The notes beneath the pieces were generated by a model. It was not told the DNA's origin and made no database searches. It saw only the letters and a list, made by a program, of their open reading frames with translations. Shown in pieces: positions 1 to 64,000 of a DNA stretch of 64,000 nucleotides (position 1 is the first letter of the stretch; each line of letters starts with the position of its first letter). A program made the translations under genes and the position numbers. This DNA comes from Reichenbachiella sp. 5M10 (GTDB taxonomy: Bacteria; Bacteroidota; Bacteroidia; Cytophagales; Cyclobacteriaceae): assembly GCF_002742335.1 (NCBI RefSeq), contig NZ_MDGR01000007.1:2174501-2238500 (forward strand), given 5' to 3'.

Positions 1-11
1 AAACTAACTTC

Positions 12-935
12 TTACTTCACTACAAAACTCCCTTCTCCCATTTTGTAGTCATCTGTATATACTTCTACCTTGTGCTCACCCAAGTCATACTCTGATCCCT
101 TGTCATACAGAAACGTAAGCGATTGTGTGTTTCTATCATAAAGAATTTCCTTTTTCACTGTAAAGAAGTTTTCACGTCCTTCAAATACAAACGTACCCGA
201 ACCAGTAGCCACATCAAATATCACTTTGCCATCGGGACCTGTAATCTTCAATAAGATATCCATTCCTTCAATTGGAGCTACTTTATTCTCCAAAACATCA
301 AACTCAATCTTGAGATGGCTGATATGTCTATTTTTGAAAACACCTTCTTTTTCCTTGTCATTGCTATTGACAGCTATGACCTTCATTCCTTCGATTTTAA
401 GCTGAGATGCAATTGCTACTTTTTGCTCAAGAGCACTACGATCTGTATTCAAATCACGCAAAGATTCGTTGAGCGCATTGGCTTCATCCTTCAACTCAGT
501 ATTCTCCTCAAGTAATTCCTGATTGAGTACCTTGAGTCGCTCGATCTCTTCATCTTGAGCCAACAATAGCTGTTTGTAGCCATCTACCTTTCCTTGTAGA
601 TCGTTTATTTGTCTGTATGCTCTTTTTCTAAATGCCTTCTTCTCTTCTTCCAGCTGATTCTTGATTTGCAACAATGTATCTATTTCTCCTCCCAGTTGCG
701 CAATCTTTAGAATTCTGCTGTCTAGTTCATTACTCATAGAGTCCAAGTCATTGTAGGCTAAGTCAAGTTGTTGTTGGGTGATTCCATTTTGACGTTCCAA
801 CTCTATTGATTCGACTAACTTGTATACAAAGCCAATAGCCAGTGCCAACATCAAGATACTCGCTAATACGATAACGATCCTCTTTCTGCTTTGTGCTTCT
901 TGCTTTTTCGGCTGTTGTTTCTGATTAATTTCCAT
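12..935 (-). CDS. Coiled-coil inner-membrane protein, function unknown
   Basis: About 307 aa. A basic N-terminus (residues 1-19) leads into one hydrophobic segment (about 20-40). A long Gln/Glu/Leu-rich region follows (about 45-180) with the look of a coiled coil. A C-terminal beta-rich domain (about 190-307) follows, ending near the left window edge. I chose the start at 935 (MEINQKQQ), because an upstream in-frame start would add a non-typical 17-residue leader before the basic N-terminus. Such proteins are often labelled SMC-like only because of the coiled coil, and I do not assign a function. The topology suggests a cytoplasmic N-tail and a periplasmic coiled coil plus C-domain. It is transcribed away from the next gene's 3' end, probably as its own unit. 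Confidence 0.75.
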   Translation of the reverse strand: MEINQKQQPKKQEAQSRKRIVIVLASILMLALAIGFVYKLVESIELERQNGITQQQLDLAYNDLDSMSNELDSRILKIAQLGGEIDTLLQIKNQLEEEKKAFRKRAYRQINDLQGKVDGYKQLLLAQDEEIERLKVLNQELLEENTELKDEANALNESLRDLNTDRSALEQKVAIASQLKIEGMKVIAVNSNDKEKEGVFKNRHISHLKIEFDVLENKVAPIEGMDILLKITGPDGKVIFDVATGSGTFVFEGRENFFTVKKEILYDRNTQSLTFLYDKGSEYDLGEHKVEVYTDDYKMGEGSFVVK

Positions 936-1034
936 ATTCTCTTTAATTCCAAATTGTAAAAATAGGCCAATATCATTCTTAATCAAGACCTAGATGACTT
1001 AAGAATAAAATACAAATCAAAGACCAGACCAAAG

Positions 1035-1826
1035 TCAAAAATCCAACACGTAAGATTTCTTAGAAAGCTCTCTCTTAAAGACTAGAATACCCATTTGGAA
1101 ATTCTCAATAACAATCCCCTGCCCAAATGCCCCAGAGATTTCTTCCCATGCTCGGCGCATACCTGAGGACCAATTGATATCATCGAAAATAACAACTCCC
1201 AATTGAGGATTGACAAGCCCCCTGAGCATACCCCAATACCTCATGGTCGCTTCATAGGTATGGTTGGCATCCAAGTAGATCAAATCAAAAGACTCTCCAC
1301 AATCCAACATATTTGGCAATACGTCATCAATATCTTGCTCCAACAAACGAACCTTAGTATCTACCCCCAAAAGAGAAAAATGTGTTTGGGCCTTCTGTGC
1401 TAACATAACATTTCGCTCGACAGTGACCACTGATTGAACTGTCTGAGCCTCTGCCAACACCGATACATTGAGTCCCAAAGAAGTCCCCAACTCCAAGACA
1501 GACTTGGCTTCAATGTGTTCCAGCATACGCTTGATCATCCAAGAGTACCGCATAGGAGTTGTCCCATACTTAGCAATCTGACCTATTGTTTGCGAAGCGC
1601 CTAGAGATGTCCCTGCTCCCGCAGTACTATCTACCAAATTGGTATCCTTAGTCAGCTCAACCCACAAGCACAACGCAGGATGTGTATCATCCATTTTGGA
1701 GGCAGGTTTGAGCACCGTACAATACAAGGAAAAAACAAAGGGGGGTTGCAACGAATGTTCGTCCATTTTCGTCAACCAATAGATAAAAAACCGCTTGATA
1801 CGAAAAAGCGCTACGTTGATTTCCAA
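1035..1826 (-). CDS. Class I SAM-dependent methyltransferase (O-methyltransferase-like)
   Basis: 263 aa. The Rossmann methyltransferase motif I is clear (VLELGTSLGLNVSVLA, about residues 110-125). It is followed by an acidic motif II region (VTVERN) and the motif FDLIYLDANHTYEA, typical of the Methyltransf_24/caffeoyl-CoA O-methyltransferase-like group. The substrate cannot be told from sequence. The first 40 residues are hydrophobic/basic and may not all be translated; later Met codons are alternatives. It lies 21 bp downstream of apaG on the same strand and is probably co-transcribed with it. Confidence 0.85.
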   Translation of the reverse strand: MEINVALFRIKRFFIYWLTKMDEHSLQPPFVFSLYCTVLKPASKMDDTHPALCLWVELTKDTNLVDSTAGAGTSLGASQTIGQIAKYGTTPMRYSWMIKRMLEHIEAKSVLELGTSLGLNVSVLAEAQTVQSVVTVERNVMLAQKAQTHFSLLGVDTKVRLLEQDIDDVLPNMLDCGESFDLIYLDANHTYEATMRYWGMLRGLVNPQLGVVIFDDINWSSGMRRAWEEISGAFGQGIVIENFQMGILVFKRELSKKSYVLDF

Positions 1827-1847
1827 TACGTAAATACTGAGAGGTGA

Positions 1848-2234
1848 CTAATTGTTTCGTTCGGGTACGACCATGACAAATTCAGGGATCAAAACTTCAA
1901 TCATCTTGCCATCAATGATACGTTCCATAAGGTAAGTGCCATACATCTTACCAATACCACTTCTTAGGTTACAACCAGATACATACACATGCTCCTCTCC
2001 CGGCTCAATAGTAGGTTGTTGCCCTACTACTCCTTCACCCTCTACCTCACGATCCGAATACGCTGCATCCTTAATGTACCAGTGTCTACGTTTCAACTGA
2101 ATGGTATTCTCACTTTCATTGGTGATGATGACTTTGTAGGTAAAGACATAATGAAATTGTCTCGGGCTAGAATACTTGGGTTGATATTCTGTCTCGACAC
2201 TCACTTTTATTCCTTTTGTCTTTTGAGTAACCAT
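1848..2234 (-). CDS. apaG: ApaG domain protein
   Basis: About 128 aa. This is a complete ApaG/DUF525 immunoglobulin-like domain, recognisable by the core IQLKRRHWYIKDA, the Gly-rich VVGQQP(T)I.PGE segment and the SGC.LRSG..GMYGTY-like stretch near residues 85-105. ApaG is a small beta-sandwich protein once linked to Co2+/Mg2+ resistance; its biochemical role is unclear. I prefer the Met at 2234 (MVTQKTKG), which fits the usual family N-terminus. An in-frame ATG at 2261 would add nine residues. It is divergent from ung, with a short shared promoter region at 2235-2313. Confidence 0.9.
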   Translation of the reverse strand: MVTQKTKGIKVSVETEYQPKYSSPRQFHYVFTYKVIITNESENTIQLKRRHWYIKDAAYSDREVEGEGVVGQQPTIEPGEEHVYVSGCNLRSGIGKMYGTYLMERIIDGKMIEVLIPEFVMVVPERNN

Positions 2235-2313
2235 CATTGGATCGTCATCGGGTAATTGCATTGCCTAATTCTTGAGAATACAAGTAAATCAATTTATTTT
2301 ACATACAAAAAAA

Positions 2314-2976
2314 ATGGATGTAAAAATTCACGAAAGCTGGAAAAACAAGCTTTACAAAGAATTTCAAAAGCCTTACTTTCAATCACTTACCTCATTCATC
2401 AAGACAGAGTATGCTCATTACAAAATTTACCCAAGAGGTACAGAAATCTTTCATGCCTTCGATTGCTCTCCTTTTGACAGCACGCGTGTAGTCATCATCG
2501 GACAAGATCCCTACCATGGTGAGGGACAAGCACATGGTCTCTGTTTTTCAGTCAACGAAGGGGTCAAACCTCCTCCTTCTCTTCAAAACATCTTCAAAGA
2601 GATCAAAGAAGATTTAGGACATCCAATCCCTTCATCTGGCAACCTTGATCGATGGGCCGAGCAAGGCGTATTGCTGCTCAACGCTACTTTGACCGTACGT
2701 GCCCAAACACCAGGATCACATCAAAACAAAGGGTGGGAAGAATTTACAGACGCAGTAATCTCTCAATTGTCTGACCAAAAAGAGCATCTGGTATTTTTAC
2801 TATGGGGAGCGTATGCGCAAAAAAAAGGCCGTATCATTGATTCTAAAAAGCATTTGATTTTGGAATCTGCACACCCCTCACCTTTTGCGGCCTATCGAGG
2901 TTTCTTTGGCAACAAACACTTCAGCAAAACCAATATATACCTCAAAGAAAAAGGCTTACCAGAAATCATCTGGTAA
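2314..2976 (+). CDS. ung: Uracil-DNA glycosylase
   Basis: 220 aa from the ATG at 2314 (MDVKIHESW); an in-frame ATG at 2272 would add 14 atypical residues. It is a family 1 UDG that removes uracil from DNA in base excision repair. The catalytic water-activating motif GQDPYH is at about residues 63-68, and the minor-groove-intercalation loop HPSPFAAYRGFFG is near the C-terminus. The length is normal. The stop codon lies inside the 3' arm of the downstream terminator hairpin. Confidence 0.97.
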   Translation: MDVKIHESWKNKLYKEFQKPYFQSLTSFIKTEYAHYKIYPRGTEIFHAFDCSPFDSTRVVIIGQDPYHGEGQAHGLCFSVNEGVKPPPSLQNIFKEIKEDLGHPIPSSGNLDRWAEQGVLLLNATLTVRAQTPGSHQNKGWEEFTDAVISQLSDQKEHLVFLLWGAYAQKKGRIIDSKKHLILESAHPSPFAAYRGFFGNKHFSKTNIYLKEKGLPEIIW

Positions 2977-2981
2977 GCCTT
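2951..2981. terminator. Bidirectional terminator between convergent ung and lepB
   Basis: A perfect 12-bp stem pairs AAGGCTTACCAG (2951-2962) with its complement at 2970-2981, with a 7-nt loop. The ung stop codon (2974-2976) is in the 3' arm, so the last ung codons are constrained to form the stem. It sits between two convergent genes and can serve both, though the T-runs on either side are short. Confidence 0.75.
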
Positions 2982-3004
2982 CCCATTTTGTAACAATGAT
3001 TGGA

Positions 3005-4096
3005 TCAGTTGATCCCACTGAACAGCCTAGACCATCGAATCTTGCCCAGTAAATCTGCATTGGGATCAATGGACATCCAAATAAAAGACGCTTCACCCAC
3101 GATATGATCTTCAGGCACAAACCCCCAATACCTTGAGTCCTCAGAGTTGTGACGGTTATCCCCCATCATAAAATAATAATTTTGCTGAAAGGTGTATTCG
3201 GTAGCTACTTTACCATCAATAATCAATTTATTCTCTTGTACTTTGACATCCTCCAACCCTTCGTAATCTCGAATCGTCGAACCATAGGTAGCTACCATAT
3301 CTTCGTCCAGCTGGATCGTCATCCCCTCTGCGGGAATCACCAATGGCCCGTAGTAGTCTACATTCCAAGGAAAACGAGAAGCGTCTGGAAAAATCCTAGG
3401 CTCTACGTCACTCTCTTGATGTCTGACTGGTATCACTCGCTTGACAAATGGCAGAGATTCGAATTTCTGTGCATCCTGTGGTCTTGCCTGTATGTAACAG
3501 CCACCATCGTAAGGTCTCACATCCCAAACCCCATTCTGCTCGAACACACGCTGATTGATCGTCTTGTCTGAGGCTATGAAATACAAAAACTGCATATCGG
3601 CGGGATTTTCGCCCTTCTCTCCATTGATGTAGACTTGTGTATCCTTGATCTCCAACGTATCTCCACCTACAGCGACACATCGTTTGATGTAGTGTGTTTT
3701 GAGATCTGTCGGATGCTCAAACTCTGGCGGATAGTTGAAAACTACTACGTCGTTTCGCTCGACATCACCCAAGCCAGGAAGCCTAAACTGTGGCAACTGA
3801 ATCGCATCAGAGTAAGATGATAAATCACTCAAAGGCCCCCATAATTTTGCGTGCGTCAATGGCACTTGAAGAGGTGTTTTTGGTGTTCTTGGTCCATAGT
3901 TGATTTTGCTCACAAAGAGAAAATCACCTACTAGCAGTGTATTTTCCATCGAAGGAGTAGGAATCGTGTATGCTTCCATGAAAGCCCAACGAATCAAAGT
4001 TGCCGCGATCACAGCAAACACAATCGCATCCACCCACTCTCGAACCGCCCCCTTTTTCTTCTTTTCTTTTTTCTTAAAAATATTGAATATACTCAT
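3005..4096 (-). CDS. lepB: Signal peptidase I
   Basis: 363 aa. This is a type I leader peptidase, which cleaves signal peptides from secreted proteins at the inner membrane. A Lys-rich tail (residues 8-16) precedes one membrane segment (about 22-40). The catalytic serine is in PTPSM (Ser49), the general-base lysine is in HYIKR (Lys138), and the family box GDNR....SRYWG is near residue 315. The region between Lys138 and GDNR is expanded, as is usual in Bacteroidota. It is the last gene of parA-parB-DUF5683-dapB-lepB, 17 bp after dapB. Confidence 0.97.
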   Translation of the reverse strand: MSIFNIFKKKEKKKKGAVREWVDAIVFAVIAATLIRWAFMEAYTIPTPSMENTLLVGDFLFVSKINYGPRTPKTPLQVPLTHAKLWGPLSDLSSYSDAIQLPQFRLPGLGDVERNDVVVFNYPPEFEHPTDLKTHYIKRCVAVGGDTLEIKDTQVYINGEKGENPADMQFLYFIASDKTINQRVFEQNGVWDVRPYDGGCYIQARPQDAQKFESLPFVKRVIPVRHQESDVEPRIFPDASRFPWNVDYYGPLVIPAEGMTIQLDEDMVATYGSTIRDYEGLEDVKVQENKLIIDGKVATEYTFQQNYYFMMGDNRHNSEDSRYWGFVPEDHIVGEASFIWMSIDPNADLLGKIRWSRLFSGIN

Positions 4097-4113
4097 ACTG
4101 ATCGTTTCAAATA

Positions 4114-4827
4114 TTAAAGTTGTAGCAAGTCATCCATAGAAAAAACGCCAGATTTACCCACCAGCCACTCTGAAGCGACCACCGCACCGAGGGCAAAACC
4201 CTTGCGGCTATGTGCTACGTGACTGATCTTGATCGTATCTACTTCTGAATCATATTGCACATCATGTGTACCTGGCACATTCTCGATTCGTTCGGAGACT
4301 ATCCCCAATTCATCCGCTGCCTGTGTTTTCTCATTGACCCAATTCTTTTTCTCTTCCAAGTGCTTCATCATGCCTTCGGCCAAAGTAATGGCCGTACCAC
4401 TCGGTGCATCTAATTTTTGGGTATGGTGTATTTCCACCATCGATGAATCATACCCTTTACCATTCATCATCTTGGCCAAAAACTCATTGAGTTTGAAAAA
4501 CACATTGACCCCCAAACTGTAGTTGGATGCGTAGAAAAAACCTACTTGATTCTCAATGGCTATTGCAGAGACCTCTTCAAACTTGTCCAACCAACCCGTG
4601 CTACCGGATACTACAGGAACTCCATTTTGCAGACAAGTTTTGATGTTGTAAAAAGCAGATTCGGGTGCAGTAAATTCAATTACGACATCCGTGTTATCTG
4701 GTGCGATCTCGTTGAGTTCGGCAGGGTTATCTACCGTAATGATTTTAGACACTTGATGTCCTCTTTCTATCAAAATCTTTTCGATGGCTTGGCCCATTTT
4801 GCCATAACCTACTAGTCCTACCTTCAT
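4114..4827 (-). CDS. dapB: 4-hydroxy-tetrahydrodipicolinate reductase
   Basis: 237 aa. DapB reduces 4-hydroxy-tetrahydrodipicolinate to tetrahydrodipicolinate in the diaminopimelate/lysine pathway. The N-terminal dinucleotide-binding loop is GYGKMGQ (residues 7-13). The substrate-binding and catalytic box HHTQKLDAPSGTA is at about 137-149. The following enzyme, DapD, is encoded at 23.6-24.4 kb in the same window. It starts 1 bp after the upstream DUF5683 gene, so translation is likely coupled. Confidence 0.96.
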   Translation of the reverse strand: MKVGLVGYGKMGQAIEKILIERGHQVSKIITVDNPAELNEIAPDNTDVVIEFTAPESAFYNIKTCLQNGVPVVSGSTGWLDKFEEVSAIAIENQVGFFYASNYSLGVNVFFKLNEFLAKMMNGKGYDSSMVEIHHTQKLDAPSGTAITLAEGMMKHLEEKKNWVNEKTQAADELGIVSERIENVPGTHDVQYDSEVDTIKISHVAHSRKGFALGAVVASEWLVGKSGVFSMDDLLQL

Positions 4828-4828
4828 G

Positions 4829-5422
4829 TTATTTGCTCAAATTAAATACCACGGACATCCCTACGTTTCGTACTGTATATTCTGTCTGTGGCTTGTACGA
4901 TGGCATGATTGCCAGCTCATCGTTGATATCAAATTCTATTAGGTGCGCTGCAACGTGTGCATCCACTATCGTGAGTAGATAATACACCGCTCCGATGATA
5001 ATCATAAAATCACGATTGCGCTGAAACTGCTCTGCCTTACGCTGAAGCGAATAGGCATTGAATCTAGGAAAAGGATTCACTGTACTCTCATCGTCATCTG
5101 TCTCGGCAATCCAAGCATTTCTAAACGCAGTATAATAATCTTGGTTGTATTGGACAAGGTAACCGATCAGAATCGCCCCTCCATAGACAATGGGAAGCTT
5201 CCAATACTGTTTGTTGTACATCTGACCCAAACCTGGAAATACCGCGGAGTACAAAGCAGCTTTATTAGGGTCCAATTTGGACTTGCTACGGAATGACTCT
5301 ATTCCTGGAGACTCTATGAACAAAGAGTCCTCATGAATGATATCCTCCTGCGCATACACAGAGTGTACAAACAGGACAAGTAGGATAGAGTAAACCGATT
5401 TTCTAATCAAGGTATCAAGCAT
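4829..5422 (-). CDS. DUF5683 family membrane protein
   Basis: 197 aa. It has an N-terminal signal-like hydrophobic stretch (residues 8-24), then the family motif AALYSAVFPGLGQMYNKQYWKLPIVYGG (about 55-82) with a membrane helix, and a second helix near 140-160 (MIIIGAVYYLLTIVDA). DUF5683 members are found almost only in Bacteroidota, commonly beside parAB, dapB and lepB as here. The role is unknown. Its start overlaps the parB stop by 8 bp, so it belongs to the operon. Confidence 0.9.
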   Translation of the reverse strand: MLDTLIRKSVYSILLVLFVHSVYAQEDIIHEDSLFIESPGIESFRSKSKLDPNKAALYSAVFPGLGQMYNKQYWKLPIVYGGAILIGYLVQYNQDYYTAFRNAWIAETDDDESTVNPFPRFNAYSLQRKAEQFQRNRDFMIIIGAVYYLLTIVDAHVAAHLIEFDINDELAIMPSYKPQTEYTVRNVGMSVVFNLSK

Positions 5423-6335
5423 CGATAATTTCCAAAATTCTATTGAGCTCCGTCACCGAAGAAAATGGAATTTTGATTTCTCCTTTATTTTGGTCATTCG
5501 CGGCGATTTTGATTCTCGTCCCGAAATGCGAAGATAGCTTATCTTGTACTTTTACTATTTCTTTATTCTCCTCTTTATTGGGAGTTTTTTCCTCTTGGGC
5601 GTCAGGAAAAGACGCTTGCTTGACCAATGCCTCAACTTTCCGCACAGATAAATCTTCGCTGAGAATCTTTTTGAGTAGATCCAACTGAAAGGAAGTATCC
5701 TCAATATTGATCAATGCACGAGCATGTCCCATCGATATTTTACCATCACGCACAGCCGCCTGAATATCTGGCGGCAACTTCAGTAACCTAAGATAGTTAT
5801 TGACTGTAGAGCGCTTTTTTCCAACTCGATCGCCCAATTGCTCCTGCTTGAGATCACACTCGCTCAATAACCTTTGATAACTCAGTGCAACTTCCATCGC
5901 ATTGAGGTCTTGACGCTGGATATTTTCGATCAAGGCCATCTCCAGCATCTGCTGATCATCCGCTGTACGGATATATGCCGGCACCTTCTTGAGCCCAGCC
6001 AATTTACTCGCTTGGAACCTCCGTTCTCCAGAGATCAACTGAAACGAGTTGTTGTTCAATTTTCTAAGTGTGATGGGCTGTATAATACCCTGTACTTTGA
6101 TCGAGTCGGAAAGTTCCTGAAGAGCCTCCTGATCAAAGTCCGTACGAGGCTGAAACGGATTCACCTCGATCTGGTCCAACTGCACTTCTGAGATACTACC
6201 TACAGCAGCACTCCTCTCTCTGAGAGGTTTTCTCACAGATTTATCCACCGCTGATCCCGTATCTTCAGAATCATTGAGCAGCGCACCTAAACCTCTCCCT
6301 AATGCATTTCGTTTTGTTGGATTTTTCCCAGCCAT
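5415..6335 (-). CDS. parB: ParB/Spo0J chromosome partition protein
   Basis: 306 aa. The ParB N-terminal CTPase/nuclease-like domain (about residues 48-140) contains NPFQPR and the GERRFQASKLAG box. A helix-turn-helix for parS binding follows (about 145-215: VALSYQRLLSEC...VGKKRSTVNNYLRLLKLP) and then a charged linker and a short C-terminal dimerisation domain. It binds parS near the origin and works with ParA in origin segregation. No full-consensus parS was found in this window. Confidence 0.97.
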   Translation of the reverse strand: MAGKNPTKRNALGRGLGALLNDSEDTGSAVDKSVRKPLRERSAAVGSISEVQLDQIEVNPFQPRTDFDQEALQELSDSIKVQGIIQPITLRKLNNNSFQLISGERRFQASKLAGLKKVPAYIRTADDQQMLEMALIENIQRQDLNAMEVALSYQRLLSECDLKQEQLGDRVGKKRSTVNNYLRLLKLPPDIQAAVRDGKISMGHARALINIEDTSFQLDLLKKILSEDLSVRKVEALVKQASFPDAQEEKTPNKEENKEIVKVQDKLSSHFGTRIKIAANDQNKGEIKIPFSSVTELNRILEIIDA

Positions 6336-6357
6336 CTACGTATCCTATTCTATGTGA

Positions 6358-7143
6358 TTAATCTACCTCTTCTACTACCAACTGATTCTTGGCTACTATC
6401 TCATGTGCCAGATTCAAATAGCTAATTGCTCCTTTACTCTCCGCATCGTGTGCGATCGCTGGCAAACCAAAGCTAGGCGACTCACTCAATTTGATATTTC
6501 TTGGGATCAAGGTATCAAAGACCATGGACTTGAAGTGTGTAGTGACTTCTTCGACCACTTGATTGGATAACCTCAACCTCATGTCGTACATCGTCAACAA
6601 AATCCCCTCAATTTCCAACTCTGGATTGAGTCGAGACTGAATAATCTTGATGGTGTTCAATAATTTACCTAAACCTTCCAATGCAAAATACTCACACTGT
6701 ACAGGAATAATAACAGAATCAGAAGCAGTCAAGGCATTGATTGTGATCAAACCCAAAGACGGGGAACAATCGATGATGATGAAATCATAATCATCCTTGA
6801 TCGGCTCAAGGGCTTGCTTCATCCGTTGTTCTCTTTCTTCGTAATCCACCAACTCAACCTCTGCTCCTACCAAGTTGATATGAGAAGGCAACAAGTCCAG
6901 ATAGTCAAGATCAGATTGCACAATGCAATCATAAGGATCTACCCCATCTACCATACACTCATAAATACCTGCAGTGATTTGTTTGGGATCCTCTCCTATA
7001 CCAGAAGTAGCGTTGGCTTGTGGATCTGCATCCACTATCAATGTTTTAAATTCCAGTGCAGCCAAACTAGCTGCCAAATTGATGGAAGACGTGGTTTTGC
7101 CTACTCCTCCTTTTTGATTTGCAATTGATATGATCTTGCCCAT
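6358..7143 (-). CDS. parA: ParA/Soj chromosome partition ATPase
   Basis: 261 aa. It is a deviant-Walker P-loop ATPase with [18 protein letters not shown] (residues 6-23), including the signature lysine, and Walker A'/B elements DADPQANAT and [10 protein letters not shown]. It is of normal chromosomal Soj length with no N-terminal HTH, so it is a chromosomal and not a plasmid type Ia protein. It is the first gene of parA-parB-DUF5683-dapB-lepB. Confidence 0.97.
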
Positions 7144-7204
7144 AAAGCTTGGTTTCTGTTTATTTAACTATCCTAGTCAGCATTTAGCATACTACTGAAC
7201 GTGG

Positions 7205-7212
7205 CAAATATA
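7205..7212 (-). promoter_or_regulatory. Candidate -7 box of the parA operon
   Basis: On the minus strand the sequence reads TATATTTG, a perfect match to the Bacteroidota -7 box TAnnTTTG, about 60 bp upstream of the parA start. No clear -33 TTG lies 19-21 bp further upstream, so the call is tentative. Confidence 0.45.
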
Positions 7213-7292
7213 TGTCTCGTTTTCACATTAATGATAAATGACCTAAGAAATTTGTCCACATTAAAATGTTGATAAATCCTACTCAAACAAAA

Positions 7293-7316
7293 AGCCCTGA
7301 CACGATAGTCAGGGCT
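7293..7316 (-). terminator. Rho-independent terminator after yidC
   Basis: A 9-bp perfect stem pairs AGCCCTGAC (7293-7301) with GTCAGGGCT (7308-7316), with a 6-nt loop. On the minus strand it is followed by TTTTGTTTG, just after the yidC stop. Confidence 0.85.
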
Positions 7317-7325
7317 CTATTTTTA

Positions 7326-9149
7326 TCACTTCTTTTTCTTCTTATCCTTTCGAGCTCCTTCGCTTGCCTTCATAGCCTCATCCAATTTTTGTTGGAATTT
7401 TGATTTTTTCTTGTTGGCATTCTTCTTGCGATTTTCCTCCATGACCGTTTTGATCTTGTCTTCATCGACAAGTTTTCTAAACAATGCCGTCTGACCAAAC
7501 GAAACCATGTTGGACACGAAGTAGTAGAATGTCAAACCTGCTGAGTAGCCGTTCAGGATAAACAAGAACATGATCGGCATCATGTATTGCATACTCTTCA
7601 TTGGCCCTTGCATCTGCGTATTCATTTGACTATTGGTCCATGTCACTGCCAGAGTAGATACAGTCATCAGCAGCGTAAACAAACTCACATGATCTCCATA
7701 AAACGGGATCGTAAATGGCAAATCCAATACACTGTCATAAGTAGACAAATCATGTGCCCATAAAAACGACTCCTGTCTCAACTCGATCGAGTTCGGGAAG
7801 AAATTGAACATAGCCAACAAAAATGGGAACTGTAGCAACATAGGGATACAACCACTGAGCGGATTGACTCCAGCCTTCTGGTAGAGCGCCATCGTATCTT
7901 GCTGTGTCTTCTGCTGATCTCCACCATTCTTCTCTTTGATCACATCCATCTCTGGTTTCAAGACTTTCATCTTGGCCATAGACATATGTGATTTATATGT
8001 CAGCGGTGCTAGAATCAAACGAATGATAAACACCAAAAGAATGATAATCACTCCATAATTGGAAATGTACTGCTCCAAAAAGTTAAAGACTGGGATGATC
8101 AACCATTTATTGACGAATCGAAAAAGCTTCCAACCCAAATCTACGTTTTCTTCAAATCCTTCTGTCACCTTCTTGGTGATCTTGTAGTCATTAGGACCAA
8201 AGTAGAAGGTAAATTTCCCCTTGCCTGTCTTCAGGTCTCCAACAGGTAGCACCACATTGGCAGCACCATGTTTGACAACAGTCGTATCTGACTCGTCTGC
8301 ATAGGTAGTAAATGCCGCAGAAGACATCTGATGATCTGCAACCAACCCTGCTGCAAAGAACTTCTGTTTGAAGGTAAACCACTTGACCGGTGCAGTGAGC
8401 GTTTCAGTCTCATTGTCGTTGCCCGAACCGATATTATCCACTGACTCTCCATTCAACTTGTAGTAAATGGTCGTTTTTTGTCTAGAGTCCTTCAAAGTCT
8501 CCTCGACCCTCTTCATGTCGTTGATCCATGAAAATTGTACGTCTTGGTTGTCCACAATACCATCCAAGCCTACGAAGTTCACTTCATACTTGAGCTGAAA
8601 TCCTGACTTGGGCAATGAATACCTCTGTTCCAAATATCTCGTCTCATCAAAGGCCATGACAAAACTCAAGACGGTCGTATCATTCTCCATCGTCTGAGTC
8701 GCACTATAGTAGAGCTCAGACACATTGACTGCCTTGTAGTTACTCATCAAGACCATGTCAATTTTGCTACTTTTCTCATCCAACAAGATTAGTTTTTGCT
8801 TGTCGTAGGTTTTGTAGCCTTTCAGTTCGACTTTTTTGACACTTGCTCCAAGATTCGAAAGTTCAATTTTGACGTCTTTGTTTTCCAAGACTATGTCCTC
8901 TTGTATACCATTGGCAAAGCCAGAGAACAAACCGTATCGTTCCTTCTGCATGACGGTCGCCAAAGAATCCTGTCCCTCTACTGGGTCCAATACTTGTGGA
9001 ACAGATGTAGTAGATCCAGCTGATGCAGTAGTCAATGGTGCTTCGGTCGTCTCCTCTACTACGGGAGGTACCTCTGGGGTAAAATATGTAAAATAGACAG
9101 TCATGAGCGCGAGCATCACGACGATCCCTATGATTTGATTCCTATCCAT
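7326..9149 (-). CDS. yidC: Membrane protein insertase YidC
   Basis: 607 aa. It is a long Gram-negative-type YidC/Oxa1 insertase. An N-terminal membrane segment (residues 5-22) is followed by a large periplasmic beta domain (about 60-350). The conserved five-helix core follows (about 355-560), including IRLILAPLTYKSHMSMAKMK with the conserved Arg, and GCIPMLLQFPFLLAMFNF. The Lys-rich C-tail (about 575-607) probably binds the ribosome. It folds and inserts inner-membrane proteins alone or with Sec. It follows pyrG by 24 bp, a common Bacteroidota pairing. Confidence 0.97.
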   Translation of the reverse strand: MDRNQIIGIVVMLALMTVYFTYFTPEVPPVVEETTEAPLTTASAGSTTSVPQVLDPVEGQDSLATVMQKERYGLFSGFANGIQEDIVLENKDVKIELSNLGASVKKVELKGYKTYDKQKLILLDEKSSKIDMVLMSNYKAVNVSELYYSATQTMENDTTVLSFVMAFDETRYLEQRYSLPKSGFQLKYEVNFVGLDGIVDNQDVQFSWINDMKRVEETLKDSRQKTTIYYKLNGESVDNIGSGNDNETETLTAPVKWFTFKQKFFAAGLVADHQMSSAAFTTYADESDTTVVKHGAANVVLPVGDLKTGKGKFTFYFGPNDYKITKKVTEGFEENVDLGWKLFRFVNKWLIIPVFNFLEQYISNYGVIIILLVFIIRLILAPLTYKSHMSMAKMKVLKPEMDVIKEKNGGDQQKTQQDTMALYQKAGVNPLSGCIPMLLQFPFLLAMFNFFPNSIELRQESFLWAHDLSTYDSVLDLPFTIPFYGDHVSLFTLLMTVSTLAVTWTNSQMNTQMQGPMKSMQYMMPIMFLFILNGYSAGLTFYYFVSNMVSFGQTALFRKLVDEDKIKTVMEENRKKNANKKKSKFQQKLDEAMKASEGARKDKKKKK

Positions 9150-9173
9150 TTATAATCTCTAATTATCTGATGT

Positions 9174-10805
9174 TTAACTATCGGTTGATGTGATTTCTGA
9201 TTTGTACTGTAGAGCTGCCTTCACAAACCTAACAAACAAGGGGTGTGGGTTGAGTACTGTACTTTTGAGCTCAGGATGAAACTGAGCTCCAACGAACCAT
9301 CTATGATCCTTGAGCTCGACAATCTCTACCAAACCTGTTTTTGGATTGATCCCCGAAGCAATCATGCCATTCTTCTCAAAATCAGCCAAATACTTGTTGT
9401 TGAATTCATACCTATGTCTATGTCGCTCCGTGATTTTGGATTGACCGTAAGTTTGGTAAGCCTTTGTCCCTTTTTTGATTTGACACTCATAGGCTCCTAG
9501 TCTCATAGTTCCTCCCATTTCAGTCAGATTCTTTTGATCCTCCATGAGATCGATGATAGCATTTTCGGTCTCCCCGTTCATCTCCCGAGAATGGGCTGAT
9601 TTGAGTTTGAGCACATTGCGTGCAAACTCGACGGTGGCACATTGCATCCCTAGACAGATGCCAAAAAACGGGATATTATTTTCTCTGACGTACTTTATCG
9701 ATTCGATTTTGCCTTCGATCCCTCGCTCTCCAAACCCAGGAGCTACCAACAGGCCGTGCACATTGGACAAGAGTTTTTCGGCATTACTAGAATCTATCTC
9801 TTCTGAAGAAATCCAAGTCACATTGACCTTACATTCGTTGGTCGCTCCAGCATGTACGAATGCCTCGCTGATAGATTTATAGGCATCTTGCAACTCTACA
9901 TATTTCCCCACGAGGGCCAATCTCACCTCATCTGTAGGGTTCTTCAATCGTCCCAAAAATTCTTTCCAGTGCTCCAAGCCTGGCTCCTTCTTGTAAGAAA
10001 ATTTCATTCTAGACAATACACGTTCATCCAGTTTTTCTTTTCTCATCAGCAGTGGCACATCGTAGATGGATTCAGCATCCATAGCCTCTATTACACAGTT
10101 GTGTGGCACGTTGCAAAACAATGCTATTTTTTTCCTCAGGTCTTTAGGTAGCTTATGCTCACTGCGGCAGACCAAAATATCTGGTTGTATACCCGCTTCG
10201 AGCAATTGCTTGACCGAGTGCTGCGTAGGTTTCGTTTTCAGTTCACCTGCCGCATTGAGAAACGGGATCAGAGTCAAATGGATGTTGAGTGAATTGGTCG
10301 GGCCCAATTCGAATCTCGCTTGTCTCACTGCCTCTATGAAAGGCAAAGACTCGATATCACCTACACAACCACCAAGTTCGGTAATCACGAAATCGTACTG
10401 ATCCGTCTCTCCCAGTTTGTAGATACTATTTTTGATTTCATCAGTGATGTGCGGCACTACTTGCACCGTTTTTCCAAGAAACTCCCCTTCTCTTTCTTTC
10501 TTGATCACGTTGTAATAGATACGACCGGTCGTCACGTTGTTGGCTTGAGAAGTCGGCACATTGAGGAATCGCTCGTAGTGACCCAAATCCAAATCGGTCT
10601 CTGCACCATCATCCGTCACATAGCATTCTCCATGTTCGTAGGGATTGAGTGTACCAGGATCGACGTTGATATATGGGTCGAATTTTTGAATAGTGACCGA
10701 AAAGCCCCTGGCTTGTAGAAGTTTAGCCAATGAAGCAGAAATAATTCCTTTCCCTAAAGATGATGTTACTCCGCCCGTAACGAAAATGTACTTTGTAGAT
10801 GTCAT
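9174..10805 (-). CDS. pyrG: CTP synthase (glutamine-hydrolysing)
   Basis: 543 aa, full length. It converts UTP to CTP with ATP and glutamine. The N-terminal amidoligase domain begins with the signature [17 protein letters not shown] (residues 5-21) and carries [11 protein letters not shown]. The C-terminal class I glutamine amidotransferase has the nucleophile elbow GICLGMQ (about residues 383-389) and the catalytic His-x-Glu in QFHPELKS near 512. It is the first gene of pyrG-yidC. Confidence 0.98.
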
Positions 10806-10839
10806 TAAGATGTGATTTCAAAACTGTAGTTACGGGGAG

Positions 10840-10869
10840 CAAATTTAGGTCAATCCTATCAATAACAAA
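10840..10869 (-). promoter_or_regulatory. Candidate pyrG-yidC promoter
   Basis: On the minus strand there is a TTTG (complement of 10866-10869), an 18-bp spacer, and a perfect -7 box TAAATTTG (complement of 10840-10847). This places transcription start about 30 nt before the pyrG ATG. The spacer is 1 bp shorter than the usual 19-21. Confidence 0.6.
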
Positions 10870-10973
10870 GGTTGACTCTACTTATTATTTAGATATCTCA
10901 CTTGAGGCCAGCTCTACACTCATTAAGTCCCTAATGCTCTTGATCCTATCTTAGAAAATAAATTCATCCGTTA

Positions 10974-11357
10974 TCATATCGTAATTTCGACACGGTTGCC
11001 TTCTGGATCCAACACAACACTCTCATAATATCCATCCCCAGTACTACGTGGCTCACTCAATATTTGATAACCATCTGTTCGCAGCTTCTCGGTCAACTCA
11101 TCCACCGCGCCGCGATCACCCACAGACAAAGCCAAGTGAGCCCAGCCTAGTTTTTCTACCTCGGAATTAGAAGCGGTGACATCATGGCGCATCATCAGCT
11201 CTAACCTCGCTCCCTCTGTCCAACTCAAGAAATAGGATGAAAACCCTTTGGTTGAGTTTTCATATTTCTGATTGCAACTAGCCTCAAAGTACTGTTGATA
11301 AAAAGTGCGCATTTCTTCTAGGTTCTTGACCCAAAGTCCAATGTGTTCGATTTTCAT
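10974..11357 (-). CDS. VOC (glyoxalase/dioxygenase-fold) protein
   Basis: 127 aa, one vicinal-oxygen-chelate domain made of two beta-alpha-beta-beta-beta modules. It starts MKIEHIGLWVKNLEEMRTFY, with a metal-ligand-type His at residue 5. The centre has LELMMRH and WAHLALSVGD (second-module His), and the end has the typical VVLDPEGNRVEI with Glu. These positions fit a metal-binding VOC enzyme. The substrate is not predictable. It is a single-gene unit divergent from xseA. Confidence 0.85.
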   Translation of the reverse strand: MKIEHIGLWVKNLEEMRTFYQQYFEASCNQKYENSTKGFSSYFLSWTEGARLELMMRHDVTASNSEVEKLGWAHLALSVGDRGAVDELTEKLRTDGYQILSEPRSTGDGYYESVVLDPEGNRVEITI

Positions 11358-11449
11358 TATACAAGCAAACTATCAATGATATGCATGAATAAAAAACGAT
11401 CCATAAAAATCTTCGAACGATCTACGCCCCAACTATTCGGAATCATCTT

Positions 11450-11457
11450 TAGTTTTG
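11450..11457 (+). promoter_or_regulatory. Candidate -7 box of xseAB
   Basis: TAGTTTTG is a perfect TAnnTTTG match 25 bp upstream of the GTG start of xseA. No TTG is found at the expected -33 distance, so support is partial. Confidence 0.4.
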
Positions 11458-11482
11458 GAGCTGATTCCAAACCCTATGCGCA

Positions 11483-12736
11483 GTGGAGCACTTTAGTCTT
11501 TCCGAATTCAATCTTCTAATCAAACAAACCTTGTCCAATCACCTGGCTCCTTCCTATTGGATCGTGGCGGAGATTGGAGAAATGAACGTAGCGCAAAAGG
11601 GACATTGCTATATGGATTTGGTTGAGAAGGAAAACAACTTCATCAAAGCTAAAATGCGAGCGACCATATGGTCCTATACCTTCGCCAGCTTACACAACCA
11701 CTTCGAACACATCGCGGGCACACCACTCAAAAAAGGGATGCAAGTGCTCTTCAATGCTAGTTTTGAATTTCACGAGGTATATGGCGTTAGCCTCAACATC
11801 AAGGACATAGACCCCAATTTCACCCTTGGTGAAAGAGAACGAAAGAAACGAGAAACCATACTCCAACTAGAGCGAGAGGGGATTTTAGATCTCAACAAGT
11901 CTCTCATCCTTCCGCAAGTTCCGCAGCGCATAGCTATCATCAGTTCCGAGAGCGCAGCAGGGTACGGTGATTTCATCAATCAATTCACCACCAATCCCTA
12001 TGGATACAGCGCCGATCTACGGCTGTTTCAAGCGACGATGCAAGGAGACCAAGCCGTACAGTCGATCATTGATAGCCTACATCGGGTCTATGCAATCGAA
12101 GAACAGTTTGATCTAGTGGTACTCATTCGTGGGGGTGGATCTCAAACGGATTTGGATTGTTTTGATGATTACAATTTGTGCGCTCACCTCGCACAATTCC
12201 CCTTGCCAATCGTCACTGGAATCGGCCATGAACGGGACCAAACCATCGCTGATTTGGTAGCCAATGTCCATCTCAAAACGCCTACGGCAGTAGCAGAATT
12301 CTTACTCAATGGCATGATGCAGTTCGAATCGGACATCACCGGACTGTTCGACCAAATCTCTAAATTTGCCCAACGTCTCATCCAATCCAATCAAGAACGA
12401 CTGGTCCAATCCAAACACGTGATAGATATCAAAGCTCAAAACACCGTCCAACGGTGCGGGTATGAACTAGCTCGAATCCAACAAACTATTGAGAGAAAGC
12501 CACCTGAACTGATCAAGACGTATGAACTCGCACTATCATCCATCGATAAACTAATCGATGCACATGACCCCAAACGCATATTGAGAAAAGGATACAGCAT
12601 CACTCAAATAAATGGCGCTTACCTCTCTGATGTGACATCCGTTGGCCCAGGTGATCAAATAGAAACGACTACAGAGGACGCACACATAACCAGTACAATA
12701 AACACTGTCCGATTCACAAAAAACAAAGAATCATGA
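11483..12736 (+). CDS. xseA: Exodeoxyribonuclease VII large subunit
   Basis: 417 aa, beginning with GTG (read as Met: MEHFSLSEFN). The first in-frame ATG (MNVAQKG) would delete the start of the OB fold, so the GTG start is favoured. The N-terminal OB-fold DNA-binding domain (about residues 1-100) includes VAEIGEMN...GHCYMDL. The catalytic domain carries QRIAIISSESAAGYGDF, LIRGGGSQTDLDCFDDY and GIGHERDQTIAD (about 135-265). A coiled-coil C-terminal region follows. It degrades single-stranded DNA from both ends. It overlaps xseB by 4 bp (ATGA). Confidence 0.96.
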   Translation: MEHFSLSEFNLLIKQTLSNHLAPSYWIVAEIGEMNVAQKGHCYMDLVEKENNFIKAKMRATIWSYTFASLHNHFEHIAGTPLKKGMQVLFNASFEFHEVYGVSLNIKDIDPNFTLGERERKKRETILQLEREGILDLNKSLILPQVPQRIAIISSESAAGYGDFINQFTTNPYGYSADLRLFQATMQGDQAVQSIIDSLHRVYAIEEQFDLVVLIRGGGSQTDLDCFDDYNLCAHLAQFPLPIVTGIGHERDQTIADLVANVHLKTPTAVAEFLLNGMMQFESDITGLFDQISKFAQRLIQSNQERLVQSKHVIDIKAQNTVQRCGYELARIQQTIERKPPELIKTYELALSSIDKLIDAHDPKRILRKGYSITQINGAYLSDVTSVGPGDQIETTTEDAHITSTINTVRFTKNKES

Positions 12737-12924
12737 GCAAGAAAAAAACAATATCTTATCAAGAAGCCTACGAAGAACTCCAAGCAATCTCAGAACAATT
12801 GGAAAGCGGAGAAGCCAACATCGATCAACTCACCGATCTAGTCAAACGTGCCAAAGCATTGGTCAAAATTTGTCAAGACAAGTTGAGGTCTACAGAAAAG
12901 GAATTGAACGAAGAAAATGAATAG
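12733..12924 (+). CDS. xseB: Exodeoxyribonuclease VII small subunit
   Basis: 63 aa, two helices. It matches the XseB pattern: SYQEAYEELQAISEQLESGEANIDQLTDLVKRA, with the C-x-D/KLR segment CQDKLRSTEKEL near residues 49-60. Several copies bind the coiled coil of XseA to form the active nuclease. It starts within the xseA stop (ATGA overlap), which suggests translational coupling. Confidence 0.95.
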   Translation: MSKKKTISYQEAYEELQAISEQLESGEANIDQLTDLVKRAKALVKICQDKLRSTEKELNEENE

Positions 12925-12948
12925 TGCTACGGATTGTGCTTTGAATCT

Positions 12949-13611
12949 CTACAAATCATCAAACAAATCTCTCTCTATCGCATACACAACCAATCCTGCG
13001 ACATTTTTGCACCCTGTCTTCTCCAGTAGGTTGCGCTTGTGAGCATCCACCGTACGCATCCCGATAAACAATTCCTCAGATATTTCAGCGTTGGTGTATT
13101 CTTTGCAAATGAGGTGCAAGACCTCTTGTTCGCGGGATGTGAGAGGAATCTCCAGACTCAAGCGCTGCTTGACATCAGGACGTTTGTTGCTATCATGCAC
13201 GATGATATCCGTCACCTCATGCGAGTAATAGGTTTTGCCAGCCACCACAGCTGATATCGCTTCGTAGAGTTCCTCTTCGGTACAGTTTTTCAACAAATAC
13301 CCATTGGCACCTGCCTTCATCATTTGCTTGATGTGATGGCTCTCGCTGAGCATGGTCAAGGCCAGTATTTTGACCTCTGCGTCGTATTCTCGGATCTTCT
13401 CTGTCATCTCGATCCCTGTCATCTCTGGCATGAGAATATCCGCAATCACCACATCTGGCTGAGCGTTGGTATAGCTCTCTAGCGCTTCTTTCCCATCAGC
13501 CGCCTCTGCCACAATTTCATAACTGGTATTATCATCCAAAAAGGTCTTTATTCCTTCTCGAATCATCTTGTGATCATCCACCAATAGGATTTTCAACTTA
13601 TCCTGAGACAT
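12949..13611 (-). CDS. NarL/FixJ-family response regulator
   Basis: 220 aa. The receiver domain (residues 5-120) has the acidic pair in LLVDDHK, the phospho-acceptor Asp in VVIADILMPEMTG, and the Lys in LLKNCTEEE. A C-terminal LuxR-type HTH (about 150-212) contains LTSREQEVLHLICKEYTNAEISEELFI and RTVDAHKRNLLEK. It overlaps the 3' end of the histidine kinase gene by 14 bp, making an evident cognate pair. Its targets are unknown, but the unusual non-coding array at 15.38-15.78 kb lies just upstream of the pair. Confidence 0.95.
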   Translation of the reverse strand: MSQDKLKILLVDDHKMIREGIKTFLDDNTSYEIVAEAADGKEALESYTNAQPDVVIADILMPEMTGIEMTEKIREYDAEVKILALTMLSESHHIKQMMKAGANGYLLKNCTEEELYEAISAVVAGKTYYSHEVTDIIVHDSNKRPDVKQRLSLEIPLTSREQEVLHLICKEYTNAEISEELFIGMRTVDAHKRNLLEKTGCKNVAGLVVYAIERDLFDDL

Positions 13612-15205
13612 CTTCTTTATTTGTTAGGTATGGTACTTCGATTAAAATATGTGTGCCCCTTTCTTTGGCACTATCTATATGCAACTGTCCTCCAATAGAG
13701 GTCGCTCTATTCTTCATGTTGTTGATGCCAAACCCATGCTCAGCATCCAATACATCTTCTGTATCAAACCCTACTCCGTCATCATCTATCGTCAATATCA
13801 GCGAACCCTCATGACGCATAAGCTGGATAGTAGCACTATGGGCATGAGCGTATTTGATGATGTTGGTCACTGCCTCTTGAGTTATGCGAAACAAAGACAA
13901 CGCTACGTTGATAGGCAATCGCTTGTCTGGGATATTGTTCAAAAATTCAAACTTGGTCTCGACCAGATCAGCCAACCCTTCGAGCATAGACTCAACCGCT
14001 GCATGATAGCCATAGTCCTCGATCGTCTTGGGCATCAAACGATGGCTCAAACTGCGTGTTTCAACAATCGCCTCCTTGAGAGACCCCGATGCGCTGATCA
14101 AATACCTCATGGCATCATCTTGAGACACCAATTTCTTGGCATGTTCCAAATTGAGATGTGCTGTGGTCAAAACCTGCTGTAGGTTGTCATGTATCTCACG
14201 TGAAAAATGGCTTCTTTCTCGGTCTTCAGTCTCCAAAGTAGCTGCTACGACTTTCTCATGACTTTTGACTCGATCCGTAATATCAATGATACATCCTTCG
14301 AGAAGTCTCTCTCCATGCCTGCTTTGCTGAATCACTCCTTGCTCCCACAACCAGCGTTCGTTGCCCTTTTTGTCCCGAATACGGTAATTGACACGATAGT
14401 ATTCTCCTCTCTTGAGTTGACGGCTGACCTCTGTCCACACATAATCTTGATCATTGGGGTGAATGAGCTGCGCAAACGTCAACTCCGTGCGTACATCCGT
14501 AAACTCATCCGGCTCGTACCCTGTCAATTCCTTGACGTAAGGACTGATATATTTCATCGTCCATTGCTGATCCATCAGACAACGAAACACAATTCCAGGG
14601 ATATTGCGCACCAAAGATTCATATTGATGGTTTCGTTCGATGATTTGCGTGGCTTGCTGCACAACCTCATGCTCCAGTGATCTTCTGTAAATGATTTTGG
14701 AGAGCGTCGCTCCGATGGCACTCGCTAGTGATTGCAACACAGATATGATAGACTCACTCCAGTCACGCTCATATTCTACAGTTGCCAAACTCAAAACTCC
14801 CCACCATTGATCCTCTACGAAAATAGGTACCAACAAGCCCGATTTACCTCCAGTTTGCTCGAGGTGTTCGATAACTTCAGGTGGTGCAGTACTCTTCTTA
14901 AACGAGAACATGATTCCTTTGTGCACACTCGTATGTTGGGAAACAAATTGCCCGACATGATTAGAAGTGTTGAGATCGATACGCTTCTGATCGTAGACCT
15001 TCATCCAGTGATGCTTGACCGTCATCACCATTCCCTCCTTCGTATGTAGCAACTCCGAGACGAACACATCTACGTCAAACACCTCCCCTATATGCTTCAA
15101 AGACACGTCCAAAGCCTCTTCAAAATTTGGGTTCACGATCAACTCGGTGATGGCGTTGCATACACCAACCAAAGCTTGGTCATTCGAATTTTGAGTCACA
15201 GGCAT
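13598..15205 (-). CDS. Cytosolic GAF-PAS sensor histidine kinase (HisKA_3 type)
   Basis: About 535 aa from the ATG at 15205 (MPVTQNSND). Starting further upstream would add 35 residues of unlikely composition. Order of domains: GAF (about 20-180), PAS with PAC (about 195-330, including YISPYVKELTGYEPDEF and RWLWEQGV), a HisKA_3 dimerisation helix with the phospho-acceptor His in HFSREIHDNLQQ (about 345), and a HATPase with ITQEAVTNIIKYAHA, DDDGVGFD and GFGINNMKNRA. No membrane segment is seen, so the signal is probably cytoplasmic. It pairs with the overlapping response regulator. Confidence 0.93.
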   Translation of the reverse strand: MPVTQNSNDQALVGVCNAITELIVNPNFEEALDVSLKHIGEVFDVDVFVSELLHTKEGMVMTVKHHWMKVYDQKRIDLNTSNHVGQFVSQHTSVHKGIMFSFKKSTAPPEVIEHLEQTGGKSGLLVPIFVEDQWWGVLSLATVEYERDWSESIISVLQSLASAIGATLSKIIYRRSLEHEVVQQATQIIERNHQYESLVRNIPGIVFRCLMDQQWTMKYISPYVKELTGYEPDEFTDVRTELTFAQLIHPNDQDYVWTEVSRQLKRGEYYRVNYRIRDKKGNERWLWEQGVIQQSRHGERLLEGCIIDITDRVKSHEKVVAATLETEDRERSHFSREIHDNLQQVLTTAHLNLEHAKKLVSQDDAMRYLISASGSLKEAIVETRSLSHRLMPKTIEDYGYHAAVESMLEGLADLVETKFEFLNNIPDKRLPINVALSLFRITQEAVTNIIKYAHAHSATIQLMRHEGSLILTIDDDGVGFDTEDVLDAEHGFGINNMKNRATSIGGQLHIDSAKERGTHILIEVPYLTNKEDVSG

Positions 15206-15377
15206 CGCGTTTAAATGGAGTTTGAAATTAAAACAAAAACAGACAACAGGCGAACAAAGTCCTCCGAAAATAACGCTGTAAAAAGAAATAGGAAGCACGA
15301 GGTACCGCAACTTCCTATCCTAAAAGGTAATGCGACTTCAAAAAAGTCGATCATTATAAGTAGAATCCATTTCTCAT

Positions 15378-15443
15378 AAAAAGACCGGGAAATCTATATG
15401 ACCTTTGCCATTCGATTCCCCGGTCAAAACCAACCTAACCTAT
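15378..15443 (-). ncRNA. Box-hairpin unit A (putative small RNA or attenuator)
   Basis: Read on the minus strand: the box TAGGTTGGTTTT (complement of 15426-15437), then a hairpin pairing GACCGGGGAATC with GATTTCCCGGTC (complements of 15414-15425 and 15383-15394; 12 bp with one G-U), then TTTTT. This is the form of an intrinsic terminator placed directly after a conserved sequence. It is one of three tandem copies sharing the box and not the stem sequence. No open reading frame is associated. Whether it is a short RNA, an attenuator or a protein-binding site is not known. Confidence 0.4.
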
Positions 15444-15526
15444 CTTTAATTTCTCACTGCTGACTCATGCAAAGATTAGGCCCTTTGTTGTTTAATGATC
15501 GAGTCATACATCATATCTTGGCTGAT

Positions 15527-15599
15527 AAAAAAAGCTGAGGAACTCCACTTCACCTGTATCAACTTCACGTTGTTCCTCAACTTACAAAAACCAACCTAT
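15527..15599 (-). ncRNA. Box-hairpin unit B (putative small RNA or attenuator)
   Basis: On the minus strand the box ATAGGTTGGTTTTT (complement of 15586-15599) leads, within a few bases, into a hairpin pairing AGTTGAGGAAC (complement of 15572-15582) with GTTCCTCAGCT (complement of 15533-15543), followed by seven T. The loop holds a smaller hairpin CAAC-GTGAA-GTTG. The box is identical to units A and C over 12 bases, while the stem is different. Confidence 0.4.
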
Positions 15600-15704
15600 G
15601 CTCTTTGGTACTGTAAACCGACTCTAAGAGCCGGCTTTGATCTATCATCACTCCTAGTTAGGAATGTTAGCTGGTCAAGATCTTGTTTCTTGTGGTTTGC
15701 TTTG

Positions 15705-15775
15705 AAAATAAGGGGCTGCTCCTTCACGATTCCTCTACACTCAGCCCCTCGTTTAACTTCCAAAAACCAACCTAT
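15705..15775 (-). ncRNA. Box-hairpin unit C (putative small RNA or attenuator)
   Basis: On the minus strand the box ATAGGTTGGTTTTT (15762-15775 complement) is followed by a hairpin pairing AGGGGCTG (complement of 15742-15749) with CAGCCCCT (complement of 15711-15718), then TATTTTC. The loop shares GAGGAATCGTG with sequence about 100 bp further upstream, and CGTGAAG with the loop of unit B. It is the first of the three units in the direction of transcription. Confidence 0.4.
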
Positions 15776-16134
15776 ATTTTTCGCCAGCCTCCTTGACTCG
15801 CTGTGTATCTCGTTTGATTACAATACAAAGGTGCCACGATTCCTCCAGCTGTGTAATAGTGAAATACCTACATCATACAAATAGGTGAAATACCGATGTC
15901 CCTGAGCACGAGTAAAAACTGAACAAAATGAGGTTGATCCGAAACACTAATCAGTCACTCCTAGACTGCCCTATGGACAGCTCATTCACAAGCAACTCTG
16001 ACCTGTAAAAATACTTACACTTGTAATCAGAAATATATTTAAACAACTGATTAAACGTTTTTTACACTATTTTGAACCACTATTGATTGATTCACATATT
16101 CTGATAAACAGGTTAGTCAATTCAATGATTGGAT
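15776..16134. other. Non-coding stretch upstream of the box-hairpin array
   Basis: No convincing ORF. The only structure I can point to is a 10-bp direct repeat GTGAAATACC at 15859-15868 and 15885-15894 (26-bp period), a second copy of CACGATTCCTC near 15835, and AT-rich sequence toward the promoter of the lipoprotein gene at 16171. A plus-strand ORF at 15495-15884 crosses the hairpins and is judged spurious. Confidence 0.5.
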
Positions 16135-16142
16135 TATATTTG
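16135..16142 (+). promoter_or_regulatory. Candidate -7 box for the 16.2-18.6 kb gene set
   Basis: TATATTTG is a perfect TAnnTTTG match 28 bp before the ATG at 16171. At the expected -33 distance there is only GTTA in place of TTG. Confidence 0.5.
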
Positions 16143-16170
16143 TTATTGATATAACCAAACAAATACTACC

Positions 16171-16698
16171 ATGAAAGTAAAACAATACCTATCACAAGCA
16201 TTCCTTGCTGCATTGGTCGTAGCTACATTCTCTTGTAAAGACGACGATGAACTAGCACTTATCAGCAGCGAGTTTGATTACAAATCAGGTGATGCAGTTG
16301 ACATTCAATTCATCGTAAACGATGATACAGGAGATGTCTCCGAAACAATAGACATTGCAGATCTAGCCAATAGAACAGATGAATTCTATGTACGACTGAC
16401 ATTTACTGATGCAGACAAAAACATGGAGCGCCTCTACTCTAATCAAAACATAGATGGAGCAGGTGTCAAAGCACACAAATTGACAGACAATGCACTCAGC
16501 GATGGTTCTTTAGTTATTGATTCGCACGATCAAGATGATTTTGATCTAGTGATTCCGTTTCCTGTGCTCAACAGTGAACAAATCGAAGATGGCAAATCAG
16601 TAGTATATCAAATTTGGACGACTGATGGTGAAGGTGAATTTGACAACCCAAACCGAAACTTCACGATGGGGATTGCTACACTGACGGTCAACTACTAA
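16171..16698 (+). CDS. Secreted lipoprotein of unknown function
   Basis: 175 aa. It has a lipoprotein signal peptide with lipobox ATFSC (Cys22), followed directly by KDDDE. That Lys plus acidic run is the Bacteroidota export signal for surface display of lipoproteins. The mature part is acidic and predicted to be beta-rich. No known family is recognised. It is the first of three same-strand genes (lipoprotein, beta-barrel-like protein, S41 peptidase) that probably form an operon. Confidence 0.85.
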   Translation: MKVKQYLSQAFLAALVVATFSCKDDDELALISSEFDYKSGDAVDIQFIVNDDTGDVSETIDIADLANRTDEFYVRLTFTDADKNMERLYSNQNIDGAGVKAHKLTDNALSDGSLVIDSHDQDDFDLVIPFPVLNSEQIEDGKSVVYQIWTTDGEGEFDNPNRNFTMGIATLTVNY

Positions 16699-16730
16699 TT
16701 TAGAATTCACTCACTGTAAATCCGTCTTAG

Positions 16731-17573
16731 ATGAAACACGTTATACTATCGGCATGCCTTTTTATGGCATGCCTTTCTCCAACCCTCGGGCAAACCACAA
16801 AAGCCCCAAGAAGCACCTTCATCGATATTGGTTTAGGACTTGACTTTAGCAACTTTAGAGATTTTGGCACTTCGCCACTTGTATACAGTGGTGCTCCAAA
16901 ACATGTGCACCTCAATGCCCTGTCCTTCAACAAAGAAAAGGATATCAGCTACGGTGCATCTTTCAACTTCGGCAACTACAGTAGTGTCGTTGGTGATCAA
17001 GTGGCTTTAGCCCAGGTCAAAACATTGGCATTATATTATATGCACTTGTTTGAGATCAAAGCCATTTCATCTGACAAATGGAATATCAAAGCAGGCGGAC
17101 AACTGAACACTACTGGAAACTTCCGGATCAATCCATCGCTACAAAATGCACAATTAGGCTATGAGGTGTTTGTCAATATCATGGGCTCTGCAAAGGTCAC
17201 TTTGGATTTGTCACGAGAAAGTGAGCAAAGCAAGAAGTTTCTTTTCATCAAGTACACTGCCAAGCCTCGAAAGAGAGATTTGTCGTACAACTTGAATGTA
17301 GGCATCGTCAACAACAACGCTAGAAATGGCTACAACTACATCAGTCAAGATGCTGTACTCAACGACGCAGGACTATTCAAAGGCTATGAAATCAATTCTT
17401 TCTCAGGATTCAGAATGAGTTCTCAGCTGGCTTACACTTCACACCTTAGAAGCAGTAATAACGCCTTCAGATACGCATACAGCTGGGACATGTACAAATC
17501 AGGCGAAGACATCAACCCATTCGAAATGGCGCACCACACGCTTTCCTTCGCATTCTTGTTCAGTATAAAATAG
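16731..17573 (+). CDS. Secreted, probably outer-membrane beta-barrel protein
   Basis: 280 aa. The signal peptide ends near ...LSPTLGQ (residue 21). The rest is rich in alternating polar/aromatic beta strands such as SYGASFNFGNYSS and HTLSFAFLFSIK; the C-terminal strand ends in an aliphatic-aromatic pattern as in outer-membrane barrels. No specific family is recognised. It sits between a surface lipoprotein and an S41 peptidase lipoprotein with gaps of 32 and 7 bp. Confidence 0.75.
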   Translation: MKHVILSACLFMACLSPTLGQTTKAPRSTFIDIGLGLDFSNFRDFGTSPLVYSGAPKHVHLNALSFNKEKDISYGASFNFGNYSSVVGDQVALAQVKTLALYYMHLFEIKAISSDKWNIKAGGQLNTTGNFRINPSLQNAQLGYEVFVNIMGSAKVTLDLSRESEQSKKFLFIKYTAKPRKRDLSYNLNVGIVNNNARNGYNYISQDAVLNDAGLFKGYEINSFSGFRMSSQLAYTSHLRSSNNAFRYAYSWDMYKSGEDINPFEMAHHTLSFAFLFSIK

Positions 17574-17580
17574 CCAACTC

Positions 17581-18636
17581 ATGAAAAACGCATTAATATT
17601 AATCTTAGCTATTCTTCTATTGTCCTCATGTGAAAAAATATTCTTTGAGGATATAAAGTCAGAAAGTGAACCATATGAAAACTTCAATTACTTGTGGGAA
17701 CAAGCAGATTTGAAATACTCATACTTTGAAGTCAAAAATATAGATTGGGACGACTCTTACACGAGACATGAAGCGATGCTCTATCCAGAGATGTCCGAAG
17801 ATTCGCTATTTAGCGTATTGGGCAGCATGATCTCTGAGCTGAGAGACGACCACACCAACTTACTCTCTGCGGTCAACTACTCCTACTATGGAGTACGATA
17901 CCACTATGCTGACAATTTTGATTTTAGGATCGTCGAAGACAACTACCTCAACGATCGTTGGATCAAATCAGGGCCATTTATTCACAACTTTATCGCGGAT
18001 GGAAAAGTAGGATACATCCGTTTTTCTTCTTTTACAGGTACAGTGGATGATGTCAACTTGGACTATATCATCAACAAGTACAGTGTCGATGAAGTAGAAG
18101 GACTAGTCTTTGACATTCGCGAAAACGGTGGAGGAGCGGTAACTGATGTATTCAATATCCTTGCTCGATTCATCGATGACGAAACGGTCGTCTACAAATC
18201 TAGAATCAGAAACGGCAAAAACCACAGTGACTTCTCTGACCTAGAAGAAGCCATCGCTGAGCCAGCAGATGGCCCTAGATACACAAACAAACCTGTCATC
18301 TTCCTGTGTGATAGAGGAACCTACAGTGCAGGTTCATTCACTTCACTCTCTACCAAAGCCATCCCCAATATCACACTGATGGGAGACACTACTGGTGGAG
18401 GGCTCGGGTTACCAAATGGAGGTCAATTGCCAAACGGATGGGATTATCGTTTCTCTGTGACTCAAGCCATGAGTGTTGCTCAAGCCGATAGTTTAGAGGC
18501 AGGGTTCGAAGATATCATCAACCAAGAGAACTTCGAAAGAGGTGTACCACCAGATGTAGTAGTTAGCTTCGACTGGTCCGACTTGACCAAAGATGAAATT
18601 TTGGATGCTGCCATAGATAGGATCCTTAACCCTTAA
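17581..18636 (+). CDS. S41-family peptidase, lipoprotein
   Basis: 351 aa. The lipobox LLSSC (Cys17) is followed by EKIFFED. The tail-specific protease fold is marked by GYIRFSSFTG, VFDIRENGGGAVTDV (about residues 178-192) and the serine-nucleophile segment DRGTYSAGSFTSL (about 243-255). A helical N-terminal domain with a Trp/Tyr-rich start precedes it, and no PDZ domain is obvious. It is probably a periplasmic, membrane-anchored serine peptidase. It is the last gene of its set. Confidence 0.88.
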   Translation: MKNALILILAILLLSSCEKIFFEDIKSESEPYENFNYLWEQADLKYSYFEVKNIDWDDSYTRHEAMLYPEMSEDSLFSVLGSMISELRDDHTNLLSAVNYSYYGVRYHYADNFDFRIVEDNYLNDRWIKSGPFIHNFIADGKVGYIRFSSFTGTVDDVNLDYIINKYSVDEVEGLVFDIRENGGGAVTDVFNILARFIDDETVVYKSRIRNGKNHSDFSDLEEAIAEPADGPRYTNKPVIFLCDRGTYSAGSFTSLSTKAIPNITLMGDTTGGGLGLPNGGQLPNGWDYRFSVTQAMSVAQADSLEAGFEDIINQENFERGVPPDVVVSFDWSDLTKDEILDAAIDRILNP

Positions 18637-18656
18637 ACAAAGAACAACATCCTACT

Positions 18657-18685
18657 AAAAGCTGCTTCAAACCGAAGCAGCTTTT
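18657..18685. terminator. Bidirectional terminator, S41 peptidase / mpg
   Basis: A perfect 12-bp stem pairs AAAAGCTGCTTC (18657-18668) with GAAGCAGCTTTT (18674-18685), with a 5-nt loop. The A/T arms give T-runs in both directions between convergent genes. Confidence 0.85.
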
Positions 18686-18697
18686 ATTGTCACCATT

Positions 18698-19276
18698 TCA
18701 CTTTTTACTTACCCAAGCGTTGTTGCGAATATGAAAGCGCCATGGCAACAAAGCATCCTCACCTGCATATGCAACTCCAATGCGTGCAGACACCTCTACC
18801 TCCGCATCTTCTACAGGCAATGCATCTTCGATATGCACCGCCTCCTCTAGCAACGACACCCCATCAACTGACCGATTGATGCCCATGACTTTGCATAATT
18901 TCCCTGGCCCGTCGGTCGCCGTGGACTCAGCGCCCCAAGGTGATAGGGGCTCCACCGCCCGTATCAGTACTGCATCAGCCTTGCCGACGGTATTGGTCAC
19001 CACATTAAACAAGTGGTGAATGCCATAGCACAAATAAACATAGGCACAACCTCCCTCCCGATACATCGTTTCGGTGCGAGGTGTTCGTTTGCCATTGGAG
19101 GCATGACAGGCCAAATCATTCTGACCACAGTATGCTTCCGTCTCTACAATCTTGGCACGCAAGAGATTTCCATTGCAACGCACCACTAGTACCTTGCCGA
19201 GCAACTCCCTAGCTATCAAGACGACATCTTCACGCAAGTAAAAGGATTTAGGAAGTAGTGTAGTGTTGTTTGACAT
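18698..19276 (-). CDS. mpg: 3-methyladenine DNA glycosylase (AAG/MPG family)
   Basis: 192 aa, full length. It excises alkylated purines. Family landmarks are ARELLGKVLV near residue 22, the active-site ETEAYCGQNDLACHAS with the catalytic Glu (about 45-60), the YREGGCAYVYLCYGIHHLFNVV stretch that forms the base-flipping pocket (about 73-94), and VLIRAVEPL. It is convergent with the S41 peptidase. Confidence 0.95.
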   Translation of the reverse strand: MSNNTTLLPKSFYLREDVVLIARELLGKVLVVRCNGNLLRAKIVETEAYCGQNDLACHASNGKRTPRTETMYREGGCAYVYLCYGIHHLFNVVTNTVGKADAVLIRAVEPLSPWGAESTATDGPGKLCKVMGINRSVDGVSLLEEAVHIEDALPVEDAEVEVSARIGVAYAGEDALLPWRFHIRNNAWVSKK

Positions 19277-19344
19277 ATTTCAATAACCGCACGACAATTT
19301 AGCCGTATATTCGATCAGAAATTTAAATCAATAATTGAATAACC

Positions 19345-20223
19345 ATGAAAAAAATCAAACTCATCGCATTTGCTATCGCAAGTGCATTGACACTATCGAC
19401 ACTCAGCTCACAAGCACAGATCAGCACTCCACGTCCTAGCCCAGCTGGTTCAGTTTCCACCACAGTAGGCTTGACGGATATTGAAATCTCTTATTTCAGA
19501 CCACAAATGAAGGGTAGAAAAATTTTCGGTGAGGGTTCTGATTTCCTTGTGCCTTTCGGTCAAAAATGGAGAGCGGGAGCTAACTCGGGGACCGTGATCA
19601 CCTTCGGAGATGACGTCAAAGTAGCAGGACAAAACGTACCCGCTGGCGAATACCTATTGATCCTGACTCCTAGTGCATCTGAGTGGGAAATCATCCTATA
19701 CTCTGACAAATCACTAGGGGCAAACGTCAACGGAACAGAAGCAGACAAAATCACTGTACAAACAAAAGTAGCCACTAGTCCACTCACGGAAGCCGTGCAA
19801 ACACTAACCTACCAGATCACTGACCTCAGCGAAAACAGCCAAAATGCCAACATCCAAATGGCTTGGGAAAACACAGCCATCAACATCCCTGTAGAGGTAT
19901 CTTTCGACGAGGAGATCATGGCTTCTATCGCCAAAAACACTGTAGTCAATCCTGGCAATTATGCTGCTGCTGCGAGATACTACTACGATACAGACAGAGA
20001 CATGGACCAAGCTTTGGAGTGGATCAATGCCTACTTGGCTGCCGGAGACAACAACAAGCAATTCTGGAATATCTACCTCAAAGCACAAATATTAGCTAAG
20101 AAAGGCGACAAAAAAAACGCCATTAAAACAGCCAAACAATCCAAAGAATTGGCTACCGCTTCACCCAATGGTGACTTTGGCTATATCAAAAAGAATGACG
20201 AACTGATTGCTTCCCTCAAGTAA
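19345..20223 (+). CDS. DUF2911 domain-containing secreted protein
   Basis: 292 aa. It has a signal peptide ending SSQAQ (about residue 25). DUF2911 covers about residues 27-175, with the recognisable SPAGSVSTTVGLTDIEISYFRPQMKGRKIFG and KWRAGANSGTVITF. The C-terminal third is a TPR-like helical region (AAARYYYDTDRDMDQALEWINAYL...AKKGDKKNAIKTAKQS). The family is common in Bacteroidota and has no established function. Confidence 0.93.
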   Translation: MKKIKLIAFAIASALTLSTLSSQAQISTPRPSPAGSVSTTVGLTDIEISYFRPQMKGRKIFGEGSDFLVPFGQKWRAGANSGTVITFGDDVKVAGQNVPAGEYLLILTPSASEWEIILYSDKSLGANVNGTEADKITVQTKVATSPLTEAVQTLTYQITDLSENSQNANIQMAWENTAINIPVEVSFDEEIMASIAKNTVVNPGNYAAAARYYYDTDRDMDQALEWINAYLAAGDNNKQFWNIYLKAQILAKKGDKKNAIKTAKQSKELATASPNGDFGYIKKNDELIASLK

Positions 20224-20241
20224 GCCAGCTCCCATCCGATC

Positions 20242-20275
20242 AAAAAGCGATGACCCAAAAAGGTCATCGCTTTTT
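20242..20275 (+). terminator. Rho-independent terminator after the DUF2911 gene
   Basis: A 14-bp perfect stem pairs AAAAAGCGATGACC (20242-20255) with its complement at 20262-20275, and a run of eight T starts inside the 3' arm. Confidence 0.92.
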
Positions 20276-20331
20276 TTTATTCCTCACCAAATGTGGTTTT
20301 CTTTGAAGAACGCCAACTTTTTCATTGGAAC

Positions 20332-20351
20332 GTCTCAAATGCATTTGAGAC
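20332..20351. promoter_or_regulatory. Perfect 20-bp palindrome upstream of the Rhs-like gene
   Basis: GTCTCAAATGCATTTGAGAC is its own reverse complement with no spacer. It lies 64 bp before the ATG at 20416 in the only intergenic gap in front of that gene. It lacks a T-run, so an operator for a dimeric regulator is more likely than a terminator. Confidence 0.45.
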
Positions 20352-20415
20352 AAAAGGAAGTTAACCAATAAGAAGAATATACCCCGCCACAAACTATTTG
20401 GATAATTTCTAACAC

Positions 20416-22263
20416 ATGAATCACTGCATAAAATACAGTATAATCCTTCTATTGGCCTGCACCGTTACAGCTATTCAAGCACAATTACGCGTAGACAGAG
20501 TGATCCCTCCGTCGTTTAACGCAGCGGCCATCATCAAACACTGTGATCACCCTGTAGGAGTCAAATACGGTGTCCCAAAAATCAAAATTCCTATCCGGAC
20601 CCTCATCAAGGATGACCTCTACATCCCTATCAGTATGAATTACCACGCTATGGGCATCAAAGTCGAAGAGGAGGCAACATGGACTGGACTAGGATGGAAC
20701 CTAGAAGCGGGTGGTTCAATCACGCGCATAGTTCGTGGAGAAAACGACTTGGCCCGAATAGACGAACCAAACAGTAAGGCATTAGGCTACCCTTTCGAGC
20801 ACATCAAACCTTGTTTTGATGACTGTGAAGAGAATGAAAATGCAGCATTTCATGCAAAAGTTTGTGCAGGAGAGATAGATTCAGATCCTGACATATTCTT
20901 TTTCAACATACTAGGAATGAAAGGGAAATTTCTCATGACACCAGATCATGATAGTACAACCGACGTACTAGCCATCGAACTCCTTCATCCTCGAAAAATG
21001 ACAGCTGAATTTGATTTGAATGATAACACATGGAAAATCAGTGACCAGCTCGGCTATCAATACCATTTCAAATACAGAGAGGTCACGCGATCTCTCAGCA
21101 CTTATATCGACCAAAGACTCGACTCAACTCAAGTTGAAATTGACTTCTATAGTCAAAAAGCTACCACATCATGGTACATGAGTAAGATCATTTCTCCAAA
21201 AGGAGTCGAAGCAACATTCAAATATGACATCAATATTGACGGAGAATCAGCCTACCTCAGCAACAGTGCCTATCAAAAAATGAACATCAACGACGAAGAA
21301 GTTTGGGATGTACACTACACGTCCTACTGTTTTCCTGAGCATGTCGAAAATGTCCAGATCACCTCTGAGTACCTCCACGCTGATGTCTATCTCAAATCCA
21401 TACAATTGGGAGAATACGTGGCTCATTTTACCAAATCAGAACAAGTAGGCATACGTACACACAAAGATGCCTACGGAGCAGGGACCAATCGCTACATCAC
21501 TGAGACAGCAGAAGGACACCGTAGACAACAACTCGATCAGCTCGAAATCATACAAGGAGGCAACCCTATCGTGACTGCTCGGTTTGTCTATTCGCAATTC
21601 AAGAGCAATGCAAATACAAGCAATCCTCTCCTCACGCACCGTCTAAAATTAGACAGTTTAATACTCACCACGGCTGGAGAAACCCGAGACATGGGCTTTG
21701 ACTATATCGAAAAACACGGGTTGCCAAGCAAAGAAAGCCATGCCCGAGACCTATGGGGATACAACAATGGAGAAGACGCCATTTTCAATATCACACCATC
21801 GGACTACTTCAACTACAGTCAGCCCGAAAAAATGCTCCAAGAAGAAGGTAAAACCAAGCACTATTCTCTCGATCACATCGTTGAGGGAACCATCAGCAAA
21901 ATTGATTTTGGAGGCGGTAAATACAGAACCTATTTATTTGACCATCAGGAGTTTTTCAACATAGACGAAGAGATCACTAGTCACTTCACTCAAAATATGC
22001 AGGAAAGCAATTTCCAGAGCCACATCAAACCCTTCATTTTCGGAGGATTGAGAATCAAGGAAATTGTCGAGTCGTACCCCAAAGAAAAAATATACAAAGA
22101 CTATATCTACAAAGTAAACAGACAGGAAACAGGTAACCTGATCATTACCCACTATAGTCACGCACACGATGGGTATGGACACAAAACCTCCGGCAATCAT
22201 TGTGTCAAGTACCCTACTGTAAAGATCAAAACAGGTAAACTATTCAATGGACATAAATTTTAA
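20416..22263 (+). CDS. Rhs/YD-like secreted surface protein, apparently C-terminally short
   Basis: 615 aa with a signal peptide (end near residue 22). The opening PPSFNAAAIIKHCDHPVG, then IPIRTL..DDLYIPISMNYHAMGIKVEEEATWTGLGWNLEAGGSITR, is the N-terminal pattern of large Bacteroidota Rhs/YD-type cell-surface proteins. Those I know continue well past 1000 aa with YD repeats and a polymorphic end. This one stops at ...TVKIKTGKLFNGHKF with no YD repeats. The next gene encodes a FISUMP protein in place of the expected continuation. It may be a truncated relic or a short functional form. Confidence 0.7.
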   Translation: MNHCIKYSIILLLACTVTAIQAQLRVDRVIPPSFNAAAIIKHCDHPVGVKYGVPKIKIPIRTLIKDDLYIPISMNYHAMGIKVEEEATWTGLGWNLEAGGSITRIVRGENDLARIDEPNSKALGYPFEHIKPCFDDCEENENAAFHAKVCAGEIDSDPDIFFFNILGMKGKFLMTPDHDSTTDVLAIELLHPRKMTAEFDLNDNTWKISDQLGYQYHFKYREVTRSLSTYIDQRLDSTQVEIDFYSQKATTSWYMSKIISPKGVEATFKYDINIDGESAYLSNSAYQKMNINDEEVWDVHYTSYCFPEHVENVQITSEYLHADVYLKSIQLGEYVAHFTKSEQVGIRTHKDAYGAGTNRYITETAEGHRRQQLDQLEIIQGGNPIVTARFVYSQFKSNANTSNPLLTHRLKLDSLILTTAGETRDMGFDYIEKHGLPSKESHARDLWGYNNGEDAIFNITPSDYFNYSQPEKMLQEEGKTKHYSLDHIVEGTISKIDFGGGKYRTYLFDHQEFFNIDEEITSHFTQNMQESNFQSHIKPFIFGGLRIKEIVESYPKEKIYKDYIYKVNRQETGNLIITHYSHAHDGYGHKTSGNHCVKYPTVKIKTGKLFNGHKF

Positions 22264-22267
22264 AAGC

Positions 22268-22855
22268 ATGAAGGCTGTATTGACCCTATTCGTCACAATA
22301 CTGATATCAACCCCTCAGCTCTATGCTCAGGAAACAAACGGCATCTTCTTTGATCCCAGAGATGGTCAGGAATACGAAACTGTGTTTATCGAACTCGAGC
22401 TCGAAGGAGGTGTTTCCATCACCAAAGAGTGGATGGCTCAAAACCTAAACTACGCTTCTGAAGGGAGCTATTGCTACAACAACTACGAAGAATATTGTGA
22501 TACTTTTGGTCGTTTGTACACTTGGGCAGGTGCACTAGAAGCTTGTCCCGCAGGGTGGCATATGACTGTCGATGCAGAGTGGGAAGCCATGACCAACAAG
22601 CATGGAGGCAAAAAATCGGCTGGTGCGACCTTCAAAGAAGGTGGGGAAAGTGGGCTCAACCTACTCATGGCAGGCTTTGGCGAACCTAACGGGGCCTATA
22701 TAGATGTAGGCGTCAATGGATACTACTGGAAAAGAAAGAACCTCAACGATCAGGCCCCGGGCTTGATCACGATTCACAATGGAGTGGATTACTTCACAGA
22801 TGATCACATCAATGCTTCGCACCGCAACAGCATCCGTTGCGTTCGTAACGATTGA
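22268..22855 (+). CDS. Secreted FISUMP-domain protein
   Basis: 195 aa from the ATG at 22268 (MKAVLTLFV); an in-frame ATG at 22247 would overlap the previous gene. The signal peptide ends near TPQLYAQ. The Fibrobacter-succinogenes major paralogous domain is clear: DPRDGQEYETV, EWMAQNLNYASEGSYCY, FGRLYTWAGALEACPAGWHMTVDAEWEAM, and the terminal NSIRCVRND. FISUMP proteins are surface-exposed or secreted, with unknown role. It begins 4 bp after the Rhs-like gene, so the two are read together. Confidence 0.88.
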   Translation: MKAVLTLFVTILISTPQLYAQETNGIFFDPRDGQEYETVFIELELEGGVSITKEWMAQNLNYASEGSYCYNNYEEYCDTFGRLYTWAGALEACPAGWHMTVDAEWEAMTNKHGGKKSAGATFKEGGESGLNLLMAGFGEPNGAYIDVGVNGYYWKRKNLNDQAPGLITIHNGVDYFTDDHINASHRNSIRCVRND

Positions 22856-22861
22856 TCTCGA

Positions 22862-23605
22862 TTACTTCTTTTCTAATGTCTTGAGAAAATCAACTACCGC
22901 GGACCAATAGCCTTGATGATCGCTATACCGCACCCACAACGCGCTCGATCCGTGATTGCCCAAGGTATCGGGTAGATAATAGTATTTAGACTCAATTGGG
23001 ATCGCCTCATAGATAGAATCCCAGTTGGGTCTTTCGTTTTGGGCAGAGGTAATGAAAGCAGGGCAAGTGATATGAGCAGTACTTTGACTGATCCAATCCC
23101 CTGGCTTGCCTTGTGATTTGAAATACTCTCCAGGAGAAAATGCCAGTACAGCTTGTACAGCATAGGGACGATCCCCCGCATACTTCAGCGCTAGTGCTGA
23201 TGAATAGCTACTTCCCCAAATGATGAGTTTATTGGAGGTTTGTGTTTTGGCATATGCAATAGCCGCCTCTATGTCTTGATAGGCATCCACATAGCGCGTC
23301 TGTCGCATCATAGCGCGAGCATTTTGGTTGGTCTCATTGCGAACACCATTGACCAAATTGCCAGAGCGCAAATCCACTGCGAGACAATTGTACCCAAGAC
23401 GGTTCAATGTAGGAGCAATCTCCAAGTACTCTCCCCGACTCCACCCTGCTTGGTGGAACAAGACAATCATAGGAGCAGCAGCAGGGTGTGACATATGCAA
23501 ATCCGCCACGACCTCTACGCCATCCGCTGCCTTGAAAGTGACCCGCTCAGCTGCATAGCTCAGCGTACTACATAAACAGAGGATCAGACTTAGAGATTGC
23601 TTCAT
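22862..23605 (-). CDS. Secreted alpha/beta hydrolase
   Basis: 247 aa. The signal peptide ends near STLSYAAE. The alpha/beta-hydrolase core shows MIVLFHQAGWSRGEY (oxyanion region), the nucleophile elbow GSSYSS (Ser at about residue 131) and a late GNHGSSALW with the likely catalytic His. It resembles the dienelactone-hydrolase-like group. The substrate is unknown. It lies 8 bp after dapD on the same strand, so it is probably co-transcribed, and is convergent with the FISUMP gene. Confidence 0.85.
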   Translation of the reverse strand: MKQSLSLILCLCSTLSYAAERVTFKAADGVEVVADLHMSHPAAAPMIVLFHQAGWSRGEYLEIAPTLNRLGYNCLAVDLRSGNLVNGVRNETNQNARAMMRQTRYVDAYQDIEAAIAYAKTQTSNKLIIWGSSYSSALALKYAGDRPYAVQAVLAFSPGEYFKSQGKPGDWISQSTAHITCPAFITSAQNERPNWDSIYEAIPIESKYYYLPDTLGNHGSSALWVRYSDHQGYWSAVVDFLKTLEKK

Positions 23606-23613
23606 AGTGTATT

Positions 23614-24429
23614 TTAGACTGCCACGTTGTTTTCTCTCAGCGCGTTGTTGAGAGATGTTTTCTTGTCAGTACTTTCTTTTCTCTTACCAATGATGATAGC
23701 GCATGGAACGTTGTATTCGCCTGCAGGGAATTTTTTGGCGTACGACCCAGGGATGACGACTGATCGCTCTGGCACATAGCCCTTGTACTCGACAGGCTCA
23801 TCTCCAGTCACATCGATTACCTTCGAGCTCATGGTCAAGTTAACCCCTGATCCAAGTACTGCTTCTTTGCCTACTCTTACTCCTTCTACTACGATACATC
23901 TCGAACCGATGAAGGCATTGTCCTCGATGATCACAGGAGCTGCTTGTACAGGTTCGAGTACTCCTCCGATACCCACTCCACCACTGAGGTGTACGTTTTT
24001 ACCAATCTGCGCACAGCTACCCACAGTTGCCCAAGTATCCACCATGGTCCCCTCGTCCACGTACGCTCCGATGTTGACATACGAAGGCATCAGTACTGTA
24101 CCTGGTGAGATGTATGCTCCGTATCTCGCTACAGCGTGAGGCACTACTCGTACACCCAATTTGTCATAGTCCTTCTTCAAAGCCATCTTGTCATGAAACT
24201 CAAAGCACCCAACTTCTATTTTCTCCATTTTTCTCAATGGGAAATACAGTATCACCGCTTTCTTCACCCAGTCATTCACTTTCCATCCTTCCGCAGTAGG
24301 TTCAGCAGTTCTCAATCTACCTTTGTCCAATTCTTCGATTACATATTCAATCGCCTGCACCACCTCTGGCTGGCTCAATTTTGATCGGTCTTCCCAAGTA
24401 TCCTCTACTAGTTTCTTGATGTCTTCCAT
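23614..24429 (-). CDS. dapD: 2,3,4,5-tetrahydropyridine-2,6-dicarboxylate N-succinyltransferase
   Basis: 271 aa, full length. DapD succinylates tetrahydrodipicolinate in the succinylase branch of diaminopimelate synthesis, directly after DapB (4.1 kb). An N-terminal helical domain is followed by a left-handed beta-helix of hexapeptide repeats (about residues 105-230), including SYVNIGAYVDEGTMVDTWATVGSCAQIGKNVHLSGGVGIGG. The C-terminus has PGSYAKKFPAGEYNVPCAIIIGKR. Confidence 0.97.
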   Translation of the reverse strand: MEDIKKLVEDTWEDRSKLSQPEVVQAIEYVIEELDKGRLRTAEPTAEGWKVNDWVKKAVILYFPLRKMEKIEVGCFEFHDKMALKKDYDKLGVRVVPHAVARYGAYISPGTVLMPSYVNIGAYVDEGTMVDTWATVGSCAQIGKNVHLSGGVGIGGVLEPVQAAPVIIEDNAFIGSRCIVVEGVRVGKEAVLGSGVNLTMSSKVIDVTGDEPVEYKGYVPERSVVIPGSYAKKFPAGEYNVPCAIIIGKRKESTDKKTSLNNALRENNVAV

Positions 24430-24498
24430 CTTATCTTTGGTATTAAATTAAAAAATTGACTTAGTATCATTCCTGCGTAAAAGCACCGCAATATTACA

Positions 24499-24506
24499 TA
24501 CATTTG
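24499..24506 (+). promoter_or_regulatory. Candidate -7 box directly at the glycosyltransferase start
   Basis: TACATTTG matches TAnnTTTG perfectly and ends 5 bp before the ATG at 24512. If used, the transcript would have almost no leader. No -33 TTG is present at the right distance. Confidence 0.4.
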
Positions 24507-24511
24507 AATTC

Positions 24512-25681
24512 ATGCCGAAGGAAAAAATCGCAATCATTTCCCTACTCAAACCTGTAGATGACATACGATCCTATCAAAAGATCGCCCGTTCTATTGGAGT
24601 GAAGTACCCAGGCGAAATTCACCTCATAGGTTACCCCAGCCAAACCTCCCACGAAACTGAAGCGCCATATCGTTTCCACCCGCACCCTTATTTTGGTAGA
24701 CTCAGCTTCGGCAGATTATTGGTTCCTATTCGTGTACTGTGGCAACTCTGTCGATTAAAACCCAAACTCATCATCGTCAACTCTCCTGAATTGTTGCTCA
24801 CGACTGTTCTCATCAAACTTTGCTTTGGGAGCAAAATCTGGTACGACATCCAAGAAAACTACTTCTACAACCTCTGGCATCAGCAAGTCTATCCTCCAAT
24901 CATTCGTCACGCCTTGGCTGTATTGGTACGTAGCAAAGAGCGATTGCTAGCTCCTTTTTTTGATCATTATCTCCTTGCCGAGAAATGCTACAAACAAGAA
25001 CTCTCCTACCTCCGCGACAGATACACGATTCTAGAAAACAAAACACTTCCTTCAGCTGTAGTTCACAAGAGGCCCCGTAAGTCAGACGCTCCTATTCGTC
25101 TGCTCTTTAGCGGTACGGTCACAGCCAACACTGGCATCCTACAAGCTCTACGCATTGCTCAATCCATCGCTGACTCTGAATCTATAGAACTCCATATTGT
25201 AGGACATTGCTCGGAAGAGGCGCTCTACAAAGAGCTCCAGCAACACGAAGCACCATGGTTACAACTCAACATCTCTAAAACTCCCCTGCCTTACTACGAG
25301 ATCGAACATGCAATCGCACAAGCAGATGTAGGGATCATCAGCTATTCTATCAACCCAAGTAATGCTCGTTGCATGCCTACCAAAGTCTATGAATACTGTG
25401 CAAGAAAACTGCCCATCCTTTACGAGTCAGGCTGTCATTGGGAAGCGTTTATCCATGACAATGGACTGGGGCTTGGTGTCGATTTCAACTCTCCTGACCC
25501 AAACGCAATACGTGCATTTCTACACACCGCCGTTACAAGTACTCCACCGAATCAAGGCGCACAAAAGGCCCTTTGGCATACAGAAGAATTAAAACTGATG
25601 AAACTATTCGAGAAGGAAATAAACAATAAGAGCACCAAACAAAACGCCCGCCACACTGGCGCCTACTCTTCTGATCGATAA
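24512..25681 (+). CDS. Glycosyltransferase family 4-like protein
   Basis: 389 aa, two Rossmann-like halves (GT-B). The N-half has LKPKLIIVNSPELLLTTVLIKLCFGSKIWYDIQENY (about 85-120), with the DxQEN pattern seen in several GT4 enzymes. The C-half begins PIRLLFSGTVTANTGILQALRIAQS (about 194-220) and has the donor-binding region MPTKVYEYCARKLPILYE (about 288-305) where the usual E-x7-E is partly kept. It likely transfers sugars in surface polysaccharide or glycolipid synthesis. It is a lone gene whose 3' end overlaps the convergent neighbour by 19 bp. Confidence 0.85.
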   Translation: MPKEKIAIISLLKPVDDIRSYQKIARSIGVKYPGEIHLIGYPSQTSHETEAPYRFHPHPYFGRLSFGRLLVPIRVLWQLCRLKPKLIIVNSPELLLTTVLIKLCFGSKIWYDIQENYFYNLWHQQVYPPIIRHALAVLVRSKERLLAPFFDHYLLAEKCYKQELSYLRDRYTILENKTLPSAVVHKRPRKSDAPIRLLFSGTVTANTGILQALRIAQSIADSESIELHIVGHCSEEALYKELQQHEAPWLQLNISKTPLPYYEIEHAIAQADVGIISYSINPSNARCMPTKVYEYCARKLPILYESGCHWEAFIHDNGLGLGVDFNSPDPNAIRAFLHTAVTSTPPNQGAQKALWHTEELKLMKLFEKEINNKSTKQNARHTGAYSSDR

Positions 25682-26553
25682 AAATCCGTCGTGACACCAC
25701 TCTCTAGCAAAGTGAAATGATTGACCCCTTGTATGGTGATCCCAAAGGGCTCGTCACTAGAAGTCAAAGCGATATTTTGATCCGACTGAATGGTCAAAAT
25801 AAGCCGCTCTCGCTTGCCACGACTGATGGTCCATAGGTAAAAATTGTTGTTGATCTCGTCAAAACCTATGAGTCCCTCCCTTAAGTAAGCCTCTCCATCT
25901 TTGTGTTCTATCTCAAAGGCATGCTCGTAGATTTGATTGAAATGAATCCGTGTATCATCTGTCCCTTTGAATGAACCATGAAGCATGGCCAGTATTTTTC
26001 GCGCATTTTGCTCCTCATCTCCAGTCGGTTTGATCTTAGAAGACAATTCGATAGCCAATGCCAGTTTGGTACGAATTGAGTCAGCCGTTTGTCTCGTGCT
26101 ATCAAACGTATGAGGGACGGGAATCTGCAAAAAGAATTCATTGAAAGAAGCCATCCCATTTTTGGTCCGCTGTATTTTCTTTTGTCGACCGATGACATAG
26201 ACACGAACTACCTGACCATAGACAATACGCCCTTGGTCTTCATTGATATCCTCCACAAGGATACTGTTCGCATCTAGGTCAGCCAGTAGTACTTTTCGAT
26301 CGTAGTGTGATTTGCGATTGACCAATGTAGGGACATCCGAAGACGTGTTCTTGATGTTCACCATACCCGTTTCCGCATTGTAAAAAAAACGATTGCTCCA
26401 CCACTCTTGGGTCTGAGCATTGTAGTATGTGATATTTATTTTCCGTTCAAGCCATGAGATGGTCTCAGACAGCTCTTCTTGAGTACCTTGAGCCTTTCCC
26501 TCAAAAACTATCAATGAAACAAATACCAACAACAATCCAAGCAAATTCTTCAT
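25663..26553 (-). CDS. Secreted protein of unknown function
   Basis: 296 aa from the ATG at 26553 (MKNLLGLLLVF), which gives a good signal peptide ending VFEGKAQ; an upstream in-frame start would add 60 residues overlapping the metallo-beta-lactamase gene. The mature protein looks mixed alpha/beta with no recognised motif. It is 11 bp downstream of the metallo-beta-lactamase-fold gene and probably the last gene of pyc-lipoprotein-MBL-this protein. Confidence 0.75.
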   Translation of the reverse strand: MKNLLGLLLVFVSLIVFEGKAQGTQEELSETISWLERKINITYYNAQTQEWWSNRFFYNAETGMVNIKNTSSDVPTLVNRKSHYDRKVLLADLDANSILVEDINEDQGRIVYGQVVRVYVIGRQKKIQRTKNGMASFNEFFLQIPVPHTFDSTRQTADSIRTKLALAIELSSKIKPTGDEEQNARKILAMLHGSFKGTDDTRIHFNQIYEHAFEIEHKDGEAYLREGLIGFDEINNNFYLWTISRGKRERLILTIQSDQNIALTSSDEPFGITIQGVNHFTLLESGVTTDFYRSEE

Positions 26554-26564
26554 CAATCGATAGT

Positions 26565-27701
26565 TTAAGGATAAGACTCCCACCATTTGGGGTACAGCAC
26601 ATCGAGGGAATCCATGGTGATGGGCTGACCAATTTGTGGAGTAATCAAAGACAGAGACAACTCCTTGGCTCTTTGACTCACCCGCCAAACCGGATCTCTC
26701 CAATCGTGAAAAGCCAACACAAACGCACCCCAATGGATCGGCATGATCACCTTGGCTTGGACATCTACTCCAGCTTGCGCGGTTTCTTCTGGAGACATAT
26801 GTATGGCACTCCAGCGCGGATCATACTGTCCACACTCCATCATTGCAAAGTCAAAAGGGCCATATTTCTCTCCGATTGCTTTGAAATGGGGTCCATACCC
26901 ACTGTCTCCACTGAAATACATCGTCTCGTGCTTTCCTCTAAAAACCCACGACCCCCACAGCGTAGCATTGCGATCTCCCAGACCCCTGCCCGAAAAGTGT
27001 CTCGAGGGAGTAAGCACCAAACCAATACTCCCCAGACTCGTTTCATCCCACCAGTTGAGCACCTCGATTCGGTCTGGGTTTACACCCCAGCGTTCGAAAT
27101 GGGCGTCTACTCCCAGAGGAACATAAAACCTACCTACCTTTTCCTTGAGTTTTTGGATCGAGCCATAGTCCAAATGATCATAATGATCATGTGAAATAAT
27201 CACCGCATCCAGGTGTGGTATTTTTTCTATCGCCAAAGGCAGCCCTTCTGTAAATCTAGACTTGCCCAACATCGGATGTGGTGCAGGTACATCACCTAGC
27301 ATTGGATCAATAAGTATTTTGGCTCCATCCATCTCCAGCAAGATTGCTGAATGACCAAACCATGTCACTCTGGTTTTCTGGTTCCGCACCACCTCCAGTG
27401 AATCCAAATGCTCAGGGATGATTTTCGTGTGCGGTGCACGCTCTGCCTTGCCAAAAAACTGATCCTTGAGTATACTCATGATATTGGCAACACTCATATC
27501 CATCTCCGTAGGAATCAAGTTGACAAAGCCTCCATTTTCGTGATGATCAAGCCGATCATATGCTTCCAGATCAGCAGGTGATTGTTTGCCTCCAAACTCC
27601 GGACTGAAGCGAATAAACAACCCACCCCCTACTACCACCAAGGCAATGAATAAACCAATACTTATCAATACCATGAAGAATACCTTTTTGAATCCGTTCA
27701 C
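26565..27701 (-). CDS. Membrane-anchored metallo-beta-lactamase-fold hydrolase
   Basis: About 378 aa from a GTG at 27701 (an ATG at 27674 is the alternative; a start at 27761 would overlap the previous gene by 56 bp). A short basic tail and one membrane segment (about residues 10-31) precede a UlaG/NAPE-PLD-type MBL domain. The metal site shows TRVTWFGHSAILLEMDG, VIISHDHYDHLDY (HxHxDH variant), YFSGDSGYG and a late PIHWGAF. Such proteins often act on phosphoesters or phospholipids. The substrate here is unknown. It lies 4 bp after a small lipoprotein gene. Confidence 0.88.
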   Translation of the reverse strand: MNGFKKVFFMVLISIGLFIALVVVGGGLFIRFSPEFGGKQSPADLEAYDRLDHHENGGFVNLIPTEMDMSVANIMSILKDQFFGKAERAPHTKIIPEHLDSLEVVRNQKTRVTWFGHSAILLEMDGAKILIDPMLGDVPAPHPMLGKSRFTEGLPLAIEKIPHLDAVIISHDHYDHLDYGSIQKLKEKVGRFYVPLGVDAHFERWGVNPDRIEVLNWWDETSLGSIGLVLTPSRHFSGRGLGDRNATLWGSWVFRGKHETMYFSGDSGYGPHFKAIGEKYGPFDFAMMECGQYDPRWSAIHMSPEETAQAGVDVQAKVIMPIHWGAFVLAFHDWRDPVWRVSQRAKELSLSLITPQIGQPITMDSLDVLYPKWWESYP

Positions 27702-27705
27702 TAGA

Positions 27706-28170
27706 TTATTGTTTCCCCAATGCCTCCTTTGCAGCTGAGATACTTTCTTGAATCTTAGCATTCATGGCTTGAGCGGACACTTTTTGCGCTTTCATCTTTT
27801 CCAGCGAACGATTAGCTTGTGCTTTGGCCTCTTCACCATCCAAGGACTCAGGCAATCCGTTGAGTAACTCCTCGCCACTAAAATCGTTGGACAAGTCTCT
27901 CATCCAAATCATCATGCCATCATGTGCATCTGTCAACTCTTGGATGAGCTGCACACGTGCACTGTCCACCTCGACACTATCTGCTTGTGCTACCAATTCA
28001 CTTTTGAGTTGAATGATAGTTCCCATTTCAGCCATGGCCACATCATGAATATCCATCACTTCTGTCTTGAGTTCATTGAACTCAAGACTAATAGGATCTG
28101 TTTTTTTGGTCGCACATGAGACCATCGACAAGACCAGTAGGCCTAGCATATATACTTGTACTTTCATCAA
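27706..28170 (-). CDS. Small helical lipoprotein, unknown function
   Basis: 154 aa. The lipobox LSMVSC (Cys19) is followed by ATKKTD. The rest is strongly helical and charged (SLEFNELKTEVMDIHDVAMAEMG..., ending SAAKEALGKQ), with the look of a helical bundle. No family name is recognised. It begins 8 bp after pyc stops and is followed 4 bp later by the MBL gene. Confidence 0.8.
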   Translation of the reverse strand: MMKVQVYMLGLLVLSMVSCATKKTDPISLEFNELKTEVMDIHDVAMAEMGTIIQLKSELVAQADSVEVDSARVQLIQELTDAHDGMMIWMRDLSNDFSGEELLNGLPESLDGEEAKAQANRSLEKMKAQKVSAQAMNAKIQESISAAKEALGKQ

Positions 28171-28178
28171 TTCTTTAC

Positions 28179-31100
28179 TTATTCAAATTCAATTACAATA
28201 TCATTGGACTCCACCAAGTCACCTGCACTGAGGTACACTTTTTTCACCACGCCAGTCTCAGTTGCAGTAATCGTGGTCTCCATCTTCATCGCCTCAATCA
28301 CAAAAAGTGGGTCATTGTCTTTCACTCGATCTCCTGCCTTCACTTTGATTTCAACCAACTTGCCAGGTATCGGAGCACCTATTTCTAAGTCTCCTTCTGC
28401 CTTTTTATTGATGGGCTTAGCTGCAGTCTGGTTTTGATCCAATACGCGAATCATTCGTGTCTGGCCATTGAGCTCAAAATACACATCACACTGACCAGAC
28501 TCATCTGGTTTGGACTGGTATAAGAACTTGATGATGATAGACTTTCCTTTTTCCAGCTCTACCAAAATCTCTTCGTTTTCTTTCAATCCAAAGAAGAAAG
28601 CTCTAGTAGGCAACTTCATCACCTCGCCAAACATCTTCCATCTGTTGTAGAAATCTTTGAATACTTTGGGGTAGAGTTTGAATGACAAGAAGTCTAGTTC
28701 GTCACAGTACTCGTCGAACTCCTCCTGAAACGCCTTCATCTCTACATCAAAATCGATTGGCTCGAGATGTGCATTGGGACGCTCGGTAAAGGGCTTCTCC
28801 CCTTTTAGTATCACCTTTGACAGCTCCATCGGGAAGCCACCTGCCGGCTGACCAAGCTCTCCTTTGAACAAACTCACTACCGACTCTGGGAATGACAATG
28901 ACTTGTTGGTCATCACATCCTCTGGAGTTAGATTGTTAGAGGTCATATAAATCGCCATGTCACCGACCACCTTAGAAGATGGGGTTACTTTGACAAGGTC
29001 TCCAAACATCTTGTTGACGATGGCGTAGTTCTTTTTCACTTCTTGGAACTTGTCTCCCAAGCCCAACGATTCGGCCTGTGGACGCAAGTTGCTGTACTGT
29101 CCTCCTGGGATCTCATGGTCGTAGACTTCAGCATTTCCAGCTTTCAATCCAGACTCGAACGGGTAGTAATACTCACGTACATCCTCCCAATAATTAGAAT
29201 AGTCGTTGAGTGATTTTACATCAAACTGATGCGCTCTCTCATGCCCTTCCATCACGTGTAAGAAGGAGTTGAAGTTGGGCTGAGAAGTCAACCCTGACAT
29301 AGAGCCCAACGCCAAGTCTACCACATCCACTCCTGCATTGACTGCTGAGTGATAGGTCGTTGACTGTATGGATGATGTATCATGTGTATGCAAGTGAATC
29401 GGTAGATCCACCGCCTTCTTCAATTCGGTGATTAGCAGCTCTGCACTCTTAGGCTTGAGTAGACCTGCCATGTCCTTGATAGCCAACATGTGTACCCCCT
29501 CATCTTCGAGCTGACGAGCGAGTGTGAGGTAGTAGTCCAAGTTGTATTTCGAGTTGTTCTCAAATACATCACCTGTATAGCAGATACACCCTTCAGCCAG
29601 CGCGCCTGTTCTTTCCGTCACAGCCTTGATACTGACCTTCATGGCCTCTATCCAGTTGAGTGAATCAAAAATCCTGAATACATCCATACCATTCTCCCAG
29701 GACTTCTCGATGAACTTCTCTACGAGGTTGTCTGGATAGGCTTTGTATCCCACACCATTCGATCCTCTAAACAGCATCTGGAGCAGTACGTTAGGCATAG
29801 CCGCTCGTAGCAATTTCAATCGCTCCCATGGATTTTCGTTCAAGAAACGCATACACACATCGAAAGTCGCTCCACCCCACACTTCCATCGAGAAGATGTT
29901 CGGGTGATTTTTCGCAAAGCCCTCTGCGACTTTGAGCATATCTTGCGTACGCATACGAGTCGCCAATAGCGACTGGTGCGCGTCTCTAAAAGTCGTGTCG
30001 GTATAGTGTATTTTCGTATCGTTCTTCAACCAATCCACAAATCCCTCCCTGCCCAATGCAGTGAGTTTATCTTTAGTACCCTCAGGATACGCACCTGCTT
30101 TGTCAAACTCAGGAATGATAGGTGCTCTAAAGACTTTTTGCTCATCTACACGCTTCACATCTGGGTTGCCATTGACAGAGATGTTGCCGAGGTAGCGGAG
30201 CAGTTTGGTACCGCTATCCTTGCGACGCGGCATATCAAATAGTTCTGGATGTTCCTCGATGAACTTGACCGTTGCTTTCCCTTTGTAGAACTCAGGGTGC
30301 GTGATCACCTTGTTGACAAAACCAATATTGGTCTTGACTCCACGGATTCTAAATTCTTTGAGCGCTCTACTGAGACGCTGAGACGCTCCTTCGAGCGTTC
30401 TACCCCATGAACTCACCTTCACCAGCATCGAATCAAAGAAGGGTGAGATATTCACGCCCGAGTAGCAGTTGCCCGCATCGAGACGAATCCCAAATCCACT
30501 GGCACTACGGTAAGCGATCACGCGTCCATAGTCTGGACTAAAGTTGTTAGCAGGGTCCTCTGTCGTGATACGGCACTGGATTGCATAGCCATGACATTCT
30601 ACATCCTCTTGTGACTTGATGAAAATCTCCTTGTCGGAAAGTTTGTGTCCCATCGCGATCAATATCTGCGAACGGACAATATCAACACCCGTCACTTCTT
30701 CAGTGATTGTGTGCTCCACTTGCACTCGTGGATTTACTTCGATGAAGTAGATATTTTCTTCTTGATCCACCAAAAACTCTACCGTACCCACATTGCTGTA
30801 CTCCACAGATTTTGTGATATTGAGCGCGTATTTATAGAGTTTGTCTTTGGTTTCTTGTTTGATCGAAATACAAGGAGCGACCTCTACCACCTTCTGAAAG
30901 CGACGCTGTACCGAGCAGTCTCTCTCAAAGAGGTGAATCAAATTGCCATGCCTATCCCCCATGATTTGCACTTCGATATGCTTGGGGTTGTCAATGAATT
31001 TTTCGATGAATATCGTATCGTCTCCAAACCCCATCAAAGCTTCTTTCCGTGCTTCGCTGAAAGACTGGGCAAGTTTAGACTCTTCGCGTACTACACGCAT

Positions 31101-31628
31101 ACCACGTCCACCACCACCAGCAGCCGCTTTGACCATCACTGGAAAACCAATACGTTTGGCTTCCTTCATCGCGATCTCCACTGACGTAATATCCTCCTGG
31201 CTATCTTCGATCACAGGTACCTCAGCAGCAATGGCGATTTTCTTCGCAGCTACTTTGTCTCCCAGCCGTTCCATCACTTCTGGATCTGGCCCGACGAAAA
31301 TTATCCCCGCTTCTTGAATCTTACGAACAAATGTCACATTCTCTGACAAGAAACCATACCCTGGGTGGATAGCGTCTACGTCATTGGCCTTGGCTACTGC
31401 GATGATCTCATCGATATCCAAATACGGCTTGAGAGGATCATCATCCGCACCGATCTGATACGCTTCATCTGCTTTGTATCGGTGGAGCGAATAGCGGTCT
31501 TCGTACGTGTACATCGCCACGGTCCGAATCTCGAGTTCGTTGGCAGCACGCAATATTCTGATGGCAATTTCTCCTCGATTGGCAACTAGGAGCTTCTTGA
31601 TAGGTCTTAGATTCTTGAGATGATCCAT
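28179..31628 (-). CDS. pyc: Pyruvate carboxylase
   Basis: 1149 aa, the full single-chain form. It carboxylates pyruvate to oxaloacetate using ATP and bicarbonate. The biotin carboxylase part (about 10-460) starts KKLLVANRGEIAIRI and has the ATP-grasp Gly-rich loop KAAAGGGGRGMR and EVNPRVQVEHTITEE. The carboxyltransferase part (about 535-810) starts YTDTTFRDAHQSL and has the metal-ligand HLHTHD. The biotinyl domain at the C-terminus has EAMKMETTI with the biotinylated lysine. No key residue is missing. Confidence 0.98.
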   Translation of the reverse strand: MDHLKNLRPIKKLLVANRGEIAIRILRAANELEIRTVAMYTYEDRYSLHRYKADEAYQIGADDDPLKPYLDIDEIIAVAKANDVDAIHPGYGFLSENVTFVRKIQEAGIIFVGPDPEVMERLGDKVAAKKIAIAAEVPVIEDSQEDITSVEIAMKEAKRIGFPVMVKAAAGGGGRGMRVVREESKLAQSFSEARKEALMGFGDDTIFIEKFIDNPKHIEVQIMGDRHGNLIHLFERDCSVQRRFQKVVEVAPCISIKQETKDKLYKYALNITKSVEYSNVGTVEFLVDQEENIYFIEVNPRVQVEHTITEEVTGVDIVRSQILIAMGHKLSDKEIFIKSQEDVECHGYAIQCRITTEDPANNFSPDYGRVIAYRSASGFGIRLDAGNCYSGVNISPFFDSMLVKVSSWGRTLEGASQRLSRALKEFRIRGVKTNIGFVNKVITHPEFYKGKATVKFIEEHPELFDMPRRKDSGTKLLRYLGNISVNGNPDVKRVDEQKVFRAPIIPEFDKAGAYPEGTKDKLTALGREGFVDWLKNDTKIHYTDTTFRDAHQSLLATRMRTQDMLKVAEGFAKNHPNIFSMEVWGGATFDVCMRFLNENPWERLKLLRAAMPNVLLQMLFRGSNGVGYKAYPDNLVEKFIEKSWENGMDVFRIFDSLNWIEAMKVSIKAVTERTGALAEGCICYTGDVFENNSKYNLDYYLTLARQLEDEGVHMLAIKDMAGLLKPKSAELLITELKKAVDLPIHLHTHDTSSIQSTTYHSAVNAGVDVVDLALGSMSGLTSQPNFNSFLHVMEGHERAHQFDVKSLNDYSNYWEDVREYYYPFESGLKAGNAEVYDHEIPGGQYSNLRPQAESLGLGDKFQEVKKNYAIVNKMFGDLVKVTPSSKVVGDMAIYMTSNNLTPEDVMTNKSLSFPESVVSLFKGELGQPAGGFPMELSKVILKGEKPFTERPNAHLEPIDFDVEMKAFQEEFDEYCDELDFLSFKLYPKVFKDFYNRWKMFGEVMKLPTRAFFFGLKENEEILVELEKGKSIIIKFLYQSKPDESGQCDVYFELNGQTRMIRVLDQNQTAAKPINKKAEGDLEIGAPIPGKLVEIKVKAGDRVKDNDPLFVIEAMKMETTITATETGVVKKVYLSAGDLVESNDIVIEFE

Positions 31629-31669
31629 ATAGGATATGACAGGTTTAAATGATAAAATTCGTCTTACAA

Positions 31670-31715
31670 CAAAGTAAAATTAAACTGACTTTAACCCAAT
31701 GCACAGGCTAAAGTC
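31670..31715 (-). promoter_or_regulatory. Candidate pyc promoter with overlapping dyad
   Basis: On the minus strand TTG (complement of 31697-31699) is followed by exactly 19 bp and then TTACTTTG (complement of 31670-31677), one mismatch from TAnnTTTG. The -33 element lies inside an inverted repeat, GACTTTA (31687-31693) and TAAAGTC (31709-31715), which can extend to an 11-bp stem with G-U pairs. The dyad could be an operator. Confidence 0.5.
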
Positions 31716-31881
31716 AAGTTTTTCTAAAGCTACAAATTGTTCTTAATTCAATCTTGCACTTTTCGATATTTTGAAAGCCCGATAAGCATTTAATTTTGAA
31801 AGAATTGGACCGCATGTACATTATCACATGAAAACATCCTCTTCTTTTTCAGAAATGGATATCATACCCAAACGTGACTTA

Positions 31882-32760
31882 TCAGGCTATAGGCTCATTG
31901 GGCTCTATGTGGATGGAAATCAATCCAAGGTGTGGAATTTGCACATGCAACTCATCTTGAAGCCGATGAGCCAAATCATGGCCTTCTTTGACAGAGATAC
32001 TACCATCGACCCAAGCGTGCAAATCAACGTGATGTTTCATCCCCGCTTTCCGTATGAGACACTTTTCTGTACCCAATATCCCTTCTACTGAGATCGACAC
32101 CTCTCGAATCTCCTCTATCAAATCATCGTAGCGGTGTTCGTCCATAAGTTCTCCTATGGCTGGGCGAAAGATCAAAAAGCTATTGTATAAAATAAAAACA
32201 GAAGCCAGCAAAGCAGCCCAATCATCCGCTGTCTCATAGCCCTTGCCAAAAATCAAGGCTATAGAAATCCCAATGAATGCAGTCACCGAGGTAATGGCGT
32301 CACTGCGGTGGTGCCATGCATCAGCACGGAGCGAACTGCTATTGGTTTGCTTACTTTTTCGAATGACAATTCGAAACGAAACTTCCTTCCAAAGAATGAT
32401 TACTGCCAGAACTATCAGAGTCCAGGGGTGTGGGATTTTGTGAGGTGTTTGAATATGAATGATACTTTCATAGGCAATATACAGGGCTGAGCTCACCAAA
32501 AAACCCACTACCAACAGTGTGACAACAGGTTCTATTTTCCCATGCCCATAGGGGTGATTTTTGTCTGCAGGGCGTTTGGCGTAGTTGAGTCCTAGCCATA
32601 CTAATAGGGACGAAAACACATCCGCTGACGACTCGATCGCATCAGCTATCAGCGCATAGGAGTTGCCAAAGAACCCCGCAGCACCTTTGATCAAAGCCAA
32701 ACTAAGGTTTCCAACTATACTAAAATAGGTTGTCTTAATGGCCGACTCTTCGTTGTTCAT
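31882..32760 (-). CDS. Cation diffusion facilitator (CDF) metal transporter
   Basis: 292 aa. It exports Zn2+, Fe2+ or similar divalent cations. There are six membrane segments (about residues 10-195), with metal-site motifs in ALIADAIESSADVFSS (helix II) and RADAWHHRSDAITS (helix V), and the CDF hallmark NHPYGHGKIEP. The C-terminal ferredoxin-like domain (about 210-290) has HHVDLHAWVDGSISVKEGHDLAHRLQ. A plus-strand ORF overlapping its 3' part is rejected. Confidence 0.94.
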   Translation of the reverse strand: MNNEESAIKTTYFSIVGNLSLALIKGAAGFFGNSYALIADAIESSADVFSSLLVWLGLNYAKRPADKNHPYGHGKIEPVVTLLVVGFLVSSALYIAYESIIHIQTPHKIPHPWTLIVLAVIILWKEVSFRIVIRKSKQTNSSSLRADAWHHRSDAITSVTAFIGISIALIFGKGYETADDWAALLASVFILYNSFLIFRPAIGELMDEHRYDDLIEEIREVSISVEGILGTEKCLIRKAGMKHHVDLHAWVDGSISVKEGHDLAHRLQDELHVQIPHLGLISIHIEPNEPIA

Positions 32761-32835
32761 TTTTTGAAATGATTACCTATCACGTGACATAAACAATGCC
32801 TCACAATATCTATCTAGAAGAAGCCCTCTGGCTAG

Positions 32836-32874
32836 CTGGTGATACGCGATTGTCCAGAGACCTTGCATCACCAG
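32836..32874. repeat. Long-loop inverted repeat in the CDF/CSD gap
   Basis: CTGGTGAT (32836-32843) pairs with ATCACCAG (32867-32874). There is no T-run, so it is not a clear terminator for the cold-shock gene that ends nearby at 32890. Confidence 0.4.
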
Positions 32875-32889
32875 TAGTCCTGTGGATTG

Positions 32890-33336
32890 TTATACTTTCT
32901 TTACACGCACTGCATTCAAACCTTTCAAGCCTTGCTCCAACTCGAAGCTCACCTTGTCATGCTCTTTGATTTCCTCTGTTGTCCCATTGACGTGTACGAA
33001 GTATTTGTCGTGTGTATCTTGCTCAATAATGAACCCAAAACCCTTGGAATGATCAAAGAAATCTACTCGCCCTACATGTACCGGATCAACGTCTGCGTCA
33101 TCCTTTTTGGGAGTGCTGATTTCGATGCTCTTCGCATTTACTTTCTTCTTTTTCGTCGGGTCTGGTGGCGTATCTGTGAAATTCCCATCCTCGTCGACAT
33201 ACATGATCATATCTTCGAGATCAGAGCTCTTCGCATTTTCTTTGCGCTCTTCTTTCTTTTGCTGTTTGTCTTGGCGCTTTTTTAAGCGTTTCTTTTCTTT
33301 TTCTTTCTTATTGAATGTTTGTTGCGATTTCGCCAT
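32890..33336 (-). CDS. Cold-shock-domain protein with Lys-rich N-terminal domain
   Basis: 148 aa, two parts. Residues 1-60 are Lys/Glu-rich and end in DLEDMIMYVDEDGNFTDTPP. Residues 85-148 are a cold-shock domain with both RNP-type motifs (SKGFGFI and DKYFVHV), which bind single-stranded RNA/DNA. The N-part is the same family as the free small proteins at 43442-43663 and 45268-45480, the latter encoded just upstream of a free cold-shock protein. So this gene is the fused form of that pair. Its role is probably RNA chaperoning; the N-part's function is unknown. Confidence 0.92.
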   Translation of the reverse strand: MAKSQQTFNKKEKEKKRLKKRQDKQQKKEERKENAKSSDLEDMIMYVDEDGNFTDTPPDPTKKKKVNAKSIEISTPKKDDADVDPVHVGRVDFFDHSKGFGFIIEQDTHDKYFVHVNGTTEEIKEHDKVSFELEQGLKGLNAVRVKKV

Positions 33337-33527
33337 TTTAGATGTTTAATGTGTACCCACGTCACGTTTCGATGGACGAAACTATGTAGCTTTATGAGAA
33401 TTCGGTCGCAAGATAGCAAAAACGCGGTTTCGGTATGGTATCCTACACCGAGAAAACTTTTCGAAATGCGTTCAGAGCGACGAATCGACATCCATCTCTC
33501 CTAAACTGCCACAACTCTACGGGGAAA

Positions 33528-34178
33528 TTATCTCGGATCCACGGCAAGCGACTTGTGTGAGCCATCACAACTCGGCATTTTTTTTGACAAGCCACATACA
33601 CAATCATTCAACCCTATTCCTTTAAGGATGCGTGGAGTATATTTGGCGATTCTCGTTTCTCGGGTCTTCGATTGTTTGGCTCCTGCAAAATAGAGTTTGT
33701 AAGCCCGCTGCCTTCCTGGAGTCAAAGCCTCAAAAGCACTCTTCAAGTTCTGATCACCTTCCATTGCCTTTCGAAACTCCTCTGGCGTATCAAAATCTTC
33801 TGTTTTCTTCATATCCACCTTGAGTCCCGCTCTCTCCACTTCGATGGCTTGGTAAATATAGGTCTTCAGAATCGCCTCCTTTTCGACAATCTCCTGCTTG
33901 CTGACAAAACGAATTTGACGCCCCGACTGCACATTTTCGGTCTGTTGGGTGAGCAGCTTATCCGTGTCTTGGATCAAAGCTCCTTTGAAGAAATTCAACG
34001 CACAGTACTCCTTAAAACCATGTATCAGTACAACATTGGCTTGTTGAAAAGTATAGCATGGGACACGCCATTTAAGTTCTTCAGTCAGTCCACACTCCAA
34101 CACAAGCACTCTCAGCAACTCCATCTCCTCTTCCCACTTCGTGAGGTTATCAAAGAACTCATCAACTTTAGGATTCAT
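33528..34178 (-). CDS. DUF1801/YdeI-like protein with C-terminal CDGSH motif
   Basis: 216 aa. The N-terminal half (about 1-120) is a DUF1801 fold (LTEELKWRVPCYTFQQANVVLIHGFKEYCALNFFKG). The middle (about 125-188) resembles the YdeI/OmdA C-terminal region (FDTPEEFRKAM..., LTPGRQRAYKLYFAGAKQSKTRETRIAKY). The tail has Cys193-x-Cys195-x2-Ser-x3-Pro-x-Cys204-Asp-Gly-Ser-His208, matching exactly the ligand signature of CDGSH 2Fe-2S proteins. An iron-sulfur role is inferred. It is the last gene of amidase-corA-FNT-this gene. Confidence 0.85.
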   Translation of the reverse strand: MNPKVDEFFDNLTKWEEEMELLRVLVLECGLTEELKWRVPCYTFQQANVVLIHGFKEYCALNFFKGALIQDTDKLLTQQTENVQSGRQIRFVSKQEIVEKEAILKTYIYQAIEVERAGLKVDMKKTEDFDTPEEFRKAMEGDQNLKSAFEALTPGRQRAYKLYFAGAKQSKTRETRIAKYTPRILKGIGLNDCVCGLSKKMPSCDGSHKSLAVDPR

Positions 34179-34200
34179 GATTTATCGTCTGCCTTTATAA

Positions 34201-35016
34201 TTATTTCTTTAGTCGCACATGACTAAATTTCAAAATGGCTACAAAAACACACCCTCCTATGGCGTTTCCGACTGTCGCCCAAAACTGGAAATGGAGGTAG
34301 TCCAGGTATGTGATCTCCGAACTGGTAATCATGCCTGTAAATACCTCAATCGAACCAACAATGCAATGGTGCAAACCAGCCACACCAATGATCGTAGTGA
34401 CCATAGCGATCAAGAGGATTCTACTGATAGTTTCTTGTGCAGAAGTCACCAGCCACCCCAACAAACCCATCATCCATCCTGCCAACAAAGCACTGAGCAA
34501 GATCACGTCCCACCGGTATTCTATGAGCTCATGAGCCAAGTGATAGAATGCATTCTGGTGAATAAACCCTACAGCAGGACCGATTTTGGAAATCAACAAT
34601 CCAAACAAAAAACCACCCAACAAATTACCTGAATAGACCAACCCCCAAAGTGTAAAGAAATTCTTGAGGCTTACCGATCCATCGAGAACAGGCAATATCG
34701 CAAGAGCCGTATGTTCGGTAAACAACTCTGAGCGTCCGATAATCACAAAAATAAAGCCCAGTGGATAACACATGGCCAGTACCAATTTGAGCGTCGTAGG
34801 GTCCATCTCGCTACCAAACATAGTAAAAATAGTACCCATCAGCAGAATACTGAACCCAATCTCCAAACCCGCCGTAAACGCCGACATAAACAATCCTGTA
34901 GTAGACCGATTGAATTCCTTGAGACTAGCATCTATCTGTTCCTCCAAGATTTGCTTGACTTCCTTGGGTTTGTCATGACCACTCTCGGGTTCTGCTTGCT
35001 TACCAAATAATTTCAT
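34201..35016 (-). CDS. Formate/nitrite transporter family channel
   Basis: 271 aa. It has a hydrophilic N-tail of about 35 residues, then six membrane segments. FNT features include GLFMSAFTAGLEIGFSILLMG, the FVIIGRSELFTEHT region (substrate-filter loop area) and WGLVYSGNLLGGF. FNT proteins form pentameric channels for formate, nitrite, hydrosulfide or acetate-type monovalent anions; which one is not clear. It sits 30 bp after corA and 22 bp before the YdeI-like gene. Confidence 0.88.
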   Translation of the reverse strand: MKLFGKQAEPESGHDKPKEVKQILEEQIDASLKEFNRSTTGLFMSAFTAGLEIGFSILLMGTIFTMFGSEMDPTTLKLVLAMCYPLGFIFVIIGRSELFTEHTALAILPVLDGSVSLKNFFTLWGLVYSGNLLGGFLFGLLISKIGPAVGFIHQNAFYHLAHELIEYRWDVILLSALLAGWMMGLLGWLVTSAQETISRILLIAMVTTIIGVAGLHHCIVGSIEVFTGMITSSEITYLDYLHFQFWATVGNAIGGCVFVAILKFSHVRLKK

Positions 35017-35046
35017 AGACGTAGAAAATAAATTTACATTTCGGCT

Positions 35047-36156
35047 TTAGAGCCACTCGCGCTTCTTGAAATATACAAACATAGAACCAGTGATCAGCAC
35101 CATCACTCCCCAAATGATAGGATAAGAGTACTGATAGTCCAATTCTGGCATAAACTTAAAGTTCATACCATATATCCCCACTATCAATGTCAAAGGACTG
35201 AAAATCAAGGTATAAATTGTCAACAACCGCATGATCTCATTCAGTTTGTTGGACATACTGGTATGATAGATATTGAGCTGATCTGAGAGCAATTCTCGAT
35301 ATGTCTCAATCGATTCTGTTGCGATCGTGACATGGTCCAACAAATCCTTCAGGAAATGTTTGTTGCGCTTGTCAATAAAATCAGACTTTTCAAATTGAAT
35401 CACCGCTTCACGCACTGGACGGATTGCTTTACGTAAATAATTGATCTCCCTTTTGTAGAAATTGATTTTCTCTAAAACCGATTTATCGGGGTTGATCAGT
35501 ACCTCTTCGTCTATCTGATCGATTTTTTCTCCGAACTGTTCAATGGCAAAAATATAGTTGTCGACGATCGCATCTAACAAAGCATACGCCAAATAATCCA
35601 TCGTACGGTTTCGAATTCTAGCTTTGGGCTTGCGCATGCGCTCTCGAACGGGGTTGAGTACATCTCCAGGCACTTCTTGAAACGTAAACAAGTAGTTTTC
35701 ACCGAGCACCATACTGAACTGCTCCGACACTGTGACATCCTTTGCCTCATCGTAGTGAATCATACGTAGCACGACATACAAATTACCGTTGTAATCCTCA
35801 CATTTAGGACGCTGAGATGTATCCAATATATCCTCAAGAAGGAGTAAGTCCATATTCATCCGCGAACCGATCATTTCAATCAACTTCTCGTCATGTACCC
35901 CATCAATATTGACCCAACTCTTACCCTTGGCATCAATCTTCTCAAAAATCTCTTCTACTTTCTCAAAATCATATTCTTCACACACTTTTTCATCGAACCG
36001 AATCACCTGAATCAACGGCTTGTCCATCTTCTTTTGACCGACGAAGATCAAAGAACCAGGCGCTGCTCCTTTTTTGAGCACAGCTTGGCTTGCTGGTTTG
36101 TCCGTTTTCCACAGCCCCAATTCTCTCAAACTAAATGGCTTAAACATTGATTTCAT
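35047..36156 (-). CDS. corA: CorA-family Mg2+/Co2+ transporter
   Basis: 369 aa. A large cytoplasmic N-domain is followed by two C-terminal membrane helices. The first ends in the selectivity signature YGMNF (about residue 331-335), and the loop has MPELDYQYS. The very C-terminus is basic (KKREWL), as in the family. It is probably a pentameric channel for Mg2+ or Co2+/Ni2+. A Met three residues later is a possible start. It begins 10 bp after the cysteine hydrolase gene. Confidence 0.94.
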   Translation of the reverse strand: MKSMFKPFSLRELGLWKTDKPASQAVLKKGAAPGSLIFVGQKKMDKPLIQVIRFDEKVCEEYDFEKVEEIFEKIDAKGKSWVNIDGVHDEKLIEMIGSRMNMDLLLLEDILDTSQRPKCEDYNGNLYVVLRMIHYDEAKDVTVSEQFSMVLGENYLFTFQEVPGDVLNPVRERMRKPKARIRNRTMDYLAYALLDAIVDNYIFAIEQFGEKIDQIDEEVLINPDKSVLEKINFYKREINYLRKAIRPVREAVIQFEKSDFIDKRNKHFLKDLLDHVTIATESIETYRELLSDQLNIYHTSMSNKLNEIMRLLTIYTLIFSPLTLIVGIYGMNFKFMPELDYQYSYPIIWGVMVLITGSMFVYFKKREWL

Positions 36157-36166
36157 ACACTTAGAA

Positions 36167-36943
36167 TTATATCCCTCTGTTCAAAGATAACTCATCAGGA
36201 TTGACCACATGCTGTTTTGCCCCTGCAAATCTTTCTATGATATCGTCCGTAGTGAGTACAGATGCATAGCGGTTTTTCAAGCTATTGATCGTGCCTTGTT
36301 GGAGCTCTGGCGTCACAGTCGTACAGGCGTCCTCTACCATCGTGACGAGATATCCAAGATCACAAGCATCCCGAATGGTTGTCTCCACACACTCATTGGT
36401 ATACACTCCTGCCACAATGAGTTCGTTGACACGTAGATTTTGTAGAATATAATTAAGGTTGGTAGATGAGAAGACTCCACTAGCTGTTTTATTCACCACG
36501 ATCTCGTCACCTTGCGGAGCTACTTCAGGCAAAAATTCAGCTTCCTTGGAACCAGGAGCAGCGAGAAGCCCCAGCCTTTTGTGCCCATTGCTACGATCTC
36601 TCCCGTCTTGGGTCATGGCCTGTATACGAGTATGAATCACTTCTATCTTTTTGTTTCTAAACGTCTCGAGTAACCGCCGTACATTGGGGAGCACATGACC
36701 ATTGAGCGTATCAAAATAATACTCCTGTTGCTCTACAGGTATTCCTGAAGTCGCCACATCCTTGAACACCCCATAGCCACGTGCTGCATCCAGATACTGA
36801 ATATCAATAATGAGCAAAGCGACTTCTAAATGCTCCAAGTGCTCCTGTCTCTCAACCGAGCTATCATCAACGATCTCATGATAGTACTCCTTGAGTGGGT
36901 CTAAGGAATCTTCAGGTCGTAGGTCTCTGTGTATGTCTGTCAT
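36167..36943 (-). CDS. Isochorismatase-family cysteine hydrolase (amidase-like)
   Basis: 258 aa. The catalytic triad is visible: Asp in VALLIIDIQ (about residue 47), Lys in IVVNKTASGVF (about 150) and Cys in VYTNECVETT (about 185). The family includes nicotinamidases, isochorismatases, N-carbamoylsarcosine amidases and ureidoacrylate amidohydrolases. The next gene upstream is an N-carbamoyl-amino-acid-hydrolase-like M20 enzyme, which hints at an amide or ureide substrate, but this is inference. It heads a four-gene set with corA, FNT and YdeI. Confidence 0.88.
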   Translation of the reverse strand: MTDIHRDLRPEDSLDPLKEYYHEIVDDSSVERQEHLEHLEVALLIIDIQYLDAARGYGVFKDVATSGIPVEQQEYYFDTLNGHVLPNVRRLLETFRNKKIEVIHTRIQAMTQDGRDRSNGHKRLGLLAAPGSKEAEFLPEVAPQGDEIVVNKTASGVFSSTNLNYILQNLRVNELIVAGVYTNECVETTIRDACDLGYLVTMVEDACTTVTPELQQGTINSLKNRYASVLTTDDIIERFAGAKQHVVNPDELSLNRGI

Positions 36944-37061
36944 GGAGGAAAATTAAAATTTGAAAGTAAAAAAAATGAAAATAGAAAGTATACAGTTGAA
37001 AGTCCAAGGTTGGAAGCACTAAATCTGATCACAAGGCAAAACAACTCCTAGCAAGCAAAAC

Positions 37062-38306
37062 CTAGCAGAGTCCAGCAATTTTCACCAATGCATTGAGCGC
37101 TAGATTCGCACCACTTTCGAGATGATGCCAATCGGTCCATTCGTGTGGCGAGTGGCTGATGCCATTTTTGCTCGGCACGAAAATCATGGCGATGGGTGCA
37201 ATCTTGGCGACCATCTGCGCATCATGAGCTGCTCCACTCGGCATCACTTTGTAAGACATCTCTAGCTGCTGTGCTGCCTCTTCGAGAGACGACTGCATCT
37301 GATTGTCACATGCTACAGGATAGATCATGCTGGCTTCTGTAAAATCAAAACTCAACTGCCGCCGTCTCGCAATCGCCGAAAGCGCTTTGCGACAAGCGTC
37401 TTTGAGCTCGTTCATCACCTCTAGGCTCACGTCACGTGCATCGATACTAAAATCCACTTCCCCAGGCACCGTATTGGCCGAACCTGGATAAAGCGCTACG
37501 TTCCCTATAGTAATCCGGGACGCTTCCCCACCATTTTCATCGATAATCCGCGGTATCTCATGTGCAAAATCCGCCAAACCCATAAAGGCATCTTTGCGCA
37601 TCTCCATCGGGGTAGTCCCTGCATGATTGGCTGCACCAAGCAGACGTACCTGCCACTTGAACAGCCCCGTGATGTCTGAGACGATTCCTACGGAGACATT
37701 CTCTGCATCAAGCACGGGTCCTTGCTCGATATGGAGTTCAAGATAGTTTTTGATCTCCTTTTTGGGACGAGAAGCAGACAAGGCCTGGTACGGATCGACT
37801 CCCAATTGCTGGAGCACATCCGATAGCATAATACCATCCAGATCCTGAGACTCTTCTATGATCCTAGGGTTGAGTTGCCCTGCAAAAGCTCGCGAACCGA
37901 ACATACCGCCAAACCTCCCCTCTTCGTCACTAAATGCAATCACTTCTAATGGATAGGCTGTTTGGATACTCTGTTCTTTGATACACAGCAAACACTCCAG
38001 CCCTACCAGTACCCCTAGTGCTCCATCCAATGCACCTGCATTCGGTACAGTATCGATGTGCGAACCGATGACCACTGCGGGTTTATCTTGATTTGCTTCA
38101 TTTTCGTAGCGCCCAATGATATTGAGTGCTGCATCTCGACGTGTAGGGATGCCATACGCCTCTAGCTTCGCCTCCAACCAATCCCTCGCCAAAAGTTCGT
38201 CGGCATTGAAAGCCATGCGATAGATCCCTCCATCTTCCTTCTTTCCGATGGCTGCTAGCTCGTTGAAATTTGCCTTGAACCGCTCAAAATTGATTGTCAA
38301 TACCAT
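37062..38306 (-). CDS. M20 amidohydrolase (AllC / N-carbamoyl-L-amino-acid hydrolase type)
   Basis: 414 aa. It is a two-metal amidohydrolase. The metal ligands are in IGSHIDTVPNAGALDGALG (His and bridging Asp) and FSDEEGRFGGMFGSRAFAG (Glu pair), with ELHIEQGPVLD further on. The lid domain has LLGAANHAGTTPMEMRKDA. This is the allantoate amidohydrolase / beta-ureidopropionase / N-carbamoyl-L-amino-acid hydrolase group, which releases NH3 and CO2 from ureido compounds. It lies just beyond the terminator of the carbamoyltransferase operon. Confidence 0.88.
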   Translation of the reverse strand: MVLTINFERFKANFNELAAIGKKEDGGIYRMAFNADELLARDWLEAKLEAYGIPTRRDAALNIIGRYENEANQDKPAVVIGSHIDTVPNAGALDGALGVLVGLECLLCIKEQSIQTAYPLEVIAFSDEEGRFGGMFGSRAFAGQLNPRIIEESQDLDGIMLSDVLQQLGVDPYQALSASRPKKEIKNYLELHIEQGPVLDAENVSVGIVSDITGLFKWQVRLLGAANHAGTTPMEMRKDAFMGLADFAHEIPRIIDENGGEASRITIGNVALYPGSANTVPGEVDFSIDARDVSLEVMNELKDACRKALSAIARRRQLSFDFTEASMIYPVACDNQMQSSLEEAAQQLEMSYKVMPSGAAHDAQMVAKIAPIAMIFVPSKNGISHSPHEWTDWHHLESGANLALNALVKIAGLC

Positions 38307-38329
38307 AAGTCTATGTCTTTAAATCAAGA

Positions 38330-38357
38330 AACCCCTCCCAAATGAATGGAAGGAGTT
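38330..38357 (-). terminator. Terminator after the symporter-carbamoyltransferase-AsnB operon
   Basis: On the minus strand AACTCCTTCC pairs with GGGAGGGGTT over 10 bp including two G-U pairs (38348-38357 with 38330-38339), followed by TCTTGATTT. It separates the operon from the M20 hydrolase gene. Confidence 0.6.
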
Positions 38358-38390
38358 CTCTTATACACAAAAAATAAAATCTTTGCTCGT

Positions 38391-40373
38391 TTACAAATTC
38401 AACATCTTCCCATCGATGAACTGGTTTTGCAAAATTTGAAGTCCGAGGATATGATTGACCAAAGCGTCCTTCCGCACAAGCGAAACAGGGTCTTTGTCGT
38501 TTTGATACTCGGTAATGAACCGTTTGAGACGCCCTGTATCAAAGATCCCTGCATGACGCAAAGCATCTTCATTCAAGTATTCCTCGATCAACTCATTGAG
38601 CGCATTCTTTTTCTTTTCTTCGGTATGCGCAGGTGGTGACATGAAGGCAAATTTTTCTCGCTCATACAACACTGTCGGCAAAATATCCTTCATGGCTTCA
38701 CGCAGTACCCACTTCTCTGTATTTCCCTTGATGCGATAGTGTGGTGGTATCTCACGCGCCATCTCAGCCACATGATGATCTAAAAACGCCGGACGTGACT
38801 CCATAGAATTGGCCATATCTACCCTGTCACCTCCCCAGTTTAGAATCTGACATTCGAGCATGGTTTTGCTCCAAGTGTATTGTGCCTTGTCCAGCACATG
38901 ACGGTTGTTGAGCTGATTGGTATCAAAACTCTGTGCAATGGTCGCTACCGGATCATAATCCTTGAGCTCCTCAATCAAATCATTGTGCAAGAGCGGACGT
39001 GCAATCTCCAAGGTATTCATCCATGGCTGAATCCATGAAGGTGTAAATCCACAAATCTCTTCCATCACAGGGTGTGAAACATGCTCCTCGGAGAGTATCG
39101 CCCCTTTGAACAGCGAATTGGTTTTCTCCATCAGTTCGCGGTAGCTATCTACCTCGTCCTGCGTATGCCCTGACCCTTCGATGTTTTGATAGCCATACTT
39201 GAGCATGTCCCGCTTGAGCTGTGGGTATCCACCAAACAATTCATCAGACCCCTCGCCCGTCACGACCACACGGTAGCCACACTCGTTGACCTTTTTACTC
39301 ATCTGCCATTTGGCCACTCCTAGGGTATTGTAGAACGTACGTTCGGAGTGGTACGCCGTCTTGAGGTAATTCTCCCCGTATAGATCAGCCGCTGAGAGAT
39401 TGATCTGTTCCTGATCTGCTCCGACACGATCTGCCATTTCTTTGGCGATGTGTGCTTCGTCATAGTCTTTGTTGTCAAAACTAATCGTAAATGCCTGCAC
39501 AGGAGACTGCTGCATCGATGACGCCAAACCGAGCATCGAACAACTGTCTATCCCTCCGGACAAATAACACCCCACGGGCACATCTGCCTCCAACCTATGC
39601 TCTACTGCCTCGACGAGCTCTTCTTGTACACGCTGGATGTGGTACTCCGCTGACTTACCCATGTCACGATCTTGTTCTTCTGGGAAGTCCATATCCCAGT
39701 ATTTGTGATCTTTGACTTCTAAGTTACCTCCTTTGCGCTCAATGATCAGCATATGCCCCGGACGCAGCGCCTGGATATCTTTGTAAGCCGTAGTACCCGG
39801 CACCATGGTCTGCATCAATTGATGCAATACTGCTTCACTGTCAAAGGCACGTGGCACCTCTGGGTGCACCATCAGTGATTTGATCTCCGAACCCCAAAAC
39901 ACATTGTTGTTTTGAATGTGATAGAAAAGTGGCTTGACCCCAAAACGATCACGCACCAAGACAAGGCGCTCTTCGTCCTCATCGTACATCGCAATGGCAA
40001 ACTCACCGCGCAAGTGACTTACAAAATCTAATCCATATTTCTTGTACAGCGGCAAAGCTATCTCACTGTCACTCTTGGTCGTGAAGTCAAAACCTTCGAG
40101 TCTCAAGTTGGTACGAATACGTTTGTAGTCGTAGAACTCCCCATTGACGGTCAAGACGTGCTTGTTTTCGTTGGCAAACAAAGGCTGTCGTCCTGTCTCC
40201 AAATCAATGATGGACAAGCGTGCGTGCCCCATTGCCAAGCCCTTTGGCTCATCAAGGTGATAGCCATAGCCATCTGGACCTCTGTGATAGAGCATTTGGG
40301 TCATTTTTTCTAAATTCTGCTGGGCAGATGATTCTAAAGCACCGGCTTTCCAATATCCTGTTATTCCACACAT
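38391..40373 (-). CDS. asnB: AsnB-type glutamine-dependent amidotransferase (asparagine synthase)
   Basis: 660 aa from the ATG at 40373, which gives the required N-terminal nucleophile Cys2 (MCGITGYW); an upstream in-frame start would bury it. The N-domain is a class II glutaminase (RGPDGYGYH, VNGEFYDYK). The synthetase domain has the PP-loop YLSGGIDSCS (about residue 270) and GEGSDELFGGYPQ. It normally makes asparagine from aspartate, glutamine and ATP. It is longer than E. coli AsnB (554 aa) and follows a carbamoyltransferase-like gene by 1 bp, so its real acceptor may differ. Confidence 0.9.
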   Translation of the reverse strand: MCGITGYWKAGALESSAQQNLEKMTQMLYHRGPDGYGYHLDEPKGLAMGHARLSIIDLETGRQPLFANENKHVLTVNGEFYDYKRIRTNLRLEGFDFTTKSDSEIALPLYKKYGLDFVSHLRGEFAIAMYDEDEERLVLVRDRFGVKPLFYHIQNNNVFWGSEIKSLMVHPEVPRAFDSEAVLHQLMQTMVPGTTAYKDIQALRPGHMLIIERKGGNLEVKDHKYWDMDFPEEQDRDMGKSAEYHIQRVQEELVEAVEHRLEADVPVGCYLSGGIDSCSMLGLASSMQQSPVQAFTISFDNKDYDEAHIAKEMADRVGADQEQINLSAADLYGENYLKTAYHSERTFYNTLGVAKWQMSKKVNECGYRVVVTGEGSDELFGGYPQLKRDMLKYGYQNIEGSGHTQDEVDSYRELMEKTNSLFKGAILSEEHVSHPVMEEICGFTPSWIQPWMNTLEIARPLLHNDLIEELKDYDPVATIAQSFDTNQLNNRHVLDKAQYTWSKTMLECQILNWGGDRVDMANSMESRPAFLDHHVAEMAREIPPHYRIKGNTEKWVLREAMKDILPTVLYEREKFAFMSPPAHTEEKKKNALNELIEEYLNEDALRHAGIFDTGRLKRFITEYQNDKDPVSLVRKDALVNHILGLQILQNQFIDGKMLNL

Positions 40374-40374
40374 A

Positions 40375-41463
40375 TTACGCTGTAGGTATTTTGTCTTTTG
40401 GGAGTTTATTAAATCGATTGAGTACGGAGATAAACAAGGCCTGCCTGATAAAGACCGCTCCGTGTGCCTGAGTAAAGTATAGGTTGTGATGGGTATCGTC
40501 CAATATCGGGTCCAACTCATCGAGCCGTGCCAAAGGATGAAGTACCACCGCATCTTCTTTCAATTTCGTGTTTTCGTCTAGTTTGAATCGACTATCCAGT
40601 GACTTGTAGCTATCCCCCAAAAAGGCAATAGAATTCATATAGATCACATCGAGATCCTCGACTACTTCGTTGATATCATTGGTAATGTGAATTTTGATCC
40701 CCGAGGCTTCTGCTTTGACATTCAGTTCTTCGCCGAGAGGATCAGCCATCTCTGAGATGATAGAGATCTGCTTGATATCGTCTTTGAAAAGGAGCGACAT
40801 GCGCAAAAAGCTATTGACTGCACGCATACTCCCTGGCGTACCTAGAATCCCCAGGTGGATTTTCTCTTCCGGTTTCAGAACTCCCTTGAGTTGAGGTTTC
40901 CACTTGAGGATCGCAAACCAATCGGCCAGCGACTGTGTGGGATGCTCTCCCGAACCATTGCCAGCATTGATGAGTGGGACACGTAGGTTAGGCAAAATCT
41001 CTTCGATCGCTGAGGTCTCGGTATGTCGCATGACCACACAATCCCCATATGCATTGAACATCTCTCCGATATCGAGCAATGACTCGCCCTTGGCCTGACC
41101 TGTACTCTTGCCATCCGAGATACTGATGATCTTGCCATCCAATCTCAATACTGCACTCTCAAAAGACAGCCTCGTCCGTGTACTTGCTTCGAAAAAGGCT
41201 GTCACGATAATTTTCCCATCAAGGGGGTGAGATTTTGCAATTTCCGTGCTCTCAAGTAGTGCAGCAAACTTGCAGATTTCCAAGACCAGTTCTTTGTCAA
41301 ACTGATCTACAGATAGGATACTCTGTCCAGTGAGCCGCTTCAATACCTCTATATTGATCGGGTCTTCTTGGAGTAATTTTTCGGGATCGGGATTGAGACC
41401 GTCCGACGCTAAGGGGTTTTTGTCCAGTGCATTTTTTCCTGGATCAAACTTATCACTTACCAT
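40375..41463 (-). CDS. Aspartate-carbamoyltransferase-like enzyme with altered amino-acid site
   Basis: 362 aa, with a 45-residue N-extension. The carbamoyl-phosphate site is intact: FFEASTRTRLSFE (STRTR 94-98), QAKGE (Lys125), MRH (145-147) and HPTQ (174-177). It looks catalytic-chain-like (PyrB), and Arg214 in SMRAVNS aligns with E. coli Arg167. However, where PyrB has YMTRVQ with Arg229 and Gln231 for aspartate, this has YMNSIA (275-280), and HPLPR is HPLAR. So the amino acceptor may not be aspartate. It overlaps a 40-aa gene upstream and abuts asnB downstream. Confidence 0.85.
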   Translation of the reverse strand: MVSDKFDPGKNALDKNPLASDGLNPDPEKLLQEDPINIEVLKRLTGQSILSVDQFDKELVLEICKFAALLESTEIAKSHPLDGKIIVTAFFEASTRTRLSFESAVLRLDGKIISISDGKSTGQAKGESLLDIGEMFNAYGDCVVMRHTETSAIEEILPNLRVPLINAGNGSGEHPTQSLADWFAILKWKPQLKGVLKPEEKIHLGILGTPGSMRAVNSFLRMSLLFKDDIKQISIISEMADPLGEELNVKAEASGIKIHITNDINEVVEDLDVIYMNSIAFLGDSYKSLDSRFKLDENTKLKEDAVVLHPLARLDELDPILDDTHHNLYFTQAHGAVFIRQALFISVLNRFNKLPKDKIPTA

Positions 41464-41579
41464 AGTTGTTTGGTTTTAATGTCTCTAATCAATAGCCATA
41501 CTAAGGCTATCACTGTCACGGTGATTCCTAGCAAAGAAGTCCCAATCAATACACTTAAAAATAGTTCAGAAAAGTTCAT
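41457..41579 (-). CDS. 40-aa single-pass membrane peptide next to the symporter
   Basis: Small gene, ATG at 41579 and TAA at 41457-41459. The protein starts MNFSELFLSVLIGTSLLG, continues through a single hydrophobic helix (about residues 6-31), and ends in a basic/polar tail IRDIKTKQLW. It fits exactly between the symporter (stop 9 bp before) and the carbamoyltransferase (ATG overlaps its last codon and stop by 7 bp). That tight fit in a coupled operon argues for real translation. Small membrane subunits beside SSS symporters are known; a link to that class is inferred. Confidence 0.7.
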   Translation of the reverse strand: MNFSELFLSVLIGTSLLGITVTVIALVWLLIRDIKTKQLW

Positions 41580-41589
41580 GGTATAGGCT

Positions 41590-43023
41590 TTATTCTTGAG
41601 ATTTAGATTCGTTGAGTGTGTTCCATTCGAAATCGTCTGGAAACAAATAGGTACAGACCAATACCGTCACCATAGACACAGCTGCTCCAATCAATGAGGC
41701 GGTGTACCAGCCCAATTGAAAATAAGCCACTAGGCCGCTACTACTACCCAGTATCATTCCGAGCATCGCTCCTTTGGCGCTGGCTTTGCGCCAAAATAGA
41801 CCTGTCACGATGGGCCAAATCGTACTCCCCACCATAGGCCCTGCAAAAAACAACACCGTAGCAAGCGTACCAATGCGTGGCATACAAAACGCCCATGCCA
41901 GAACCCCCAAGCCAATAATGATTCCTGCCGAAACTTTTCTCAGCAGCTTTTCACCAGCTTTCGGATTAATCATCTTGCGGTAAATATCTTCGGTAATAAG
42001 ATCAGAGGTAGCCGCCAATAAACTGTCAATACTGGATGCGAGCGAACAAAAGAATACAGCAAATACAATCACCGCACCTGCTTGCCCCAGCACATGAGAC
42101 GCCACCAACGGCCCCACCATATCCGGACTAGTGATATTGACACCCAGCGAACCACTCGTCAAAGCGATAAATCCTGCCGCAATCGGCACAGGAAACCAAA
42201 ACAGACCCGATAACAAATAAGCCTTTTTTCCAATTTTTTCGCGCATAGCAAAGGCTCGACTCCACCACACGTTGCTGTGAAACACTTCCCCCAGCCCAAA
42301 AAGCAGGTTGTTAAATACGGACATGATCGCTGCAGGCATGAGTGCATTCAATAGCATGGGCTTTTCATCCAATACATTGGTATATATGTGACCAAAATCA
42401 ACCTGTGTCAATACACCAACACCCACGACCACTATACCAATCAAAATAATCAGAGATTGAATAAAATCCGTCCCGATCACAGCATACAAACCACCAAACA
42501 AGGTATAAACAACGCATACACCAAGGATCACTGTCATTCCCAGTTCGTACGGAATACCTGCGATGGCATTCATCAGGATCCCTCCCGCCATGCCCATACT
42601 CACCAGCCATGTAAAACCATAAAAGATACTGATAACTAGAAAGACATACCAGGTAAACTTGCCATATCGTAGACGGATAAAATCCCCACTCGTGTAGCCC
42701 GTCGGCATCAGTGCTTTGATTCGATTCGCTAAAGGCGCAAAAAGAAATAACCCAAAGGAAGCAGTGGAATAGGCAATCATACCCCATATCCCAAGCTGCA
42801 GCGCAAACTGTGGCGCGAGCATCGTGGTATTGGATGTGACCCATGTCGCCATGGCCGTGGCAGCACCAAAAGCCAACCCCACATTGCGTCCAGCGAGCAT
42901 GAACCCATCCATGTTTTTGGCCTTCTTGCCCCAGTAGACACCTAAAAATATCCACAGTGCACTGAGTACGGCCAGTAGTATCCATCCCGTCTCAGGCGAA
43001 ATAATAAAAGATTGATGATTCAT
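41590..43023 (-). CDS. Sodium:solute symporter (SSS family)
   Basis: 477 aa, about 13 membrane segments. SSS features are WILLAVLSALWIFLGVYWGKKAKNMDGFMLAGRNVGLAFGAAT (N-terminal helices), YTSGDFIRLRYG, IGTDFIQSLIIL and FFCSLASSIDSLLAATSDLITEDIY (sodium-site region). It takes up an organic solute with Na+. The substrate is unknown. The operon partners (carbamoyltransferase-like and AsnB-like enzymes) suggest an amino acid, ureide or related compound. It overlaps the FN3-like gene by 4 bp (ATGA). Confidence 0.92.
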   Translation of the reverse strand: MNHQSFIISPETGWILLAVLSALWIFLGVYWGKKAKNMDGFMLAGRNVGLAFGAATAMATWVTSNTTMLAPQFALQLGIWGMIAYSTASFGLFLFAPLANRIKALMPTGYTSGDFIRLRYGKFTWYVFLVISIFYGFTWLVSMGMAGGILMNAIAGIPYELGMTVILGVCVVYTLFGGLYAVIGTDFIQSLIILIGIVVVGVGVLTQVDFGHIYTNVLDEKPMLLNALMPAAIMSVFNNLLFGLGEVFHSNVWWSRAFAMREKIGKKAYLLSGLFWFPVPIAAGFIALTSGSLGVNITSPDMVGPLVASHVLGQAGAVIVFAVFFCSLASSIDSLLAATSDLITEDIYRKMINPKAGEKLLRKVSAGIIIGLGVLAWAFCMPRIGTLATVLFFAGPMVGSTIWPIVTGLFWRKASAKGAMLGMILGSSSGLVAYFQLGWYTASLIGAAVSMVTVLVCTYLFPDDFEWNTLNESKSQE

Positions 43024-43442
43024 GACGTAGAGGGTGTTGAGCGTGAACCTTTGATGATAACAACTGACGTCAGGCTAAATACAAGCAAGCCCAAGCCTGA
43101 CAAAGTCAACGCTAGATTTAGCGACTGATGTTGCACTTGTACTTGCAACACATTCGACCACTCGCCCTCATTGGCTTTGACTCGGTAGTAATACTGCCCG
43201 TCCAAGAGACCAGAAACAAAACTCGCCTTGTCAGGTCCACGGTAGATGACTTTGGTTTCCTCAAACAGAGAGTCTTCGGCCTGTTCCAGCCAAAAGAACT
43301 CTGCCTCACCTGACCAATCGAGTTGTATGTACCCACTCGGTGCTACCTGTAGGGATTCTCCTACGAACTCTACTTCTTGCGCTTGGACCACACTCATCGC
43401 CCAACAATAGATTCCTAGGGCAAGGGATAATTTTGAGACCAT
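43020..43442 (-). CDS. Secreted FN3-like single-pass membrane protein
   Basis: 140 aa. The signal peptide (1-22) ends VVQAQE. It is followed by one fibronectin-III-like domain (about 25-105; APSGYIQLDWSGEAEFFWLEQAED..., LLDGQYYYRVKANEGEWSNVLQVQV). One membrane helix is near the C-terminus (about 110-132) with a short basic/Ser tail. It probably faces the periplasm. It overlaps its upstream gene by 1 bp (TAATG) and the symporter by 4 bp, which suggests an accessory role for the transporter; this is inference. Confidence 0.75.
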   Translation of the reverse strand: MVSKLSLALGIYCWAMSVVQAQEVEFVGESLQVAPSGYIQLDWSGEAEFFWLEQAEDSLFEETKVIYRGPDKASFVSGLLDGQYYYRVKANEGEWSNVLQVQVQHQSLNLALTLSGLGLLVFSLTSVVIIKGSRSTPSTS

Positions 43443-43663
43443 TATTTTTCAATTTCTTTGTCCTCTTCTTTTTTTACTTCGGGTGTTTCCTCAGGAGGTT
43501 CATCCACTATGTTGCCAAACTCATCTACATAGGCAATCATTTCGTTGAGCGTACCCCCTCCATTTTCTCTTTCCTCTAGTTTCAGCCTTTTCTCTTCCTT
43601 CTTCTTTCTTTTTTTCTCCGCTTTCTGTCTTTTGACAAATGCATTAAAGTTCTTCTTTCCCAT
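43442..43663 (-). CDS. Small Lys/Glu-rich protein with DEFGNI box
   Basis: 73 aa. It has a basic helix (residues 1-33: FNAFVKRQKAEKKRKKKEEKR) followed by LNEMIAYVDEFGNIVDEPPEET. The same layout occurs in the 70-aa protein at 45268-45480 and the N-part of the cold-shock fusion at 32890-33336. It begins the operon with the FN3-like protein, symporter, 40-aa peptide, carbamoyltransferase-like enzyme and AsnB. Its function is unknown; the basic run suggests nucleic-acid or ribosome binding. Confidence 0.85.
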   Translation of the reverse strand: MGKKNFNAFVKRQKAEKKRKKKEEKRLKLEERENGGGTLNEMIAYVDEFGNIVDEPPEETPEVKKEEDKEIEK

Positions 43664-44264
43664 CTCTCTCCTGTTTTAGTCCATGTATTTCGCTTCCATT
43701 CTCTACTGGCATATCCTGCGCAGGAAACGATTCTACGCACGATAGGGTCAGACATCTTAGCGATTGAATTAAAACACCAATTCCTTTTCTACAGCATAGA
43801 ATGGGCATAGCAAATCCTCCTTTTTCTGAAACAGAAAAAGTGAACCCACTATCCTCAGCAAGTTTTTGTTAAAAAGAAATTGAAAATTAGATGAAAGGTA
43901 TCCGTCAAATGACTCACACACTGGCAGCCCCAGTCGGTTCATGACCAGATATGATCTGGTGCATTCATGTAGCTCGACACTGTCGATGACGGAGATATGT
44001 ACTTTAAAACCTTCGATAAATATGTGGTGTCCCCATAGGCTCTGAACCAACAGCAACCCTATGATCAACTCATCTTCTAAGATATTTAATGACAATACGA
44101 AGTTAGAATATATGTCCTACAGAACATAATTATATACAGACTATCTAGGAGAAAGTCAAACGCAAGCATTTCTAGACATACATCCCCTTAGGTTTAGAAG
44201 AGGGCAAAACATCCCTCATCTAGATGGTAGGGCACCAACACTTCTAGCCAAGTCCATAAAAAAA
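43664..44264. other. Mostly non-coding gap upstream of the transporter operon
   Basis: About 600 bp with little structure. It has a perfect 12-bp palindrome TCCTGCGCAGGA at 43714-43725, some 50 bp ahead of the operon start, and a doubtful ORF (see 43769-44095). No TAnnTTTG box was found just upstream of the 43663 start. Confidence 0.5.
43769..44095 (-). CDS. Doubtful 108-aa ORF
   Basis: The frame is open from ATG at 44095 with a fairly hydrophobic product (MSLNILEDELIIGLLLVQSLWG...). It shows no signal peptide, repeat or motif that I recognise and it has no close operon neighbours. I list it because it is the only sizeable frame in this gap, but it may well be spurious. Confidence 0.2.
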   Translation of the reverse strand: MSLNILEDELIIGLLLVQSLWGHHIFIEGFKVHISVIDSVELHECTRSYLVMNRLGLPVCESFDGYLSSNFQFLFNKNLLRIVGSLFLFQKKEDLLCPFYAVEKELVF

Positions 44265-44282
44265 CCTGAACACACATTCAGG
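44265..44282 (-). terminator. Short terminator after the 44.3 kb lipoprotein
   Basis: A 6-bp stem pairs CCTGAA (44265-44270) with TTCAGG (44277-44282), loop 6 nt, followed on the minus strand by a run of T. Confidence 0.6.
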
Positions 44283-44342
44283 CAGCTTATATCAAACAAG
44301 ACCAAATACAAGCGTATGGACGCATATGAAGTTTTGACCTCT

Positions 44343-44882
44343 CTATTTATCCAAAGAAGTAGTCAAGTAAACGTACTCTTGACAAGTAGCAGAGCATGCT
44401 GCCTTGGTAGTTTTCATGAGGTCCTTCCAGTCAGCTACTGAAGCACGAGCTTCGTCCAAGTACTGTGATAAGCTATCGATACGCCCCCCGACATCCTCCG
44501 GAAGCTTACCTGTCTCTAAGCCCAACATCAACTCCTGGATATCTATCCCCTTGGTTTCTATTGTTTTGAAACGACCATCCAAAACCTCCTGTATCTCAAC
44601 ATAAACATCACCATGTCCCAAGCACGCTTTCTTGAGCTCGTTCATTTCATCAAGTACTTCTTGCGGCTGTTCGTCTTCGATATTGGATTCATTGGCGTAC
44701 ATGCTATGATACATTCCTTGCCAGCTCTTGATCTCCTCAGCTACCCCCTCAGACAATTCCGTCGTTTCCAGAACCAAATCCTGCCAGTCGGTACTCAGGT
44801 CCTCAATCGGTTTCCTGTACTGTTCCACTCCGTCACACGCAAACGTCATCAACAACACAAATAAAAGACTTATACTACGCAT
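44343..44882 (-). CDS. Helical lipoprotein, unknown function
   Basis: 179 aa. The lipobox LLMTFAC (Cys16) is followed by DGVEQ. The mature part is charged and helical (IEDLSTDWQDLVLETTELSEGVAEEIKSW...). Near the end, two cysteines in KAACSATCQEYVYLTTSL may form a disulfide. No known family is recognised. It stands alone on the minus strand between the transporter operon and the cold-shock genes. Confidence 0.75.
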   Translation of the reverse strand: MRSISLLFVLLMTFACDGVEQYRKPIEDLSTDWQDLVLETTELSEGVAEEIKSWQGMYHSMYANESNIEDEQPQEVLDEMNELKKACLGHGDVYVEIQEVLDGRFKTIETKGIDIQELMLGLETGKLPEDVGGRIDSLSQYLDEARASVADWKDLMKTTKAACSATCQEYVYLTTSLDK

Positions 44883-44972
44883 CGCTTTACTCGTTAATTT
44901 CTCTCAAGATAAGCATAAATACAGCAATCCTAGCCAAGCAAAATCGAGTATTCTCAAAATTTGGACATAAAA

Positions 44973-44995
44973 AAAGCGGACTAAAAGTCCGCTTT
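44973..44995 (-). terminator. Rho-independent terminator after csp
   Basis: A 10-bp stem pairs AAAGCGGACT (44973-44982) with AGTCCGCTTT (44986-44995), 3-nt loop, with seven T on the minus strand. Confidence 0.9.
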
Positions 44996-45021
44996 CATGT
45001 AATACAAAATGTCATCTATGA

Positions 45022-45216
45022 TTAACCGATCACTTTTACGTTTACGGCATTCATTCCTTTTCTACCTCTTTCAACGTCGAATTCGACCTTGTCATTTTCT
45101 CTTACTTCGTCAACTAGACCTGAAGTGTGAACAAAAATATCATCACCACCGTCATCTGGTTTAATGAATCCAAATCCTTTGGAATCATTGAAAAATTTAA
45201 TTACTCCTTGTTGCAT
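45022..45216 (-). CDS. Cold-shock protein (CspA family)
   Basis: 64 aa, a complete cold-shock domain. The RNA-binding motifs are SKGFGFI (residues 12-18) and DIFVHTS (26-32), and the family start is [15 protein letters not shown]. It binds single-stranded RNA and melts structure. It is encoded 51 bp after a small Lys-rich protein on the same strand, probably co-transcribed, although a near-consensus -7 box (TGAATTTG) just before it might give an extra promoter. Confidence 0.95.
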
Positions 45217-45267
45217 TATTATTATTTATATTATTACAAATTCAATTGACACGAGAGCTCTCACTCC

Positions 45268-45480
45268 TCATGCCCTACCCTCTACGCTTTTCTGAACCAT
45301 AGGTTCGGGAGCAGTGGAGGTAATATTCCCAAATTCATCAACATAGGCGATCATTTCTGACAAATCACCTCCTTTGCTACTTTCCCGTCTCTCTAGCTTT
45401 CGTTCCTCCTTATCCTTCTTTTTCATTCGTTTCTTCTTCTCTTTTTGGAACTTGATAAAGCTGTTTTGAGACCTACTCAT
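45268..45480 (-). CDS. Small Lys/Glu-rich protein with DEFGNI box, upstream of csp
   Basis: 70 aa. A basic helix (SQNSFIKFQKEKKKRMKKKDK) and LSEMIAYVDEFGNITSTAPEP align closely with the N-terminal part of the cold-shock fusion at 32890-33336 and with the 73-aa protein at 43442-43663. Being next to a free cold-shock protein, and fused to one elsewhere in the window, it probably works together with cold-shock proteins. The function is not known. Confidence 0.9.
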   Translation of the reverse strand: MSRSQNSFIKFQKEKKKRMKKKDKEERKLERRESSKGGDLSEMIAYVDEFGNITSTAPEPMVQKSVEGRA

Positions 45481-45703
45481 AGATTACATTTTGATGAATT
45501 CAATTACCCTACAAATGACTTTTCATCTGTATGAGAAACAAACTTGGTACTGCTAAGAAATGTCTGGAAGTGTATTCGAGAAGTCTCTGAAAGAAGTATT
45601 CTTATTAATTTCTGAAGCAAAGGTAGTCTTTATATTTGGATAACAACCCATTCATCTAATAATTACCAATAGTTTGTACGAATACCTCTACCCAATAAAA
45701 GCA

Positions 45704-45737
45704 AAAAGCCTTGATCTCCTATGGAAATCAAGGCTTT
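45704..45737 (-). terminator. Terminator after leuB
   Basis: AAAGCCTTGAT (45705-45715) pairs with ATCAAGGCTTT (45727-45737) over 11 bp, with an 11-nt loop and TTGCTTTT following on the minus strand. Confidence 0.88.
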
Positions 45738-45758
45738 GGCACACTTTCCTTTCGGAAA

Positions 45759-46814
45759 TTAAATGTTCTCAGCCAACCAAGACCCTACTTCTGAGGTCTT
45801 GTATGCTTTACCTTCTCCCGAAATATCCTCAGTAACGACACCTTCATTGAGTGACTTGTTGACTACATCTCTTACGGCTTGGGCTTCTTCTAGCAAATCC
45901 AAAGACTCCAACAACATCGCCGCTGAAAGCACAGTCGCTAGTGGGTTAGCGATATCTTTGCCCGCAGCCTGAGGATAAGACCCGTGGATCGGCTCAAAAA
46001 CAGAAGTCTCTCTACCGACAGATGCAGAAGGCAATAGACCCATAGAACCTGTGATCACTGATGCTTCGTCCGACAGGATATCTCCGAACATATTTTCGGT
46101 CACCATGACATCAAATTTCTTTGGCCACTGGATCAACTGCATCGCCGCATTGTCGACGAGCATGTAGTCCGTCTCGACATCTGTATATTCTTTTTCAACT
46201 CTCTGAGCGACCTCTCTCCAAAGTCTAGACGAGCTCAATACATTGGCCTTGTCCACTACAGTCACCCTCTTGCTACGCTTGCCAGCATAGCTATAGGCCA
46301 ATTTCAAGATACGCTCCACTTCCTCTACCGTGTACACACATGTATCAAAAGCTGAAGTCAAATCCTCAGATCTACCACGAGCACCGAAATAGATACCCCC
46401 AGTCAATTCTCTGATCACGACCAAATCTACATCTTGTACGATGTCTCTTTTCAACGGAGACTTGTCGATCAATGATGGAAAAGTAGCTACAGGTCTGATA
46501 TTGGCATATAGTCCTAGCTTTTGTCTCATCCCCAACAATCCTTGCTCAGGTCTCACCTTCGCTGCAGGGTTGTTGTCGTACTTAGGATCACCGATCGCGC
46601 CGAACAGCACAGCATCAGAATCCAAACATACCTGGTGCGTCTCATCTGGGTATGGGTTGCCCGTCTCATCAATCGCGATCGCACCGACGAGTGCTTTTGT
46701 ATAGTTGAACTGATGACCAAACTTGGTTGCTACTGCATCCATTACTTTGATCGCTTGCTCTACGATCTCTGGTCCGATACCGTCACCGGCCAATACGCCA
46801 ATTTTAAATTCCAT
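45759..46814 (-). CDS. leuB: 3-isopropylmalate dehydrogenase
   Basis: 351 aa. It oxidises and decarboxylates 3-isopropylmalate in leucine synthesis, with NAD+. Signatures: [15 protein letters not shown] at the start, [13 protein letters not shown] and [13 protein letters not shown] (substrate site), [49 protein letters not shown], and [15 protein letters not shown]. It is the last gene of leuC-leuD-leuA-leuB. Confidence 0.97.
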
Positions 46815-46870
46815 TTATTCTTAGTTTAAAATTCAATATGTAAAGGTCAAGGTTGCAAATCTGCCCTCGA

Positions 46871-48391
46871 CTATATGTTATTCTCTATGATATTCAACAT
46901 CTTGATGGTCGCTTTGATCGCCGCGACCGTCTGATCCGAATCCAAGCCTTTGGTTTTGAATCGCTTGTCTCCCTGCCAAGTAATCGTGGTGATCACCAAA
47001 GCATCGGTCTCACCTCCTGGAGGAATCTGCACTTCATAATCCACCAACTTTGGTAGTTCTTTGTTCAGTTCCTGATAGATCAGGTTCAGCGAATTCATGA
47101 ACGCGTCATACTGTCCATCCCCACCCGCAGTCTTCTCATACACTTTGCCGTTGACCTCTATACTCAGGGTTGCCATGGATTTCAAACCCTGCGCAACGGA
47201 AAGTGAGTAGTTCATGATACGGATCGATGGATCTACTACCTGTGTACCCAATACATCCTTGATGATGAAAGGTAAATCTTCTTTGGAGATCGACTCCTTC
47301 TTATCACCCAGTTCGATGATCTTAGCGGTCACTTTTTTAGTTTCCTCTGGACTCAATTGAATCCCGAGTTCGTCCAAGTTCTTTTTGATGCTCGCTTTGC
47401 CAGACATTTTGCCCAAGGCATATGAGTATGTCCGTCCAAACCGCTCAGGATTAATACTGTTTTGGTACAGGTTGTCCTTGTTGTCTCCATCGGCATGAAT
47501 GCCACTCGTCTGTGTAAACACAAACTCCCCGATCAAGGGCTTGTTGGCGGGAATTCGGATACCCGAAAAAGACTCTACGAGCTTACAGGTCTGATACAAT
47601 TTAGACTCATCCACCTTCATCTCATAACCGAGATGATCTTTGACAATACCGATCACACTCGATAGCGGCACATTGCCAGCACGCTCCCCGAGCCCATTGA
47701 GCGTCGTGTGCACACCAGTAAATCCACACTCTAAAGCAGAATACACATTGGCTACCGACAGGTCATAATCGTTGTGTGCATGAAAATCGAACTTCATATC
47801 AGGAAAATTCTTGGTCATGATGCCACAGTACTCGCTTGTCTGGATATGATTGAGCATCCCCAAAGTATCTGGGAGCATGATACGGTTGACCGCCATCTTC
47901 TCTAGTCCCTGTACCATTTCGAGTACATAGTCTGGAGAGTCTTTCATACCATTGGACCAATCCTCCAAGTATACATTGACTTTGATCCCCATCTCTTGTG
48001 CGATAGAGACGGTCTTAGCGATATCTGCTAGATGCTCCTCTAGGGTTTTCTTGAGTTGCTTTTCGCAATGCTTTCGAGAACCTTTGCATAGCAAATTAAT
48101 CACATGCCCCCCTACGTCCTTGATCCACTGTAGCGAGATATCTCCGTCCACAAACCCTAATATCTCTACTGCTTCGCCGTAACCATGGACATTGGCCCAA
48201 TCGAGAATCATCTTCGCCGAGCGAAACTCCCCATCTGATACCCGCGCAGAAGCCACCTCTATCCTATCAACCTTGAGTTCGGCCAGTAGCATTTGTGCAA
48301 CGCGCAACTTTTCCCCTTCGGTGAAAGACACCCCAGAAGTCTGCTCCCCATCACGTAGGGTGGTATCGAGAATTTCTACTTTTCTAGACAT
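46871..48391 (-). CDS. leuA: 2-isopropylmalate synthase-type enzyme with regulatory domain
   Basis: 506 aa. It is a DRE-TIM acyltransferase: EILDTTLRDGEQTSGVSF (residues 5-22), metal ligands in DFHAHNDYDLSVAN (about 200) and NGLGERAGNVPL (about 233). A LeuA-type allosteric domain covers about 370-500 (GGDGQYDAFMNSLN). It condenses acetyl-CoA with a 2-oxoacid. Placement among leuC, leuD and leuB favours leucine synthesis. Citramalate synthase cannot be excluded by eye because the two share this architecture. Confidence 0.88.
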   Translation of the reverse strand: MSRKVEILDTTLRDGEQTSGVSFTEGEKLRVAQMLLAELKVDRIEVASARVSDGEFRSAKMILDWANVHGYGEAVEILGFVDGDISLQWIKDVGGHVINLLCKGSRKHCEKQLKKTLEEHLADIAKTVSIAQEMGIKVNVYLEDWSNGMKDSPDYVLEMVQGLEKMAVNRIMLPDTLGMLNHIQTSEYCGIMTKNFPDMKFDFHAHNDYDLSVANVYSALECGFTGVHTTLNGLGERAGNVPLSSVIGIVKDHLGYEMKVDESKLYQTCKLVESFSGIRIPANKPLIGEFVFTQTSGIHADGDNKDNLYQNSINPERFGRTYSYALGKMSGKASIKKNLDELGIQLSPEETKKVTAKIIELGDKKESISKEDLPFIIKDVLGTQVVDPSIRIMNYSLSVAQGLKSMATLSIEVNGKVYEKTAGGDGQYDAFMNSLNLIYQELNKELPKLVDYEVQIPPGGETDALVITTITWQGDKRFKTKGLDSDQTVAAIKATIKMLNIIENNI

Positions 48392-48444
48392 GGATACAAA
48401 TTAAGCACCTAACAATACGCCAGTGCAGCGACTCATTTTGACAA

Positions 48445-48485
48445 AAGGAGAAATCCAAAACACCTATTGCTTTAGATTTCTCCTT
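48445..48485 (-). promoter_or_regulatory. Hairpin between leuD and leuA (possible attenuator)
   Basis: A perfect 11-bp stem pairs AAGGAGAAATC (48445-48455) with its complement at 48475-48485 (19-nt loop). On the minus strand it ends in CCTTTTGTC. It lies inside the leu operon, 54 bp before leuA, and could act as a partial terminator or processing site. Confidence 0.45.
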
Positions 48486-48504
48486 CGTCGAAATGACAAA
48501 AATA

Positions 48505-49101
48505 TTATAAAGGCAGTTCTTTGGCGAACTCTACGATCTCACCTTTGATGTTTTGTAGATAATCGATATCATCAAAACCATTGAGCATGTTGCCCTTCTT
48601 GTAACTATTGATATCAAAGTTTTCTGATTCGCCAGTAGACACAAGTGTGACTGTTTGAGCAGGAAGATCCACTTTGATCTCAGTTTTAGGATCTGCTTCG
48701 ATGGCCTTGAATATTTTGTCCAAAAACTCCGCGCTCACCTGTACAGGCAACACGCCGATATTCAAACAGTTGCCCTTGAAAATATCTGCAAAGAAACTTG
48801 AGATCACACATCTGAATCCATAATCGTACACCGACCATGCCGCGTGCTCTCTCGACGATCCTGAACCGAAGTTCTTGCCACCTACTAGGATCTGTCCTGA
48901 ATAAGTCGGGTTGTTGAGAACGAAATCCTGCTTAGGACTACCGTCCGTATTGTATCTCCAGTCTCTGAACAGGTTGTCACCGAACCCTACACGCTCAGTT
49001 GCTTTCAAGAATCTCGCTGGAATAATTTGGTCAGTATCCACATTTTCGATTGGCAATGGAACTGCACTACTTGTCAATATTTCGAATTTATCGTATGCCA
49101 T
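48505..49101 (-). CDS. leuD: 3-isopropylmalate dehydratase small subunit
   Basis: 198 aa. With LeuC it isomerises 2- to 3-isopropylmalate. The swivel-domain signatures are [14 protein letters not shown] (about 20-33) and [39 protein letters not shown] (about 73-111). Length is normal for the bacterial subunit. Confidence 0.96.
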
Positions 49102-49123
49102 ATTTATTTGCTTTGGGTGTCGG

Positions 49124-49139
49124 GCTATTCGCTGTACGC
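49124..49139. repeat. Left inverted repeat flanking the four-helix-bundle insert
   Basis: GCTATTCGCTGTACGC; its reverse complement recurs with 15 of 16 bases at 49515-49530 on the other side of the broken gene. The pair could be the ends of a small insertion within the leu operon. Confidence 0.6.
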
Positions 49140-49153
49140 AAATCGCTAAACGC

Positions 49154-49504
49154 CTATTTTATCTTATTAATCAAGTTATACAAACTCCTTTTGACCTGAT
49201 TGACTATATCAAAAAGAGCATCATAATCCTTTTCATTCAAATATTTCAAATCTTTACTCAAGAGTAAAAAATATTCTAATTCAGATGCCGACCCTTTGGC
49301 TATTACCAAATAACGAGCGAATTCTTTATCACTATCTCTTCCACAGCCTTCACTTATGTTGGATGGAATTGAATAAGCCGCTCTTTGCATCTGACTAACT
49401 ATTCCGAACTTTTCAGCTGCAGGAAACTCCAAAGTAACTCAGTAAATTTCAAGAGTCAACTCATGACCCAATTCCCATACCTTATACTTCCTATAATCTC
49501 TCAC
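49154..49504 (-). pseudogene. Four-helix-bundle (23S-IVP type) gene broken by an in-frame TGA
   Basis: The 3' part (from about 49432) encodes the conserved FPAAEKFGIVSQMQRAAYSIPSNISEGCGRDSDKEFARYL..., the core of the four-helix-bundle / S23 intervening-sequence protein family. Reading upstream in the same frame from a GTG at 49504 gives MRDYRKYKVWELGHELTLEIY, the usual start of this family, then a TGA at 49439-49441, then VTLEFPAAEK. So the gene is full length except for one stop codon after residue 21. A restart at TTG 49432 would give a 92-aa shortened protein. It lies between leuC and leuD. Confidence 0.85.
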
Positions 49505-49514
49505 TGTAGTTGCA

Positions 49515-49530
49515 GCGTAAAGCGAATAGC
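49515..49530. repeat. Right inverted repeat flanking the four-helix-bundle insert
   Basis: GCGTAAAGCGAATAGC, the reverse complement of 49124-49139 with one mismatch. It ends 17 bp from the leuC stop codon. Confidence 0.6.
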
Positions 49531-49547
49531 GCTAAGCTTAAAGCCAA

Positions 49548-50945
49548 TTAAGCGATCAACTCTCTCGGGTCACTCACTACACCGTTTACAGCAGAAGCAG
49601 CGGCAACTAATGGGCTCGCCAATAGTGTTCTAGAGCCTGGCCCTTGTCTCCCTTCGAAGTTACGGTTGGACGTACTCACGGCGAGTTTACCCGCTGGCAC
49701 TTTATCATCGTTCATCGCGAGACATGCCGAACAACCTGGCTCTCTCAATTCGAAACCTGCTTCGGTCAAGATATCCAAAAGCCCTTCTTCTTTGATAGCA
49801 GCCTCTACCTTGTGTGAGCCTGGAACCAACCATGCCGTCACGTGATCGGCCTTTTTCTTTCCTTTGACGAGTTCGGCAAATGCACGAAAATCTTCGATTC
49901 GGCCGTTGGTACAGCTACCGAGGAATACATAGTCGATTTTCTTACCAATCATCGAGTCTCCTTGGTTGAAATTCATGTATCCCAGTGACTTTTCGTAAGT
50001 AGACACACCGCCATCCAGGTCCGCTGCATTCGGGATATTCTTGCTGATACCCATACCCATACCTGGATTGGTACCATAGGTAATCATCGGCTCTATATCA
50101 CTCGCATCGTAGGTATATTCTTGATCAAACGACGCGTCTGCATCTGTCTTCAAGGTCTCCCAATAAGCCATGGCTTTGTCCCACGCAGCTCCTGATGGAG
50201 TAAACTCTCTGCCTTTGACGTATTCGAAGGTAGTTTCGTCTGGTGCAATCATACCTCCGCGTGCTCCCATCTCAATCGATAGGTTACATACAGTCATACG
50301 ACCTTCCATGGTCATGTTTTCAAACACATCACCAGCATATTCTACGAAGTACCCTGTAGCACCAGAAGTCGTCAGCTTAGAGATGATATAAAGGGCAACG
50401 TCTTTTGGTGACACTCCTTTTTGTAGCGTACCGTTGACGTTGATTCTCATTTTCTTTGGTTTAGGCTGCATGATACACTGCGACGAGAGCACCATCTCCA
50501 CCTCCGATGTACCGATACCGAAAGCGATCGCACCGAATGCACCGTGCGTAGAAGTATGCGAGTCTCCACATACGATCGTAGCACCAGGCTGAGTGATACC
50601 ATACTCAGGCCCTACCACATGTACAATACCGTTTTTCTCATGTCCCAGGCCCCAGTGAGAGATTCCATGCTCCTTCGCGTTGGTTTCCAAGGCCTTCAAT
50701 TGACTCGCAGACAATGGATCCTCCACAGGCAGGTGTTGGTTGATCGTCGGTGTGTTGTGATCAGCTGTCGCAAAAGTTTTCTCTGGATGTAAAACTTTCA
50801 AGCCTCTATTTTTCAATCCTAGAAAAGCAACTGGACTAGTCACTTCGTGTACCATGTGTCTATCGATAAACACAACGTCTGGTCCTCCTTCAATCTTTTT
50901 AACTACGTGCGAATCCCACACTTTGTCAAACAACGTCTTGCCCAT
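49548..50945 (-). CDS. leuC: 3-isopropylmalate dehydratase large subunit
   Basis: 465 aa. It carries the 4Fe-4S cluster: [15 protein letters not shown] (about 337-351) and [11 protein letters not shown] (about 395-405) supply the three cysteines. Other marks are [13 protein letters not shown] and [15 protein letters not shown]-type segment [11 protein letters not shown]. It is the first gene of the leucine operon. Confidence 0.97.
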
Positions 50946-51018
50946 AATTATGAATTTTTTAAATATTAAATCAAGTCATTCGATGGCATGATTATATAAA
51001 TCACCCAAAATCGAAGCG

Positions 51019-51026
51019 CAAAGGTA
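51019..51026 (-). promoter_or_regulatory. Candidate -7 box of the leu operon
   Basis: On the minus strand TACCTTTG is a perfect TAnnTTTG match about 75 bp before leuC. The upstream element is weak (CTG at an 18-bp spacing). Confidence 0.5.
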
Positions 51027-51156
51027 AGGTATTGTGTGTTATTTCAGAGGTTTAGTTCGAATAATGGCGATGATTAAAGTGATAATTGAAATTTTAACAA
51101 AATTATATTCTTGATTTAATGAATTTGATAAATACGATCCTCATGGATTCATTCAC

Positions 51157-51477
51157 CTATTTGTCGGTGGACAACTCTTGGATCAGTACAAACAAGCTAT
51201 TCGAAAGACTCGTCACTTGATGTTTGATATTGACAGGAATGTCTAACTCGTCAAATTTGCGCAGCAAGTATTTGGTCTCCCCCTGCTCGTACTCTACCTC
51301 CCCTTCGACTAAGACCAACTTGGTCACGTAGGGAGTCTGATGCTCGGTGAGTATCACTCCTTGCTTGAGTCCTATTCCCAATATTCTGAGGTTTTCACTT
51401 TTCTCAATGACTTTGACCACTGGTTTGTCAGATTCCAGCAATTCTGTCCAGATGGCTTGATTGATGGCTGTTTTCAT
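51157..51477 (-). CDS. Small cupin-like protein, partner of truncated haemoglobin
   Basis: 106 aa from the ATG at 51477 (MKTAINQAIW); a longer upstream frame runs into the haemoglobin gene and is rejected. The short beta-barrel pattern (ILGIGLKQGVILTEHQTPYVTKLVLVEGEVEYEQGETKYLLRKFDELDIPVNIKHQVTSL) is cupin-like, with one His in the first motif. It starts 2 bp after the haemoglobin stop, so the two form a unit. Its role is unknown. Confidence 0.8.
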   Translation of the reverse strand: MKTAINQAIWTELLESDKPVVKVIEKSENLRILGIGLKQGVILTEHQTPYVTKLVLVEGEVEYEQGETKYLLRKFDELDIPVNIKHQVTSLSNSLFVLIQELSTDK

Positions 51478-51479
51478 AG

Positions 51480-51881
51480 TTATTGTGGGGATTTGGCTTG
51501 CCTCGCCTGAAACAAGCGCATGAATGTAATGTGTGCCACGTTGCGTGCACGTTCTTTGGCAAGAATCGCCTTCTCTCCTTCGAACAGTGCGTCCAAGGTC
51601 TCGAACCACAGCTGTAGCCAATTGCCAAAATGCTCCTGCGAAATCGAGTGATTGTATTTTGCATCGACCTCTAGATGTGCCCTCATCGGATTGCCCTGAA
51701 ACTTCTGCACATACAACAGGTTGGTTTCCCAAAAATCCGCAAGCTTAGACAAATGCTCTGGCCAATCCTGAATCACTCCATTGAAAATCGGACCAAGCAT
51801 GTCATGCTCACGTACCTTACTGTAAAAGGCATTGACCAATAACTCTATATCTTGTCTCGATGTGATATCACTCTTCCTCAT
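51480..51881 (-). CDS. Group III truncated haemoglobin
   Basis: 133 aa. It has the 2-on-2 globin pattern: IELLVNAFYSKVREHDMLGPIFNGVI (helices A-B), FWETNLLYVQKFQGNPMRAHLEV (helices E-F with the expected haem-pocket Tyr/Phe), and HFGNWLQLWFETLDALFEG with the proximal His region. Such proteins bind O2/NO and are linked to NO or redox stress. It is divergent from the SDR gene. Confidence 0.9.
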   Translation of the reverse strand: MRKSDITSRQDIELLVNAFYSKVREHDMLGPIFNGVIQDWPEHLSKLADFWETNLLYVQKFQGNPMRAHLEVDAKYNHSISQEHFGNWLQLWFETLDALFEGEKAILAKERARNVAHITFMRLFQARQAKSPQ

Positions 51882-52025
51882 GGCACGAATAAAATTAAAT
51901 CATCCTATAACTCTAGCATACGTGTGGTTCAAAGTTGTGTTTACATGACTAAAATCATAAAATAGCCTTAGGATTGAAACACCCATTCTTCAAAACAGTA
52001 TGAACTAAGTAAATCGAAACAAAAT

Positions 52026-52739
52026 ATGAGATCAATAGAAAATAAAACAGCCCTAATCACGGGAGGCACAAAAGGAATAGGGTATGGTATTGCAGAAGCC
52101 ATGCTCAAAGCCAACATGAAAGTAGCCATCACAGGGCGAAACCAAGAAGGAGTAAACAAAGCTCTCGCTGATTTGTCTAAACATGGAGAAGCTGTAGGCA
52201 TCGTCGCTGACGTACGGGATGCTGCAGCTCTACGTGCTGCGACGGACCTGATAGTCAAACAATGGGGGCAACTCGATGTGGTCATTGCCAACGCAGGAGT
52301 AGGACACTTCGGATCAATCACCGAACTCACCGACGAGCAATGGAACGAAACAATAGACATCAATTTGACCGGGGTATTCAACACAGTCAGAGCTACCATT
52401 CCTGCACTCAAAGACACGAAGGGATACATCTTCACCATCGCAAGTTTAGCAGGAGCGAACTTCTTCGCAAAAGGCACTGCTTACAACGCGAGCAAGTTTG
52501 GATTGGTTGGTTTCACTCAAGCCATGATGCTAGATCTCCGACACGAGGGCATCAATGTATCCACCATCATGCCTGGCTCTGTCGCTACCTACTTCAACAA
52601 CCACACACCAAACGAAGAGGATCATTGGAAAATTCAAATCGAAGACCTTGGACAAATGGTAGTAGATATGCTAAAACTCGACCCAAGAACTCTCCCTTCC
52701 AAAATAGAAGTGAGACCAAGTCAGCCTCCAGTAAAATAG
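52026..52739 (+). CDS. Short-chain dehydrogenase/reductase
   Basis: 237 aa, classical SDR. The cofactor motif TGGTKGIGYG is at about residues 12-21 and NAG at about 88-90. The catalytic Ser is in FTIASLAG and the YxxxK in AYNASK (about 151-156). It looks like a FabG-type ketoreductase, but the substrate is unknown. It is a single gene ending at a strong bidirectional terminator. Confidence 0.93.
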   Translation: MRSIENKTALITGGTKGIGYGIAEAMLKANMKVAITGRNQEGVNKALADLSKHGEAVGIVADVRDAAALRAATDLIVKQWGQLDVVIANAGVGHFGSITELTDEQWNETIDINLTGVFNTVRATIPALKDTKGYIFTIASLAGANFFAKGTAYNASKFGLVGFTQAMMLDLRHEGINVSTIMPGSVATYFNNHTPNEEDHWKIQIEDLGQMVVDMLKLDPRTLPSKIEVRPSQPPVK

Positions 52740-52762
52740 TATTGAATACTGTCAATTAAGAT

Positions 52763-52804
52763 AAAACGCCTCATGTAAAGTTTCACTTTGACATGAGGCG
52801 TTTT
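52763..52804. terminator. Bidirectional terminator, SDR / metal-uptake operon
   Basis: A perfect 14-bp stem pairs AAAACGCCTCATGT (52763-52776) with its complement at 52791-52804, T-rich on both sides. Confidence 0.9.
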
Positions 52805-52843
52805 TAGCTCGTATCAACAAGCAACTAATCTTCTACTTTCGGA

Positions 52844-53671
52844 TCAATCGAAATGAATGGCAATCTGATTTTTGGAATAATTGCCATCTTCATCTTTGAC
52901 AGTGATGATCAAATAGAGGTGTTCACCCTCTTCGAGTGCATCAAGATCCGACTGAGTCACCACGATATTCGCATTCGCGAGTAATGATTCGATAGTAACG
53001 CTCGTTGCACCCTCCACCTCAAACTCTTCGTCATATATGGCATCTTCCAGTACACGTTCATGACTATGATCGTGTTCTTCACTTTCTTCGACATGTCCTA
53101 CCTGTATATCCACATGGTCTAGCGCACCTTCTTGGTCTTCTATGTGTCCATAAAAAGCAAGTGACACTCCCAACTCTGCCTCATACTCGTCTACCTCGGT
53201 TCCATTGGCATCTTCAAAATGAATGAGAGCCATTTCATCATTTGTAATCCATATTTCACTTTCTATGGTCGACCCATCTGCAAAACTCGTAGTATTACCT
53301 GCTTCATCGATGGCTTGTACCACAAAGTGATAAGGACCTGCAGTAGCAGTCTCAGTAATTTCAATTTCCTGATCGATTTCCTGCATAGTCCCTGACGCAA
53401 CGAAGCTCTGATCGTAACTAAACGCCTCCAACACACGACCATGTGTGTGCCCATCGAAATCATCATGAATCGTAATATTATAACTCGCTAACCCCTCATC
53501 GTCAGTAATCTCTCCGAGAACATGCATAGTCCAACCCGCAGCAAAACTATCCCCTGGAAAGGGCTCTTCCATCTCAATCACTGGAGCGGTCAAATCAGGG
53601 GTATTGTCATCCGATTCACAAGCTGAGATCATCGTGACAGCAAATAGGGCAATCCAAAAGTTCTTTTTCAT
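52844..53671 (-). CDS. DUF4625 lipoprotein with His-rich segments
   Basis: 275 aa. The lipobox MISAC (Cys18) is followed by ESDDN. Two beta-sandwich halves follow (about 27-135 and 140-270), each opening with a PV/IEME- or ALIHFE-type strand, as in DUF4625. Histidines cluster in HDDFDGHTHGR and EESEEHDHSHERV, suitable for metal binding. It is last in the Fur-TonB receptor-DUF4625 operon, so a surface metal-binding role is likely (inference). Confidence 0.88.
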   Translation of the reverse strand: MKKNFWIALFAVTMISACESDDNTPDLTAPVIEMEEPFPGDSFAAGWTMHVLGEITDDEGLASYNITIHDDFDGHTHGRVLEAFSYDQSFVASGTMQEIDQEIEITETATAGPYHFVVQAIDEAGNTTSFADGSTIESEIWITNDEMALIHFEDANGTEVDEYEAELGVSLAFYGHIEDQEGALDHVDIQVGHVEESEEHDHSHERVLEDAIYDEEFEVEGATSVTIESLLANANIVVTQSDLDALEEGEHLYLIITVKDEDGNYSKNQIAIHFD

Positions 53672-53675
53672 CTTA

Positions 53676-56060
53676 TTATTTATTTAGTTGTTTTTTTCCA
53701 AATGGCACATGCACAGATACAGAGAAGTTTCGCCCCTGCTCTGGCAAATTGAGTAGACGATATCTACTCAGGTGATTAAAATATTCTTGATCCAATAAGT
53801 TGTTGACACTAAAAAACACACGCAACTGAGTCGTTCCCCATGCTATTTGCGTATTGACATTCGCTCCCAACACGAAGTAACCTTCTGTGGCTCGTTCGTT
53901 GCGATCCACTCGGTTTTGATCCAACACCCATTTGCCATTGAATCCAAACTCTAGTGTTTTGACACATGCTCCTCTGAGTGCAAACTCGTACTCCAAATCC
54001 GAAAACAGCGACGGAGGTGGTGTCAATGGCAAAGGCAGATACGTATCGAGGTTGTAGTTGTATATATATTCCAAGGCTACTTTCCAATGCAGTGCTTGTA
54101 TCGGGTGATACTCGACGGATACTTCTGTCCCTGCATAAAACACATCATTCTGCTGATACTGGTAGACTTGCGTGCTTTCGTAAAAGGCATCCGGATCGAG
54201 ATTGTTGGAAAACAAAGCCGAAGGAGCCAGGTAAATGTAATCCTTGAAGAAAGATGCATAAGGAGTAACCACAAGACTTAAATTGGTCTGCTGATAGCTC
54301 AAACTCACATCAGCTTGAAATCCTCGCTCGGTAATCAATTCTGCATCACCGAGTTCGTGACGAAATGTCCCGTGATGGATACCATTGATACTCATCTCCG
54401 TAGCTGTTGGCACCTTGTAGCTTGTCCCTAGATTGAGTTTGGTATTGAACGAACTAGTAGGATAATAAGACACCCCCAACGCCGCAGAATAATTGAGGAA
54501 CCATTTACTAACATCAGGATTTCTCTCATAGTATCTCACCACATCTTGATTTTGGTCATAGATCGGTTGCTCATAAGCGTCTATGTTTCGATTGGCATAA
54601 TCTAGTCGTACCCCACCTGTCATAGTCCATCGGTCTTGTACTGTATACTCTTCGTAGTGAAACACACCAATGGCGGAAGAATGAAAATCAGGAATCAAAT
54701 GCTCAAACCCTCCCTTTCGATTGACCTGATACTGTCCTTGGACTCCTAGGATACTGCTACGCTTCTTGCTCTTGTGCAAAAAGTACCGCCCATTTAATGT
54801 GAAAGTCTGCAAATCCAGACGCAGTGCAAGATCTGAATCCCCAATCACAACCTGCCCTGTGTGAGGGTTAGATATTTCCTTTCTCAGGTTATACTGATAG
54901 CCTATATCCAGTTCCAACCAGTTCTTCCCGAGCAGCAAGTTGGTATTGGAGATGATTTTGAAATGGTTCGTTTGCTGCTTTGGCTTATCTAGATTCCTAT
55001 TATCGCCATCGGGCAACAACAATACTGCACTAGGTATGCCCACTGCTCCAGCAAACAAACCCACCTCCTGATGAAAATTGCTCAGAGTCAAGGTAGAATA
55101 CCCCCAATATTTTTTCACACCCAACATCAGACTCACGTCACGCTCCTTACCTGCGGTATTCTTGAGGTGCTCGTCATAGATATTGTAGATGGTGCCGTTG
55201 TAATTGAACTCATCTGCGGGTACACGGTAATCCCCAAAATCCTGCGTACTCAAGCGCACCCGATACACCCAATCCTTCTTCCTCCCTTGAATATGAGTGG
55301 ATGTCCCCACAAGCTGATTATTGGTTTTGTACAGCATCTGAAAACCTCCTGACAGGCCTTGCTGCTGAGGGATAGCTGGAGGGAAAATATTGATCACACC
55401 ACCGAGTCCATCGGACCCATACATCAGCGAACCTGGCCCTTTGATTACCTCTACTCTGCCTGGGTCAAACATGTCAATTTCCAAGCCATGGTCCCCCCCC
55501 CACTGCTGACCTTCTTGTTTGACTCCTTTGTCATTGACGATCACACGATTGAACCCCATTCCACGTATCACAGGTTTAGCAATACCCACACCGGTACTGA
55601 TAGCACTGACTCCAGGAAGGTCTTCTAGAGAGTTGACAAAAGAACCTCTCTGATTTTTCATCAAATATTCCGAATCAAGCATCTCCATAGACAGAGTCTG
55701 CTCTTTCGGACCATTTTTGTAGTAATTGGACTCTACGACAATCTCACTCAACTCGAGGGAGGTTTGAGACAAAGGCACAATCAGATATGTAGACAGGTCA
55801 TCAGAGTCCACCAATACAGTCACCGCTCGATACCCCACATAACTGACATGGAGATGATAACTAGCCTCACGAACGTTCTCGAACCGAAATTCGCCATCCA
55901 CATCAGTAATCATCCCCTGATTGAGTTCATGAATCTCTACCGTAGCACCTATGAGTATTTCTCTGGTCTGATCATCAATTACCTTACCCTCCAACACCGA
56001 CTGCCCCCATGCACCGTTCCCCATCAAAAGGAATGCACTTAGCATCACCAAATCCCTCAT
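53676..56060 (-). CDS. TonB-dependent receptor (probably metal uptake)
   Basis: 794 aa. Signal peptide, then a carboxypeptidase-like regulatory domain (about 22-100; VLEGKVIDDQTREILIGATVEI), a plug (about 110-230; LEDLPGVSAISTGVGIAKPVIRGMGFNRVIVNDKGVKQEGQQWGGDHG and VEVIKGPGSLMYGSDGLGGVINI) and a 22-strand-type barrel ending ...GRNFSVSVHVPFGKK. The plug resembles zinc/copper-type receptors. It is 4 bp after a Fur-family regulator and 4 bp before the DUF4625 gene. Confidence 0.94.
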   Translation of the reverse strand: MRDLVMLSAFLLMGNGAWGQSVLEGKVIDDQTREILIGATVEIHELNQGMITDVDGEFRFENVREASYHLHVSYVGYRAVTVLVDSDDLSTYLIVPLSQTSLELSEIVVESNYYKNGPKEQTLSMEMLDSEYLMKNQRGSFVNSLEDLPGVSAISTGVGIAKPVIRGMGFNRVIVNDKGVKQEGQQWGGDHGLEIDMFDPGRVEVIKGPGSLMYGSDGLGGVINIFPPAIPQQQGLSGGFQMLYKTNNQLVGTSTHIQGRKKDWVYRVRLSTQDFGDYRVPADEFNYNGTIYNIYDEHLKNTAGKERDVSLMLGVKKYWGYSTLTLSNFHQEVGLFAGAVGIPSAVLLLPDGDNRNLDKPKQQTNHFKIISNTNLLLGKNWLELDIGYQYNLRKEISNPHTGQVVIGDSDLALRLDLQTFTLNGRYFLHKSKKRSSILGVQGQYQVNRKGGFEHLIPDFHSSAIGVFHYEEYTVQDRWTMTGGVRLDYANRNIDAYEQPIYDQNQDVVRYYERNPDVSKWFLNYSAALGVSYYPTSSFNTKLNLGTSYKVPTATEMSINGIHHGTFRHELGDAELITERGFQADVSLSYQQTNLSLVVTPYASFFKDYIYLAPSALFSNNLDPDAFYESTQVYQYQQNDVFYAGTEVSVEYHPIQALHWKVALEYIYNYNLDTYLPLPLTPPPSLFSDLEYEFALRGACVKTLEFGFNGKWVLDQNRVDRNERATEGYFVLGANVNTQIAWGTTQLRVFFSVNNLLDQEYFNHLSRYRLLNLPEQGRNFSVSVHVPFGKKQLNK

Positions 56061-56063
56061 GTC

Positions 56064-56486
56064 CTACTTGGAATAACAAGATTTACACAACCCGTTCATT
56101 ATCATCTTGGTCTCATGTATGAGATACCCTGGGATATCCATGTGCGGAACACTATAATTGGGCAAACAATCGACATGGCCACAATCCGTACATTTGAAGT
56201 GTACATGATCGTGGTGATGATCCTTAGGTGCGCATTGTTCATCGCAAATCCCATAGCGAGCAATTCCCGAATCATCCGGTATCTTGTGTACCACGCCATT
56301 TTCGATGAAGGAGTTTAGCGTTCGAAACAATGTCACACGATCGTACCCTGTCAACTCATCTTCTAAGTGACGAGAAGTCAAAGCGTGTTTAGACGCTTTG
56401 AAGATAGAAAGTACATCAAGGCGGCAATCAGTCACTCTCAGACCATGATCTTTGAGCATTTGTCTCAATTCTGAATAAACTAGCAT
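56064..56486 (-). CDS. Fur-family metalloregulator (Zur-like)
   Basis: 140 aa from the ATG at 56486 (MLVYSELRQM); an upstream in-frame start would run through the operator and is rejected. Winged-helix DNA-binding domain (about 1-75; TSRHLEDELTGYDRVTLFRTLNSFIENGVV). Metal-site residues lie in DHHHDHVHFKCTDCGHVDCLP and the final CKSC, the two Cys pairs of the structural zinc site. Zur, not Fur, is suggested by the His-rich partner lipoprotein and receptor type, but the metal is inferred. It autoregulates through the operator just before it. Confidence 0.92.
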   Translation of the reverse strand: MLVYSELRQMLKDHGLRVTDCRLDVLSIFKASKHALTSRHLEDELTGYDRVTLFRTLNSFIENGVVHKIPDDSGIARYGICDEQCAPKDHHHDHVHFKCTDCGHVDCLPNYSVPHMDIPGYLIHETKMIMNGLCKSCYSK

Positions 56487-56491
56487 AGTTG

Positions 56492-56524
56492 CAAAGCTAC
56501 AACTATTTGCAATCATGTTGCAAA
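56492..56524 (-). promoter_or_regulatory. Promoter of the Zur-like/TonB operon (near-leaderless)
   Basis: On the minus strand TTTG (complement of 56521-56524), a 21-bp spacer, and TAGCTTTG (complement of 56492-56499) match the Bacteroidota promoter exactly. The -7 box ends 5 bp before the ATG, so the mRNA would have almost no leader. Confidence 0.75.
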
Positions 56525-56531
56525 TAGTTGT
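56499..56531. promoter_or_regulatory. Palindromic Fur/Zur operator
   Basis: Perfect 14-bp arms ACAACTATTTGCAA (56499-56512) and its complement (56518-56531) surround a 5-bp spacer. The palindrome covers the -33 box and the whole promoter spacer. A further half-site AGTTGCAA lies at 56487-56494, touching the start codon. Binding would block RNA polymerase directly. Confidence 0.82.
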
Positions 56532-56556
56532 GATGAATTTTTTGGACACAAAAAAA

Positions 56557-56575
56557 GGCGTCAGTAATTGACGCC
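56557..56575 (-). terminator. Terminator after sulP
   Basis: A 7-bp stem GGCGTCA (56557-56563) with TGACGCC (56569-56575), 5-nt loop, followed by a run of T on the minus strand. Confidence 0.8.
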
Positions 56576-56603
56576 CTTTTTACGCTTTTCCAAAGTGAAG
56601 CCC

Positions 56604-58178
56604 TTACGTTTCCGCACGTTGGATTTTGGTATCAAATTTTTCAAACCCTAGAAAAGACAAAGTAATCCCTCTGCTCTTGCTGCTGATTTTAAAATCATCA
56701 ATTAGCTCCAATACATCCCAATGTATATCAGTAGTACGTGTCGCATCGATGATGACCTCACTACCGTCGGGAATCAACCCAAAAGTCTTGATCATACTTG
56801 CCTTGTTGAGAAAGCTCACGTTGTCTGAAAGTGGAATCTTAATTGGCTCATTTGGCTTGATCTTATTGGGGTCGAAATGATACGGTGTCTTAAAATTATT
56901 CCACAAAATAAACATAATAGCCACCACGAGCCCCATACCAATCCCCATGAGCAAGTCTGTGAATACCAATCCTAGCACGGTGGTGATATACGAGTAAAAT
57001 TGAGCTCTGCCCGTGAAATAAATTTCTTTGAACATGGAAGGTTTGACAAGTTTGTACCCCACCATAATAAGGACAGCAGCCAAACTAGCAAGTGGAATCA
57101 AATTGAGCACTTGAGGAATGATCACCACACAGATCAGCATCAATACACCATGCATGATGGTAGATGCCTTGGTACGTCCACCAGATTGCACATTGGCTGA
57201 GCTGCGTACAATCACTTGTGTCACAGGCAGACCACCAATCAATCCTGAAAGAGAATTGCCTACTCCCTGTGCGATTAGCTCGCGATTGGTAGGGGTCACC
57301 CGCCGCTGTGGGTCCAACTTGTCCGCTGCCTCTACACTCAACAGTGTCTCCAAACTGGCTACAACCGCTATAGTAAAGGCTACAACATAAATTTTCTTAT
57401 CTGCAAACATCCCCCAGTTTGGTGTCGCAAACATCTCGGTAAATTCCCCAAATGATTTTGAGACTGGTATATTGACAACATGCTCTCCAGCCAACGAGAA
57501 AAACGCATTGTTTTGAAAAGCCATATTTAAACCAATACCAGACAGCACAACAATCAACGGCCCATTGATATATTTGGTAAACTGCATTTTCTTCATAAAT
57601 GGACGGTCCCACAAAATCAATATAGCGAGAGCCGAAAGACCAATCACCACTGCCCCTGGTGTGAAGTTGTCTAACGTATAAAGCAATTCAGAAAAGGTAT
57701 TGTGCCCATCAGGCTGAAAGAAACCTAAGTCACCTTCTGGGTCATCATCGTACCCAAACAAGTGAGGAATTTGCTTCAAAATAATAATCAAACCAATACC
57801 GGACAGCATTCCTTTGATCACAGAAGAAGGTAAATAATATCCTATCACACCGGCCTTGGCTATTCCCATCAGCACCTGGATCACGCCCGCAATCACTACT
57901 GCGAGCAAGAAATTTTCGAACCCTCCCAAATCCGTAATCGAATTGAGCACTATGACGGCCAGTCCCGCCGCAGGACCACTCACTCCTAAGTGTGAACCAC
58001 TGATAGAACCTACCACTATCCCTCCAATGATCCCCGCAATGATCCCTGAAAACAAGGGGGCTCCAGAGGCCAAGGCAATACCCAAACAAAGCGGTACCGC
58101 TACTAAAAAAACCACAAAACTTGCCGGAAAGTCACTACCCAAATTGGACAATAACCCTGACTTATTTGACTTACTCAT
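56604..58178 (-). CDS. SulP-family anion transporter
   Basis: 524 aa. There are 12-14 membrane segments with the SulP marks SSVIKGMLSGIGLIIILKQIPH and ANVQSGGRTKASTIMHG, and a C-terminal STAS domain (about 430-515; SEVIIDATRTTDIHWDVLELIDDF). SulP proteins move sulfate, bicarbonate or other anions. The substrate is not decided by sequence here. It is preceded 67 bp upstream by a small membrane protein gene on the same strand. Confidence 0.92.
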   Translation of the reverse strand: MSKSNKSGLLSNLGSDFPASFVVFLVAVPLCLGIALASGAPLFSGIIAGIIGGIVVGSISGSHLGVSGPAAGLAVIVLNSITDLGGFENFLLAVVIAGVIQVLMGIAKAGVIGYYLPSSVIKGMLSGIGLIIILKQIPHLFGYDDDPEGDLGFFQPDGHNTFSELLYTLDNFTPGAVVIGLSALAILILWDRPFMKKMQFTKYINGPLIVVLSGIGLNMAFQNNAFFSLAGEHVVNIPVSKSFGEFTEMFATPNWGMFADKKIYVVAFTIAVVASLETLLSVEAADKLDPQRRVTPTNRELIAQGVGNSLSGLIGGLPVTQVIVRSSANVQSGGRTKASTIMHGVLMLICVVIIPQVLNLIPLASLAAVLIMVGYKLVKPSMFKEIYFTGRAQFYSYITTVLGLVFTDLLMGIGMGLVVAIMFILWNNFKTPYHFDPNKIKPNEPIKIPLSDNVSFLNKASMIKTFGLIPDGSEVIIDATRTTDIHWDVLELIDDFKISSKSRGITLSFLGFEKFDTKIQRAET

Positions 58179-58245
58179 GTCTTGATAAAGTTAATCGCTA
58201 CCCATGTAGCATGATAAAAAACAGAATATTTGATGAGATCTCAAA

Positions 58246-58572
58246 CTAGAGAACCAGACAGAGCATGACGTCTGGGGGGAGCTTGGCAACAGCAATAGAG
58301 CCTTCGCAAAGAAGAAACAAGTACCGAGACATATAATCATTTGACAGCAAGAAAAAATTGGAAAAATCTAAGTGCATACAGAACAATTCCTCGGCATGCA
58401 TCTTTCCTTTCACTTCTTCATTTTTCTCTTCACTCTCCGTCTCTTCGACATCATTGTTCTCGATGAGCACATCCTGCTCCATCTCAAGCCACTGAGGCAC
58501 TGCTACATTCAATATGAAAATACAGCAGAAGCCCATGAGTATCAATTGTGTCCTATAGTGAGTTCCTTTCAT
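58246..58572 (-). CDS. Small single-pass membrane protein, unknown
   Basis: 108 aa. A short N-tail is followed by a hydrophobic helix (about 9-27; LILMGFCCIFILNVAVPQW), an acidic hinge (DVEETESEEKNEEVKG) and a Phe/Leu-rich C-part. It has a well-matched promoter (see 58631-58659), which supports real expression. No family recognised. It could be co-transcribed with sulP. Confidence 0.5.
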   Translation of the reverse strand: MKGTHYRTQLILMGFCCIFILNVAVPQWLEMEQDVLIENNDVEETESEEKNEEVKGKMHAEELFCMHLDFSNFFLLSNDYMSRYLFLLCEGSIAVAKLPPDVMLCLVL

Positions 58573-58630
58573 GGTTGCTTCAAAGATGATTTTTCAGACA
58601 TTTGTCCAAAAATGAGAAAAACCACTATCT

Positions 58631-58659
58631 CAAAGATAAGGGTACGCGAAACAAATCAA
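58631..58659 (-). promoter_or_regulatory. Candidate promoter of the 58.2-58.6 kb small gene
   Basis: On the minus strand TTG (complement of 58657-58659), 18 bp, then a perfect TATCTTTG (complement of 58631-58638), about 60 bp before the ATG at 58572. Confidence 0.55.
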
Positions 58660-58670
58660 GGAGATTCGCA

Positions 58671-61600
58671 CTATTTAAGTTTAGTAAGGGGTAAGTCGGG
58701 AAGTTCCACAGTAAAAGTAGAGCCTTTGCCCAACACCGAATCAATTTGAAGTTCCCCTCCAAGCTTAGCAATGATCTCTGCCACCATGTATAGACCTAAC
58801 CCTGAGCCCTCACTTCGAGTCGTAGCACGATAAAACATTTTAAAAATATCCTTGTGGTACTTTTTATCAATTCCTGGACCATTGTCTGTGACGATCATCA
58901 CTACCCCTCGTATCGTTTTTTGCAGAACTATCGAGACAAAAGGGTCCATCACATCGTCAGGAGCATGATGTTTGAAAGCATTGGTAATCAAATTACTTAG
59001 TACAATTTTCAAGCGACTAGGGTCCGTATTCAGCACCATTTTATCACCCAAATCTAGTTGCCTCCTGATTTTTTTATAATTACCCGTAAAACTCAAATCA
59101 TCTAGTATCTCCTGAATCATCTTATTGAGTTTGACTGATTGCACTTGCACACCCAGTCGTGCGTTTCTTGAGTAGTCAATGATGTCTTTGATGAAGCCAT
59201 CCAAACGCATAACACTCGCCTCTATGTGCTCAAAATATACCTCTTGGTCTGTCTCTTTGTCATTTCTAGCCACAGCCACCAAGCCCAAAATAGAAGACAA
59301 TGGCGAACGCATTTCGTGCGACGCACTGTAAACAAACCGATCCAGTTCAGCATTCACTTTCTTCAGCTCCACATTTTGACGATTGATAAATGCCACACGC
59401 CAACGGTACGCTCCCCCTACTATCAACCCTAGCATAGAAATAACCAAGGCATAAAACCACCAAGTTTCATAAAAAAACGGCAAAACCTCAAATGAAAAAG
59501 CATACTCTGAGGGGCTCCATGTCAACCCATCTACACTACTCATGACTCGAAAGGTAAAATGACCTGGAGGTATATTGGTGTACTCGATAGCTCCTACAGT
59601 AGACGGTTTACTCCATTGATGGTCAAATCCTTCCAACTTGAATTTATACAAATTCCGCTCCGGTGCAAGGTAACTCAATGCACTATATTGAAAAGTCATC
59701 CTTTTGACACTTGCTGACACCTCTATTTCATCCTCCCCATGCCAGTCCATTTCTTCATTGTCTACCATCACGTGTCGAATGAGTGGCAAAGACTGAAACT
59801 GATTTTGTTTGACCTTGAGCGGATCAACGATGCATATCCCTCCTAACGTTGGCACATAGATCTCGCCATTTTTGAGTTTCGTCATGCGCGTCGCTCCAGT
59901 ACACTCCTCGTTGTTCATCCCGTTGGTCTCGTCTAGCACAAAAAAACCTACTCGCTCTACTTCGCCTCGCAGGTACGACTCAAATTCCTCTTTACTGATT
60001 TTCAAGACCCCCTTGTTGGAGCTCACCCAAATATGTCCATAATCATCCTCCATCACATCAAAGAACGTTCTGCTCTTACCGTCTGACTGCAACTCCACCA
60101 ATGACAAACGATGACCATCAAAATACACCAACCCTACCGTAGAAGTCAATAAAGCCGTCCCGTCTTCATGCAATTCCATATTGAACAAGAGCATCCCCGA
60201 ATCATCTTCATTCAAAGGGTAGGTTCGAGTCTGTCCTTCTGGATCAATAATCGTCAATCCCCCGCTGTGAGTCCCAACGTATATCTCTCCATTGACACTC
60301 TCCTCTACTGCCAAAACGAAACTGGACTTCATTCCTTTACCATTGGTATAGACCCGCTGTATTTGTCCGTCTCTAAACTTCACCAAACCGCCAGAGCGAC
60401 TACCAAACCAATAATCTCCTCGCCCATCTTTGAGTACCGTTCTGAAATTATTGGCAGGCATGCCCGTCTGTATGGAATAGCGCGTTTCACCCTGTAAACG
60501 CTTATGTACGACCCCTCCATAAGTCGCCAACCACAACGATCCATCTGAGTCATGGTAGATATCTCGAACTCCATTATCATACAATTTAGACTCTACCTTA
60601 ATTCGCTTGTTGCTGTCTCCATTGCGCTGATCAATCAGGTTCTGGTCTGACCCTATGTAGAGTTTACCATCCCATGATTCATGAACAATATAGACGCGAT
60701 TGCTCGTAATATCAGGCACGATCAAATTGGTCGCTAAACTTCTTTTGAGTCGAATCAACCCCGCTCTATTTGAGCTCACCCAGATATTATCTTCTTTATC
60801 CATCATAAGGGAAGACACTCGTACCAATTCCACTCCTCTTTTCTGATACAAGTTTTCCAAAGTACCTGTCTCTTGATCATACTTCAATACCCCAAGCTCA
60901 GACCCCACCCAAATGGAATTGTCAGAATCAACCATGATGCAATTGACATAGATATCAAACAAGGATACGACATCTTGCAGACCTTCCTCTGGCGTATAAT
61001 ACTGTAATCCGCCGTTTGTCCCGATCAAAATCCTCCCGGCTTGGTCTTGAGCAATCGCATTGACGGTATTGCTTCTCAGACCATCGGCCAAGGTAAAATG
61101 CAAGGTATCTGTTTCGGTCAACCCATAGACGCCCTTTCCTTCCGTACCAATCCAAACATCCCCAGAGGCCGTTCCATGCAAAGCCTTGACCGTGACATTG
61201 GAAAGCTCCTCTATCAATACAGCTTGTGAAGTATCTTGATGCACACGATACAAGCCAAAATTGTCTGTCCCAGCATACACTTCCCCTTGGTTCATCACTA
61301 TGATATCTCTCACTGACTTAGGAATACGACCAATTTTCGGTCTTAGCAAAGCAAATTTCCCTGATTTGTACGACACTATACCATTTCCCTGCGAACCAAG
61401 CAAGAGCTCACCTGAAGCTCGCTCCGCCACACAATGAAAACCATCGGTCTTCAGAATGGACAAGCTGTTTTTATCAAAAATCTCGACACGTTCCCCGTCG
61501 TAAATCATTACTCCATTGAATGAAGTCACCCATATTAAACCTTGAGAATCTTGAAAAACAGAAGTAAGATTATTGGAACTAAGCCCATCACTGGTCGTCC

Positions 61601-61733
61601 ACTGTGAAATACTCAGATCGCTCAAAGACAGACTTGGATCGCCCTCTTGGGCATACGCACGATAGTCTACCCACAGCTGTGAAACAATTACATAAAAAAG
61701 GGCAAGGGAAAATCGGATATAGGCTTTAGTCAT
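58671..61733 (-). CDS. Reg_prop beta-propeller sensor histidine kinase
   Basis: 1020 aa. The signal peptide (1-28) is followed by a long ligand-sensing region of two seven-bladed propellers built from Reg_prop repeats (about 40-650; for example DSQGLIWVTSFNGVMIYDG and DGSLWLATYGGVV). A Y_Y_Y domain follows (about 690-750), then a membrane helix (about 757-777), HisKA with H in SASHEMRSPLSSILG (about 815) and HATPase with LSNLITNAFKHH, DNGPGID and GSGLGLYMV. Unlike the carbohydrate hybrid systems it has no receiver or AraC domain, so its regulator must be elsewhere. Confidence 0.95.
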   Translation of the reverse strand: MTKAYIRFSLALFYVIVSQLWVDYRAYAQEGDPSLSLSDLSISQWTTSDGLSSNNLTSVFQDSQGLIWVTSFNGVMIYDGERVEIFDKNSLSILKTDGFHCVAERASGELLLGSQGNGIVSYKSGKFALLRPKIGRIPKSVRDIIVMNQGEVYAGTDNFGLYRVHQDTSQAVLIEELSNVTVKALHGTASGDVWIGTEGKGVYGLTETDTLHFTLADGLRSNTVNAIAQDQAGRILIGTNGGLQYYTPEEGLQDVVSLFDIYVNCIMVDSDNSIWVGSELGVLKYDQETGTLENLYQKRGVELVRVSSLMMDKEDNIWVSSNRAGLIRLKRSLATNLIVPDITSNRVYIVHESWDGKLYIGSDQNLIDQRNGDSNKRIKVESKLYDNGVRDIYHDSDGSLWLATYGGVVHKRLQGETRYSIQTGMPANNFRTVLKDGRGDYWFGSRSGGLVKFRDGQIQRVYTNGKGMKSSFVLAVEESVNGEIYVGTHSGGLTIIDPEGQTRTYPLNEDDSGMLLFNMELHEDGTALLTSTVGLVYFDGHRLSLVELQSDGKSRTFFDVMEDDYGHIWVSSNKGVLKISKEEFESYLRGEVERVGFFVLDETNGMNNEECTGATRMTKLKNGEIYVPTLGGICIVDPLKVKQNQFQSLPLIRHVMVDNEEMDWHGEDEIEVSASVKRMTFQYSALSYLAPERNLYKFKLEGFDHQWSKPSTVGAIEYTNIPPGHFTFRVMSSVDGLTWSPSEYAFSFEVLPFFYETWWFYALVISMLGLIVGGAYRWRVAFINRQNVELKKVNAELDRFVYSASHEMRSPLSSILGLVAVARNDKETDQEVYFEHIEASVMRLDGFIKDIIDYSRNARLGVQVQSVKLNKMIQEILDDLSFTGNYKKIRRQLDLGDKMVLNTDPSRLKIVLSNLITNAFKHHAPDDVMDPFVSIVLQKTIRGVVMIVTDNGPGIDKKYHKDIFKMFYRATTRSEGSGLGLYMVAEIIAKLGGELQIDSVLGKGSTFTVELPDLPLTKLK

Positions 61734-62091
61734 ACTCTTTTTGAATCAAAAAATCACCTTAGCAATCCCTTCGATATTACCTGAAGAAATCCAAGCTTAC
61801 AATGATCTACTGATTGATGCTGCATCATGAACAATCAAAATCTAAAAGAAAGATAATCATAATTCATAATGGCTTATCGATTTGATCGGGAGGATAAAGA
61901 ATTATTCGACGAATAAACTCGTTTTGAATCGCTCAAAACCTATCCTGCCTCCAACCACTACAACTCTACCCCTTTGTTCAGAAGACAGAACCTACGCTCC
62001 TTGAGAATCACCGCTCTCTCCTAACTCACTGATTACTTGCCTCTTTGAAAAGAAAACACTCACCCATCCAGCTATACGATGGGCAACAAAA
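61734..62091. other. Gap between the sensor kinase and the OmpA gene
   Basis: About 360 bp. I see no convincing ORF, repeat or RNA. It holds the upstream region of the kinase, in which no good TAnnTTTG box is found. Confidence 0.5.
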
Positions 62092-62122
62092 AAGCTGCTA
62101 TTCCATCACAGAATAACAGCTT
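62092..62122 (-). terminator. Terminator after the OmpA/PD40 gene
   Basis: AAGCTGCTATTC (62092-62103) pairs with GAATAACAGCTT (62111-62122) over 12 bp with one wobble, followed by TTTTTTGTT on the minus strand. Confidence 0.85.
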
Positions 62123-62146
62123 GTATATCAAGATCATTGAATCAGA

Positions 62147-64000
62147 CTAAAATTCGACGATTACAAATTCAGTTCTACGGTTGGCCTTACGTCCTTCCTC
62201 GGTTGTATTGTCAGCAATCGGCACAGACTCGCCATACCCCTTGGACTGGAGCCTCGTCTCTTCCACACCAGCGAGTACCATATAGGCTACCACTGCATCG
62301 GCTCTGGCTTGAGACAACTTCAGGTTGAGTTCGTCAGACCCTACATTGTCTGTGTGTCCTCCTACTTCGATCACCATTGTCGAGTTATCAGTCAAGAGCT
62401 GCACGGCCTTGTTGAGTTCGACATAAGAAATGGGCTTCAATTCTGCTCTACCTGATTCAAAGAAAATATTATTCAATACCACCTTGGTTCCCTTTTCTAT
62501 AGGTTCCAACAATATATCCTTTGAAATCTCCATGTAGTTTGTATCCTTCGGCAAATCAAAACTTTGTGAATAAAAGAAATAACCATCCTTGCTAGCAGAC
62601 ACACTATAGCTTCGTCCAGCCGGCAAGACTATCAAATACTCCCCCGTCTCATCATTACTTTTGTTGAGTGCGATCAGCTCACCTGTCACCATATCCTCTA
62701 TCAATACCACTGCCCCGATCGGCGCACCAGTATTGGCATTGGAAACAACTCCCTGCACAACAATCGATGGCTTAGGTTTCAAATGGTCTGGCAACTCCAT
62801 TTCGAACAAGTCATAATTATTCGCATCCAAGCGTGACGAAGCAAAGTATCCCATCCCCGAGGCAGAAATACTAAAGTTGGTATCATCACCAGACGAATTG
62901 ATTGGTGCCCCAACATTGATTGGCACACCCCATTTACCATTGTCAAACAAAGTGTAAAAGATGTCTGACTCGCCATACCCTGGATGTCCTTCTGAGGCAT
63001 AGTACAGAGATTTCCCATCCGAAGCAATATACGGACTCTTGTCACTCAATGGTGTATTGACAACACTACCAAGGTTGGACGGAATACCCCACTCCCCGTA
63101 CTGATTGAGAGAGGTCACATACAAATCCGATTCGCCATACCCTCCATCACGTGTCGACGAAAAAATAATCCTCGTGCCATCCGAATTGATGGTAGGTTGA
63201 GAATCCCAAGCGCTGCTATTGACCACATTACCCATATTGGTAGGTTCAGTCCATTGTCCATCTATGAGATAGGCGATATACAAATCACACCCTCCTATAC
63301 TCTCCTCGGTACCACAGCGTACATAGACCATCGTCTGACCGTCACCGGTGAATGACGAACCAAAATCATCCGTCGTAGAATTGATAGGTTCAGGCATCAA
63401 CACTGGCGCCTGCCAAGTCCCATTTTCAAAATTCGAGAAGTAAACATCCTCTCCATAATGATTGGCACGAGAACTATCCTTGACATTATCAAACCCACCT
63501 TGTCGTACACTAGTGAAGTATAGCCTCGTCCCTGTGGGGTTCACTTGAGGTGTATAGTCATGTGCACTACTGTTAACATTCACCAAAGGTTGTGGCTGGT
63601 CTTCACTATTCTTAGACCCTCTGATCTCAGGACTTCTTTTGGTATATTCAATTCTATTTCTGGCCAAATGCAGTGTAGACACATCTTTTGGCTCCTTAGG
63701 TATGAAATCGTAAAACTTCTCAAAATAGCGTTGCGCCTTTGGTAGATCATCCATGAGGATGTAGGCGTTACCTATATAGCTGTATATCCAAGGATTGTAA
63801 TCTGGATTGATATCCTCTAGCCTTTTGAGACAATACACCGCACGTTCGGGGTTGTGGTCATTCATAAAAGCCATCCCTGCGTAGTACCATGAGTTTTCAT
63901 GGTAGCTTTTGTATTTAAGAGCCGTCTCAAACTGCGTCACAGCTTCTTTGTAATCACCTTTTTTGTAGGCTGTCACACCATTTTTATAGGCCTTCTTAAA
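62147..64000 (-). CDS. OmpA-family protein with TPR and PD40 repeats (partial)
   Basis: At least 617 aa; the reading frame is still open at the right edge, so the N-terminus is outside the window. TPR-like repeats (first about 110 residues visible; YKKGDYKEAVTQFETALKYKSYHENSWYYAGMAF) are followed by WD40-like PD40 repeats (about 140-390; TRLYFTSVRQGGFDN, TRIIFSSTRDGGYGESDLYV). A carboxypeptidase-like beta domain (about 405-480) follows, and then a C-terminal OmpA peptidoglycan-binding domain (NNIFFESGRAELKPISYVELNKAV, GHTDNVGSDELNLKLSQARADAV). It likely ties the outer membrane to peptidoglycan. Confidence 0.93.
   Translation of the reverse strand, partial: FKKAYKNGVTAYKKGDYKEAVTQFETALKYKSYHENSWYYAGMAFMNDHNPERAVYCLKRLEDINPDYNPWIYSYIGNAYILMDDLPKAQRYFEKFYDFIPKEPKDVSTLHLARNRIEYTKRSPEIRGSKNSEDQPQPLVNVNSSAHDYTPQVNPTGTRLYFTSVRQGGFDNVKDSSRANHYGEDVYFSNFENGTWQAPVLMPEPINSTTDDFGSSFTGDGQTMVYVRCGTEESIGGCDLYIAYLIDGQWTEPTNMGNVVNSSAWDSQPTINSDGTRIIFSSTRDGGYGESDLYVTSLNQYGEWGIPSNLGSVVNTPLSDKSPYIASDGKSLYYASEGHPGYGESDIFYTLFDNGKWGVPINVGAPINSSGDDTNFSISASGMGYFASSRLDANNYDLFEMELPDHLKPKPSIVVQGVVSNANTGAPIGAVVLIEDMVTGELIALNKSNDETGEYLIVLPAGRSYSVSASKDGYFFYSQSFDLPKDTNYMEISKDILLEPIEKGTKVVLNNIFFESGRAELKPISYVELNKAVQLLTDNSTMVIEVGGHTDNVGSDELNLKLSQARADAVVAYMVLAGVEETRLQSKGYGESVPIADNTTEEGRKANRRTEFVIVEF

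Follow-up and report, generated by a model that had tools for sequence, protein, structure and literature searches.

A conserved carbamoyltransferase-amidotransferase-symporter gene cluster that may make and recycle the osmolyte carbamoylglutamine amide

Introduction

In Reichenbachiella sp. 5M10, a stretch of 64,000 nucleotides (here called the window) encodes an atypical carbamoyltransferase (CTase) next to an AsnB-like amidotransferase and a sodium symporter. Two questions raised by this locus are: (i) whether the CTase is the PyrB of the genome or a different enzyme; and (ii) what the linked genes would produce together. A preliminary description of the DNA had suggested a CTase acceptor that is an amino acid but not aspartate, and a gene set that makes or uses a carbamoylated or amidated amino acid. 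It had named the absence of any other pyrB from the genome, together with aspartate activity of the enzyme, as an outcome that would make this the ordinary PyrB.

Results

Organization of the gene unit

The six open reading frames of positions 38391-43663 were all confirmed, and all lie on the minus strand. They encode P73, a Lys-rich small protein (43442..43663); P140, with a signal peptide, an FN3-like beta-sandwich and a C-terminal TM helix (43020..43442); an SSF sodium:solute symporter (41590..43023; Pfam SSF, 104.5 bits); P40, a 40-aa single-TM peptide with Trp at its C-terminal end (41457..41579); the CTase (40375..41463; OTCace_N/OTCace); and the AsnB-like amidotransferase (38391..40373), whose start is at 40373 (MCGI...), the longer open reading frame start at 40553 not being used. 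P73 and P140 overlap by 1 bp, P140 and SSF by 4 bp, and P40 and CTase by 7 bp; the gap is 10 bp between SSF and P40 and 1 bp between CTase and AsnB. The preliminary description, which had reported six overlapping or abutting genes, thus held at every junction except SSF/P40, where it had given a gap of 9 bp.

Its extent for the unit was incomplete. An M20 N-carbamoyl-L-amino-acid amidohydrolase (37062..38306) and an isochorismatase-family amidase (36167..36943; Pfam Isochorismatase), both on the minus strand, travel with the other genes. The result is a seven-gene unit running on the minus strand from 43442 to 36167, in the order P140, SSF, P40, CTase, AsnB-like, M20 and isochorismatase-type amidase. 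P73 is a neighbour and not a core member; it was not found outside Reichenbachiella-like loci, and a paralogue (58% identity) lies at 45268-45480, adjoining a cold-shock-like gene. The downstream CorA and formate/nitrite transporter genes were also placed outside the unit, because the flanks vary among relatives.

Between AsnB and M20 there is a terminator-like hairpin on the minus strand (38329..38358; 12-pair stem, T-rich tail). It is a consensus match only, and may separate transcription of the two hydrolase genes from that of the genes upstream. Rfam and tRNA scans of the whole window gave no matches.

The carbamoyltransferase is not PyrB

The CTase meets the requirements for membership of the transcarbamoylase superfamily, keeping STRTR, Lys125, HPTQ and the two-domain fold, and its model has the fold of aspartate carbamoyltransferase (ATCase). 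Against the PyrB equivalog models it falls below the cut-off in both cases (TIGR00670, 179.8 vs 236.95; PRK00856, 171.2 vs 263). The genome's own PyrB, at L015:6020-6943, scores 319.8 and 405.6 with the same models, above the NCBIfam cut-offs, and the genome holds ArgF' as well. Another pyrB is thus present, contrary to what would have refuted the earlier proposal. Each of the 14 other CTase-bearing genomes checked has exactly three OTCace proteins, i.e., the CTase and two more.

The substrate segment differs from that of PyrB, reading YMNSIA in place of YMTRVQ (which holds Arg229 and Gln231, the ATCase residues for the side-chain carboxylate), with HPLAR replacing HPLPR; the motifs reported in the preliminary description all held. 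An alignment of 24 sequences drawn from four phyla shows no variation at N277 and A312 and almost none at S278, I279 and A280, Ser278 and Ala280 taking the positions of ATCase Arg229 and Gln231 in nearly all sequences. Because the substrate-site changes are invariant or near-invariant across this set, they are a fixed trait of the family. ATCase R167 is kept throughout the clade (R214 in the window protein), as are the carbamoyl-phosphate residues. Phylogeny against other transcarbamoylases, which the preliminary description had called for, places the CTase sequences (four phyla; 55-99% identity to the window protein) in a single clade with support of 100/100 and a long stem that attaches beside PyrB. 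The CTase is therefore not the genome's PyrB and represents a new transcarbamoylase clade; the separate PyrB and the changed substrate site are both shown directly. There was no sign of the CTase on plasmids in the 10 matches inspected out of 35, which were all PyrB-like with less than 40% identity.

These data bear on the simplest alternative, namely an ordinary duplicate PyrB that happens to lie beside an ordinary asparagine synthase and shares no pathway with it. In its favour are the ATCase fold and an AsnB that scores above the asparagine synthase cut-off. Against it are the sub-cut-off scores, the changed aspartate site, the canonical PyrB elsewhere in the genome, the two further OTCace proteins in the other 14 genomes, the long, fully supported separate branch and a linkage fixed in four phyla. 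We reject this alternative and see almost no room for it.

What the enzyme carbamoylates instead can be inferred only from sequence alone. Loss of R229 and Q231 makes it probable that the acceptor side chain is not a carboxylate, and we propose that the CTase is an L-glutamine alpha-N-carbamoyltransferase, although there are no activity data. An amino-acid acceptor different from aspartate is thus supported; the reaction itself is inferred.

The AsnB-like amidotransferase and the hydrolase pair

The AsnB-like protein meets the requirements for AsnB family membership (TIGR01536, 417.4 vs a cut-off of 267.1), with an N-terminal Cys amidotransferase domain followed by a synthetase domain in which SGGIDS and GEGSDE are present. 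It forms its own clade, which includes neither of its two paralogues in the genome nor AsnO of the NAGGN (N-acetylglutaminylglutamine amide) system. In the absence of activity data, we propose that its substrate would be the carbamoylated amino acid, which it would amidate at the alpha-carboxyl.

The M20 protein scores above cut-off for hydantoinase/carbamoylase membership (TIGR01879, 390.8 vs 204; NF006771, 513.7 vs 399), with N278 and R291 conserved. It also scores close to allantoate amidohydrolase models, and below cut-off (371 bits vs 520) for the model of ErtE, an N-carbamyl-L-glutamate amidohydrolase. The nearest NCBIfam model to the isochorismatase-type amidase is biuret amidohydrolase, at a sub-threshold score; D47, K152 and C185 are conserved. 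Its gene adjoins M20 in 28 of 43 loci, and the two hydrolases are gained or lost as a pair, both being absent from the remaining 15. In the putative scheme the isochorismatase-type amidase would strip the amide before M20 releases the amino acid from its carbamoyl form; neither activity has been demonstrated.

A less likely variant of this scheme keeps its logic and changes the amino acid to asparagine, glycine, a beta-amino acid or a dipeptide, the product being again an N-carbamoyl amide and a compatible solute. The sequences do not fix glutamine, since the loss of R229/Q231 only suggests a non-carboxylate side chain, and M20 carbamoylases accept many L-amino acids. Against this variant, no such solute is known to us, whereas carbamoylglutamine amide (CGA) is known to serve Ectothiorhodospira marismortui as an osmolyte (PMC1224877), and ErtE is among the strongest defined-substrate relatives of M20, though below cut-off.

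The symporter and its small partners

The SSF gene lies directly upstream of CTase in 73 of 76 loci, and we propose that it encodes an osmolyte importer, an inference made without transport data. In nearly all of 80 loci spanning four phyla, a similar TM peptide of about 40 aa with a terminal Trp is encoded between the symporter and the CTase. The 40-aa peptide of the preliminary description is therefore real, because its counterpart is conserved in this position. P140 is encoded upstream of SSF in 56 of the 70 loci with room for it. Its AlphaFold model (pLDDT 92) has a helix, strands and a TM helix; it has no Pfam match, and the FN3-like assignment is a reading of sequence and model only. By inference, P40 is probably a small symporter subunit and P140 is likely a symporter accessory protein.

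Distribution and osmotic neighbourhood

The gene set and its conservation are shown by the 80 loci kept from a scan that required exact peptide motifs. Symporter, CTase and AsnB stay together across four phyla (Bacteroidota, Verrucomicrobia, Planctomycetes and myxobacteria), with AsnB downstream of CTase in 69 of 69 loci. No gammaproteobacterial locus was among those kept, within the limits of a scan by exact motifs.

This pattern weighs against a role in nitrogen scavenging or storage, in which an imported ureido compound would be degraded and the CTase run in reverse to yield carbamoyl phosphate, as happens during fermentation of oxamate, agmatine or allantoin. An importer, two amide/ureido hydrolases and the proximity of M20 to allantoate amidohydrolase models speak for it. 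However, the ATP-spending AsnB is always present whereas the hydrolases are missing from 15 of 43 loci, and several neighbours are osmolyte genes. No carbamate kinase was recognised among recurrent neighbours, as judged from representative sequences, and on this ground fermentation of a carbamoyl compound was rejected. We regard scavenging in general as unlikely.

Osmolyte genes are indeed shown to neighbour the cluster. Homologous EctR-type MarR regulators occur in 20 loci, and in 17 of the 53 with at least 7.7 kb of upstream sequence. The cluster MarR of R. faecimaris has a single match in the window's genome at E<=1e-8, which is the first gene of ectRABCD; this EctR scores up to 117 bits with cluster MarRs, and the best solved MarR gives 37 bits with the R. 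faecimaris protein. Six loci have glycine/sarcosine and sarcosine/dimethylglycine methyltransferases (glycine-betaine synthesis) in the vicinity, nine have BCCT transporters, and 13 of 15 genomes lack an ectoine synthase above cut-off. A compatible-solute role is thus likely and well supported by genomic context, in the absence of metabolite data.

A small secondary metabolite or signal derived from a carbamoylated, amidated amino acid, rather than an osmolyte, could be argued from the AsnB-like enzymes of many natural-product clusters (NCBIfam relatives). The adjacent EctR-type regulator, betaine genes and BCCT transporters argue against it, as does a conserved core with an importer-type symporter and no dedicated exporter, and we consider it very improbable.

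Discussion

Our best reading is that CTase and AsnB would together form an uncharged N-carbamoyl amino-acid amide, most likely that of glutamine. The hydrolases and the osmotic context, both missed by the preliminary description, point to one specific product, and on balance we lean towards a cluster that makes, imports and recycles CGA as an osmolyte. The reactions, the glutamine substrate and the CGA product are all inferred, without activity or metabolite data. In this model, the CTase would use carbamoyl phosphate to carbamoylate L-glutamine at its alpha-amine. The AsnB-like enzyme would then amidate the alpha-carboxyl, with ATP and nitrogen from glutamine, and the resulting solute would carry no charge. 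SSF, P40 and P140 would take up or recapture it. Once salt stress is over, the isochorismatase-type amidase would remove the amide and M20 the carbamoyl group, returning glutamine. In many relatives, the cluster has an EctR-type MarR regulator as a neighbour.

Several observations count against CGA. The cluster is present in Rhodopirellula baltica (L076), yet the main solutes reported for this species are sucrose, glutamate, trehalose and mannosylglucosylglycerate, with no report of CGA accumulation (PMC3694870); the main text of its salt transcriptome paper mentions no carbamoyl, asparagine or symporter term. Chitinophaga japonensis and Sphingobacterium species are also carriers, and these are not marine organisms. 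Because the window's genome encodes ectoine synthesis, the cluster's solute would be one of at least two. In the window itself, the cluster has no EctR-type gene next to it, and the CTase substrate loop is poorly modelled (residues 279-288, pLDDT <50).

If the proposal is true, genes would be assigned to an osmolyte for which the literature searched reports no biosynthesis genes, a transcarbamoylase would have a new acceptor, and a nitrogen-rich compatible solute, with four nitrogens per molecule, would be present in marine Bacteroidota, Verrucomicrobia, Planctomycetes and myxobacteria. Automatic annotation would score the genes as asparagine synthase and aspartate-carbamoyltransferase-like, and the pathway would therefore be overlooked in surveys of salt adaptation and marine organic nitrogen.

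Comparison with known systems

A precedent in logic is the NAGGN operon, whose asparagine-synthase homologue is accompanied by an acylating enzyme, by a hydrolase and by a divergent MarR repressor (AsnO, Ngg, M42 peptidase and MarR PA3458; PMC8070244; locus L122). Common to NAGGN and our proposal are an N-blocked glutamine compound that an AsnB-family enzyme amidates at its free carboxyl, an adjacent hydrolase and MarR regulator, and an uncharged osmolyte. The cluster is nevertheless not a NAGGN system. It has a carbamoyltransferase instead of Ngg synthetase, and M20 and isochorismatase-type hydrolases instead of M42; neither Ngg nor M42 was found among the window genes or, in unannotated representative sequences, the recurrent neighbours. 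Its AsnB is below the cut-off of the NAGGN model (TIGR03104, 290.8 vs 570.1) and in another clade.

With PyrB, the CTase shares the ATCase fold, the carbamoyl-phosphate site, R167 and an adjoining position in the tree, but it differs in Ser/Ala for Arg229/Gln231, in HPLAR for HPLPR and in its long stem. Some ectoine clusters (PMC13342039) likewise combine an EctR-type MarR and an SSS-type importer with biosynthesis genes, although the biosynthetic enzymes and product are unrelated. Finally, the window M20 resembles the hydantoinase/carbamoylase enzymes (ErtE, and the N-carbamoyl-L-amino acid hydrolase of PDB 3n5f) in sequence, in N278/R291 and in other conserved active-site residues; unlike them, it has as its genetic partner not a hydantoinase but a carbamoyltransferase, the putative source of its substrate.

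The carbamoyltransferase is not PyrB

The preliminary description had suspected that the atypical carbamoyltransferase (CTase; 40375-41463, minus strand) uses an amino acid other than aspartate, and had left open whether the genome carries a separate canonical pyrB. It does: the PyrB encoded at L015:6020-6943 scores 405.6 bits (cut-off 263), whereas the CTase itself, at 179.8 bits, falls short of the 236.95 cut-off of the equivalog model for PyrB. An N-acetylornithine-type carbamoyltransferase lies amid arginine-synthesis-like genes in the same genome (L016:6891-7847), and 14 of 14 other named genomes that encode the new CTase have exactly three OTCace proteins each. A maximum-likelihood tree, an analysis also proposed there, unites 18 new CTases in a single clade with 100/100 support and a stem of 3.33 changes per site. 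The clade sits next to the PyrB proteins of E. coli, Photobacterium and Ilyobacter; PyrB-like and ArgF-like proteins encoded in the same genomes as the new CTases fall elsewhere. Although some long branches among the references are unstable, there is no doubt that the new CTases form one clade. The sub-cut-off score, the separate PyrB, the three OTCace proteins per genome and the tree together rule out the CTase as PyrB.

The 24 CTase sequences compared, drawn from four phyla, are invariant at the carbamoyl-phosphate residues and at the counterpart of ATCase Arg167, and all have Asn at the Thr228 position; Arg229 and Gln231 are replaced by Ser and Ala in nearly all, and HPLPR becomes HPLAR. 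In E. coli ATCase, Arg229 and Gln231 hold the aspartate side-chain carboxylate. Judged from sequence alone, the site is probably suited to an alpha-amino acid whose side chain carries no charge. The CTase model from AlphaFold (pLDDT 83.7) has the ATCase fold, with E. coli ATCase as its top PDB matches (TM-score by target 0.83-0.88); because residues 279-288 of the acceptor region fall below pLDDT 50, the acceptor cannot be named from it.

Organization and spread of the gene set

All genes of the set are on the minus strand: the Lys-rich P73 (43442-43663), P140 (43020-43442; signal peptide, FN3-like, single TM; model pLDDT 92), the sodium:solute symporter SSF (41590-43023), the TM peptide P40 (41457-41579), the CTase, the AsnB-like amidotransferase (38391-40373), an M20 hydrolase (37062-38306) and an isochorismatase-type hydrolase (36167-36943). 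The junctions first described for the six genes from P73 to AsnB were correct with one exception: SSF and P40 are 10 bp apart, not 9. The 84-bp AsnB-M20 gap contains a terminator-like hairpin (38329-38358), whereas L014, a more distant relative, has a 4-bp overlap between AsnB and M20 and 1 bp between M20 and the isochorismatase gene. The M20 and isochorismatase genes are therefore members of the system, even if partly uncoupled in the window, and the coupling of solute synthesis to solute breakdown seems to vary among species.

The 4.6-Mb genome carrying the window very likely belongs to a Reichenbachiella species: R. agariperforans (L019) has the same cluster, its CTase 99% identical. A single scan of named genomes recovered 80 loci at 55-99% identity, distributed over Bacteroidota, Verrucomicrobiota, Planctomycetota and Myxococcota; the plasmid-borne PyrB matches listed were below 40%. 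Counting only loci whose contig has room, SSF is directly upstream of the CTase in 73/76, AsnB downstream in 69/69 and P140 present in 56/70, while the M20/isochorismatase pair occurs in 28/43, side by side in every case. P40 is easily mistaken for a chance ORF, but a TM peptide of ~40 aa ending in Trp holds the same position in nearly all loci. The CTase clade was found in at most 2% of sampled genomes for each of the three non-Bacteroidota phyla and in 1 of 395 genomes of an evenly drawn Bacteroidota sample, a patchy distribution that suggests the cluster spread as a module.

Many loci depart from this layout. In L024, L038, L046, L049, L054, L056, L058, L062, L070, L072, L083 and L088 the M20/isochorismatase pair flanks the cluster but is encoded on the other strand, which suggests that breakdown is separately controlled. 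Two Bacteroidota loci have a ~965-aa protein between CTase and AsnB (L025:11113-14010 and L068:11100-14012); a Pfam search gave no match for it, and one portion is very distantly related to the M20 hydrolase (about 22-34% identity). The protein may stand in for the pair, which both loci lack. Also in the window, a 70-aa Lys-rich protein (45268-45480) adjoining a cold-shock-like gene (45022-45216) matches P73 at 58% identity across 62 residues and has the motif EMIAYVDEFGNI in common with it; the two constitute a small family of unknown function.

Proposed product and pathway

The M20 hydrolase, a proposed N-carbamoyl-L-amino-acid hydrolase, conserves N278 and R291; in L-carbamoylases, these Asn and Arg bind carboxylate. 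The isochorismatase-type protein, a putative Cys amidase, conserves D47, K152 and C185. Given these residues, a CTase acceptor that is probably uncharged and an AsnB fixed alongside, one product class is likely to fit the gene set, an N-carbamoyl amino-acid amide, although the reactions are inferred from sequence alone. Synthesis would proceed by the CTase and then the AsnB-like enzyme, and breakdown by the amidase and then M20. Two further AsnB paralogues are encoded in the genome, so the cluster AsnB need not supply asparagine.

In the absence of reaction data, we infer that the product probably acts as a compatible solute; that it is the osmolyte carbamoylglutamine amide (CGA; PMC7824335) is a reading we favor only slightly. 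No genes for CGA biosynthesis are named in the literature searched, which was limited to open-licence papers, and CGA is absent from the published solute list of Rhodopirellula baltica, a cluster carrier (PMC3694870).

Regulator and osmotic neighbors

Homologous MarR-type regulators lie near the cluster in 20 loci; among the 53 with at least 7.7 kb of upstream sequence, 17 have one within that distance upstream. In R. faecimaris and one further genome of the window's genus, the regulator is encoded by the next larger gene upstream of P73. A search of the genome carrying the window with the R. faecimaris regulator gives a single match at E<=1e-8, to the gene that opens a complete ectRABCD operon (L126:2668-6371; contig C7, about 4.186-4.190 Mb). 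The EctR encoded there matches 18 cluster regulators at 27-42% identity, with scores reaching 117 bits; among solved MarR structures, the best scores 37 bits against the R. faecimaris protein. EctA, EctB, EctC and EctD each exceed their NCBIfam cut-offs, and the organism would therefore have ectoine/hydroxyectoine besides the proposed solute. An ectoine synthase above cut-off is absent from 13 of 15 genomes with the cluster.

Six planctomycete loci, five of them from related Pirellulales, have a glycine/sarcosine and sarcosine/dimethylglycine methyltransferase pair beside the cluster, predicted to make glycine betaine de novo; in the sixth (L078, a Phycisphaerales MAG) the pair is on the other strand. 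A representative of the former enzyme is above its NCBIfam cut-off, and the latter is below its own, yet far above every other model. BCCT transporters occur near the cluster in nine loci. Named isolates with the cluster are mostly marine, Chitinophaga and Sphingobacterium excepted.

Comparison with the NAGGN operon

The cluster AsnB could be imagined to be the amidotransferase for N-acetylglutaminylglutamine amide (NAGGN); model scores and the tree set it apart from the NAGGN enzyme and rule this out. In its logic, the NAGGN operon is nevertheless a close parallel to the cluster, for which we prefer an N-carbamoyl amino-acid amide as the putative product: it comprises an asparagine-synthase homologue, a glutamine-acylating enzyme, a hydrolase and a MarR repressor (PMC8070244), as exemplified in Azospirillum by the locus L122.
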